Shown here piece after piece: positions 1 through 43,682 of a stretch of 43,682 nt of DNA. Both the position numbers and the translations under genes were made by a program. Source of the DNA: Pirellulales bacterium (lineage in GTDB: Bacteria > Planctomycetota > Planctomycetia > Pirellulales > JADZDJ01); contig DASRSD010000127.1 in assembly GCA_035656635.1 (NCBI GenBank), forward strand, positions 1 to 43,682, in the 5' to 3' direction. The notes under the pieces are model-generated. The model saw only the letters and a program-made list of their open reading frames with translations, searched no databases and was not told the origin of the DNA. Positions within the stretch are counted from its first letter, which is position 1. The number at the start of each line of letters is the position of its first letter.

Positions 1-64
1 TGGGCGGCGGTAATACAGGCTCGATTAACGTCCACAGTGCATCATCCAAAATTGGTTTCGCCAT
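1..64 (-). CDS. IS5-like transposase, N-terminal fragment (window edge)
   Basis: Only the first 21 codons are in the window. They read MAKPILDDALWTLIEPVLPP on the minus strand, which is the typical opening of IS5-family (DDE) transposases that begin with MAKP-L-D-LW--IEPLLPP. The start is supported by an AGGAGG-type ribosome binding site (AAGGAGGTG) about 6 bases upstream of the ATG. The catalytic DDE domain lies outside the window, so intactness cannot be judged. The stretch up to about position 155, with GAGCGTCTAACAAAATG read on the minus strand, is probably the element's end, but no partner repeat is visible here. Confidence 0.7.
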   Translation of the reverse strand, partial: MAKPILDDALWTLIEPVLPPP

Positions 65-219
65 GACAGCACCTCCTTGTGCTGCTACTACTGTAATTCA
101 CCCAAACAATATGCCCTAGGTCATTTTGTTAGACGCTCTAAGTCAACTTCGTTCGCAGTTGTCAAAGCTAACCAGTAATACTGAGGGCTCGATCCAGATT
201 ATGGCGGACAGTCCCTTGA

Positions 220-1157
220 CTATCCCCCAATCTTTGTACCAGGGTCAGTGAGAGAATCAGGGTTAGTGGTTTGCGTGTGCTGCTGTAGCGCAGGCGTAGC
301 CGGAGCGGAAGCAGCACACGCGGCGGCGAAGGCCGCGGGGGTCTGGTAATCCAACGCACTATGAATACGGCGGTGATTGTAGTCCAAGCGCCAACGATCG
401 ATCACCCACCGTGCCTCGTTCAAGCTCAGGAATAGCTCCCGGTTCAACAGCTCATCGCGGAGCTTGCCGTTGAAGCTCTCCACGTAACCGTTCTCCCAAG
501 GACTGCCCTTGGCAATGAACAGGGTCTTCACATCGGCCTGAGCCAGCCATCTTCGAACGGCTTGAGCCACAAACTCCGGTCCGTTGTCACTCCGCAAATG
601 TTCCGGCCGACCACGCACTGCGAACAGATACTGCAAATTCTCGACCACATTCTGGGCCGTGAAGGAGCGTGACGCCTCCAAGGCCAAGCACTCTCGGGTG
701 TACTCGTCGATCACCGCCAAGAACTTCAACTGGCGGCCATCTTCCGTGCGATCCACCAGGAAATCGTACGACCAGACGTGATTGATCCGCTGGGATCGGT
801 GTCGAATACAGCTGTTCTCACTGCTGCCAGGTAACCGGCGTCGACGATGCTGCTTGCTCGGCACTTGAAAGGACTCCTGTTTCCACAGTCGATGAATTCG
901 TTTGTGGTTCACTTGCCACCCATTGGCTAACAACAGTTCATGAATGCGAGGGCAACCGAAACGCGGACGTTGTCCCGTCAAACGACGCATGACACCCAGA
1001 AGTTGCGGCTCGTCTTCCGCTCGGCGAGCCTGGTAACGTTGCGTGCCGCGGGGTTGACGCAGCACCCGGCAGGCTCTTCGCTCAGAAACCGATTTGGCCC
1101 CAAACGACGACGGACCTCAGTCACCATCCGTCTGCGTCGTTCGGGGCTCACCAGTTT
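220..1157 (-). pseudogene. IS3-family transposase OrfB (DDE), frameshifted
   Basis: This is the catalytic integrase-core half of the IS3 transposase. The normal N-terminus (KLVSPERRRRMVTEVRRRLG) lies in the -1 frame relative to OrfA, but the rest (KSVSERRACRVLRQPRGTQR onward) lies one further frame away. The break is at the four-base run CCCC at 1098-1101 (GGGG on the coding strand). One extra G would restore RRRLGAKSVSERRACR. Downstream the rve domain is complete: WSYDFLVDRTEDGR (first Asp), LRSDNGPEF (second Asp) and WENGYVESFNGKLRDE (Glu). The longest unbroken piece starts at a GTG at 1065 and has 281 residues. It could be a real inactivating deletion or a homopolymer sequencing error. Confidence 0.8.
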
Positions 1158-1426
1158 GGGCGGGCGGCCTCCCGCAGAATCTCCATGTCCAAGGCCTGGT
1201 TCGCCACCAACTTCTTCAACCGCGCATTCTCCTGCTGGAGAGCTTTCATCTCCTTGGCCATCGTCGGTGCCATCCCGCCGTACTTCTGCCGCCAACGATA
1301 ATAGGTCTGCTCCGTGATCTCCAACAGCTTGCAAACTTCAGGAACCTTCCGCTGTTTGCCCAGCTCCACGTCCGCTCGACGTAATTTGGCAATAATCTGC
1401 TCCACACTGTGACGCTGCTGCTTCAT
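1148..1426 (-). CDS. IS3-family transposase OrfA
   Basis: This 92-residue protein is the DNA-binding half of the IS3 transposase. Residues 1-50 form the helix-turn-helix (SVEQIIAKLRRADVE, then CKLLEITEQTYYRWRQKYGG, the classic E-TYYRW-KYGG signature). A leucine-zipper-like helix follows (residues 55-85: MKALQQENARLKKLVANQAL) and the usual end DMEILREAARPNW. The reading frame for OrfB overlaps its end in the -1 frame (PPKLVSPERRRRMV), as in the IS407-like group, where a fused OrfAB is made by programmed frameshifting. OrfA itself looks intact. Confidence 0.9.
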   Translation of the reverse strand: MKQQRHSVEQIIAKLRRADVELGKQRKVPEVCKLLEITEQTYYRWRQKYGGMAPTMAKEMKALQQENARLKKLVANQALDMEILREAARPNW

Positions 1427-1545
1427 AAAAGAATCCTTTCCGGGCGACTTGGCCCGTCAGGATTCTCTCACAACCTCTGGCTCAATTTTAGGGGAGATGG
1501 TCAGAGATGGTCAATTGAAATGTACTCGCAAACAAGGGGAAACAC

Positions 1546-2895
1546 ATGGCAAGCATCTCTCAATTGAAGGGCGGTTTTAAGATCATCCAGTTCATCAATG
1601 GGGCTGGAAAGCGCAAATCCTTGCGGCTTGGAAAACTTTCCATGCAAGATGCGGAAATGATTCGCACCAAGATTGCCGAGTTGAACATAGCCAAAATCGC
1701 GGGAACGGACCTAAAGGTGGAAACCGCACGCTGGCTTGCCGACCGTCCCGACACGTTCTACACGAAGCTGGTCGCGGTCGGATTGGCTGCACCGCGTATC
1801 TCGGAACTGGACCCGGAGCCAATTGAAGCGCCGTTGATTTCAAAATTTATGGACGATTACATCGCTAAGCGTGGCGACGTGAAGCCCGCTACGAAAGAGA
1901 TTTGGGGGCAAGGCAAACGGGGCTTGGTTGATTTCTTGGGCGCTGATAGGCGACTCAATCAAGTCACTGCGGGCGATGCGCAAGATTACAAAAGCAAAAT
2001 GCTAAGGGATGGTCTAGCACCGTACACGATCAGTAAACGATTGCAGTTTGCCAACAAGATTTTCATTTACTCTGTCGATCACGAGCTAATCTCCAAAAAC
2101 CCGTTCGCCAAAGTCAAAATCGTCAAGACAATGGCAGACCGTAAGCACTTTGTCAGCCCACAAGATACTGCCAAACTTTTGGAAGCCGCGCCCGATCAAG
2201 ATTGGCGAATGATAATTGCCCTGGCGCGATTGGCGGGCCTCAGAACGCCAAGCGAAGTTCTTTCCATCAAATGGAGCCATATTGACTGGGTCGAAAAAAT
2301 CGTCACGGTCCCGAGTCCTAAAACAGAACACCATGCCGGCAAAGCATCTCGCATCATTCCGTTGTTCCCGGAGCTGCGAGCCGAATTCGCGCGGGCGCTT
2401 GAGGTGGACCCTCAATCCGAGTATTTGGTTGACAATCCAAAATTTCGCAGAGGGTCGATTGGTCTCCACGGATGGCGAAATTGCAATTTGCGAACGACAT
2501 TCCAAAGGATCGTCAAACGAGCAGGCTTGAAGCCGTGGCCGCGACTGTTCCACAATTTGCGGTCGAGCCGTCAAACCGAACTGGCTGAGAATTTTCCGCC
2601 CCACGTCGTTTGCGCTTGGTTAGGCAACTCGCCCAAAATTGCAGATAAGCACTACAACCAAGTCACTCCCGATCACTTCGCACGGGCAATTGGCAAATCT
2701 GGACAATCTGGGTTTGAAGAAGCGCTGCAAAAAGCGCTGCAGTCAGGAACGATTTCGGGTAGTACGGCGTCTCACCCCGTCACACGAAGTGTTGAATTTC
2801 CCGAAGGAAACGAAAATCGCCTGAACAGTAAAACTCAAAAACGGAGAGGATGGGATTCGAACCCATGGTGGGCTGTGACACCCACACCGATTTAG
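1546..2895 (+). CDS. Tyrosine-type site-specific integrase of a tRNA-targeted island
   Basis: A 449-residue phage/ICE-like integrase. Residues 1-90 resemble an arm-type DNA-binding region, about 95-190 a SAM-like core-binding domain (FMDDYIAKRG ... KNPFAKV), and about 205-380 the catalytic domain. Expected catalytic residues are visible: Arg233 (GLRTPSEVLS), Lys259, His346 and Arg349 (FHNLRSSR) and the nucleophile Tyr370 (DKHYNQV). The usual LGH histidine is Asn361 (WLGNSP), a substitution seen in some integrases. The ATG follows an AAGGGGAAA purine stretch. The C-terminal 17 or so residues (RRGWDSNPWW...) are encoded by the antisense strand of the adjacent tRNA-Ser and are unlikely to be important. 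Together with the tRNA this marks an integration junction. Confidence 0.92.
   Translation: MASISQLKGGFKIIQFINGAGKRKSLRLGKLSMQDAEMIRTKIAELNIAKIAGTDLKVETARWLADRPDTFYTKLVAVGLAAPRISELDPEPIEAPLISKFMDDYIAKRGDVKPATKEIWGQGKRGLVDFLGADRRLNQVTAGDAQDYKSKMLRDGLAPYTISKRLQFANKIFIYSVDHELISKNPFAKVKIVKTMADRKHFVSPQDTAKLLEAAPDQDWRMIIALARLAGLRTPSEVLSIKWSHIDWVEKIVTVPSPKTEHHAGKASRIIPLFPELRAEFARALEVDPQSEYLVDNPKFRRGSIGLHGWRNCNLRTTFQRIVKRAGLKPWPRLFHNLRSSRQTELAENFPPHVVCAWLGNSPKIADKHYNQVTPDHFARAIGKSGQSGFEEALQKALQSGTISGSTASHPVTRSVEFPEGNENRLNSKTQKRRGWDSNPWWAVTPTPI
2842..2884. other. Probable attachment-site region (tRNA 3' half)
   Basis: The 3' half of the tRNA-Ser gene (T-arm and acceptor stem) lies directly against the integrase gene, whose reading frame runs into it. 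Integrases of this class commonly recombine inside the tRNA 3' end. I found no second copy of the T-arm/acceptor block in positions 1-1545, so the other att copy should lie left of the window. The core itself cannot be defined from one copy. Confidence 0.45.
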
Positions 2896-2930
2896 CAAAC
2901 CGGCGCTTTCGACCACTCAGCCACCTCTCC
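2842..2930 (-). tRNA. tRNA-Ser (anticodon GCU)
   Basis: Read on the minus strand, the 89-nt gene has the acceptor stem GGAGAGG/CCTCTCC, D-arm GTGGCTGAGTGGTCGAAAGC, anticodon stem-loop CCGGT-TTGCTAA-ATCGG with anticodon GCT, a long variable arm (TGTGGGTGTCACAGCCCACC) typical of serine tRNA, and a T-arm with GGTTCGAATCC. The discriminator base is G and the CCA tail is not encoded. The 3' end faces the integrase gene, the usual geometry for a tRNA used as attachment site. Confidence 0.97.
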
Positions 2931-3136
2931 AGCGATGGCAAACCATTCCGAACGCCAGTGGCGTCGCACAACATGTCGTGCTTCGCCGCTGCAATCATTG
3001 CATCCAGGCAACTCTGAATTGAATTGGCAACCTTCGGTGAACCGGCGTCATACTGTGCGACGCCACCGGACCGTCATTCTATGAATTCCACGGCCAACCG
3101 CAAGGTTCATTCCGTGCCACACGGCGCCGCGGTCCG

Positions 3137-4378
3137 TCACTTGGAGGAGTTGGGCTCGTAGGGTGCCGGCTCGGTGGAAATATCCCACTCGGTTATCGTT
3201 CCTTCCGTGGTCGAATCTGTTCCGACGATAGGAATAACCCATTGCCTATCCTTGTCGTTGGGCGTAACGATAATCGTGTTGCTGTCGGACCTGTTTGCAA
3301 GCTTTCCTTCTGGGTTGGTACGGTCAATATATCGAACCGTGTATTTAGCAGTCACCGCAAGCTTTTTATCCGTGGGATTGTTCAGCACCGCGATAATTTG
3401 GCCGGCGTTCGAACTGGTATGGTTAAATTTATTCGATTCGCTTTTACCATCAGCTTTTACTTGCTCTTTGGAAGATCGCTCGGAGTGATGCGTATCTTTA
3501 TCGTGTTCGGCATAGCCCGGCGCGCCGTACCCGTTTCCATATCCTGGCGCATAGGGCGCTCCCGCATATCCGTAGCCATAACCATAGCCGGTTCCCACTT
3601 GGGCGTGCTCATTCACGGAATCGCTTTTTGATTCGGTCTTCCTGTCGTGATTATCGTTGTACTTCTTTTCCAGGCGCTCCAAGGACCAATCGCCCTGATT
3701 GAATTTGAAACTCACCAACTGAACGAGCACCGGCTTGTGTAAGTCTTTGTCTTCAACGGACACTTCAAATTCGCCCCCCGGAGGCAAGCCTGGGCTGCGC
3801 TCTTTCAACTGGTGTGTTTTCCCGTCGTTGGTTTCCACGTCGTACTTAAGCATCGAGGTCATCAATTGCTGTCCGCCGGGGCTGAAATATTTGGAGTCGC
3901 CGGAGGCAACTTCGACCCGCCAAGTATTAGCTTTCGGATCGCGCAATTGATCAATCTCTGCCTCCTCCCCGATGCCATTCTTATAACTTGTGACCCACAC
4001 CTTGATGGGCTGCTTGGAGTTGTTCAGAAACCGGACGCGGCCGTTCAGTTTTGCCTGTGCCTCCACAGCGCTGTCCCAGAGGTGCGTCTTGCGGTTGAAG
4101 GTTAACTTGTCGTCATTCATCCGCACTTCGGTAATATCGCGGCCGGGCTTGTATTCACTCGGGACAGAGCCTTTTCCGTAACTGACCTTCACGACGCTCG
4201 AATCGATGTAAATCACGGACCCCGTCGTTTCCTGACCGCGCAAAATGAACTTTGCGTCCCCATTGAAATTACGCAGGTCAACCGCCGCAAGTCTGGAAGC
4301 AGCAACGAATAGAACCGCCGCCGCCAAGGTAGCGGAAACCACACCACGTCGATAGGAAACGTCATCGCGAGTTGACAT
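3137..4378 (-). CDS. Secreted protein of unknown function with Gly/Tyr-rich linker
   Basis: I do not recognise the family. The chosen ATG at 4378 has a GGAG site 10-13 bases upstream and gives 413 residues starting with a signal-peptide-like segment (MSTRDDVSYRRGVVSATLAA, then a hydrophobic stretch ending ASRLAAVDL). A longer in-frame ATG at 4600 adds 74 residues without signal character and touches the tsaD stop. A mid-protein Gly/Tyr/Pro-rich stretch (GTGYGYGYGYAGAPYAPGYG) separates two folded-looking regions. The first has several beta-like segments (for example VRFLNNSKQPIKVWVTSYKN); the second (AGQIIAVLNNPTDKKLAVTA) ends with EWDISTEPAPYEPNSSK. It is probably periplasmic or exported. Confidence 0.75.
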   Translation of the reverse strand: MSTRDDVSYRRGVVSATLAAAVLFVAASRLAAVDLRNFNGDAKFILRGQETTGSVIYIDSSVVKVSYGKGSVPSEYKPGRDITEVRMNDDKLTFNRKTHLWDSAVEAQAKLNGRVRFLNNSKQPIKVWVTSYKNGIGEEAEIDQLRDPKANTWRVEVASGDSKYFSPGGQQLMTSMLKYDVETNDGKTHQLKERSPGLPPGGEFEVSVEDKDLHKPVLVQLVSFKFNQGDWSLERLEKKYNDNHDRKTESKSDSVNEHAQVGTGYGYGYGYAGAPYAPGYGNGYGAPGYAEHDKDTHHSERSSKEQVKADGKSESNKFNHTSSNAGQIIAVLNNPTDKKLAVTAKYTVRYIDRTNPEGKLANRSDSNTIIVTPNDKDRQWVIPIVGTDSTTEGTITEWDISTEPAPYEPNSSK

Positions 4379-4599
4379 CGCACAATCTCCACGGGTTGAT
4401 AGTAAAGAACTGTCTTTTGAACCGGTCTTGGTGCCGCCGAACAGCGGTTCGATTAGGGACCAATGTAGCATACGAATGGGGGGCCAAGCAAGTTTTTGCG
4501 CCCCCGGCAAGTTATCGCAGATTTGCCGCCACGCACGCCGCAAGTTGATCAACTTGGTGGGCATTTTAATCCCCATCGCGGGCTTGGTTTTTCCGTCCA

Positions 4600-5625
4600 T
4601 CAGCGCACCAATCCTGGTTGAATGTCCAAAGTTAGCGGCTCAATTAATCCGGCCTTCAGCCGCTCCCAGGCAATGGCGCCCATTACGGCGTTGTCGGTGC
4701 ACAGCGCGGGCGGAGCAATGTGCAACGTTATGCCAGATTTTCGGCACGCCTCTTGCAGCCGTTCGCGCAAGCGCAGGTTGGCCGCCACGCCGCCCCCCAC
4801 CGCCAAGGTGGTCAGTCCGGTTTTTTCCAAAGCCAGAAGCGATTTATCGACCAAACAATCGACCACCGCTTCTTGAAAACTCGCCGCCAAATCGGCAACA
4901 ACTTGCTCAGTCAAATCCACACGCTCTTCCACCGGCTGCACTGTGCCGGGCGGAAAAATTTGATACCGCACCGCCGTTTTCAACCCGCTAAAGCTAAACG
5001 CCAGCCGATCACGATCCCGCAAAAACGCCCGCGGAAAGGAATATGCGTTGCGGCTTCCCGCGGCGGCGGCTTTCTGGATCGACGGCCCGCCCGGGTAAGG
5101 CAGCCCCAAGAATGTGGCGACTTTATCGAACGCTTCGCCGGCGGCATCGTCGGTAGTGCCTCCCAGGAGCGTGAAATCGATCGCACTGGTGCAGCGATAC
5201 AAACTCGTGTGGCCGCCGCTGACGATCAGGCCCACGCACGGAAACAAGTTCTCCGCGCCCGCCACGCGGCAGGCGTAAATGTGGGCTTGCAAGTGATTGA
5301 CCGCCACCAGCGGCTTGCCGATGGCCACGCACAGCGCCTTGGCCGCGGCCAGCCCCACCAATAGCGAGCCGGCCAAACCCGGCGTGTTGGCCACCGCCAC
5401 GGCATCCAAATCTTGCACGCCAATACCGGCCCGGCGGAGCGTTTCATCAATGACCGGCAGAATTCGCTCCATGTGGGCACGGGAAGCAATCTCCGGCACC
5501 ACGCCGCCGAATCGCCGGTGCAAATCGTCCTGCGACGCCACCACCGACGAAAGCACCGCCAGCGGATCGGCAATCACCGCCGCCGCCGTTTCATCACAAG
5601 TAGTTTCCAGAACAAGAATGGGCAT
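4600..5625 (-). CDS. tsaD: tRNA N6-adenosine threonylcarbamoyltransferase TsaD
   Basis: TsaD (Gcp/YgjD) transfers the threonylcarbamoyl group from TC-AMP to A37 of ANN-decoding tRNAs, acting with TsaB and TsaE in the cytoplasm. The 341-residue protein begins MPILVLETTCDETAAAV, the family start, so the ATG at 5625 is preferred over the ATG at 5688, which lies in repeat-like DNA. Metal ligands His111 and His115 are visible (HLQAHIYA), as are the ASKHA nucleotide-binding elements VSGGHT, GEAFDKV and GGGVAANLRLR, and the late ligand in LCTDNAVMGA. Length is normal. There is no clear ribosome binding site: the G-rich repeat 5630-5680 abuts the start codon. Confidence 0.96.
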   Translation of the reverse strand: MPILVLETTCDETAAAVIADPLAVLSSVVASQDDLHRRFGGVVPEIASRAHMERILPVIDETLRRAGIGVQDLDAVAVANTPGLAGSLLVGLAAAKALCVAIGKPLVAVNHLQAHIYACRVAGAENLFPCVGLIVSGGHTSLYRCTSAIDFTLLGGTTDDAAGEAFDKVATFLGLPYPGGPSIQKAAAAGSRNAYSFPRAFLRDRDRLAFSFSGLKTAVRYQIFPPGTVQPVEERVDLTEQVVADLAASFQEAVVDCLVDKSLLALEKTGLTTLAVGGGVAANLRLRERLQEACRKSGITLHIAPPALCTDNAVMGAIAWERLKAGLIEPLTLDIQPGLVR

Positions 5626-5639
5626 GGCGGTTAGGGTTA

Positions 5640-5656
5640 GGGAGTAGAGGGTAGGG
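5640..5656. repeat. Short dispersed repeat GGGAGTAGAGGGTAGGG (copy 1)
   Basis: A 17-bp string identical to the one at 26116-26132. Here it lies just upstream of tsaD, embedded in a longer purine-rich tract (5630-5680) built from GTAGAGG/TTAGGG-like units. It has no coding role that I can see. Confidence 0.6.
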
Positions 5657-5880
5657 GGGTGGAGAGTAGAGGTTAGAGGGCGGAGCACGGTACGGTTTTT
5701 TCCGATTTTTTATTTTCGCGCCAAAACCGCGCTTGTTTGTCTGGGGCGCAAACTCGCCGGTGCGGCGAATTAGCAGATGGTCATCCGCTTGCTGGTGACA
5801 GAATGCGTCGAGTTTGGGTTCGAGATTAAGCATTTTCGATTGATTGTTGTCGGGAGTGGTTAGTGGTTAGGAGTTAGTGT

Positions 5881-5947
5881 GTGATGGGGTGAGCAGGTGA
5901 GGAGGTGAGTAGGTGAGGAGGTGAGGAGGTGAGCGGGTGAGGAAGGT
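5881..5947. repeat. GGTGAG-type short tandem repeat (copy 1, longest)
   Basis: About eight imperfect units of the type GAGGTGAG / GGTGAGYRGGTGA in tandem, starting GTGATGGGGTGAGCAGGTGA. Related shorter copies lie at 20992-21020 and 21864-21892. It is flanked by GGTTAGTGGTTAGG-type sequence on the left (about 5851-5875) and by the roughly complementary CTAACCACTAGCCACC on the right (about 6005-6020), so the whole block could fold back. No gene is supported between 5626 and 6313 apart from these repeats. Confidence 0.75.
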
Positions 5948-6130
5948 AGTGCACAATTGCAATCAGCCACCAAAACCTCGTCCCTAGTTCCCCAGCTCTA
6001 GCCGCTAACCACTAGCCACCAGTCACTAGCCCCTAGCCACTCGGCTGTTCTGGCCCGCACATTTTACCAAACGAGTGGCCCAATTTTCGGAAGATTTTTT
6101 CGCGGCGAGAACATGGAGATACAGAACGAG

Positions 6131-6161
6131 CAGTTTTTATGAGGAAGCCAGGAAAGCAGGA
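6131..6161. repeat. Half copy of the groES-groEL palindromic element
   Basis: The stretch CAGTTTTTATGAGGAAGCCA plus the following GGAAAGCAGGA matches, with few changes, the left-arm interior of the palindromic element at 24266-24421 (around 24289-24319). The terminal 18-bp repeat is absent here. I read it as a decayed solo arm. Just downstream, CCCCCTGTTTTACTGGGGGG (about 6175-6194) can form a small hairpin. Confidence 0.55.
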
Positions 6162-6313
6162 ACGTTCTTTTAGCCCCCTGTTTTACTGGGGGGTGGCACA
6201 ATTGCAGATAGCCCGACTGTGTCAGTCGGGTGAGGGTGTCTTCTTCGTGCCGGCGAGGGTTTGGGTTAGGGTGCAGTTGCGAATGTGACAAGAAAGCTTT
6301 GAGGTTAGAAGGT

Positions 6314-6496
6314 TTATGCGACCGGGCGCTCTCGCAAGGTTAAGCCAAGGTAGCTTGCAAGTTTCGCAGCATTGGCGAATGAGATCCCCTTGCCAATCTT
6401 GAATCGGTAAATAACAGATTGTCCAAGGCCGGTTTTTTCTCCAACAAGATAATCGCTTTCCGCACGTTTGATTAGTGCGTGGCGGAGTGCGGCATC
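6314..6496 (-). pseudogene. Start-less remnant of a small HTH regulator
   Basis: Reading the minus strand to the TAA at 6314 gives about 61 residues: DAALRHALIKRAESDYLVGE, a middle part KTGLGQSVIYRFKIGKGISF, and the end ANAAKLASYLGLTLRERPVA. This matches the pattern of short Cro/XRE-like HTH proteins (recognition helix with QS-IYRF--GKGIS, then AAKLA-YLGL-L). The frame stays open upstream to about 6607, but that extension (ARALIHCRYNPVKPEAG) does not look like the same protein and holds no ATG, GTG or TTG. The gene therefore seems to have lost its start and promoter. Such proteins are often antitoxins or lone regulators; no partner is visible. Confidence 0.55.
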
Positions 6497-6613
6497 ACTG
6501 GCTGTGGCGGTTCCAGCCTCTGGTTTTACCGGGTTGTAACGGCAATGGATTAGCGCGCGGGCGCAAATTGCCGGGCAGAGTCCAGCGGCTAAATCGAAGC
6601 ACCCTCACCCCGG

Positions 6614-6636
6614 CCCTCTCCCATCAAGGGAGAGGG
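6614..6636. repeat. REP-like hairpin CCCTCTCCC-N5-GGGAGAGGG
   Basis: A perfect 9-bp inverted repeat with a 5-base loop (ATCAA), preceded by ACCCTCACCCCGG. The motif ACCCTCACCCCGGCCCTCTC with this hairpin is a repeat I recognise from intergenic regions of many bacterial genomes. It lies between the HTH remnant and the metalloprotease gene. Confidence 0.65.
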
Positions 6637-6673
6637 AGAAAGAAGAACGCCAGGGGAGCGGTTGGCGGAACTA

Positions 6674-6760
6674 CCGGGCATACCATGCCCGGCTTTGGGA
6701 GAAAGCTTACTGGGCACGGGCCAATTCAGCGGAAAGATGCTCGAGCGCTTTTTGCAGTTG
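6674..6760. repeat. Duplicated 3' end of the S41 protease gene (copy A)
   Basis: 87 bp that differ from 8004-8090 at only about 7 positions. Read on the minus strand it encodes QLQKALEHLSAELARAQ then TAA, a close match to the S41 protease C-terminus QLQKALEYLSTEMARAQ, followed by the same hairpin (here CCGGGCATACCATGCCCGG). No other part of the protease gene is present. The metalloprotease gene runs into it in a different frame. Confidence 0.9.
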
Positions 6761-7898
6761 TACGCCTTGGGCGCACAACAAGTGCAATCAGGATGGCGAG
6801 CAGGAATGTGTTCGGCTCGGGAACAGGATCTGCTGAACCGTGGCCACTGAGCAACAAATTAAGCAAGGCTTGAATGTCGGTATTTGTCACGATGCCGTCG
6901 CCGTTGAGATCGGCAAGTTTTGTGAATGCAGCGTCGATTAAATCATGATTCGTTTTAAAGGCGGCTGGATCGACAAGCGCTTGCAGCAGGACCGGAATAT
7001 CGGCGGCATCTACATGGCCATCGTGATTGAGATCGCCGGGCAATAACAGGTCGTAACCGATGACATCCATCGTGGTAATGTCGCCGGGTGAAATAGGATA
7101 TTCGACGCCCGTGGGGAGGGTGGCATTGTAAGCGTCCAAGGTTGCGCCAGCCCAGTCGCTTAGGTCGCCGCCACCGGTGCCGTTGAAAGTATTGATTGCG
7201 GCGGCACCACCGTTAATTGAGAAGTAGGCGCCGTTTTCCGGTGTTAAATCCAGCGTGCCATTCGGGGAATAGCGGAACAGATCCAGCGGCGTATGATTTC
7301 CCGAGACGAGGCCGAACCGACCCATCACTTCGCTGATTTCATGTTCAGCGACGCCGATAAAATCGACTTTGCCGGGAACAGCCCGATTGTTGGGATCGAA
7401 GGTGAAGGGGTCCGCGCTATTGAAACCGACCGAGCCATCCAGGCCGGCCCCATTCCCGGCCATGAATCCCAAGGCCCTGGAATTAGCTCGGGACAGTTTG
7501 AACGTTCCGCCATTGGTCGGATCGGAAGCCGGCAGGTTGGCAACCGAGAGCAGGTCGGAGGAAGACTTGGCGTCATTGACCAGGGCGGATTTTACATTGG
7601 TAAAAGTAAAAAAACCGGGTTGAATGGCCGAGCTTTCGCCGAGAAATCCGGACGGGAGACTCTGGCCTGCAACCTCTCCCCAGCCGACTTGCAGGTTCAT
7701 GGCGATGGGATCGTCAAAGGTCGTTTCGTAAAACTGGATGGCGGTATCGAAGGCCGTGAAGAAATTGGCCGGCGCGGCGGCGGTGCTGGCGTCAAAAGTG
7801 AGATTGAAGGTTAGCGCTTGCGCCGTTTGCCGAGTGCCGAGCAGCACGCCGATCAAGCAAAGCAAGCAACAGGAATGCCGACGTGTGGAGAACGCCAT
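6726..7898 (-). CDS. Secreted dockerin/PEP-CTERM protein, putative metalloprotease (NF038122-like)
   Basis: A 390-residue exported protein. A signal peptide occupies residues 1-28 (SCCLLCLIGVLLGTRQTAQA). The central domain resembles the planctomycete/PEP-CTERM-associated metalloprotease type with VAEHEISEVMGR; this is HExxE rather than the classical HExxH, so activity is uncertain. Then come a type I dockerin-like pair of Ca-binding repeats (GDLNHDGHVDAADIPVLLQA and LADLNGDGIVTNTDIQALLN) and a C-terminal PEP-CTERM sorting tail (VPEPNTFLLAILIALVV plus RPRR). The last 12 or so residues (TTAKSARASFR) come from the duplicated S41-gene fragment read in another frame. A good promoter lies 36 bp upstream. 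Probably cell-surface; substrate unknown. Confidence 0.8.
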   Translation of the reverse strand: MAFSTRRHSCCLLCLIGVLLGTRQTAQALTFNLTFDASTAAAPANFFTAFDTAIQFYETTFDDPIAMNLQVGWGEVAGQSLPSGFLGESSAIQPGFFTFTNVKSALVNDAKSSSDLLSVANLPASDPTNGGTFKLSRANSRALGFMAGNGAGLDGSVGFNSADPFTFDPNNRAVPGKVDFIGVAEHEISEVMGRFGLVSGNHTPLDLFRYSPNGTLDLTPENGAYFSINGGAAAINTFNGTGGGDLSDWAGATLDAYNATLPTGVEYPISPGDITTMDVIGYDLLLPGDLNHDGHVDAADIPVLLQALVDPAAFKTNHDLIDAAFTKLADLNGDGIVTNTDIQALLNLLLSGHGSADPVPEPNTFLLAILIALVVRPRRTTAKSARASFR

Positions 7899-7933
7899 CT
7901 GACATTTCCCAAAGCAACTGCCCCTTGACGCCT

Positions 7934-7962
7934 AGTATAGGCAAAACATTTTTCAATCGCAA
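7934..7962 (-). promoter_or_regulatory. Sigma70-like promoter of the PEP-CTERM gene
   Basis: On the minus strand: -35 TTGCGA (7962-7957), a 17-bp spacer, and -10 TATACT (7939-7934). The expected start is near 7927, giving a leader of about 30 bases before the ATG at 7898. The -10 box lies within a small palindrome CCTAGTATAGG. Confidence 0.6.
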
Positions 7963-8003
7963 CTTTAGCACTCGGCAATGCCATTCGGGCGATTCGGCCC
8001 CGG

Positions 8004-8090
8004 CCGGGAATACCCTGCCCGGCTTTGTGAGAAAGCTTACTGGGCACGGGCCATTTCAGTGGAAAGATACTCAAGCGCTTTTTGCAGTTG
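8004..8090. repeat. 3' end of the S41 protease gene (copy B, parental)
   Basis: Parental copy of the 87-bp duplication. It spans the last 18 codons of the S41 protease gene, its TAA and the hairpin downstream (CCGGGAATACCCTGCCCGG, five-base G/C stem). The hairpin may serve as transcript end or stabiliser for the minus-strand genes, though no U-run follows. Confidence 0.9.
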
Positions 8091-9878
8091 GCGGTCGGTG
8101 AATTTGAACGTGTGGATGGCGGGCGTGGATTTCGCTTCGGCATTGCCGGCAGACGATTTCGCATCGGCACTGCCGGCCGACGAGGGCTTCTCTTTGGCCG
8201 CGCTGCCCGGCGTTGTGCCGGCGCTTGAGGCTGCGCCCGATTTGCCTGCTGGCTCCTCGGCCGAGGAACTTTTGGTGGCGTGCTCCGGCTTTTCAGAGCC
8301 GCTGGACTTATCGGATTTTTCGCTGTGGCTGGTCTTCTCCGATTTTTTCGCGGCAGGCTCGTCGGCCGCGGCCGCTTCGCTCGGGTGGCTGTCGGCAGAG
8401 GCATGCTCCGCCACGGCGGCCAGTTGCTTCGGTTTTTCTTCGTGGATTTTGCCGGGCACAATATCGCGCTGGCGGAGGGCCAGAATCAGCCCGTCGGTTT
8501 CGGAGGAAGAAAGCCGCACTTCCAGCCCGTCGTTGGGCTTAACGCCCCATTCGTCGGTTTCCTTGGAATCGGGAAAGCGGTGAATGTTGTGGCCGTTAGG
8601 GCGCGTGTAGGTGGCGGTGGTCAGCTTCAGCGCGCTTTTGCCATCTTCCAAATCGATGACGTTTTGAACGCTCCCTTTGCCCCAGGTGCGCTCGCCGATA
8701 ATCACGGCGCGGTTGTGATCTTGCAAGCAGGCGGAAACAATTTCGCTGGCGCTGGCGCTGTTGCCGTTCACCAGAATGACCATGGGAAAGCCTTCGAACT
8801 TGCTGGCCGGGGTGGCATCCCATACGCGCTCCGGCGTGTTGCGGCCCTTGGTGCTGACAATGCGGCCTTCGCTGATGAACATATTGCAAACCTCAATGGC
8901 CGATGTGAGCAGGCCGCCGGGGTTAAAGCGCAAATCGAGAATCAGGCCGCGCATTTTTTGCTGCTTCAAGGTTTCGAGGGCTTTTTTCAAATCGGCGGCG
9001 GTGTCGCGGCTGAAGGCGGTTATGCGGATGTAGCCGATGTGCTGATCGGAATCGAGCATGAAGTTCCAGGAATCGTCCGTTTGGCGCGATTCGCCCAGCA
9101 CGGTATCGAGGTGGATGATTTCGCGCTGCACGTTGAACATTTCTTCCTTGCCGCTACTGTGCCGCACGGTGAACGAAACCGACGTGCCCACTTCCCCCTT
9201 CAGCCGGCGAACGACGTCGTCCAAGCTCAGGCCGTGGATCGATTCCCCTTCGATCCGCACAATATGATCGCCGGCCATCACGCCCGCTTTGTAGGCCGGC
9301 GTGCCCACTAGCGGCGTGCTGACTTTAATTTGCCCTTCGTCGGGAGTGATTTGAATGCCGATGCCGCCGAACTGGCTTTCGACCGTGGTGCGGAAGCTGT
9401 TGATTTCGTCGGGGCTGATGTAGCTGGAATACGGATCGAGCTTGCTCAGCACGCCTTTAATGGCAGCTTCCATCAGCTCGCGGCGGTCGATGGGCTTTAC
9501 ATAGTTGCGTTCCACCTGGTCGATGGTCTCGGCCAGCGATCTGTAGAATTCGTAATCTTCATCTTCCAGCTTTCGCCGGGCGGCCAGCTCGGCCGGATCG
9601 GTGGGAACGCGGATGCTTTCGGACGGCGCGGCTTCGTCCGATTTGTCGTGATCGGCCGATTTATCTTTGCTCGATTTATCGTCGCTCGATTTATCACTGC
9701 TGGATTTATCATCGCTGGTTTTGCTATCGGTGGCGTTGTCGGCAGCCCGGGCGATGGCCGTGGTCTGGGCAGTGAAGTGCGCGGCCACAAACGCCGACGA
9801 CCAGCCGACGAAGGCCGCCAGCATAATCCATCGAGAAACATGGGAAACGACGCCACTGCCGCTGGAAAACGCCTTCAT
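8037..9878 (-). CDS. Carboxy-terminal processing protease, S41 family
   Basis: A membrane-anchored or periplasmic serine protease of the CtpA/Prc type that trims or degrades exported proteins from their C-termini. The chosen ATG at 9878 has a GGAG site and gives 613 residues. In order: N-terminal hydrophobic anchor (about 15-35), a striking Ser/Asp/Lys-rich linker (51-80, built from DKSS-like units), a PDZ domain (about 170-250, GGIGIQI ... GDHIVRIEGESIHGLSL), and the S41 core with the catalytic serine in NGNSASASEI (371-380) and Lys401 in WGKGSVQ. A long Ala/Ser/Lys-rich tail (about 465-590) precedes a short conserved end. Both low-complexity regions are unusual in extent. Gene end duplicated at 6674-6760. 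Confidence 0.93.
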   Translation of the reverse strand: MKAFSSGSGVVSHVSRWIMLAAFVGWSSAFVAAHFTAQTTAIARAADNATDSKTSDDKSSSDKSSDDKSSKDKSADHDKSDEAAPSESIRVPTDPAELAARRKLEDEDYEFYRSLAETIDQVERNYVKPIDRRELMEAAIKGVLSKLDPYSSYISPDEINSFRTTVESQFGGIGIQITPDEGQIKVSTPLVGTPAYKAGVMAGDHIVRIEGESIHGLSLDDVVRRLKGEVGTSVSFTVRHSSGKEEMFNVQREIIHLDTVLGESRQTDDSWNFMLDSDQHIGYIRITAFSRDTAADLKKALETLKQQKMRGLILDLRFNPGGLLTSAIEVCNMFISEGRIVSTKGRNTPERVWDATPASKFEGFPMVILVNGNSASASEIVSACLQDHNRAVIIGERTWGKGSVQNVIDLEDGKSALKLTTATYTRPNGHNIHRFPDSKETDEWGVKPNDGLEVRLSSSETDGLILALRQRDIVPGKIHEEKPKQLAAVAEHASADSHPSEAAAADEPAAKKSEKTSHSEKSDKSSGSEKPEHATKSSSAEEPAGKSGAASSAGTTPGSAAKEKPSSAGSADAKSSAGNAEAKSTPAIHTFKFTDRQLQKALEYLSTEMARAQ

Positions 9879-9956
9879 TCGAAATCTCCGTAGATGCCGC
9901 CGGCCAACTTCCCGATGCCTACTGCTAGGGTGCAACTTTCGGCCTGCATAACTTTG

Positions 9957-9962
9957 ATTATA
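9957..9962 (-). promoter_or_regulatory. Candidate -10 box for the S41 protease gene
   Basis: TATAAT on the minus strand, about 80 bp upstream of the protease start. No good -35 hexamer is at 16-18 bp. The divergent gap 9879-10272 otherwise shows only a plus-strand TATAAA (10123-10128), also without a clear -35, and no further gene. Confidence 0.4.
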
Positions 9963-10272
9963 AACGACCGCCCGAGACGGGAGCATAGCGTTTATACAGA
10001 ACTTTCCGGCCTTGCGGGGGCTGCGAGCTGGAATTCCGCCCCGTGCGGCCTGGCTTGGCTGGCAGCGCCCGAAAGTTTGGACCGGTCGGCATTTTGTGCG
10101 CCACAGGGTTTCTATTCACCACTATAAAGCGTGGGCGGTTTCTATAGTCGGCCCGGAAAACATCCGATTTTAAGTGCGGCTTGCTGTTGCGCAGGATAGC
10201 GCAAAGATTTCCCAGGCGGCGCCGCAAGCGGGGACGGCTTAGCGGCACATTTTGCATTGGCAGGGGGTTCGT

Positions 10273-10980
10273 TTGAAACCGTCGCTGAGCGTGCTGCTGT
10301 CGGTCCATAACGCCCAAGACATGCTCCAAGCGAGCATGCAAAAATTACTGGACACCTTGCCGGAATTGACCAGCCGGTTTGAGGTGCTCATTATCGATGA
10401 CGGCTCCACCGACGCCACTTGCGAAGTGGCCTACGAGCTGGCCCGCGATTATCCGCAAGTGAATGTCACGAGCCATGCCACGCCCTTGGGTTGGGCGGCC
10501 GCGGTGGCCAAGCAAGCACGGCAAGCCAGCGGCGAGTACTTGATGATTCACTGCGGCGGCGCGGTCGATGCCGACGAAATGGTGTCGTTATGGCGGATGC
10601 GTCCACCAGGGAGCGCCACAGAATCCGCATCGACCAGCGCTGGTTTCACTCTGACGCCGCAGGGGAAGGCCTGGCGCATGGATTCCAAAGCGGCAAACGC
10701 CACGCCGCCGTCGGCAGGTAAATTTCAGTTCACGAATTTGCTCGACGGCAAGTGCATTCACGCCCGTGCGCCGAAATCGAATTTCTTATTGCTGCGACAT
10801 GGGCATTTGGATCGGCTGGAGCATTCGCTGGCAGCCATTCCCCGGCCGAATTGGCTGGAACTGCCCGGAGCTAAAAAAGTGCGCGGACCTCTGGGTGCAA
10901 AATCCGTAGCGGACAAGGCCCAAGCATTGAAACCGCCCAGCTTTTTGGGGCGCGTCAGAAGTTTTACGCTGGGCGAATAG
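10273..10980 (+). CDS. Glycosyltransferase family 2-like protein, probably inactive
   Basis: The 235-residue protein starts like a GT2 (GT-A) enzyme: SLSVLLSVHNAQDML, then FEVLIIDDGSTDATCEVAYE, the nucleotide-sugar-binding half. The TTG at 10273 is preferred because AGGGGG lies 5 bases upstream; another in-frame TTG is at 10252. Where GT2 enzymes carry the metal-binding DxD after ASGEYL, this one has MIHCGGAVDADEM, so the canonical acidic pair is displaced. The protein then leaves the GT2 pattern and ends after about 125 residues of unrecognised sequence rich in Ala, Pro and Lys. It may be a regulatory or binding homologue, or a decayed gene. It stands alone between the protease and the sugar-type cluster. 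Confidence 0.65.
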   Translation: MKPSLSVLLSVHNAQDMLQASMQKLLDTLPELTSRFEVLIIDDGSTDATCEVAYELARDYPQVNVTSHATPLGWAAAVAKQARQASGEYLMIHCGGAVDADEMVSLWRMRPPGSATESASTSAGFTLTPQGKAWRMDSKAANATPPSAGKFQFTNLLDGKCIHARAPKSNFLLLRHGHLDRLEHSLAAIPRPNWLELPGAKKVRGPLGAKSVADKAQALKPPSFLGRVRSFTLGE

Positions 10981-11181
10981 GGCAGGGCAATTTGCTGACG
11001 CAATCGCGATTGGCCTGCGCCGGCGCCAATCTGCATTTAGCAACGGCTAGGCTGGCCCGCGGCCCATTTTAACGGGCCGAATTCTCCGATAGAATGCACA
11101 GCGCTTTGAGTTTTATTGCCGGCGCCAAAAGCGGCAAGCCGGTTTCTTTTTACGCTGCGGGTCGCGGGGGATGTGCTGTGT

Positions 11182-12432
11182 ATGGTGCGTTCCAAGATTG
11201 TCTCGAAAGACAACGTCGGAAAAATTCTCGAGCAGGCCCTGGATGCCGGCGAAGGCTTGCTGCGATTGACGCCCACTTGGGTGCCGCGCAGTTTTTTGCA
11301 TCCCGGGAAGCGCATCAAACTGCATCCCGACGATTGGTATGCTTACGGGGCCCAGCGCGGCGGCATTGACGAGCGCTGGTTCGCCAGCACCACCGAAGCC
11401 GCCAACGAAAACCGCCTGCCCGACGAAGGCTTAAGCTACGCGGCGTTTGGCGGGCAGCGATTCATTCTGCGCGATGCCGTGGCAGAGGCCGGCAGGCGAT
11501 TGATCGGCCAAGCGATGTTCGACAAATACCAGCGCTGGCCGGTGTACTCCAAATTCTTCGATAACATGGGGCCGATTCCGCATCACATGCACCAGGGCTT
11601 CGAGCACGCTAAACTCGTGGGCCAGGAAGGGAAGCCGGAAAGTTATTATTTCTGCCCGCAATATAACAACTGCGACAACCACTTTGCGTACACCTTCATG
11701 GGCTTGGAGCCCGGCACGGCGAAAGCCCAAGTGCGAAAGTGCCTGGAAAATTGGGACCGGGGGGACAACGGCATTTTAGATTTATCGCGGGCCTACCGGC
11801 TGAAGCGGGGCACAGGCTGGCTGATTCCGCCCGGCGTGCTGCATGCACCAGGCTCGCTGTGCACTTATGAGCCGCAGTGGGGGAGCGACGTGTTTGGGAT
11901 GTTTCAATCGATTGTGGAAGGGCGGTACGTGCCGTGGTCGCTGCTGGTGAAAGACATGCCGCCAGAGAAGCACCACGATTTGGATTTCATCATCAGCGAG
12001 CTCGATTGGGAACGAAATGTGGATACACACTTCAAGGAGCACAATTATTTGGAGCCGATTGTGGATGCCGCGAAATCGGGGTCCGGATTTAATGACCGCT
12101 GGATTGTGTACGGCACGATCGACGGCGTGCAACGGTTTAGCGCCAAGGAGTTGACCGTGGAGCCCGGCGCCAAATGCACGCTGAAAGATACCGGCGCCAG
12201 CGGCTGGATTACGGTGCAAGGGCAGGGGCGAATGGGGAAGCTGAATTTGCAAACACCGGCGATGATTCGCTTTGGCGAAGAAACCGAAGACGAAGTGTTT
12301 ATTAGCCACGAAGCGGCGGCCCGCGGTGTGGAAGTGGAAAACACTGGCAGCGAGCCGCTGGTGGGCTTGCGCTATTTCGGTCCCGACGTGCATTCCAATT
12401 TGCCGAAGGTTGGAGCATACGTGCGGCAGTGA
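11182..12432 (+). CDS. Cupin-fold protein, mannose-6-phosphate isomerase-like
   Basis: A 416-residue protein resembling large cupin/type I phosphomannose isomerase-like proteins. The ATG at 11182 is preferred (MVRSKIVSKDNVGKILEQAL); an upstream in-frame ATG at 11116 adds 22 residues without family look. A metal-site-like cluster is seen at residues 124-131 (HHMHQGFEH), with a second half-site at GWLIPPGVLHAPGSL, and the C-terminal part has a jelly-roll pattern (KELTVEPGAKCTL ... DEVFISHEAA). The gene is followed after 45 bp by a TIM-barrel isomerase gene on the same strand, suggesting a joint role in handling a sugar or sugar phosphate. The substrate cannot be read from sequence. Confidence 0.7.
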   Translation: MVRSKIVSKDNVGKILEQALDAGEGLLRLTPTWVPRSFLHPGKRIKLHPDDWYAYGAQRGGIDERWFASTTEAANENRLPDEGLSYAAFGGQRFILRDAVAEAGRRLIGQAMFDKYQRWPVYSKFFDNMGPIPHHMHQGFEHAKLVGQEGKPESYYFCPQYNNCDNHFAYTFMGLEPGTAKAQVRKCLENWDRGDNGILDLSRAYRLKRGTGWLIPPGVLHAPGSLCTYEPQWGSDVFGMFQSIVEGRYVPWSLLVKDMPPEKHHDLDFIISELDWERNVDTHFKEHNYLEPIVDAAKSGSGFNDRWIVYGTIDGVQRFSAKELTVEPGAKCTLKDTGASGWITVQGQGRMGKLNLQTPAMIRFGEETEDEVFISHEAAARGVEVENTGSEPLVGLRYFGPDVHSNLPKVGAYVRQ

Positions 12433-12477
12433 TTTTGAATAAACCGATGCGGCACTCTTACACACGGAGTGGCTTTT

Positions 12478-13503
12478 ATGCCCACGCACACGCTGCCCAA
12501 ATTGCACAACGCCATGTGGCCGGGGTTGGTCGGCACGGAGGCGGGAACCGATCATCCGCCGATTAGCTTGGACCGCATGTTGGAGCTGACGGCCGCCGCC
12601 ACGGTCAATGGACAGAAATTCGACGGCGTCGATCTGTTTCTGTTTCATCCGCATACGGATCCGGATGCCAGCGATGATGCCATTCGCGCCATGGCCGATC
12701 ATATTGCCGCCAAGGGTTTGGCCGTGGGCTCGCTGGTGGCGCCCGTGTGGCCGGGCACGGTGGGCGATTCGGCCATGGGAGATGCCGCGGCGCGAAAGAA
12801 GTTTGTGCTGGCGGTAGAAAAGGCCTGTCGGATTGCGCGGATTTTGAATCAACACGGCGTGCGCAAATACGGCGTGATTCGCATTGATTCAGCCGACAAT
12901 CCCACGCACTGGGCCGCCGATCCGAAGAGGAACACCAAAAAAATTGCCGACACGTTTCGCGAAGCGGCCAAAGTCGCGAAAAACTTTGGCGAGCGCTTGG
13001 CCGCCGAAGGGGAAATTTGCTGGGCCAGCATGCACAGTTGGCGCGACATGCTGAATTTGCTGGAAGCCGTCGACATGCCCGACGTCGTGGGCTTCCAGGC
13101 CGACATGGCCCACACGTATTTATATCTGCTGGGCTGCAACGCGCCGGAGCAGGCGCTGGTGAAGCCGAATCACAGCGAGGCGGAGTTCTGGCCCGCTTAC
13201 GAAAAAATGGTCAGCTCGCTGCGGCCGTGGACGATTGATTTTCACGTCGCCCAAAACGACGGCAGCGTACATGGCACAGGCAGCCACGATAAAACCGGCC
13301 GCCATTGTCCGGCGGACGATCCCAACGGCAAGCTGGATATTGTGAAGTGCGCCGGCTACTGGCTGAAAGACGCCGCCCAGCGCGGGATCCAACACATTTG
13401 CTGGGACGGCTGCATGTTCCCCAACGCTATGCTCGAAACGCAGCAAACGTGGAATACGATTTTGGAGGTGATGGTGAAGGTGCGGGAGGCGAATGGGTGG
13501 TAA
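12478..13503 (+). CDS. TIM-barrel sugar isomerase/epimerase-like protein (AP endonuclease 2 fold)
   Basis: A 341-residue protein that looks like the xylose-isomerase-like TIM-barrel superfamily. The ATG at 12478 has GGAG 8 bases upstream; a GTG three codons earlier is in frame. Candidate metal-binding segments are [42 protein letters not shown] and [14 protein letters not shown], with acidic and histidine residues at strand ends as expected. It follows the cupin gene closely and precedes, beyond the inserted MNT/HEPN pair, a Gfo/Idh/MocA oxidoreductase. This trio is a recurrent planctomycete combination for carbohydrate or inositol-like compounds; the actual reaction is unknown. Confidence 0.75.
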
Positions 13504-13574
13504 GCCATTTCTGCGTTCGACAATCGCGTTTTACATCCGAATGCGGATAATGTAGGATTCACGGGTGGCTCAAA

Positions 13575-13580
13575 TATAAT
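13575..13580 (+). promoter_or_regulatory. Candidate -10 box for the MNT/HEPN module
   Basis: TATAAT in an otherwise A/T-rich spot between the isomerase gene and the MNT gene. The expected start near 13587 would place the in-frame ATG at 13589 almost at the transcript end, which favours translation from the ATG at 13628. The -35 region (GTAGGA) is poor. Confidence 0.45.
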
Positions 13581-13627
13581 AGCCTCTAATGGCGATTTGG
13601 GTGCAGTCATCACAAGGTTTGACCTCG

Positions 13628-13963
13628 ATGGGAAAAGCAACCGAACAGCAGCTTCAGGAACTGACTCGCTCGCTCGTGAAGGAATTGAATCCGGTTCGTG
13701 TCATCCTTTTTGGCTCGCAGGCTCGGGGTACGCCAAATCAGAATTCCGATATCGATTTGCTTGTAGTCGATAGCAATCGATTTTCACCGGCCCGCAGTCG
13801 ACGACGCGTTATTGGCCAAGCGCGCCGTTGCCTTCCACGAATTGGGATACCAATTGATTTGTTGATTTTCGACCAGCGCGAATATGACAAATGGAAGAAT
13901 TCGACCAATCATGTAATTGCCGAAGCTCTGCACGATGGCCGGGTTTTGCATGAGCGGAGTTAG
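13628..13963 (+). CDS. MNT-type nucleotidyltransferase (MntA-like antitoxin)
   Basis: A 111-residue minimal nucleotidyltransferase of the DNA polymerase beta fold. The signature GS-x10-D-x-D is intact (Gly29-Ser30 to Asp41 and Asp43: LFGSQARGTPNQNSDIDLLV), with the third acidic residue at Asp77 (PIDLLIF). In the characterised HepT-MntA system such proteins are antitoxins that transfer AMP to the HEPN toxin. AAGG lies about 11 bases upstream of the ATG at 13628; a weaker start at 13589 is possible. It is followed after 6 bp by the HEPN gene. The pair seems inserted between two genes of a sugar-type cluster. Confidence 0.88.
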   Translation: MGKATEQQLQELTRSLVKELNPVRVILFGSQARGTPNQNSDIDLLVVDSNRFSPARSRRRVIGQARRCLPRIGIPIDLLIFDQREYDKWKNSTNHVIAEALHDGRVLHERS

Positions 13964-13969
13964 CTGATC

Positions 13970-14356
13970 ATGAGCGATTTGGAACATGCTCAAAAACTCA
14001 TCGCAATGGCACGAAGTGATTTTAAAGCGCTTCAAGGAATGGGGGATGTCGATCAGTTCGACGATGCTATTTTCGGCTTTCACGCTCAGCAGGCGGTTGA
14101 GAAAGGGCTCAAGTCTTGGATCGCCATGCTGGGAAAGAGGTATCCAAAATCTCACGACATTGATGCGTTGCTCGATATCGTAGAGCAATCAAGCGAAGAT
14201 GTCACCGATCTTATGTCTCTGGTGGACCTCTATCCATTCGCAGTCCAATTTCGGTATGAAGCCATTGACGAAGAAGACGAACCATTAGATCGAGCAGATA
14301 CACTTCGACGGGTTGATGATCTGCTCAGGCGTGTCGAGAAACGACTGCCGTCATAG
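13970..14356 (+). CDS. HEPN-domain protein (HepT-like toxin)
   Basis: A 128-residue all-helical HEPN protein. It carries the usual opening (LIAMARSDFKALQ), the conserved HAQQAVEKGLKSW helix, and the ribonuclease-type motif R-x4-H (Arg57 to His62, RYPKSHDID). The HepT subgroup normally continues RX4-6HXY with a tyrosine that MntA modifies; here that position is Ile64, so either another tyrosine or a different control mode applies. Partner and order (MNT then HEPN, 6 bp apart) fit a type VII toxin-antitoxin module. Activity is inferred from family only. Confidence 0.85.
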   Translation: MSDLEHAQKLIAMARSDFKALQGMGDVDQFDDAIFGFHAQQAVEKGLKSWIAMLGKRYPKSHDIDALLDIVEQSSEDVTDLMSLVDLYPFAVQFRYEAIDEEDEPLDRADTLRRVDDLLRRVEKRLPS

Positions 14357-14383
14357 TTCGTTTTCATTAAGCGTAGTTGATCA

Positions 14384-15520
14384 ATGACTAAGCCTCTGAA
14401 TCTCGGCATGATCGGTTACGGCTTTATGGGCCGGGCGCATTCCAATGCCTATCGGAAAGTGAACAACTTTTTCGATCTGGAATACCGACCGATGCTGAAG
14501 GCGGTTTGTGCGCGCAATGAAAAAAAGGCCCGGACCTTTGCCGAGCAGTGGGGTTACGAAGCGGTCGAAACCGATTGGCGGAAGCTGATTGCGCGGAAAG
14601 ATATTGACGCCGTCGATATTTGCACGCCCAACAATTTGCACAAGGAAATTGCCGTTGCCGCGGCGGCGGCAGGCAAAATGATTTTGTGCGAAAAGCCGCT
14701 GGCGATGAACGCCGCCGAAGGGGCCGAAATGGTGGCTGCCGTAGAAAAAGCCGGCGTGCCCAATACTGTGTGGTACAACTACCGCCGCGTGCCGGCCGTC
14801 ACGTTTGCCAAGCAACTGATCGAATCGGGCAAGCTCGGCCGCATTTTTCACTACCGCGCCAACTTTCTGCAAGATTGGACCATGTCGGCCGATTTGCCGC
14901 AGGGGGGCCAAGCTTTGTGGCGGCTCGATGTGGCCGCCGCCGGCAGCGGCGTCACCGGCGATTTGCTGGCTCACTGCATCGACACGGCGTTGTGGCTCAA
15001 CGGCGGCATCCAAAAAGTCAGTGCCATGACGGAAACGTTTATCAAGGAGCGGAAGCACAATTTGACGGGCAAAGTGCAGCCGGTCGGCATTGACGATGCC
15101 TGCGCGTTTTTGTGCCGATTTGGAAACGGCTCGCTGGGCTTGTTTGAATCGACCCGTTACGCCCGGGGGCACAAGGCACTGTACACTTTTGAAATCAACG
15201 GCGAGCACGGCAGCCTGAAATGGGACCTGCACGATCTGCATCGGCTGGAATGGTTCGATCATCGCGATGAAGGCCCGCTGCGCGGTTGGCGGAACATTCA
15301 CGTCACCGACAGCGAGCATCCCTACATGAGCAAGTGGTGGGTGCCGGGCCTACAAATTGGCTACGAGCATTCGTTTGTGCATCAAGTGGCCGATTTTTTG
15401 GACGGCCTATCCAAAGGCAAACCGACCAGCCCGACATTCCGCGAAGCGCTGGAAACACAAAAAGTTTGCGATGCCGTGCTAACCAGCGGCAAAACAGGAC
15501 AGTGGACGGAAGTGACATAA
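14384..15520 (+). CDS. Gfo/Idh/MocA-family oxidoreductase
   Basis: An NAD(P)-dependent sugar or inositol-type dehydrogenase of 378 residues. The N-terminal Rossmann domain starts [19 protein letters not shown] (GxGxxG variant). The family EKP motif is in [11 protein letters not shown], and the C-terminal beta-sheet domain starts near [12 protein letters not shown], with a catalytic-type histidine region in [16 protein letters not shown] (G-x3-H-x2-D). The start lacks a strong ribosome binding site. It lies 27 bp after the HEPN gene and 60 bp before another TA-like pair, so it is bracketed by toxin-antitoxin modules. It probably belongs with the cupin and TIM-barrel genes upstream. Confidence 0.9.
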
Positions 15521-15554
15521 AAATTGAACTCTCGCAACGATATGTCGGTCGGGG

Positions 15555-15560
15555 TATAAT
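15555..15560 (+). promoter_or_regulatory. Candidate -10 box for the antitoxin/toxin pair
   Basis: TATAAT in the 60-bp gap behind the oxidoreductase gene, 20 bp before the antitoxin ATG. The leader would be about 14 bases and contains the GGAG site at 15570-15573. The -35 region is weak (TCGCAA at 17 bp spacing). Confidence 0.5.
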
Positions 15561-15580
15561 AAAACGATTGGAGTTTTATC

Positions 15581-15814
15581 ATGCCAGAGCTTATTTTGTC
15601 CGACGCCCAGGCACAGGTCGTTGTTTCAACCGTCACGCAAATTCCAGTGCGCAATCAGCGCGGTACGCTTTTAGGTTATCTATCTCCCGTCGCGTTGGAT
15701 CAGGATTTTTCGGCCGAAGAAATCGAGGCCGCAAAGGCCAGACTTCGCACGCCAGGGCCACGACGCCCGTTGAAGGAGATTGTTGCCGAACTTCAAAATA
15801 TGAAGCGGCCATGA
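15581..15814 (+). CDS. Small antitoxin-like protein
   Basis: A 77-residue protein (MPELILSDAQAQVVVSTVTQ at its start) with a short N-terminal region, RGTLLGYLSPV in the middle and a charged C-terminal helix (SAEEIEAAKARLRTPGP ... LKEIVAELQNMKRP). This resembles planctomycete antitoxins paired with RelE/ParE-like toxins, in which the C-terminal helix wraps the toxin. GGAG lies 7 bases upstream. Its TGA overlaps the ATG of the next gene (ATGA), implying coupled translation. I assign it by context more than by a named domain. Confidence 0.65.
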   Translation: MPELILSDAQAQVVVSTVTQIPVRNQRGTLLGYLSPVALDQDFSAEEIEAAKARLRTPGPRRPLKEIVAELQNMKRP

Positions 15815-16071
15815 AGTTTACTGTCGTTTGCGATGAGGAGGTTCAATCGCAACTCCTTGGCATCTGGCTAAATGCTTCTGATCCGAACGCGGTGACGGTA
15901 GCCGCGAACGAGATTGAGCGGCTACTGTGCGAGCAACCAACACAAGCCGCCACACACGTTTCTGAGGGGCTTTGGAAATTGACATCGCCGCCGTTGTCTG
16001 CGCTATTTGAGGTACGGAACGCCGATCGAGTTGTAGTAATCGCCAGTTTTTCCCGTAGTCGTATGGGTTAA
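15811..16071 (+). CDS. RelE/ParE-like toxin
   Basis: An 86-residue protein beginning MKFTVVCDEEVQSQLLGIWL. It follows the RelE/ParE plan: an N-terminal strand, a helical pair with W-NASDPNAVTVAANEIERLL, then a sheet with LWKLTSPPLSALFEVRNADR and VVVIASFSRS. The start is inside the antitoxin stop (4-base overlap). ParE/RelE proteins inhibit gyrase or cleave mRNA on ribosomes; which applies here is unknown. The longer open frame that begins at 15286 in the oxidoreductase region is an artefact. Confidence 0.65.
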   Translation: MKFTVVCDEEVQSQLLGIWLNASDPNAVTVAANEIERLLCEQPTQAATHVSEGLWKLTSPPLSALFEVRNADRVVVIASFSRSRMG

Positions 16072-16173
16072 AGTTCAACTTTTCCTCTGGGTTTAACTCG
16101 GTATACTGGCAAGAACAATTCGCGCGAGACAACTACTGGAATCGTTCTCGTCATCATTTGCCACCACTACGAA

Positions 16174-17040
16174 ATGCCCAAATACATTGTCCGTTACGGC
16201 TCGATGCGATTGCTCGGGATTATGACCACCCGGGGAGAGGAAGCGTTTACGCGCGGCTCGCAAGTGATGACGCGCACCGATCGGGGATTGGAATGCAGCG
16301 TGGTGCTGACCGAAGCCACGGAGGAAAGCATCAAGGAATTGAAAAATCCTGCCCAAGGGCAAATTTTGCGGGCCATGACCCCGGCCGATTCCATGGAGCA
16401 ATCGCGCATTTTGGCCCAGCAGCGCGACGAATTTTTGAAGTGCCGGGAATACGTCGTCAATTCCGGCCTGCCGATGGAGCTGATCGACATCGAGCATATT
16501 TTCGGCGGCGAGCGCATCGTGGTATACTACCTGGCGGAAAACCGGGTCGATTTTCGCGACCTGGTGAAGCAACTGGCGGGCGAGTTTCAAACCCGCATCG
16601 AAATGCGGCAAATTGGCGTGCGCGACGAAGCCAAGCTATTGGCCGATTACGGCGATTGCGGCAAGCCGGTGTGTTGCAACACGCATTTAAGCGAAATGCC
16701 GCCGGTGTCCATGAAAATGGCCAAGCTGCAAAAGGCCACACTGGATCCCACGAAAATTTCCGGGCGCTGCGGGCGGCTTAAATGTTGCCTCCGTTACGAA
16801 TATGATACATACGAGCAACTGCAGAAGGAGTTGCCGCCCATCGGCTCGGAAGTGCTGACCCAGCGCGGCCGGCAGCGAATTTTGGCCCACGAAATTTTAG
16901 CCCAGCAATTATTGGTCGAAACGGAAGATCATCGCCGGTTGTTGATTCCGGCGGCCGACGTGCTGACGGTGCTCAAGCGCGGAACCGGCGACGGAATGGA
17001 TGCGGAAGCCGGCGGGGCCGGCGAGCCGCCGCTTCGATGA
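16174..17040 (+). CDS. ricT: PSP1-domain protein, RicT-like
   Basis: A 288-residue PSP1/RicT (YaaT) family protein. In Bacillus, RicT with RicA and RicF forms an Fe-S-containing complex that helps RNase Y-dependent mRNA processing. The conserved cysteines are visible: Cys162, Cys167 and Cys168 (GDCGKPVCCNTHL) and Cys199, Cys204 and Cys205 (SGRCGRLKCCLRYEY). The family motif FGGERIVVYYLAENRVDFRD precedes them. The C-terminal tail after about residue 270 is Gly/Glu-rich and variable. No ribosome binding site stands out. A TATACT box at 16102-16107 could be its -10. Confidence 0.9.
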   Translation: MPKYIVRYGSMRLLGIMTTRGEEAFTRGSQVMTRTDRGLECSVVLTEATEESIKELKNPAQGQILRAMTPADSMEQSRILAQQRDEFLKCREYVVNSGLPMELIDIEHIFGGERIVVYYLAENRVDFRDLVKQLAGEFQTRIEMRQIGVRDEAKLLADYGDCGKPVCCNTHLSEMPPVSMKMAKLQKATLDPTKISGRCGRLKCCLRYEYDTYEQLQKELPPIGSEVLTQRGRQRILAHEILAQQLLVETEDHRRLLIPAADVLTVLKRGTGDGMDAEAGGAGEPPLR

Positions 17041-17132
17041 TTCGCCATCAGAAGTAAAACAGAATAAGTTTCCCAAGATCAACCACAACGACGCCGCAGT
17101 TTCACCGATAAGCGTCAGAGATATTACTCATT

Positions 17133-17711
17133 ATGCCGATGCTCGATCCTAATCATCCGCTGTCGAAGCTGCTAAAGCAGGACACGCGCTACAAGTTCGA
17201 GGCCTATGCGTTTGTGTTCGAATCGCTCAATTACGCCCAGGAAAAAATGGGCCTAGGTCAGGAACAGCCGACCGAGGAAGACGAATCGGAGTCGCCCGCC
17301 AAGCGCAAAGAGGAACCCACGGCGAAGCATAAAGAGGAGCCGGCCGCGAAACCCAAGGAAGAACCCGCCGCAAAACGTAAAGAAGGGGCCGCCGCCAAGC
17401 GCAAAGAGGGTTCCCCTGCCAAGCGCAAAGGAAAAACTGAGCGGCACATGACCGGCCAGCAATTGTGCGAGGCCATTCGCCAATATGCTTCGGAGCAATT
17501 CGGCCTGATGGCCAAGGCGGTGCTCAATAGTTGGGGCGTGCAGAGCACCGGCGACATTGGAAACATTGTGTTCAATTTAATCGAGATTGGGCAGATGCGC
17601 AAAACCAAGCAGGACAGCCGCTCGGATTTTGAGAACGTGTTTGATTTCGAGACGGTGCTGGTGCGCGAATTCAAAATTACGCCAGCGCCGGCCCAGACCG
17701 AGGGATCATGA
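17133..17711 (+). CDS. Minf_1886-family protein with Lys-rich tandem repeat
   Basis: A 192-residue member of the Minf_1886 family, found mainly in Planctomycetes and Verrucomicrobia; function unknown. The conserved parts are residues 1-45 (YKFEAYAFVFESLNYAQEKM) and 106-192 (GQQLCEAIRQYASEQFGLMA, then NSWGVQSTGDIGNIVFNLIE). Between them, about residues 57-104 consist of six 8-residue units of the KRKEEPAA type (24-bp DNA repeat, 17301-17444), an expansion that strongly lengthens the linker. It follows ricT by 92 bp, and its TGA overlaps the next ATG, suggesting an operon. Confidence 0.85.
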   Translation: MPMLDPNHPLSKLLKQDTRYKFEAYAFVFESLNYAQEKMGLGQEQPTEEDESESPAKRKEEPTAKHKEEPAAKPKEEPAAKRKEGAAAKRKEGSPAKRKGKTERHMTGQQLCEAIRQYASEQFGLMAKAVLNSWGVQSTGDIGNIVFNLIEIGQMRKTKQDSRSDFENVFDFETVLVREFKITPAPAQTEGS

Positions 17712-17899
17712 GCAAGTCGCATCGGCAGCAAGATGTTGCGGCCCACAGTGCACGCGCGGCATCCCCGAGCTCGCCAGAGAAAAATCCGCCTGAACCGCCG
17801 CAGCCTGCTCCGCGCATGTGGCAAAAAATGTTTCTGCTGCTCGCTTCGTTCTGCTTGGCAGCCTGGCTGGTGGCGTTGCTTTTCCTGGCATGGAAGTAA
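17708..17899 (+). CDS. Small single-span membrane protein
   Basis: A 63-residue protein: a hydrophilic Pro-rich N-terminus (SPSSPEKNPPEPPQPAPRMW) and one transmembrane helix at the C-terminus (MFLLLASFCLAAWLVALLFL, ending AWK). The start codon overlaps the stop of the Minf_1886 gene (ATGA), which supports it as a real, translationally coupled gene. Function unknown. Confidence 0.65.
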   Translation: MSKSHRQQDVAAHSARAASPSSPEKNPPEPPQPAPRMWQKMFLLLASFCLAAWLVALLFLAWK

Positions 17900-18091
17900 C
17901 GCCGCCAGGAATTGCCGCGACAAAATCGTCGGGCGGCAGACGTGATTTGCGGCTCATTTCACCCGCTTGCAACGCGCCCCAGGCCATGCGAAAATCTGCG
18001 TTGTTTGATCGCGGCTGACTCTCAGCAATTCTTGAGGCCCTGTGTTGGCCCGCGATTTTTCCAGACCGATGTCCTGTGGAGGTGCGGTTGC

Positions 18092-18379
18092 ATGAACGTG
18101 GAGCCAGTGGGGAATCATGTAGTCATTAAACGCATGGAAGGGGAGAAAAAAACGGCCGGCGGGATTGTACTGCCCGATAGTGCCCAGGAAAAACCACAGC
18201 AAGGGCGGGTGCTTTCGGTCGGCGATGGCCGGCGCCGCAAGGACGGCACCCACATCGGCAGCCAGGTTCGCGAGGGAGATCGGGTAGTATTTACCTCGTA
18301 TTCGGGCCTGGAAGTAGAAGTCGACGGCGAAAAGCTGCTGATTATGACGGAAGACGACATTCTAGCCGTCATCGACTAG
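18092..18379 (+). CDS. groES: Co-chaperonin GroES (orphan copy)
   Basis: A 95-residue GroES (MNVEPVGNHVVIKRMEGEKK). The mobile loop that contacts GroEL is present (KKTAGGIVLP), as is the fold signature (VREGDRVVFTSYSG and the end TEDDILAVID). The ATG has GGAGG nearby. A longer open frame from 17912 is not GroES-like. No groEL lies next to it; the groES-groEL pair is 5.8 kb downstream. It differs from the other copy in its short N-terminus and in the 50s loop (GDGRRRKDGTHIGSQ), so it may serve a different GroEL or condition. Confidence 0.93.
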   Translation: MNVEPVGNHVVIKRMEGEKKTAGGIVLPDSAQEKPQQGRVLSVGDGRRRKDGTHIGSQVREGDRVVFTSYSGLEVEVDGEKLLIMTEDDILAVID

Positions 18380-18463
18380 CACTGGTTCCAAAACCTCTCT
18401 CGGTGGATGAGGTAGGGTGAGAACCGGCCGAAAAGCAGTGATCGACTAGCGCCCGGCGCGTTG

Positions 18464-18469
18464 TATAAT
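18464..18469 (+). promoter_or_regulatory. Candidate -10 box upstream of the squalene-oxidase-repeat gene
   Basis: TATAAT at 18464-18469, 81 bp before the start codon; the -35 position holds ATCGAC, a weak match. The leader would carry the GGGAGG site near 18540. Confidence 0.4.
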
Positions 18470-18550
18470 TAACCGTCGAACAAAATCGCCGCCCAGCGAT
18501 GTGCGAAACGCGGCAAAAAAGTGCTGTGTCTCTTTTTCTGGGAGGTTGAT

Positions 18551-19720
18551 ATGCGCGTGATGCTTTGCCGTGTGGTAGCGCAAGTGGGTTGTTTAACGCT
18601 GCTGTGTAGTTTTTTAAGCCCCGCCCGGGCCCAAGCTGCGGATAGCCCCGCCGATGCCAAATCGGCGGCTGTGCAATTCGATTCGCAGCTGTATCAAAAA
18701 ACCGTCGATCGCGGCGTCGAATTTTTGCTGAAAAAGGGCGAAGCGGAAGATGGCTCTTACAGCGCCCAAATTAGTCCGGCCGTAACAGCCATTTGTGCCG
18801 ATGCGCTACTGCGCAGCGGCCGCTCGCCGGATGATCTGGCCATTGCCAAAAGCTTGAAATTCCTGGAAGGCTTTATTCAGCCGGACGGCGGCATCTACAA
18901 GCCAGGCTCGGCCATCCAGAATTACGAAACGAGCATTTCGATCATGTGCTTTGCCGACGCCAACAAAGACGGCCGTTACAAAGACACAATCAAGAAGGCG
19001 GAGAACTACATCAAAAGCATTCAATGGGGCGCCGACGGAAAAGTAGATGAATCGGCCATGCAATATGGCGGCGCCGGTTATGGCCGGAGCAAAACGCGGC
19101 CCGATTTATCGAACACCAGCTTCTTGCTCGATGCGTTGCAAGCGGCCGGAGACGAATCGAACGACGCGGCCGTGCAGCGAGCATTGGTGTTTGTGTCGCG
19201 CTGCCAGAATTTGGACACCCAGTACAACACCACCCCGTTCGCTGGCAAAATCAAAGACGGCGGATTTTATTACACTCCGGCCGACGACGGCCAAAGCGCG
19301 CCCGGCGGAAAATCGGAAGACGGCGGCCTGCGCAGCTACGGCTCGATGACGTACGCCGGGTTAAAGAGCATGATTTTCGCCGGCCTCTCGCCGCAAGACG
19401 AGCGCGTGAAAGCCGCCATCGACTGGGTGAAAAAGCATTACGATTTGTCGCACAACCCAGGGATGGATCAAAACGGTCTGTACTACTATTACCACACGTT
19501 TGCCAAGGCGCTCAGCGAATTGAAGAGTGATAATTTCACCGACGACAAAGACGTGCAGCATGCGTGGAAGAACGAGCTGTTGCAAGAATTGGCCAAGCGG
19601 CAGCTAGACAATGGCTCCTGGGTGAACACCGCCGGCCGGTTTGACGAAGGGGACCGAAATTTGGTCACCAGTTATGCGCTGTTGTCGCTGAGCTACTGCC
19701 ATCCGGCGGGCACCAAATAA
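18551..19720 (+). CDS. Exported prenyltransferase/squalene-oxidase-repeat protein
   Basis: A 389-residue exported protein with an alpha/alpha-toroid fold made of repeats as in squalene cyclases and prenyltransferases. The ATG at 18551 has a strong GGGAGG site. Residues 1-30 are a signal peptide (CLTLLCSFLSPARAQA). Repeat units show the pattern (G)VEFLLKKGEAEDGSYS, SLKFLEGFIQPDGGIY, SIMCFADANKDG, KDGGFYYTPADD and LAKRQLDNGSWVNT. The cyclase catalytic DxDD motif is not evident, so a binding or structural role is more likely than cyclisation. Such proteins are common in planctomycetes. A rho-independent terminator follows. Confidence 0.85.
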   Translation: MRVMLCRVVAQVGCLTLLCSFLSPARAQAADSPADAKSAAVQFDSQLYQKTVDRGVEFLLKKGEAEDGSYSAQISPAVTAICADALLRSGRSPDDLAIAKSLKFLEGFIQPDGGIYKPGSAIQNYETSISIMCFADANKDGRYKDTIKKAENYIKSIQWGADGKVDESAMQYGGAGYGRSKTRPDLSNTSFLLDALQAAGDESNDAAVQRALVFVSRCQNLDTQYNTTPFAGKIKDGGFYYTPADDGQSAPGGKSEDGGLRSYGSMTYAGLKSMIFAGLSPQDERVKAAIDWVKKHYDLSHNPGMDQNGLYYYYHTFAKALSELKSDNFTDDKDVQHAWKNELLQELAKRQLDNGSWVNTAGRFDEGDRNLVTSYALLSLSYCHPAGTK

Positions 19721-19757
19721 ATTGTGCCCAATGGGTAAACTATTCGGCCGCACAGCA

Positions 19758-19787
19758 GCCCGGGGAGAAAATTCCTCGGGCTTTTTT
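19758..19787 (+). terminator. Rho-independent terminator
   Basis: Stem GCCCGGGG / CCTCGGGC (one G-T pair) with an 8-base loop, followed by TTTTTT. It ends transcription after the squalene-oxidase-repeat gene. Confidence 0.88.
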
Positions 19788-19831
19788 CGTGCAATCGTTT
19801 TTTCATGGCGGCCAAGCGTTACAATGAGAGC

Positions 19832-20995
19832 ATGTCGACACAACATTTTATTTTCGCCACGTGCCAATGCGGCGCGGAACCTGCCTTGAAGGCGGAAATC
19901 TCGCGCAAATGGCCCGCCTTTCGTTTTGCATTTTCGAGGCCGGGCTTTACAACGTTCAAAGTGCCGACGGCGGCCGCCCTGCCCGACGATTTTGATTTAC
20001 ACAGCGTGTTTGCCCGGTCTCACGGTTTTTCGTTGGGAAAAGCGGAAGGAGAAACCGTGGAACAGCGCGCCCAGCAAGTGTGGAAGCTTGCTGAATCGCG
20101 CCAGTTCGATGCACTGCATGTTTGGCAGCGCGATTTGCACGAGCCAGGCTATCGCGGATACGAACCGAGTTTGACTCCAGTGGCCGCCGAGGCCGAAGCG
20201 GCAATCCGAGCAGCAGGCGGTGGTCCGTGGTCGGCGGCCGGTGGTCAGTCGGCAGACACGATCCCCGCACCAGTTGATTGCAATCAGTTATCGCAACCGC
20301 AATCTGCGGGCGGTTTGGCAACTATCGCGAAAACGCGGCGACGCTTCGCGCCAGCCAATACGGCCAGGGCAGGGGAGTTGGTGCTGGATTGCGTCCTTGT
20401 CGAGCCCGGCCAATGGCGGATTGGTTATCATCGGGCGTCATCCACTGCGTCACGTTGGCCTGGCGGCATGTTTCCGCTGGAATTGCCCGCGGATGCCGTT
20501 TCGCGCGCATTCTTAAAAATGGAGGAAGCGCTGGCGTGGTCGAAAATGCCGCTGCGGGCGAACGATTTGTGGGCAGAAATCGGCAGTGCTCCCGGCGGAG
20601 CTAGCCAAGCTTTGTTAAGCCACGACGTAAAAGTGATCGGCATTGATCCGGCCGAAATGGACGAGCGGGTGCTGGCCAATCCCAATTTCACGCACTGGAA
20701 AAAGCGCGGGGCCGATATTCGCCGCCGTGAATTCCGCAAAGTGAAATATTTGGTGGCAGATATTAACGTGGCTCCTAGTTACACCCTGGACACGGTCGAA
20801 GCGATCGTGACGCACGCGGAAGTGAAAATTCAAGGGCTGTTGCTCACGCTGAAATTGTCGGATTGGAAACTGGCCGAGCAGCTGCCCGAGTTTCTCGATC
20901 GGATTCGCCATTGGGGTTACGGCCAAGTTCGCGCCCGGCAATTGCATCACAACCGGCAGGAAGTGTGCGTGGGGGCGCGGCGGAGGGAGAAGTGA
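19832..20995 (+). CDS. RlmM-like rRNA 2'-O-methyltransferase (FtsJ fold)
   Basis: A 387-residue SAM-dependent methyltransferase resembling RlmM, which methylates C2498 of 23S rRNA in E. coli. The N-terminal half is THUMP-like (FATCQCGAEPALKAEISRKW). The C-terminal half is an FtsJ-type Rossmann domain with the SAM-binding motif LWAEIGSAPGGASQALL, an acidic IGIDPAEMD and VKYLVADIN. The ATG at 19832 follows GAGAG. Between the halves, residues about 128-165 (GGGPWSAAGGQSADTIPAPV and following) are low-complexity and are encoded by DNA that looks like an intergenic GGTCNGTGGTCGG-type repeat, an in-frame insertion. The gene's TGA lies inside the GGTGAG repeat at 20992. Confidence 0.8.
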   Translation: MSTQHFIFATCQCGAEPALKAEISRKWPAFRFAFSRPGFTTFKVPTAAALPDDFDLHSVFARSHGFSLGKAEGETVEQRAQQVWKLAESRQFDALHVWQRDLHEPGYRGYEPSLTPVAAEAEAAIRAAGGGPWSAAGGQSADTIPAPVDCNQLSQPQSAGGLATIAKTRRRFAPANTARAGELVLDCVLVEPGQWRIGYHRASSTASRWPGGMFPLELPADAVSRAFLKMEEALAWSKMPLRANDLWAEIGSAPGGASQALLSHDVKVIGIDPAEMDERVLANPNFTHWKKRGADIRRREFRKVKYLVADINVAPSYTLDTVEAIVTHAEVKIQGLLLTLKLSDWKLAEQLPEFLDRIRHWGYGQVRARQLHHNRQEVCVGARRREK

Positions 20996-21020
20996 TGGGT
21001 TGAGCAGGTGAGCAGGTGAC
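20992..21020. repeat. GGTGAG-type repeat (copy 2)
   Basis: GTGATGGGTTGAGCAGGTGA matches the first 20 bases of the copy at 5881 with one change, followed by one more GCAGGTGA unit. The stop codon of the methyltransferase gene (TGA, 20993-20995) is part of the repeat. Confidence 0.75.
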
Positions 21021-21043
21021 GGGGGGCGTGAAGCGGAGTGCGC

Positions 21044-21916
21044 TCACCAATCTGCCGGCGGACGCAGTGTGCCGCTGGTGATTTCGCGCCGGCCATCGGG
21101 CGTGTCGAGCAACAGCGCGCCATCGGGGGCAATGCCCACACAGCGGCCGGTGATAGTTTGCTGGCCCTGATATACGGTCAGCGTTTCGCCGCGCTGCAGA
21201 CAGAGCAAATCAAAACGCTGGCCGAGCGTTTCCAGCGGCTGGCTGAGCTGAACGAGCGCCGCCTCCAGATTTTCCAAAATGGCCAGCAGCAATTCGGTGT
21301 GATCGTGCAGCCGGCCCGTCAGATCACGCAGCGTGGCAATGGAATTTCGTAATTCCGGCGGCGCATCGTCGCTGGAATTGTTCGTGTTTAGGCCGACGCC
21401 AATGATGTGGCGGCCCGAGGGCAACACTTCAACCAGAATTCCCGCCAGCTTTTTATCGCGGACGAACACGTCGTTGGGCCAGTGCAAACCCAGCGAATGT
21501 TCGGCCAGGCGCCCAGCCAAAGCATCGACGATGGCCACGCCGGCAGCCAAAGAAAGCCGCGGCACCTTGCGGCGCTCGAAGCCGAATTGCGCCGGATCGA
21601 CCAGCAGGCTGAACGCCAAACTTCCCTCGCCGGTATACCAGCGGTTGTTTGCCCGACCGCGGCCGGCGGTTTGCACATCGGCGACAATTAAAGCGGGCAG
21701 GGCACGTTTTCCGGCCGCTTCCTCCTCGGCCACCGCCCGGGCGCGCGATTGCGTGCTATCGAGCAGCGGGTGATGCTCCGCATAAGCCAGGAACGTGTTT
21801 GCCAGCAGGGCTTGCGTATCGAGCACGGGAATGGCCAATGGTGCGGAAGCGAGGGGTGCGAAGGTGTGGAGGTGAGCGGGTGATGGGGTGAGAACGGCAC
21901 GGGTTTGCCAGCACAA
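21044..21916 (-). CDS. birA: Biotin--[acetyl-CoA carboxylase] ligase, monofunctional
   Basis: Attaches biotin to the biotin carboxyl carrier protein of acetyl-CoA carboxylase and related enzymes. Catalytic landmarks: LLDSTQSRARAVAEE (ST motif), VADVQTAGRGRANNRWYTGE (GRGR biotinyl-AMP loop), GLHWPNDVFVRDKKLAGILV (WPND-KLAGIL) and a C-terminal SH3-like cap (TGRCVGIAPDGALLLDTPDG). There is no N-terminal winged helix, so it should not be a repressor. The start is uncertain: the first 20 or so codons from the ATG at 21916 are encoded by a GGTGAG repeat; a TTG at 21838 (LAIPVLDTQALL) would suit the domain better. Flanked on both sides by GGTGAG repeats. Confidence 0.92.
   Translation of the reverse strand: MCWQTRAVLTPSPAHLHTFAPLASAPLAIPVLDTQALLANTFLAYAEHHPLLDSTQSRARAVAEEEAAGKRALPALIVADVQTAGRGRANNRWYTGEGSLAFSLLVDPAQFGFERRKVPRLSLAAGVAIVDALAGRLAEHSLGLHWPNDVFVRDKKLAGILVEVLPSGRHIIGVGLNTNNSSDDAPPELRNSIATLRDLTGRLHDHTELLLAILENLEAALVQLSQPLETLGQRFDLLCLQRGETLTVYQGQQTITGRCVGIAPDGALLLDTPDGRREITSGTLRPPADW
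21864..21892. repeat. GGTGAG-type repeat (copy 3)
   Basis: Shares GAGGTGAGCGGGTGA exactly with 5926-5940, then TGGGGTGAG. Same orientation as the copy at 20992, so the two flank the biotin ligase gene as direct repeats. It overlaps the proposed upstream part of that gene's reading frame. The gap up to 22172 shows no further gene or signal. Confidence 0.7.
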
Positions 21917-22172
21917 TGTCCCAGTTTAACGGGTGTGGAAGGATTTGCATTGACACATTTTGCAGCCCATCGCAATAATTCCGCCCCATTTTCCCGATTG
22001 CCGCGGTTCTCGCGGCAGTGCTTTTGGCGACGGTCGCCGCGCATAAGCGGCGGCCAGCGCAAGCTTTTCGACGGTTTTCGGTTTCACTCATCACAGCGGC
22101 TTTTGTTTCCAAACTTTGTTCGTAGAGCGGTCATTCATCTAACACTGCGCAGATAATGCGTAGCGAAGTTCC

Positions 22173-23669
22173 GTGACACTTGCGCGAATTGTAACTCGCA
22201 CGCTCGCCGGCCTGGCGCCTTGTGCTGGTGCTGCGCGCCGAGGCGCCGTAGCGTTATTGACAGGAATGCTGCTTTTGGCCGCGACGCCGCTGACAATTCG
22301 CGCGCAAGAGGTGCGCGCGCCGCTACCTGATCCGCGATCGGTTCTGCTTTCGGACGATGATAACGCGCACACTGATGCAGAAAATCATCCCAATCCGCTG
22401 CGACAACCCAGCGATATGGAAACTAAGCCGGCGCCGCAAAAACAGGGCAATCAAAGCGGCGCAAAGCCGGCAAATTCCAATGGAACTAAGCCGACAAATC
22501 AAAATGGGGCAAAGCCTGGAAATCAAAACGCCGCGAACGGGACCAATCAAAGCGGCGCGAAAACATCGAATCCGAACGGTTCAAATGCATCCAGCGCCGC
22601 AGGCACAAGACAAGCCAGTGCTGTGCGTCCCGCTTCGGGCACCACGGCCGGAAGCAATCCTTCGGTGGCCTGGCAGCCGATGCGGCCTAGTGACGATCCG
22701 CCCGCCTTCCCCATGGCGCCGAACAGCTCCGCTCCGTATCGTTCCGCGCCGAACCCATCGATGAGCGGCCCGGGCTTGCAGCAACCTTTCAGCGCGCCGC
22801 CGGTGAATGCCGTGCCGCAAATGCCCCCTTCCAAATTCTCGCCGCTGCCATCTTATTCGCAGCCCTCGGGCGCGCCGCAAATGAACGGATCCCAGGGAGA
22901 GATTTTGCAGAGTTTGCCCAGCCACGCCTCTGCGTTCCCCTCGTCGGATAATACGTCCGAAGGTTGTGCCAACTGCGGTCCTAACGGTCAGGGTCAGTAT
23001 GGTCCTGGAGGATATGGTCCACAAGGCAGCGGAACCGATGCACAAACGCCGTATATGTTTCAGCCCGATCATTATCCTCGGGCACTTGGTCCGGGCGAGC
23101 CGTTGGTGGGAACAAGTTGGCAGAACCGGCCGTTTTATGTTGAAGGATTCGCCGGCACCATGATTGGCGACGACGCCATCAAGAATTCGATCGGCCAGGA
23201 ATCGGGCTTTTTCACCGGCGGCAGGCTGGGGTTAGATTACGACTATTACTGGGGTGTGGAATCGCGGCTGGGAATTGCGTGGATGTCGCTATTCGATAAG
23301 CGGAATCCCCTGAACGATTTGGGCAACGGCGACATTGTGGAATGGGACATGGCGCTGTTGTATTATCCTTGGGGCGATTCCAAATGGCGGCCGTTTTTGC
23401 TGCTGGGCACCGGCATTTCACAATTCGATACGTTTGGCGGAAATGCGCGCGGGTACTCGGCGACCTTGTTTGAATTTCCGTTTGGCGCCGGGATCAAATT
23501 TCACTTCAACGAATGGCTGGCGTGGCGGTTTGAAGTGATGGATAACTTGTGCTTCGGCGATGGCACGCTCGACACCATGAACAACATCTCCTTTACCGCC
23601 GGCCTGGAATACCATTTCGGCGGCCGGCGACGGAACTACTGGCCATGGAATCCGGACCCGAAGCATTAA
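22173..23669 (+). CDS. Outer-membrane beta-barrel protein with low-complexity N-terminus
   Basis: A 498-residue exported protein. It starts at a GTG with no clear ribosome binding site; an ATG at 22266 is an alternative. A signal peptide ends around residue 45 (GMLLLAATPLTIRAQEV). Residues about 80-290 are disordered: imperfect units NQNGAKPxN, then Pro/Ser-rich sequence and a Gly-rich patch (NGQGQYGPGGYGPQGSG). The last 180 residues form the barrel: alternating strands (FFTGGRLGLDYDYYWGVESR, WDMALLYYPWGDSKWRPFLL, SFTAGLEYHFGGR) ending near an aromatic C-terminus. It is probably an OmpA-like or porin-like barrel of unknown cargo, anchored through its long linker to the periplasm. Confidence 0.78.
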   Translation: MTLARIVTRTLAGLAPCAGAARRGAVALLTGMLLLAATPLTIRAQEVRAPLPDPRSVLLSDDDNAHTDAENHPNPLRQPSDMETKPAPQKQGNQSGAKPANSNGTKPTNQNGAKPGNQNAANGTNQSGAKTSNPNGSNASSAAGTRQASAVRPASGTTAGSNPSVAWQPMRPSDDPPAFPMAPNSSAPYRSAPNPSMSGPGLQQPFSAPPVNAVPQMPPSKFSPLPSYSQPSGAPQMNGSQGEILQSLPSHASAFPSSDNTSEGCANCGPNGQGQYGPGGYGPQGSGTDAQTPYMFQPDHYPRALGPGEPLVGTSWQNRPFYVEGFAGTMIGDDAIKNSIGQESGFFTGGRLGLDYDYYWGVESRLGIAWMSLFDKRNPLNDLGNGDIVEWDMALLYYPWGDSKWRPFLLLGTGISQFDTFGGNARGYSATLFEFPFGAGIKFHFNEWLAWRFEVMDNLCFGDGTLDTMNNISFTAGLEYHFGGRRRNYWPWNPDPKH

Positions 23670-23923
23670 TTCACGCTTCAAAAACAGGCCGGCGGGCAGC
23701 AGGGCTCCTGTCAGATTGACAGGGTCGGTCAATTTCGCCTTCTCGATCCCGGCCGGCGCTGAATCCGAACTCATTGGCAGCCAATAAGTTGCTCTCTCAG
23801 CGAAATCTCTGGCGCGCCGGTTGCTTTGTATTGGCCACCCGCCGGTTCTACGCGCCGAATGGCAGGCGGATAAACTGAATTCTGACCCACATCAAACACA
23901 TCAAACCGTGGAGAACGTAACGC

Positions 23924-24256
23924 ATGAGTGCGACGGCAACCAAATCTAAGCCAAAAAGCAGCAGCAAAACTCGTTTGCAGCCGCTAGGCGATCGGGTGGT
24001 AGTGGAACGGGAAGAGTCGGAATCACGCACCTCGGGCGGCATTTTGCTCCCAGACAGTGCGAAGAATAAGCCTGCCCGCGGAACCGTCGTAAGCGTTGGC
24101 GAGGGAAAACTGGCCGACGACGGCAAACGCAAGCCGCTGCAAGTAAAGCCCGGCGACCGTGTGTTGTTCACTAGCTACGCCGGCGAGCAATTCAAAGTGG
24201 GCGACAACGAATTGCTCCTAATGCACGAAGAAGACATTTTGGCGGTGATTGAGTAA
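23924..24256 (+). CDS. groES: Co-chaperonin GroES
   Basis: A 110-residue GroES with an extra basic N-terminal tail (MSATATKSKPKSSSKTR) before the fold (LQPLGDRVVVEREESESRTS). The mobile loop is GGILLP, and the end is HEEDILAVIE. GGAG lies 11 bases upstream of the ATG. It is the first gene of the groES-groEL unit. No CIRCE element (TTAGCACTC-N9-GAGTGCTAA) is present upstream, so HrcA control is not indicated. Confidence 0.96.
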   Translation: MSATATKSKPKSSSKTRLQPLGDRVVVEREESESRTSGGILLPDSAKNKPARGTVVSVGEGKLADDGKRKPLQVKPGDRVLFTSYAGEQFKVGDNELLLMHEEDILAVIE

Positions 24257-24265
24257 GACAAGCTT

Positions 24266-24421
24266 TTTACCACGGAGACACAGAGAAGGCATTTTTATAA
24301 GGAGGCCAGGAATGCAGGAAAAGAAATTGATTTGTTGAATTCCTTAATCTTCTTCCTGGTTTCCGGCTTTCTTATAAATCTGTTTCCTGTCTTCTCCGTG
24401 ACCCTGTGTCTCCGTGGTAAA
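24266..24421. repeat. 156-bp palindromic element between groES and groEL
   Basis: Perfect 18-bp terminal inverted repeats (TTTACCACGGAGACACAG at 24266-24283 and its complement at 24404-24421). The arms remain similar further inward (left TTTTTATAAGGAGGCCAGGA, right, complemented, ATTTATAAGAAAGCCGGAAA). The element holds no gene and fills most of the 221-bp groES-groEL gap. The terminal motif resembles the CACGGAGACACAGAG repeats known from intergenic regions of many bacteria. In RNA it could fold into one long stem. Confidence 0.85.
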
Positions 24422-24447
24422 TCACAACATCGTTCATAAGAAACTGA

Positions 24448-26106
<1,659 letters not shown>

Positions 26107-26115
26107 TAGAGGGCA

Positions 26116-26132
26116 GGGAGTAGAGGGTAGGG
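26116..26132. repeat. Short dispersed repeat GGGAGTAGAGGGTAGGG (copy 2)
   Basis: Identical 17 bp to 5640-5656. Here it follows the groEL stop codon, between it and the terminator. Confidence 0.6.
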
Positions 26133-26163
26133 ATTTTAGAGAGAGTTTCCAGAGTAATTATTT

Positions 26164-26195
26164 AGCCCCCGGCGAATTCGCCGGGGGCTTTTTTT
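26164..26195 (+). terminator. Rho-independent terminator of groEL
   Basis: Perfect stem AGCCCCCGGCGAA / TTCGCCGGGGGCT with essentially no loop beyond the centre, followed by a run of seven T. Very strong. Confidence 0.93.
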
Positions 26196-26233
26196 GCGCG
26201 CTGGCGGGGTATTAAAGGGCAGGAAACGCATGA

Positions 26234-26263
26234 TTGCAGCGGCGGTTGTGCGCGCGGTAAAAT
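26234..26263 (+). promoter_or_regulatory. Candidate promoter of the TPR/lectin gene
   Basis: -35 TTGCAG (26234-26239), 18-bp spacer, -10 TAAAAT (26258-26263); the transcript would start near 26270, about 80 bases before the ATG at 26349. Confidence 0.45.
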
Positions 26264-26348
26264 GAATTTGTGAATTACGATTCTGCTTTCATCATGCGTA
26301 GTGCAATCGGTTCGCTTTAGCACAAAATCGCCCGGGGAGCATTGGAAC

Positions 26349-29300
26349 ATGCACGGTCGGCTGTCGCTTCGCTTGGGAATGGTTCTGGCGTTGATGGGCG
26401 TTGCTGCCATCGCCTGGAGCGCTCCCAAAGGGGGCAAAGCCAAGCCAGGGGCCGCAAAAGCCAAGGCCGAATCAGAACAGGCCGGCGACAATTCGCAACC
26501 GGCCGCCGCCGATGCAGAAACCAGCGGCGGTGCAAAATCGGCCGATCAGCCGCCGCTGGTGGCACTGCAAGGAGGCGAAGGATCTGGCAATCCTGGGCCG
26601 CTGTATCACCAGGTAATGCATCAGGCGTTTTTGGCTACGGCCCGTGAGGAATTTGCGGCCGGCACTTACGATGCTCCGTTGCGCGAAGCGGCGCCCAAAA
26701 CAACGCAGCATGTGGAAACATTTCAGCTGTTTTCCAATTTCAATCCGGCGCAAGTGAAATTTGAAGTCACGCTGAACCGCATGCAGGCAGGCAAAGCCAC
26801 ACAGTTGTGGCGTAAGCAATTCACGATCGAAAAGCCCAACCACGATGCGCTGGAAAAGGAAGTCACCCGAGCCGAAGCCGCCATGCACGCGGAGTTTTTC
26901 GACTCCTTGAAAGCCGACGGCCTGGCGCCGGTGGCCCACGCCTGGCGAGACGATGCCTCCGTGCCCGCCGATGTGCAAAACTTATTGACCACGTTGACCA
27001 TTCCCAGCCAGTTTGCCGCGGCGCGGAAGCTGCACGCCTTAATTCGCGAAGATGCCGAATCGCCGGAGCGGCTTTCGGCCCTGGCTCGGGCTTACGCCAA
27101 TTTGGGAATGCTGACCGAGTATTTCTGGACCACGTCGACAAAGGATTTGACGGCCCGAGCACTCTTGTATGCAGAACGGCTGTATGCCAAGCAGCCCGAT
27201 GTGCCGGCCTTATGGTGCCGCGGATATGTGCGGGCGTTGGCGGGCCGGCAATCGACGGCGCTGGCCGATTTTGAAGCGGCCCATCAGCATGCGGCCAGCG
27301 ACGGCGGCAAACCCAACGAGGCAACGCCGCCGACTTGGGCGGCTTTGGCCGAAGCGTACTGTAAATACGACGCCAAAGCGCTTACGGAAAACGTCGAGGA
27401 GCGCTATGTTCCGCTGGCCAGTTGGCTGTATTACTGTGCCGTCGAACCCTCGTACGTCTCGCCGTTTTTGGGCACCGTGGTCGACTCTGTGCTGGAGAAA
27501 ACTCCGGATGCCTATCGGGTCATTGATGCCATGACGCGCGAAAGCAACTACCGCAATAACTGGGCGCTGCGGCAAATGGGAGCGGAATATGGACTGAGCA
27601 CTTCGGGCCAATACATCTATTCTGAATTGAACGATTTGCCCGATGCCCCTGCCCCAATCAAAGAAATTTGCCAGGCAGTTAAGCCGGGGAGCGATGAAGG
27701 GGCGGAGGAATATAAGCGGCGGGCCAAGCTCATGGCGGCGCTGCGAGCCGCCGACGCCGATGTCAAGCTGCGAGGCGAGCCCAGTTGGAGCGCGCTGGCC
27801 TCGCTGTTCGAAGACGTGGCCCTGGTGCAGGTATTTCGTGCATTGAATTCGCGAGCTGGCGGCGCCGATGATCCGGTCGAGCAAATGTGGCCGTTGGTGG
27901 CCGATCATCCATTAGGACCGCTGGTGAAACTGCATTCCAACGATGATGCTGTCCGAAAGGCCGCCCAGCAAGCGGCCCAGAACGTCAAGCTTCAAAGCCT
28001 GACCATGAGTGGCCGGCACCTGTTCAACGGGCTGCCTTGGTACGGCGGGGATGAAAAAGTTTATGAAAAAATGGATACCGATGTGTTTCATCGGTTCGAT
28101 GAAACTTTCCGCGACGATTGGCAAGTGTACCAAGATATCAGCGACGAATTTCGAGATCGCGTGCTGCTGGAGCAATTGCTCAAAGATGCTCCCCACATGC
28201 CCGTGACCGTGGGGGGTTTACTGGCGCGGCAACACGATTTGGCGGCGCCCCGGGTGGTTGCCTGGGAGCAGCAATATGCCGGCAATCCCGATATTTTGCT
28301 CCGGCTGGGGCGCTTTTATCGCGACGACGGCAAATACGATGAGGCCATTCGCATTTGGCAGGCGGCGCTGAAGCAGTATCCGGAGGAAGAAATTTATTCG
28401 CTGATGGCCGAAACGTACTTGAAGCAAGGAGACGAAGACCATTGGCTGGCCACGTGGGAAGAATGCATGGAAAAACTTCCCGAGCCAGAATCTAATCATA
28501 CGGGAATTTTGAACAATATTGCCCGGCACTCCATGCGCCAGCGGCAATGGGAAAAAGCATGGCCTTATGCCCAGCGAGCGGTGGATTCAGGATCGAGCGA
28601 GTCGCTGCAGACCCAGGCGTATTGTGCCGAGGCGCTGCAAAAATGGGATCTGGCCAGCGAAGATTTTTCCGCATACAGCCAGCAAAATTCCAGCGACATC
28701 TTCGATTGGTATTGGTTTTGCCGCCGGACGGGCTTCGGCAATCAGGACGAGGCCTTGCAGTTGTTGCAAAAATCAATGGCCAACTACGAACCCAATTCAT
28801 CCGATTTGATGCCGTATTATTATTCGGTTTCGTTGGCGCTGGACCGCCGGTTTGAAGAAGCCAACCGGTGGGTCAGCCTGGTGGTGGGGCGCACCAAGGA
28901 CGAAGTCATTCTGATGTATGCGGCATTGCTGGCCGATCGCTTGGGCCATTCCGCCGATCGCGATGCCTATTTGCGAAAAATTCTGTCGGAATCTCCCCAG
29001 CACCCACCCGAGGAGCTAACGCGGCCGGCGGTGGAAATCATTTCTTTGGCGGAATTAATGGTCGACGATTTGGCGGCCGGCGGCGAGGGGAAAATTGATT
29101 ACGACGAAGCCGCACGCCGTGGAGCCAGCGCCGAGCCGGGACAAAAGGGAGCGTTCTTTTTTTTCCTGGGCGACTATTACGAAATTCACGGCCAGAAGGC
29201 GCTGACCACCAAATGCTGGCAGCAGGCCATGTTGGATTCGCGGATCGATGGCACCGGCCGCACGCTGGCCGGGGCCCGGCTGTCGGATTCGTTTGTTTCG

Positions 29301-29735
29301 CCTGACGAATATCGGACCGCGCTGCAACAACCCCTAAGCAAGGAGGAATTGCACCCCGGTCCCCTGCCGAAATTGCGGCATCCGCCCGATGCCGTGGCAT
29401 TCGGCGAGCATTACTACAAATTCATTCCGCACAAGGCCATGACGTGGTCGGAAGCCAAGCAACTGGCCGATTACATGGGCGGTTATCTGGCCTGCATTGG
29501 CAGCGAGGATGAAGAAAAGTTTGTGGCCAGCTTGTGCAAGCGCAAGACTGCGTGGTTGGGCGGTTACCGCGAAAAAGGCCAATGGAAGTGGCTTAGCGGT
29601 GAACCGTTTGGGTATGAAAACTGGGCGCAGCCGAATATCGAGCAGCCGTATTTGCATACGATGCCCGGCGGAAAATGGCAAGCGATGAAAAATTATCCCG
29701 GCCAGGCGGGCTTTGTTTGCGAATGGGGACGGTAG
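26349..29735 (+). CDS. Large secreted TPR-like protein with C-terminal C-type lectin domain
   Basis: The 1128-residue protein has an N-terminal signal peptide (RLGMVLALMGVAAIAWSAPK) and an Ala/Lys/Glu-rich linker (to about residue 75). A very long helical-repeat region then follows with TPR-like units, for example NPDILLRLGRFYRDDGKYDE, IWQAALKQYPEEEIYSLMAE and ARHSMRQRQWEKAWPYAQRA. The last 110 residues form a C-type lectin-like domain: YYKFIPHKAMTWSEAKQLAD, then AWLGGYREKGQWKWLSGEPF, YENWAQPN and the closing GFVCEWGR. C-type lectin folds bind carbohydrates or proteins, sometimes through Ca. The ATG at 26349 has GGGGAG upstream. It seems to be a single-gene unit. Role unknown; a periplasmic or surface scaffold is likely. 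Confidence 0.82.
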   Translation: MHGRLSLRLGMVLALMGVAAIAWSAPKGGKAKPGAAKAKAESEQAGDNSQPAAADAETSGGAKSADQPPLVALQGGEGSGNPGPLYHQVMHQAFLATAREEFAAGTYDAPLREAAPKTTQHVETFQLFSNFNPAQVKFEVTLNRMQAGKATQLWRKQFTIEKPNHDALEKEVTRAEAAMHAEFFDSLKADGLAPVAHAWRDDASVPADVQNLLTTLTIPSQFAAARKLHALIREDAESPERLSALARAYANLGMLTEYFWTTSTKDLTARALLYAERLYAKQPDVPALWCRGYVRALAGRQSTALADFEAAHQHAASDGGKPNEATPPTWAALAEAYCKYDAKALTENVEERYVPLASWLYYCAVEPSYVSPFLGTVVDSVLEKTPDAYRVIDAMTRESNYRNNWALRQMGAEYGLSTSGQYIYSELNDLPDAPAPIKEICQAVKPGSDEGAEEYKRRAKLMAALRAADADVKLRGEPSWSALASLFEDVALVQVFRALNSRAGGADDPVEQMWPLVADHPLGPLVKLHSNDDAVRKAAQQAAQNVKLQSLTMSGRHLFNGLPWYGGDEKVYEKMDTDVFHRFDETFRDDWQVYQDISDEFRDRVLLEQLLKDAPHMPVTVGGLLARQHDLAAPRVVAWEQQYAGNPDILLRLGRFYRDDGKYDEAIRIWQAALKQYPEEEIYSLMAETYLKQGDEDHWLATWEECMEKLPEPESNHTGILNNIARHSMRQRQWEKAWPYAQRAVDSGSSESLQTQAYCAEALQKWDLASEDFSAYSQQNSSDIFDWYWFCRRTGFGNQDEALQLLQKSMANYEPNSSDLMPYYYSVSLALDRRFEEANRWVSLVVGRTKDEVILMYAALLADRLGHSADRDAYLRKILSESPQHPPEELTRPAVEIISLAELMVDDLAAGGEGKIDYDEAARRGASAEPGQKGAFFFFLGDYYEIHGQKALTTKCWQQAMLDSRIDGTGRTLAGARLSDSFVSPDEYRTALQQPLSKEELHPGPLPKLRHPPDAVAFGEHYYKFIPHKAMTWSEAKQLADYMGGYLACIGSEDEEKFVASLCKRKTAWLGGYREKGQWKWLSGEPFGYENWAQPNIEQPYLHTMPGGKWQAMKNYPGQAGFVCEWGR

Positions 29736-29805
29736 AGCGTCGCTTAAGTCACAGACGCTTATCAATGCAATTTCCGCAATCTTTACTGCCTACCGCTTGC
29801 TACCC

Positions 29806-31092
29806 TCAAACAAACCGCAGCAGCGCGTACGATTTTTTTCCGCTGCGGAGCACCAGCACAGTTTCGCTGGCTAAATCCGCCGTCGTGAGCTTGGCTTCCA
29901 ATTCCCCCACGCGGCGATTGTTGACATAAGCCCCGCCTTGTTGGATCGTGCGGCGGGCATCGCCTTTGCTTTTTGCCAGTCCACTTTCGACCAAGGCATC
30001 GATTAGCGGCAGGCCTTCGCCGGCCAGTCGGCTGCGCGGAAGTTCGCGGCTGGGCACGTCGGCAAAAATTTCGGCCAGCTGCTTGTCGCTCAACTGGCTG
30101 ATTTCGGCGCCGAAGAAAATTTCCGTGGCGCGGCGGGCGGTGGCGAGTCCCGTTTCGCCGTGAACCAACTGCGTCAATTCTTTCGCCAGGCGGCGCTGGC
30201 TTTCCCGTTTGCCGGGATCGGCGGCGCGGGCCGCATCGAGGGCTTCCACTTCGTTTTGCGGCAATTCAGTCAGAAACCGCAGGCACTTGCCGGCATCGGC
30301 ATCGTCCACATTGATCCAATACTGGTAAAACTGATAGGGACTGGTTCGCTCTGCCGAAAGCCACAGCGCGCCGCTTTCGGTTTTGCCCATTTTGTTGCCA
30401 TCGCTTTTTAGCAGCAGCGGATTGGTGAGGCCGTAAAGCTGCGCGCCGGACATGCGGCGGGCCAAATCAATGCCGGCGGTGACGTTGCCCCACTGATCGC
30501 TGCCGCCGATTTGCAGCTCGCAGTGAAACTGCTTATGCAAATGGACAAAATCGTACGCCATAACCAGCATGTAGCTGAATTCGGTGTAGCTGATGCCACT
30601 TTCACGCTCCAAGCGGCCCTTCACAGAATCTTTCGCCAGCATGACGTTGACGGGAAAGTGCTTGCCAACATCGCGCAGAAAATCGAGATACGTGAAGGGA
30701 CCAATCCAATCAATGTTGTTGACCAGTTGCGCGCGGTTGTCGGCTGAGTCAAAATCGAGAAACTGCTTCAACTGCGGCAGCATTCCCGCAATGTTTTTTT
30801 GCAGGGTTTCCGCCGATAACAAATTACGCTCTTCGCTTTTGCCGCTGGGATCGCCAATCATGCCCGTGGCTCCGCCGATTAAGGCAATGGGCGTGTGCCC
30901 CGCCCGCTGAAAGCGGCGCAACAGCAACAGCGCCATTAAATGGCCCACGTGCAAGCTGTCGGCCGTGGGATCAAACCCGGCATATACCGTGCGAGGTTTT
31001 TCATTTAGCCAGGCGGCCATTTGCGGCGCAGGCTCGGTGGTTTGATGAATGAGCCCGCGCCACTCCAACTCTGAAATGATGTTTTGTACCAT
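29806..31092 (-). CDS. tyrS: Tyrosyl-tRNA synthetase
   Basis: Charges tRNA-Tyr with tyrosine. The 428-residue class I enzyme has the HIGH-type motif HVGH at residues 48-51 (ADSLHVGHLMALLLL), the tyrosine-binding QIGGSDQWGNVTAG, the KMSKS-type KMGKT, and a C-terminal S4 RNA-binding domain (KSKGDARRTIQQGGAYVNNR). The ATG at 31092 (MVQNIISELEWRGL) is preferred over the longer frame from 31359, which reads through ispD. It lies 8 bp after ispD, so the two are co-transcribed. Confidence 0.97.
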   Translation of the reverse strand: MVQNIISELEWRGLIHQTTEPAPQMAAWLNEKPRTVYAGFDPTADSLHVGHLMALLLLRRFQRAGHTPIALIGGATGMIGDPSGKSEERNLLSAETLQKNIAGMLPQLKQFLDFDSADNRAQLVNNIDWIGPFTYLDFLRDVGKHFPVNVMLAKDSVKGRLERESGISYTEFSYMLVMAYDFVHLHKQFHCELQIGGSDQWGNVTAGIDLARRMSGAQLYGLTNPLLLKSDGNKMGKTESGALWLSAERTSPYQFYQYWINVDDADAGKCLRFLTELPQNEVEALDAARAADPGKRESQRRLAKELTQLVHGETGLATARRATEIFFGAEISQLSDKQLAEIFADVPSRELPRSRLAGEGLPLIDALVESGLAKSKGDARRTIQQGGAYVNNRRVGELEAKLTTADLASETVLVLRSGKKSYALLRFV

Positions 31093-31100
31093 GCGCAGGC

Positions 31101-31832
31101 TTATCTCCACATGTCGTCCATGGGGTTGGTCGGGCCCAGCAGTTTTGGCTTGGGGAGCGCCTTGATTGCCAACTCGGCTAGCCGCAAATCTGCCCGGGCG
31201 GTGATTTTTAGATTGAGGGCCGAACCCGGCACAATGTTCACTTTTTGGCCCAGCCGCTCGACGAGTTGGGCATCGTCGGTGGCGACAAACCCGCCACGCT
31301 GGGCGTAGGCCTTTAACAAAATATCGCGGCGAAATACCTGCGGCGTTTGTGCTTCCCACAGGCCGTCGCGGGAAACGGTTTCTACAATCACGCCGCCCGA
31401 TACGCGCTTGAGGGTATTGCCGACAGGAATGGCGGGAATGGCGGCGCCGCTTTTGGCCGCGGCGGCAAAAATTTCGTCAATCCATTCGTTGGCAATGCAC
31501 GGCCGGGCTGCATCGTGAACAGCGATGAACTCGATTTCCGGTTTCACTTTCTCCAGTGCTTTTTGAATCGAATCGGCCCGTTCCGCCCCGCCATCGACCA
31601 CGTTAATTCCCAAAATGGCGGCATTGGCGGCGAACTTGGATTGAAAATATTCGCGGTCTTCCGGCGAAATCACCAAAATCAACTGCGGCACATCGGATCG
31701 GTTCAAAAACTTTTCTGCCGAGTGCAGCCACACGGCGCGGCCCTCCAGCGGCGCAAATGGCTTTTTGTAATTTTTGTCCCGGAACCGAGTGCTCTTTCCG
31801 GCGGCGGCAAGAATGACAGCGAATGTGGACAC
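31101..31832 (-). CDS. ispD: 2-C-methyl-D-erythritol 4-phosphate cytidylyltransferase
   Basis: IspD makes CDP-ME from MEP and CTP in the non-mevalonate isoprenoid pathway. The 243-residue protein shows the CTP-binding start FAVILAAAGKSTRF, the IspD-specific IAVHDAARPCI, and the late DDAQLVERLG plus NLKITARADLRLAE. The GTG at 31832 sits 6 bases after a GGGAGG site and is preferred over a GTG two codons earlier. The C-terminal 20 residues (LPKPKLLGPTNPMDDMWR) extend beyond the usual fold. First gene of the ispD-tyrS unit. Confidence 0.95.
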   Translation of the reverse strand: MSTFAVILAAAGKSTRFRDKNYKKPFAPLEGRAVWLHSAEKFLNRSDVPQLILVISPEDREYFQSKFAANAAILGINVVDGGAERADSIQKALEKVKPEIEFIAVHDAARPCIANEWIDEIFAAAAKSGAAIPAIPVGNTLKRVSGGVIVETVSRDGLWEAQTPQVFRRDILLKAYAQRGGFVATDDAQLVERLGQKVNIVPGSALNLKITARADLRLAELAIKALPKPKLLGPTNPMDDMWR

Positions 31833-31868
31833 GACCACCTCCCTTCAAACAACCCTGTGATGATCGCC

Positions 31869-31896
31869 ATTGTGCCGATTGAATCAGGCGGGTCAA
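31869..31896 (-). promoter_or_regulatory. Candidate promoter of ispD-tyrS
   Basis: On the minus strand: -35 TTGACC (31896-31891), 16-bp spacer, -10 CACAAT (31874-31869). It lies about 37-64 bp upstream of the ispD start, divergent from the promoter at 31959-31986. Confidence 0.5.
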
Positions 31897-31958
31897 TTGG
31901 TTTCGATCCGAAGTCGTTTTAAGCGGGCGGCTTCCGGCACGCCGCAGCAATCCGAAAT

Positions 31959-31986
31959 TTGACTCTCCCTCACCGGGGTCTATAAT
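31959..31986 (+). promoter_or_regulatory. Strong sigma70-type promoter of the NfeD/FloA cluster
   Basis: -35 TTGACT (31959-31964), 16-bp spacer, -10 TATAAT (31981-31986). This is the best promoter match in the window. The transcript should start near 31993. Confidence 0.75.
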
Positions 31987-32005
31987 CGGGCGTGTAATTG
32001 TTGTC

Positions 32006-32023
32006 TGCGCAAGAGCTTGCGCA
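32006..32023 (+). promoter_or_regulatory. Palindrome just downstream of the NfeD promoter
   Basis: TGCGCAAGAGCTTGCGCA: perfect 8-bp arms with a 2-base centre, about 13-30 bases after the expected transcription start and 7 bases before the first ATG. It could be an operator or a leader hairpin hiding the translation start (the AAGAG inside it is the only purine-rich site there). Confidence 0.5.
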
Positions 32024-32030
32024 TTTTCAC

Positions 32031-34418
32031 ATGGATTGGCTCTGGCCCGATATGACACTGGCAAAACACGCCTGTGGCGCGTCAGGACGGAATGGCGTGC
32101 GGCGGATTTCCCATTGGTTCATTTCGCATTGCCTGGTCTGGCAGTGCGCGATGTTAGCCGTGGTTTGCTTTACTTCGTCCAATCCGTTTTCGGCCTGTGC
32201 AGCCGATGATGAACCCGCTCCGGCGGCTACCGCCGATAAAACTGGAGATTCGGCTGCCGCTCAAAAACCGGCCGAAAACAAACAACCCAGTGAGAATGCC
32301 CCTGCCGATCGCCCAGACAGCGAAAAACCAGCCGACTCAGCGCGTCGCGGGCAAGGCTTTTTGGTGCGGGTAGATTTGCCTATTACCGACGATGTCGATA
32401 CCCAAGTTCGCCGCGGCATCACGCAGTTGCTCGGTAACCTGAAGCCGGGCGGACCGCGGCCGATATTGGTCGTGGAGTTGTGGCCAGGGCAAACCGAGGG
32501 CGGTGCGGGGAGCGATTTCTTCCGTTCCTTGTCACTGGCAAAGTTCCTCTCGCGCGATTTGCGTGATTTGGCCCGCGGCGTAAAAACCGTCGCCTATATT
32601 CCCAAAACGGTGAAGGGGCACGCAGTGCTGGTGGCAATGGCCTGCGAAGAAATCATCATGGCGCCCAATGCCGAAATTGGCGAAGCCGGCATCGACGAAT
32701 CGGTCATCGGCCCCACGATTCATAGCGGCTACAAAGAAATTGCCGACGCCCGGGGCACCATTCCTGCCGCCATTGCACTCGGCATGCTCGACAAAAATCT
32801 CAAAGTGCTAAAAGTTTCGACGGAAGTTGGCACTGAGTATGTCTTGGAAGACGGGCTGGACGAGCTCAAAAAGCATCGGGTGGTGCAAAATGTGGAAGAA
32901 CTGCAGCCCCGGCCGCTGTTGGTCGATGGTCGGCAGGCTCGGCAAGATTTGGGATTCGTCAGTTATTTAGCCGACGACCGGACCGATGTTGCCCGGGCTT
33001 TGAAAATTCCAATCGATTCGCTGCAAGACAATCCCGGCCTGGTCGGCGGTTGGCGGCCAGTGCAGGTCGATTTGAAGCGCCCCATTACCGCAACCACGGT
33101 CAGCCGCGTGCAGAAACTGATGCAAGACCAAATTCGCGTCAACGATGTGAACCTGGTTGTGCTGTATATCGAGAGCGACGGCGGATCGTACGACGACGCT
33201 TTGCGCTTGGTGAGTTATCTTGCCGGGCTCGATTCCAGCAAGGTTCGCACCGTGGCCTACGTTCCGCACCGGGCGCGCGGCGATGCCGCACTGATTGCGC
33301 TGGCCTGTGATCAACTTGTGATGGGTCCGAATGCGAAGCTCGGCGGCGAAGGAGCCGACGTGCTGAAGGCCGATGCCAGGCCGCTGGCCGTGAGCGTGCT
33401 GCGCGAAGCGCTGAGTAAAGATAAATCGCGCTCCTGGTCGCTGCCGGCGGCGATGATCGATCCGGAATTGAAGGTGTATCGCTACACCAATCCCAGCACG
33501 AATATGTCCGGCTATTTCTGCGAGGAAGAATTAAAGCAGCAGCGCGATCCCGCCGCATGGAAGCAAGGGGAATTGGTCACGGGGACTCGCGGCCCATTGC
33601 AGCTTACCGGGCCTAAGGCGGAACAGTTGGGGTTGGCTTGGAAAGTGGTCGATAACTTCGAGCAATTCAAGCAGGCCTACGGCCTGGAGCGCAATCCGGC
33701 AATGGTCGAGCCCGGCTGGGCCGATTTTTTAATCGACGCGCTAACGTCCGAAGGGGCGCGCATGTTTTTGCTGATCATGATTTTCGTCGGCGTGTATTTG
33801 GAAGTGCACGCGCCGGGCGTGGGAATTGGCGGGTTTATTGCCTTGCTTTCCGCGCTGTTATACTTTTGGGCGCAGCATCTGCAAGGCAATCCGGTGGCGT
33901 TGCAATTGATTCTGTTTTTCGCAGGCATATTGTGCGTGGCGCTGGAAATTTTTGTGCTGCCGGGTCTCGCCATTTTCGGCTTTGGCGGCGGGCTGATGAT
34001 TATTGCCTCGTTGGTGCTGGCCAGCCAAACGTTTGTGATTCCCGGCAATGAATATCAATGGGATAAGCTTCGCAATTCGCTCTTGGTGCTCGGCGGGGCC
34101 ATCTCGGGAAGCTTAGTCGCGGCGGTGGTTATTCGCCGGTTCCTGCCGCATGCGCCGGTGTTTAATCGGATGATGCTGCAGCCTCCCTCCAATGAAGAAA
34201 TGGAAATTATTTCACAGCGGGAAGCTCTCGCCGATTTCCGCCACTTGCTGGGGCAACAGGGGGTGGCAACCACCCGGTTAATTCTGTCAGGCAAAGCCCG
34301 CATTGGCGATCAGTTGGTCGACGTCATTGCCGATGGGGAAGCCATCGACCGTGGCATGCCGGTTACCGTCGTCGACGTGATCGGAAGCCGGGTGGTGGTA
34401 CGCTCGGTGCGGGCATAA
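32031..34418 (+). CDS. NfeD-family membrane serine protease-like protein (two ClpP-like domains)
   Basis: A 795-residue membrane protein. The first ATG downstream of the mapped-looking promoter is at 32031; the ATG at 32052 is also possible, and the TTG at 31998 is too close to the transcript start. Order: signal/anchor (about 30-55), an acidic Ala/Pro linker, a first ClpP-like region (RVDLPITDDVDTQVRRGITQ ... EEIIMAPNAEIGEAGI), a second one (RVNDVNLVVLYIESDGGSYD ... LACDQLVMGPNAKLGGEGAD), then four to five membrane helices (from MFLLIMIFVGVYLEVHAPGV) and a C-terminal NfeD OB-fold (GQQGVATTRLILSGKARIGD). NfeD1b proteins pair with SPFH/stomatin-type proteins, which fits the FloA gene two genes on. 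Whether either ClpP-like domain is catalytic is unclear. Confidence 0.88.
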   Translation: MDWLWPDMTLAKHACGASGRNGVRRISHWFISHCLVWQCAMLAVVCFTSSNPFSACAADDEPAPAATADKTGDSAAAQKPAENKQPSENAPADRPDSEKPADSARRGQGFLVRVDLPITDDVDTQVRRGITQLLGNLKPGGPRPILVVELWPGQTEGGAGSDFFRSLSLAKFLSRDLRDLARGVKTVAYIPKTVKGHAVLVAMACEEIIMAPNAEIGEAGIDESVIGPTIHSGYKEIADARGTIPAAIALGMLDKNLKVLKVSTEVGTEYVLEDGLDELKKHRVVQNVEELQPRPLLVDGRQARQDLGFVSYLADDRTDVARALKIPIDSLQDNPGLVGGWRPVQVDLKRPITATTVSRVQKLMQDQIRVNDVNLVVLYIESDGGSYDDALRLVSYLAGLDSSKVRTVAYVPHRARGDAALIALACDQLVMGPNAKLGGEGADVLKADARPLAVSVLREALSKDKSRSWSLPAAMIDPELKVYRYTNPSTNMSGYFCEEELKQQRDPAAWKQGELVTGTRGPLQLTGPKAEQLGLAWKVVDNFEQFKQAYGLERNPAMVEPGWADFLIDALTSEGARMFLLIMIFVGVYLEVHAPGVGIGGFIALLSALLYFWAQHLQGNPVALQLILFFAGILCVALEIFVLPGLAIFGFGGGLMIIASLVLASQTFVIPGNEYQWDKLRNSLLVLGGAISGSLVAAVVIRRFLPHAPVFNRMMLQPPSNEEMEIISQREALADFRHLLGQQGVATTRLILSGKARIGDQLVDVIADGEAIDRGMPVTVVDVIGSRVVVRSVRA

Positions 34419-34544
34419 ACTATGCGGGGGATCAATGTGGCCGCCGGGCCCCGAGTTCCCCTCTTTCGCAATTCCGCGTAAAATTTCCGGCGTGTCGATT
34501 GTTCGCTCCTTTTCTCCTTTGATCCTCGCCTCGCACTTCAAAAG

Positions 34545-35141
34545 ATGTCTCCAGTTTTTTGGTCCGCTCTGCTGCTAATGGTGGGACTGTCATTAACGAT
34601 GGCAGAGATTTTCGTCCCGTCGGGGGGCGTAATTGGGTTTCTTTCGTTCGTTTCCATCATTGCCGCCATTGTGATGGCGTTTTTGCAAAGTGGGCCAACC
34701 GTGGGAATTATGTTTTTGTCCGTGGCCTGCATTGCGGTGCCGGCAGTGTTGGCGGCGGCGTTTCGACTTTTGCCCCGCACCCCGGTAGGCAGACGGTTGC
34801 TCCCAAGCATTCCCACGGCCGAGGAAGTGTTGCCCGACAGCGACGATCGCCGCCGCTTGCGGCAACTCGTGGGTCGGGTGGGAGAAGCGAAATCGAAAAT
34901 GTTGCCTAGCGGCGCGGTGACCGTCGACGGCCAAACCATTGACGCCATGAGCGAGGGACAGCCGATTGAACCGGGCCAGGCGGTACGGGTCATTGAAGTC
35001 CGCGGCACGATGGTCGTGGTTCGGCCCATCGATCCCGCGTCGGCCGGGGATGTTAGGGGAAAAGACGCGGAGCAGGCTGACGATATTTTGTCGCGCCCCA
35101 TCGATACGTTGGGACTCGATCCGTTCGATCCATTACAATAA
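34545..35141 (+). CDS. Short NfeD-family membrane protein
   Basis: A 198-residue protein with three N-terminal membrane helices (ALLLMVGLSLTMAEIFVPSG, FLSFVSIIAAIVMAFLQ, IMFLSVACIAVPAVLAAAF) and a soluble NfeD-type OB-fold (residues about 105-165: QLVGRVGEAKSKMLPSGAVT, then EPGQAVRVIEVRGTMVVVRP). It lacks the protease part. The C-terminal 30 residues are acidic and variable. It lies between the long NfeD gene (127 bp upstream) and floA (174 bp downstream), all on one strand, as expected for a membrane-microdomain set. Confidence 0.88.
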   Translation: MSPVFWSALLLMVGLSLTMAEIFVPSGGVIGFLSFVSIIAAIVMAFLQSGPTVGIMFLSVACIAVPAVLAAAFRLLPRTPVGRRLLPSIPTAEEVLPDSDDRRRLRQLVGRVGEAKSKMLPSGAVTVDGQTIDAMSEGQPIEPGQAVRVIEVRGTMVVVRPIDPASAGDVRGKDAEQADDILSRPIDTLGLDPFDPLQ

Positions 35142-35314
35142 AGGCCCTGGTTTTCGCGGCAATTCATTGCTGGGAATGCCCTGCGGCTTGACACGACCCC
35201 ACAGGTTGGCAACACTGCGCAGTTGGTTGGCGATGGCCTAAATTGTGCTATGCCGGAAGAGGCCAGCAACCTACACGACTGAACCCGCGCTGCAATTTCC
35301 AAGTTGAGATTTTC

Positions 35315-36361
35315 ATGCCCATGCTCATTGCCGATGCCGAAGTTGGTCAAGTGGTGACAATCGCTATTATTTTGGTGGGCATTGTCGTGGCGCTCGTGGC
35401 GCTGGTAGTGTTTGCCCGGTATTTTCGCCTCTGGATTCAGTCCGTCACCACGGGGGCAAGCATTGGCATTTTCGATTTGTTGGGCATGACGTTTCGCAAA
35501 GTGAACCCAGCGGTAATTGTGCGCAGCAAAATTATGGCCGTGCAGGCCGGTTTGGGGGAAGAAACTGGCATCACCAGCAAGGCGCTAGAGGCGCATTATT
35601 TAGCCGGCGGGCGAGTGCCGCTGGTAATTCGAGCCATAATTGCCGCCAATAAAGCCAAAACCATCAAGCTTGGCTACAAATTGGCCACCGCCATCGATTT
35701 GGCCGGCCGCGACGTTTTGGAATCGGTAAAAACCAGTGTCTATCCCAAGGTCATCGATTGCCCGGCTCGGGGCTCCGGCAAAGAAACGCTCGATGCCGTG
35801 GCCAAAAATGGCATTCAATGCCGGGTAAAAGCCCGCGTGACGGTGCGCACGAATTTGAATCAGGTGATCGGCGGGGCGACGGAGGAGACCATTATTGCCC
35901 GGGTGGGCGAAGGCATTGTGAGCGCCATCGGCTCGTCGGAAACTCACATGGACGTGTTGGAAAATCCGGATCGCATTTCCAAGGCCGTACTGGCGCGGCG
36001 GCTCGATTCGCAAACCGCGTTTGAAATTGTGTCCATCGATATTGCCGACATAGATGTGGGTGAGAATATTGGCGCTCGTCTGCAAGCCGACCGGGCCGAG
36101 GCCGACATGCGCATCGCCCGCGCCAAAGCCGAAGAACGTCGAGCAATGGCCGTGGCCTTGGAACAAGAGAACATTGCCTCGATTGAAGGCGCCCGGGCAG
36201 GCCTGGTGGCGGCTGAAGCAGAAGTGCCCAAAGCCATTGCCGCGGCGTTCCAAAACGGGGCCTTGGGAATATTGGATTACTACAAGCTGCGGAACATTCA
36301 GGCCGATACCGAGATGCGGCGCAGCATTTCCGGCGTGGGTGTAACGACGACGCCGACCTAA
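35315..36361 (+). CDS. floA: Flotillin-like protein FloA
   Basis: A 348-residue member of the FloA (YqfA, UPF0365) SPFH-type family that organises membrane microdomains in Bacillus. One N-terminal membrane hairpin ([20 protein letters not shown]) is followed by the SPFH-like domain ([60 protein letters not shown]) and a helical Ala/Glu-rich flotillin region ([20 protein letters not shown]). The end [20 protein letters not shown] is family-typical. The ATG at 35315 ([14 protein letters not shown]) is preferred over the longer frame from 35243. Works presumably with the NfeD proteins encoded upstream. Confidence 0.95.
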
Positions 36362-36445
36362 TTGAAGCGCCGCGGGCAAGGATCGAAGGGGCAGGGCAGG
36401 GAAACGGAACTGCGAATCAGCCTGAACATCGAATTATAAGTGACC

Positions 36446-37318
36446 ATGTCCATGTATTTGTTGGCTTTCGGGTGGAACGACTTTTTAACCCTCATGCCGT
36501 TCATTATCGCCCTGTTGGTGTGGGTGATTGGCCGCTTTGCCGGACAGGTTCCCCAGAAGCCGCCGCAACGCGGGGCTGCACCGCCGAAGCCGCTTCCGCA
36601 GCAACAGCCTCCCCAAGGGGCCGGTGATCCGCTGCAATCGGAAATCGATCAATTTTTGCGGCAAGCGCAGGCCGCGCGCGAAGGGCGCGCCGCTGCCAAG
36701 CCTGCCAAGGCAATGCCAGCCGCTGGCCAAGTGCCCGCCACTGGTCAAGCTCCAGGAACCATGGAGCCTTCCAGCGGTCGCCCAGGCAATGTGCAAAGGC
36801 AGCGTCCCTCTCGTCGGGCACCGGCAGCACAACAGCCGGGAGGTAGTTCGCGGCGGGAGGAAAAACCTTCCTCTTCGCGTCCCGCTAGATCCCCGAGGGT
36901 AGAAGTGGCGCGCGCTCCGACGCCAACACCGCCGGCAACCCCTCGGGAATCGGTTGCCCAGCATGTTGCAGAAACATTAGATGATTCCGTATTTGCGAGG
37001 CGGACTGTGCAACTCAGCCGCGTGAAAGCGGCCGACGACGATTTTCGCGCCCACATGCAGCGGGTGTTTCAGCACGATGTGGGGAGCTTAAAAGATAACA
37101 ATCTATCCCCTGGCAGCAGGGCTAGCGTGACCGGAGCTTCATCGGCTACTGGTGGCATGTCTCCAAACGCAGCGGCAGCCATTGCGCCGGTGGCACGGCA
37201 ATTGAACGATCGCAAACTGGCCGGCGATATTGCACTGCTGTTGGCTGGCCGCAAGGGCCTTCGCGATGCCGTCATTCTGACCGAAATCTTCCAGCGGCCG
37301 GAACGGTGGGAAGACTAA
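36446..37318 (+). CDS. Membrane-anchored protein of unknown function
   Basis: I do not recognise the family. The 290-residue protein has one N-terminal membrane helix ([17 protein letters not shown]), then a long disordered Pro/Gln/Ala/Arg-rich stretch (residues about 35-185), and a conserved-looking C-terminal helix block ([20 protein letters not shown], then [15 protein letters not shown]). A GTG two codons before the ATG at 36446 is an alternative start. The last gene of the NfeD-NfeD-FloA set, 84 bp after floA, so it may be a partner of FloA. The next gene follows 78 bp later but is an unrelated enzyme. Confidence 0.7.
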
Positions 37319-37395
37319 GGCCGAGGCCGAGGCAGCAGCAGGCGATCGGGAACAGAAAACACATCGCGCATCATCCATTGGCAATACGAGGATTT

Positions 37396-38307
37396 ATGGA
37401 TACTGTTGCTCCGGGAAAAACGCGCTTGGGATGGATCGGCGCCGGCGTGATGGGCCGCAGCATGTGCGGCCATTTGATCGACCGGGGTTTCGCCATGACG
37501 ATCTTCAGCCGCACCAAATCCAAAGCTGAAGCGCTCTTGGGCAAGGGGGCCCAATGGGCCGATTCGCCGCAAGCTGTGGCTGCGCAAGCCGACGTGGTGT
37601 TCAGCATTGTTGGGTTTCCAGCCGATGTCCGCGAAATTATGCTCGGTCCGCAGGGAGCGCTGGCTGGGAGCAAACCGGGCACCGTGCTGGCCGACATGAC
37701 CACAAGCGAACCATCGCTGGCCGTGGAAATTGCAGAAAAGGCAAAAGCCAAAGGAGTACACGCCGTCGACGCGCCCGTTTCCGGCGGCGACGTGGGCGCA
37801 CGTGAGGCGCGGTTGTCGATGATGATTGGCGGCGAGCGCAACGTGGTAGAAGCCTTGCAGCCCTGTTGGGAAGCGATGGGCAAAACCATTGTGTATCAGG
37901 GACCGCCCGGCGCCGGGCAGCACACAAAAATGGTCAATCAAATTCTGATTGCCACGGGCATGATCGGGGTGTGCGAGGCGCTGTTGTACGGTTACAAGGC
38001 CGGCTTGAATTTGGAAAGCGTGATGCAATCGGTTTCTTCCGGGGCGGCGGGAAGCTGGTCGCTTTCCAATTACGGGCCGCGGATCATGGCCAATAATTTC
38101 GACCCAGGATTTTTTGTCGAGCATTTCATCAAAGACATGGGAATTGCTTTGGAAGAGTCCAAACGCATGGGCTTGTCGATGCCCGGGCTAGCGCTGGCGC
38201 ATCAGTTGTATGTGGCGCTGAAAGCCCAAGGACATGGCCGCGACGGCACGCATTCGCTGATGTTGGCGCTGGCGTCGTTGTCGAATGTCGATTGGAAGAA
38301 GCGTTGA
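37396..38307 (+). CDS. Beta-hydroxyacid dehydrogenase (3-hydroxyisobutyrate/tartronate semialdehyde reductase family)
   Basis: A 303-residue NAD(P)-dependent oxidoreductase. Rossmann start [20 protein letters not shown], substrate-binding signature [20 protein letters not shown], catalytic lysine in [12 protein letters not shown], and the C-terminal helix domain with [20 protein letters not shown]. The ATG at 37396 follows GAGG; the longer frame from 37306 is not supported. Possible reactions include 2-hydroxy-3-oxopropionate or 3-hydroxyisobutyrate oxidation/reduction; the sequence alone does not decide. Confidence 0.9.
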
Positions 38308-38504
38308 TGGCAGGTTGATCTTTTTGCTCGATCGCTGCGCGAACAGTCGTTGGGAAGCCCGACTTGCCGATTCGGCTCTTGTCGCGCCAGCATCTCGTGT
38401 TAGAATCAGCGGCCAATTAGGCGGCGAGAACTCACCAGCCAGCAAGCAGCCGGCCGACGCCGCGAACATTCGATTCCGCCAACTTTCATCACACGGAGAT
38501 TGCT

Positions 38505-38594
38505 GTGGGTGTCAAGAAGACAGGTAAAGGCCGCCGCAAACTAGGTCGCAAAAAACGCCGCATGCGCTCTCGTATTCGGCATCGCAAGGGCTAG
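38505..38594 (+). CDS. 29-residue very basic protein, possible ribosomal small protein
   Basis: Reads MGVKKTGKGRRKLGRKKRRM then RSRIRHRKG from a GTG, with CACGGAG placed 7 bases upstream. About 60 percent of residues are Lys or Arg. The composition and the KR-rich pattern resemble tiny ribosome-associated proteins (for example the COX24/mS38-like or bS22/THX types), but I cannot assign one. It is too short for usual gene callers. It lies between the dehydrogenase and the lipoprotein genes. Confidence 0.7.
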   Translation: MGVKKTGKGRRKLGRKKRRMRSRIRHRKG

Positions 38595-38674
38595 TACGTT
38601 GTTGCCCGCGAAAAATATCGCGAAAATTCTCCGCTTGTGGCGTTTGCACATCGCCACACGGCAAGCTAGGGTTG

Positions 38675-38713
38675 CCTGACCGCAACGTGGGGTAATATTG
38701 CAACGCGGTCAGG
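38675..38713 (+). promoter_or_regulatory. Inverted repeat over the lipoprotein promoter/RBS region
   Basis: CCTGACCGC (38675-38683) and GCGGTCAGG (38705-38713) form a perfect 9-bp inverted repeat with a 21-base centre that contains TAATAT (38693-38698). The right arm overlaps the AGGAG ribosome binding site at 38711-38715. It may be an operator or a leader hairpin. Confidence 0.4.
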
Positions 38714-38717
38714 AGCG

Positions 38718-39125
38718 ATGAATATGCGCAAGTTGACAATCTTGGCGGTCCTATCGATTTTGCCGGCACTGGGTTGTGCCGATTGCACGGAGACCCTGCG
38801 ACGGGTCGAGGTGTGGAAGCTGCAAAATTGGTTTGCCGATTCACAGCCGGTTGTGACCTCGCCGCCGTGCGGTAATCCGTGCCCTGCGGTCGCAGCTTCG
38901 GCAGCGCCTGGTTGCAGTTGCCAGCAGGGGGCCATGATTCCTGGCGCAACAGTTTCTACGATGGCTCCCATGCCTGGGCCAGCCGACCAGGCCGTGACCG
39001 TTCTCCCTGGAAACGCCCCGCCGGCGGAAACTGCGGTTCCCGGTTCGGTAACCACCGGTTATCCGGCGGAATCGGGCGAAGCGGTTTCAACGGAAGAATT
39101 GGACGGCGTTTTGAAACAGCCTTAA
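38718..39125 (+). CDS. Small secreted lipoprotein, unknown function
   Basis: A 135-residue lipoprotein precursor: MNMRKLTILAVLSILPALGC is a lipoprotein signal peptide with lipobox ALGC (Cys20). Either the ATG at 38718 or that at 38724 may start; AGGAG is 8 bases from the second. The mature part has Cys-rich patches (SPPCGNPCPAV, GCSCQQGAM) and ends in a Pro/Thr/Ala-rich disordered tail. I do not recognise the family. Its 3' end overlaps the convergent purQ gene by 39 bp. Confidence 0.7.
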   Translation: MNMRKLTILAVLSILPALGCADCTETLRRVEVWKLQNWFADSQPVVTSPPCGNPCPAVAASAAPGCSCQQGAMIPGATVSTMAPMPGPADQAVTVLPGNAPPAETAVPGSVTTGYPAESGEAVSTEELDGVLKQP

Positions 39126-39902
39126 GCCATCGCCCACTTCGGCTGCCTCGCCCCGTGTCCAACGAGGATGCTGCGTGAAATCAATGTGCCGCTCCGGATG
39201 CGGCATTAACCCCAAGACGTGGCCCGTTTCATCACACATGCCGGCCACGTTTGCTTGCGCTCCATTGGGATTATCGGGATACGCTACCGGCTGATCGGTG
39301 ATTGCTGGGCCAGAATCGTTTTGCGTTGAGCTTGGTTGGGGCGCGTATCTCAGCGGTAATTGCCCACGCCGGATTAGTTCGGCCAGCACGGTTTCATTGC
39401 GGGCGAAAAACCGCCCCTCGCCATGTGCTACCGGCAGGTACATTTGGGAAATGCCGGCTAGAAAAACGCACTTGCTTTTATCGGCGGCCAGGTTTACCCA
39501 GCGGTCTTCAAACTTTCTGGATGCGTTCCAGGCAAGCGTGACGGCCGGACCATGAGCCGGATCATCCGAGGCCAACAAGCCGCATTTGGACAGTATTTGA
39601 AAGCCGTTGCAAACTCCCAGAATTAATTTTCCCGCCGCCTTAAATTGCTGCAGCGCATCGGCTAGGTGATGCTGCAATTGCACGCCGAAGATGCGGCCGG
39701 AGGACAGATCGTCGCCATAGCTGAAGCCGCCGGGAATGCACAGCACTTGATACTCGTTGAGCAGCCGCGGATTTTCCAGCGCCCGGCGCACATGCTGAAT
39801 TTCCGCTTGTCCGCCGGCACGCTGGAAGGCGTAAGCGGTTTCGCCATCGCAATTAGTGCCCGGGGCTCGCAGGATCAAAATTTTCGGTTGCATTTCAGAC
39901 AT
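39087..39902 (-). CDS. purQ: Phosphoribosylformylglycinamidine synthase, glutaminase subunit PurQ
   Basis: PurQ supplies ammonia from glutamine to PurL in the fourth step of purine synthesis. The 271-residue class I amidotransferase has PRAPGTNCDGET-like N-terminus (LRAPGTNCDGETAYAF), the nucleophile Cys in ILGVCNGFQIL, and the His/Glu of the triad in LMPHPERHID. It is about 40 residues longer than short PurQs, with an insert near PQPSSTQNDSGPAITDQPVA. It lies 30 bp after purL. The start codon has no clear ribosome binding site. Its 3' end overlaps the lipoprotein gene (convergent). Confidence 0.95.
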   Translation of the reverse strand: MSEMQPKILILRAPGTNCDGETAYAFQRAGGQAEIQHVRRALENPRLLNEYQVLCIPGGFSYGDDLSSGRIFGVQLQHHLADALQQFKAAGKLILGVCNGFQILSKCGLLASDDPAHGPAVTLAWNASRKFEDRWVNLAADKSKCVFLAGISQMYLPVAHGEGRFFARNETVLAELIRRGQLPLRYAPQPSSTQNDSGPAITDQPVAYPDNPNGAQANVAGMCDETGHVLGLMPHPERHIDFTQHPRWTRGEAAEVGDGLRLFQNAVQFFR

Positions 39903-39932
39903 CCAAACCGACGATTGGTCGCCGGCATTGCT

Positions 39933-42900
39933 TTACCACATCAGCGGTTTTTGCCAGGCTGACTTAAGCGCTGCGACCTCCAGTTCCACGACGTGCCGAT
40001 CCGTTGCGGGATCGACATCGACAATTCGCAATTGCGGCGCAGCGGTTACTTCGCCGATGGCGGCGTGGGGAACGTTTCCCATCAAGGCTTCAAAGTGCCC
40101 AACATATTCCGGAGAAACCTCTACCAGAAACCGGCTGTTCGATTCGGCAAATAACAGCACCGTGGCCAAGCCGCCGGAAACTTCCGCCGCCTCTGCCGAT
40201 TGCACTTCGTGCGGCACTTCCAGTAAATACAAACGCGCGCCCAAGCCACCGGCGAAGGCCATTTCCGCGGCAGCAGCGGCCAAACCGCCTTCGCTTAAAT
40301 CGTGGCAGGAGTGCACGCAGCCGGCATGAATGGCGGCGTGCAAGGCGGCGAAGGTGGCCTTTGCCCGGGCGACATCAACTTGCGGCACGTGTCCGCCGCT
40401 CAAGCCATTGACCAGAGCAAAATGTGAGCCGCCAAGTTCGTTTTTCGTGGCGCCGACTTGATACAGGATGTTGCCGGCCCGTTTGACATCCATCGTCACA
40501 CAGCGGCGGACATCGTCGACCTGCCCCAGGGCGCTAATGAGCAGCGACGGTGGAATGGCCAGGCCGCGCTTTTCGCCAGTGGCATCGGTAAATCGGAATT
40601 CATTGTTGAGGCTGTCTTTGCCGCTGATAAACGGCGTGCCCAGGGCGACGGCTACATCGTGACAGGCACACGCCGCGCGAACCAGCGAGCCCAAAGTTTC
40701 GGGCTGTTCGCAATCGCCCCAGCAGAAATTATCGAGAATGGCAATGCGCTGGGGGTCGGCGCCCACGGCGATGCAATTGCGTACGGCCTCGTCGATGGCG
40801 CTGGCAGCCGTGTGGTAAGCATCGAAATCGGCATAGCGCGGATTCATGCCGCAGGAAATAACAATGCCGCGGTGCGAGTTTAGCACCGGCCGCAGGACGG
40901 CGGCGTCGCTGGGGCCGTCGTTGCGAATGCCAACCAGCGGCTTAATTACGCTGCCTCCGAGCACTTCGTGATCGTACTGGCGGATCACCCATTCCTTGCT
41001 GCACACGTTGAGCGAGCTGAGAATTTTGAGCAGCGTGTTGTTGTGATCGATAGAATTCAAGCCGGCTTCAACATTGGAATTCGACGACAACGATTCCAAC
41101 GGCTTTTCCGCTGACGGAGTGTACACGGCGGTGCGCACGACGGGCGGCCGTCCGTCGTGCAAGAATTGCATCGACAGCTCGGCGACCTGCTGGTCGTTGT
41201 AGAACAGTTGCAACAAGCCTGTGGGACGAAATTCGCCAATGGCAGTGGCTCCTACATTCTCCAATTCGCATAATGCCTTCAATTCTGGCCAGTTCGCCGG
41301 CGGCACCGACAGAACCATTCGCTCTTGGGCTTCGGAAATCCAAATTTCGGTATACGACAGGCCCGTGTATTTCAGCGGAACTCGGTCCAGCCAGACGTAG
41401 GCGCCCAATTCGGCCCCCATTTCGCCGACGGCGCTGGAAAATCCGCCCGCGCCGCAATCGGTAATGGCCGTGTACAAGCCGCGATCGCGGGCTTGCAGCA
41501 CCACGTCGAGCAGCATTTTTTCGGTAATGGCGTTGCCAATTTGAACCGCTCCTCCGGAAAGGGTTTCGCTATCGCTGGTCAATTCGGCAGAGCTAAAAGT
41601 CGCCCCGTGAATGCCATCACGCCCGGTGCGGCCACCGATGGCGACAATCAAGTCGCCCGATTGCGGCTGCTTGTGCGATTTATCGACCGGCAGCAGACCA
41701 ACGTTGCCGCAAAAGACCAGCGGGTTGCCCAAATAGCGAGAATCGAAATAAATCGCGCCGTTGACGGTAGGAATGCCCATGCGGTTGCCGTAATCTCGCA
41801 CGCCGGCAACAACGCCTTTCATGACACGGCGAGGGTGCAACACGCCCGGCGGTAGCGTATCAGCCGGCGTATCGGGGGGCGCGAAGCAAAACACATCGGT
41901 GCTGGCCACGGGCTTGGCCCCCAGCCCGGTGCCTAAGGAATCGCGGATCACGCCGCCGAGCCCTGTATTTGCACCACCGTACGGTTCCAAAGCGGAAGGA
42001 TGATTGTGTGTTTCAACCTTGAAAACGACGTGGTACTGGTCATCAAATTTCACCACGCCGGCATTGTCTTGAAACACGCTTACGCACCAATCGTCTTGGC
42101 CGCTTTCTTTTTTGGCCGCGCGAATTTTCTGCGTGGCGGCAAAAATGGTTTCCTTCAGCATGTTTTCAAAATGGTGCGATTGCGGCTGGATGTTCGTCGA
42201 GGCAGCCGTGGTGGAAGCATAATTTGTGCAACCAACGGAAGCGCTCGGGCCATGGAACGGACCCGTGTAAGCTATGCGGCCGGCCAGCGTTTTGTGGCTG
42301 CAATGCTCGCTCCAGGTTTGGGCCAATGTTTCCAATTCGGCGTCCGTGGGATCGCGCCCCAACTGGCGAAAGTGCGCCTGGATGGTTTGCATTTCGTCCA
42401 GCGATAAGAACAGTTGCCCAATGCGGCTGAGTTTTCTCAGGGCGGCATCATCCATATCGCGCAGCGGCACGGTGACCAGCAGGAACGCATAGTCGGAGCC
42501 CAATTCCAAACGATCGAATTTCAACGAGCCGATCACAACTTGCTCAATGGCGTCGTTGGCCAACACTTTTGCCGCCAGCAACGGCAGTTTTTCCGCAGGC
42601 AAATTCGCCAACCAGAATTTTCGCAGCGTGCGAACCGCTTCCACCGAGAGGCCGAAATCGGCAATTGCCGCTTGGGCACTTTGCGCCACAGGGTCCATTA
42701 CGCCGGGCTTGGAAAGCACGTGAACTAATTGAGGTGGGGCGGTTAAATTCGGCCCCACACTCCCCTGCCCTGCTCCAAGCGGAAAGTTCTTCAAAAAGCC
42801 AGCCAAGTCGGCTGGAGGAACTGGGGGATCTTCGCCCACCAGCGAAACCACGGCCTGCTCCACTACGCGGTCGGCAAACAATTCTCGAGCAAGCCGTTCT

Positions 42901-43058
42901 ACTTGAGGGCGCTCCAGCCTGCCTTGCAGCAAATAGCCGGCCGCGGCCACAACGTGTAATCCAGAGGCGATTCCCAGCTCTGCGGCATCGGCAGCCACTT
43001 CCAAAGCCAACCGATCGGACTGGCCCGGCGCCGGATAGATATCAATCTCCCAGAGCAT
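39933..43058 (-). CDS. purL: Phosphoribosylformylglycinamidine synthase PurL with fused PurS-like N-terminus
   Basis: A 1041-residue synthetase that converts FGAR to FGAM with PurQ. The ATG at 43058 is chosen; it overlaps the tyrA stop region by 17 bp. Residues 1-75 ([20 protein letters not shown]) and 111-178 ([20 protein letters not shown]) look like two PurS-like halves, so PurS is fused instead of encoded separately. The catalytic core follows: [12 protein letters not shown] at about 249-260, [20 protein letters not shown], the ATP-binding [19 protein letters not shown] and the second half with [12 protein letters not shown] and [17 protein letters not shown]. Length is intermediate between small PurL (about 740) and proteobacterial large PurL (about 1300), which also carries the glutaminase. 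Confidence 0.96.
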
Positions 43059-43682
43059 CGCGAACTTGTTTTCCTTCCGTGAGCAAAGCACGGAGGCTGG
43101 CGGTGTCTCCGCGCTCAATCGCCGAACGAAACGCAGCCACCTTTGTCTCAAACCCGGCCAGCGACTTCAAGACGTTAACCCGATTTTCCAGCAGAATTTG
43201 GGCCCACAGTGCCGGATCGCCCGCCGCAATGCGAGTTACATCGCGCCAGCCGCCGGCGGTAAGAGGCAAATCGGCCTGCGGCGTGGTTCCGGCCAACGCC
43301 GAAGCAATCACATGCGGCACATGGCTGGTGCCAGCGAGTATTTGATCGTGAACTTCCGGAGACATGGTCAGTAGGTTGGCTCCCAGTGACGACCATAAGT
43401 CGGTAACTGCTTGGAGGTCGGCCGGCGAAGTGCGAGTTGTGGGTGTGATGACGACCACACGATTTTCAAATAAATCGGCCTGGGCGAATTGAACTCCTTT
43501 TTTCTCGCTGCCAGCCAGTGGATGGCTGCCCACAAAATGTTTGCCGGCCGGCAACGCAGCTTCTATTTTGGAAACAATTGCAGCCTTGGTGCTGCCGGCG
43601 TCAGTCAACAGTGCGCGGTCGGGGGCCGCGGCGGCCGCTTGTAAAATGTGGCCGGCAATTTCGCCAACTGGTGTACAAACGA
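43042..43682 (-). CDS. tyrA: Prephenate dehydrogenase, C-terminal part (window edge)
   Basis: Oxidatively decarboxylates prephenate to 4-hydroxyphenylpyruvate for tyrosine synthesis. The frame is open to the window end and begins [16 protein letters not shown], the end of the Rossmann domain. Then come [13 protein letters not shown], the substrate-site [18 protein letters not shown] and the dimer-domain [20 protein letters not shown]. About 213 residues are visible; the N-terminal NAD-binding GxGxxG is outside. Its last codons overlap the purL start, suggesting a tyrA-purL-purQ transcript. Confidence 0.93.

Follow-up and report, generated by a model that had tools for sequence, protein, structure and literature searches.

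An unnamed gene family behind floA encodes a candidate third component of the NfeD-FloA membrane microdomain system in bacteria

The window analyzed here is a stretch of 43,682 nucleotides from a Pirellulales bacterium (GCA_035656635.1, contig DASRSD010000127.1), whose genome (G000) amounts to 4.9 Mb in 190 contigs. The cluster of two NfeD genes, floA and an unrecognized fourth gene that the initial annotation had delineated in it is borne out at the same coordinates, and its proposed promoter corresponds to a promoter-like site which is preceded by the divergent ispD and tyrS genes. The constituents of the cluster, with the gene starts being our choice, are as follows:

31959..31986, plus strand: promoter-like site of the sigma-70 type, TTGACT-16-TATAAT, with 11 of 12 consensus matches
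32006..32023, plus strand: inverted repeat with 8-bp arms and a 2-nt centre in the NfeD1 leader (repeat search, comparison with G001)
32052..34418, plus strand: NfeD1, with two ClpP-like domains lacking the nucleophile serine, an NfeD membrane domain and an NfeD C-terminal domain (Pfam, AF2/PDB, nucleophile columns)
34545..35141, plus strand: NfeD2, a short NfeD with a membrane part and an NfeD C-terminal domain (Pfam)
35315..36361, plus strand: FloA, of the FloA-1 type with a conserved C-tail (PF12127, tail comparison)
36446..37318, plus strand: X, an unnamed gene with a conserved C-terminal block (alignment, profile, AF2)

The start of X at ATG 36446 is inferred from locus L006, the longest X frame opening at GTG 36440. 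X is followed by a 3-hydroxyisobutyrate-dehydrogenase-like gene (37396-38307), a relative of which also follows in 15 of the 18 FloA loci of the order.

Both promoter hexamers are kept in G001, the other genome of the same genus examined, with a differing spacer (7/14 identical), and the leader stretch 31979-32044 is identical at 61 of 66 positions. The most likely start of NfeD1 is ATG 32052 rather than the in-frame ATG 32031, because a 1-nt indel relative to G001 falls between the two ATGs and the frame is kept past 32052; the G001 counterpart of ATG 32031 begins a frame of its own, 49 codons long. This start, suggested by the sequence comparison, would place the repeat in the leader. A small upstream frame may exist in G001, these 49 codons beginning at an ATG just past the repeat (L028:2189-2338).

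The repeat had been described as an 18-bp palindrome that could serve as the operator of the cluster. It does lie between the promoter-like site and the NfeD1 start, but it is symmetric at 16 of 18 positions, its 8-bp arms surrounding a non-symmetric AG. Inverted repeats of this type (arms of 8, spacers of 0-8) are not rare in the window, which contains 17 of them against a mean of 12.1 (range 5-20) in 30 first-order Markov samples, and what favours the leader copy is limited to where it lies and to its being identical in G001, where all 18 positions are preserved within the longest identical run (31 nt). The window genome has a single exact copy, and among the 57 genomes of the order exact copies are confined to G000 and G001. 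With up to one mismatch these 57 genomes yield 17 forward matches (2 of them the native sites), and the reversed control gives 13. Allowing up to two mismatches in the window's own genome gives 8 versus 2, and the three inspected of its seven other sites all lie inside long open frames. A regulon element was rejected given the lack of a clear order-wide excess over the reversed control and the location of the inspected sites in open frames. An unusually stable hairpin was likewise rejected, the z-scores for the two 83-nt leaders being 0.64 and 0.19; folded to minimum energy, the window leader is without the repeat hairpin and the G001 leader contains it. The operator proposal has the identity in G001 in its favour but is accompanied by no clear sign of a regulon, and the repeat may be an operator used only at this cluster.

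NfeD1 displays the NfeD1b-type architecture, with PF25145, PF24961 and PF01957 all above cut-off and the fold in agreement. The two successive ClpP-like regions recognized earlier ahead of the NfeD helices are both recovered. The second matches Pfam NfeD1b_N (4.9e-14) and aligns with the stomatin protease PH1510-N (VIA-align Z 18.6, 175 residues, 2.9 A). The first has little sequence support (S49, E 0.16), and is recognized through the AF2 model (mean pLDDT 74), residues 100-552 of which align with the tandem SppA structures 3bf0 and 3bez at a global rmsd of about 20 A. Two successive ClpP-like folds are therefore supported by the model, this support not extending to their mutual placement. 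Searched against the PDB, the NfeD1 sequence on its own returned no match and a profile did. The second, short NfeD protein matches Pfam NfeD with 53.8 bits and NfeD_membrane with 26.5 bits versus a cut-off of 26.

The ClpP-like fold is shared with PH1510-N and SppA (PDB: 2deo, 6m4b, 3bf0), the tandem arrangement being that of SppA; unlike in PH1510-N, the position of the nucleophile Ser97 is occupied in the window NfeD1 by a glycine of domain 2. This column was identified from the S97A entry 6m4b compared with the wild-type chain, through a profile alignment. Across 11 NfeD1 sequences of the order it holds seven glycines, three alanines and one serine (L042), with L044 showing a serine two residues further on. 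The parallel position of domain 1, set by motif parallel and not by superposition, is glycine in 11/11 sequences and is followed by an invariant histidine. Because the nucleophile columns hold glycine or alanine in 10/11 sequences (domain 2) and glycine in all 11 (domain 1), the tandem pair looks like a kept pseudo-protease, suggesting that NfeD can retain its ClpP-like part without the nucleophile. The earlier characterization of the cluster as a protease set is doubtful for the same reason.

The product of X consists of an N-terminal membrane helix, a disordered-looking Pro/Gln-rich linker, an EIDQFLR helix, an FQHDVG region and a conserved C-terminal block, in agreement with its first description as an unrecognized, membrane-anchored protein with such a block. 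While the AF2 model is poor as a whole (mean pLDDT 62), the membrane helix is predicted at residues 12-36, in a block with pLDDT up to 95, and alignment and hydropathy agree. The tail is far better conserved than the remainder of the protein. Its consensus is LRxA[IV][IVL]xxE[IV]LGPPxALR, taking the form EIL-x-R-P-x-x-R-W in the order, and the window X contains the C-terminal motif A-h-h-x-x-E-[IV]-[LF]-x-x-P. The residues A277, E282 and P287 are invariant across the 30 sequences of alignment A4, which combines five other proteins with 25 of the 81 motif-bearing ones that have a membrane helix. Alignment A1 used 21 of 23 rows (the two dropped were the truncated L020 and one containing a stretch of N), and A3 omits 8 of 41 (L107, L118, L121, L129, L137, L140, L148, L157).

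X has no consistent Pfam or NCBIfam match that would assign it to a named family. Two candidate relationships were rejected, namely GltJ (NF033761), with 18.6 bits versus a cut-off of 450 over the Pro/Gln-rich linker, and IcmG/DotF, with a match over the low-complexity linker far below cut-off. Apparent FloA-X fusions were also dismissed, as the coordinates of the four long frames concerned (L211, L237, L249, L259) place them in another frame than FloA.

The adjoining FloA is unambiguous, with 467.6 bits for PF12127 versus a cut-off of 34 (profile positions 3-312 of 314) and 472.8 bits for the NCBIfam FloA model versus 393. FloA is found in 56 of the 57 genomes of the order. A search with the single X sequence recovers X in 22 of them, and a profile built from 21 X proteins does so in 56, including 51/51 of the better genomes. 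In 53 of these 56 genomes X lies directly behind FloA on the same strand, with a median gap of 72 bp and a largest gap of 454 bp, FloA-2 rows (see below) being left out and a single X piece being counted per place where the match was split. The exceptions are G004 and G039, which belong to one genus and have the two genes on different contigs, and G052, with a weak match. FloA is present in 18 of the 19 larger loci of the order, and both NfeDs are detectable upstream in 10. In 8 of the 18 no NfeD is detectable within 4-7 kb upstream and X still stands behind FloA, whereby the link of X to FloA is tighter than that of NfeD.

Across the phylum Planctomycetota, a sample of 149 genomes spread over it contains FloA in 117, and the profile made from the order matches 25, all with FloA. 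It thus reaches only 25 of the 117 FloA-bearing genomes. The DNA behind FloA explains this limited reach: apart from the membrane helix, the tail and frequently a helix of the form E-x-x-x-[FY]-L, the X proteins of the phylum have almost nothing in common. Of the 23 profile matches beyond the order, many of them very weak, 20 lie directly behind FloA. In the DNA behind 58 FloA loci of the phylum an X-like gene is found in 41 by a loose regular expression and in 34 by a strict one; six further loci are X-like by eye (L110, L112, L115, L122, L130, L142), six show nothing X-like by eye (L109, L128, L132, L153, L155, L156), and the remaining five are ambiguous or cut, two of them (L114, L116) carrying a profile match behind FloA. 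Where FloA has no adjacent X, matches elsewhere in the genome reach E-values of only 0.03-0.07 in G058, G133 and G118, and none is found in G177, G105 and G144. None of four FloA-less genomes contains X as judged with the A4 profile.

The conservation of the tail allowed a scan of genome contigs with a degenerate DNA pattern of the 15-residue motif that used no information on FloA. It detected at least 116 loci in about a dozen phyla. Among the matches listed, FloA lies directly upstream on the same strand in 97 of 116. In 12 the upstream DNA is too short, L184, L235 and L245 among these having proved adjacent through other loci, and in seven there is enough DNA and FloA is not adjacent. An N-terminal membrane helix is present in 81 of the 97 FloA-adjacent matches listed. 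Assigned to phyla by their record titles, those listed comprise 48 Verrucomicrobiota, 19 Planctomycetota, 18 Gemmatimonadota, 6 Bacillota, 6 Desulfobacterota, 5 Actinomycetota, 2 each of Chloroflexota, Eremiobacterota and Atribacteria, 1 each of Kiritimatiellae, Acidobacteriota, Spirochaetota, Acetothermia and Bacteroidetes (the last with the motif only and no adjacency call), and 3 unplaced. Co-occurrence with floA, which had been suggested as the check on the last gene, is strongly upheld in the order, in the other Planctomycetota and among the motif matches listed. Five of the seven non-adjacent loci (L223, L231, L266, L268, L272) are Verrucomicrobiaceae by title, and these genomes keep X, with the full tail motif, away from FloA.

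Independent samples selected by FloA alone give a concordant picture. FloA occurs in 11 of 41 genomes of Gemmatimonadota; of the 11 loci, 5 are followed by a strict tail and five more by degenerate tails recognizable by eye (L356, L362, L363, L364, L365). In Verrucomicrobiota it occurs in 25 of 39 genomes; of the 27 loci, 14 are followed by a strict tail and eight more by degenerate tails recognized by eye (L368, L377, L379, L380, L386, L387, L388, L389); the glutamate of the motif is replaced, by eye, in 8 of these 27 loci. The strict misses include L298, with no DNA behind FloA, L378, with 442 bases, and the FloA-2 copies L390 and L391, and the true misses of the tail by eye in these samples are L373 and L294. 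In the family of Cytobacillus gottheilii X is found in 56 of 61 genomes, with FloA in the same short locus in 30/30 loci and the tail motif in 27/30.

This distribution bears on the possibility that co-expression alone keeps X, as an unrelated small membrane protein, behind floA. Operon neighbours can travel together, as the dehydrogenase-like gene behind X does in the order; yet the same place, architecture and tail recur in about a dozen phyla while the NfeD neighbours come and go, making this explanation highly improbable. The position of the motif, no more than 16 residues from the C-terminus in 115 of the 116 matches listed, would also suit a degradation or sorting signal, X then being a client or regulator of the FloA-NfeD assembly with a short lifetime; so would the otherwise disordered-looking AF2 model. 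However, the NfeD1 of the order is without its nucleophile in 10 of 11 sequences, and the tails of the Cytobacillus family run about ten residues past the motif, which is unusual for a signal read from the end. We accordingly regard X as improbable in such a role.

At least two FloA matches are present in 53 of the 57 genomes of the order, pointing to a paralogue, FloA-2, which ends ahead of the segment LG[IV]xDYYxxRNxQADTxMR that FloA-1 keeps. This C-tail is present in all 10 FloA-1 proteins compared and missing in all 16 FloA-2 proteins compared; the second paralogue of the window genome, also without it, lies at G000:C39:9204-10094 (L337:5091-6131). No X-like gene was found behind any of 20 FloA-2 genes with the regular expression that detects X behind FloA-1 in 15/18 loci of the order and 41/58 of the phylum, and that gives 19 matches, X genes included, in the 1122 open frames of 90 codons or more from the order loci. 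The C-tail is proposed as the docking site of X because FloA-2, which is without the tail, is also without X. Six planctomycetal FloA proteins with no X behind them still keep the C-tail; it is not kept solely for X. In some Planctomycetota (L111, L112, L119, L123) FloA-1, X and FloA-2 stand in a row, with X between the paralogues.

An alternative to docking on FloA is that X acts in the same pathway while its tail binds another conserved machine, such as a membrane protease like FtsH, the Sec translocon or a nuclease, and brings it to FloA domains without the tail touching FloA. A tail so much better kept than the rest of X is what might be expected of the ligand of a conserved partner, the present data do not point to that partner, and the retention of the C-tail by FloA proteins without an adjacent X is in line with this version. 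Against it, X is tied to FloA-1 and was found behind none of the 20 FloA-2 genes, and every phylum-sample genome with an X match has FloA, so that we consider it rather unlikely.

Among previously described systems, the closest is the operon of SPFH5 with an NfeD homologue, the comparative treatment of which we take to be that of Hinderhofer and others. In the accessible text of that study the yqfA-yqeZ pair represents SPFH5 with a ClpP-bearing NfeD homologue (PMC2636767), and the planctomycetes are among the holders of SPFH5, FloA adjoining the NfeD homologue as in the window. Unlike in the window, which adds the short NfeD2 and X, no third component is described in that portion of the paper (PMC2636767), and the ClpP-like part of the window NfeD1 is a tandem without nucleophile. 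In Bacillus subtilis the sigma-W operon yqeZ-floA-yqfB has the same order of NfeD, FloA (YqfA) and a small gene, and in the available portions of the sources its induction is linked to sublancin resistance (PMC3498285, PMC8144471), a floA mutant is more sensitive to sublancin (PMC4409396) and yqfB is catalogued among conserved proteins of unknown function (PMC12563154). X is the counterpart of yqfB by gene order and by the sampled Cytobacillus family, the sequence of YqfB itself being outside the comparison; the E. coli YqfB, an ASCH amidohydrolase in the excerpted account (PMC6972931), appears to share the name only. In Staphylococcus aureus FloA and NfeD form a chaperone-like assembly, in which the OB-like C-terminal domain of NfeD is on the cytoplasmic side and binds the coiled coil of FloA; unlike in the window, the accessible part of that report mentions no third partner (PMC11222466). 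As far as the open literature could be consulted in its available portions, the gene behind floA figures only in sigma-W gene lists, a note on sublancin and an unknown-function entry, leaving the third gene undescribed, and no openly accessible paper was found for the tail string EILGPP.

Taken together, these observations make it reasonably probable that X is a third component of the NfeD-FloA microdomain, belonging to a bacteria-wide unnamed family encoded behind floA, whose tail would dock on the FloA assembly. The proposal that the last protein of the cluster is a new FloA partner strongly fits the gene order, and the binding itself we infer. The single membrane helix would anchor X, with the C-terminus in the cytoplasm as the positive residues after the helix suggest, and the fast-evolving Pro/Gln-rich linker could act as a flexible arm. 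The C-terminal peptide would form a short helix and turn and dock on the FloA assembly, most likely on the conserved C-tail of FloA (DYYxxxNxxADTxMR). The arm might thereby anchor oligomers of FloA, or their bound clients, at the membrane beside NfeD, a role of scaffold or adaptor rather than of protease.

X is probably a functional component that has so far been missing from the account of bacterial membrane microdomains. More tentatively, and with somewhat less than even confidence, it may be envisaged as a general third subunit of FloA-NfeD throughout about a dozen phyla, the tail being a universal docking peptide for the FloA C-tail and the flexible arm controlling flotillin assembly or client capture; X could then have been overlooked given how little beyond its C-terminal motif is conserved. 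The function and partner choice of bacterial flotillins are an old open question, on which a conserved third gene with a short, synthesizable tail offers a direct handle, and if X is a true partner, work on the FloA-NfeD system has so far left out one of its components. Elsewhere in the window, positions 26301-29735 encode a protein of 1144 amino acids combining TPR repeats with a C-terminal C-type lectin domain.
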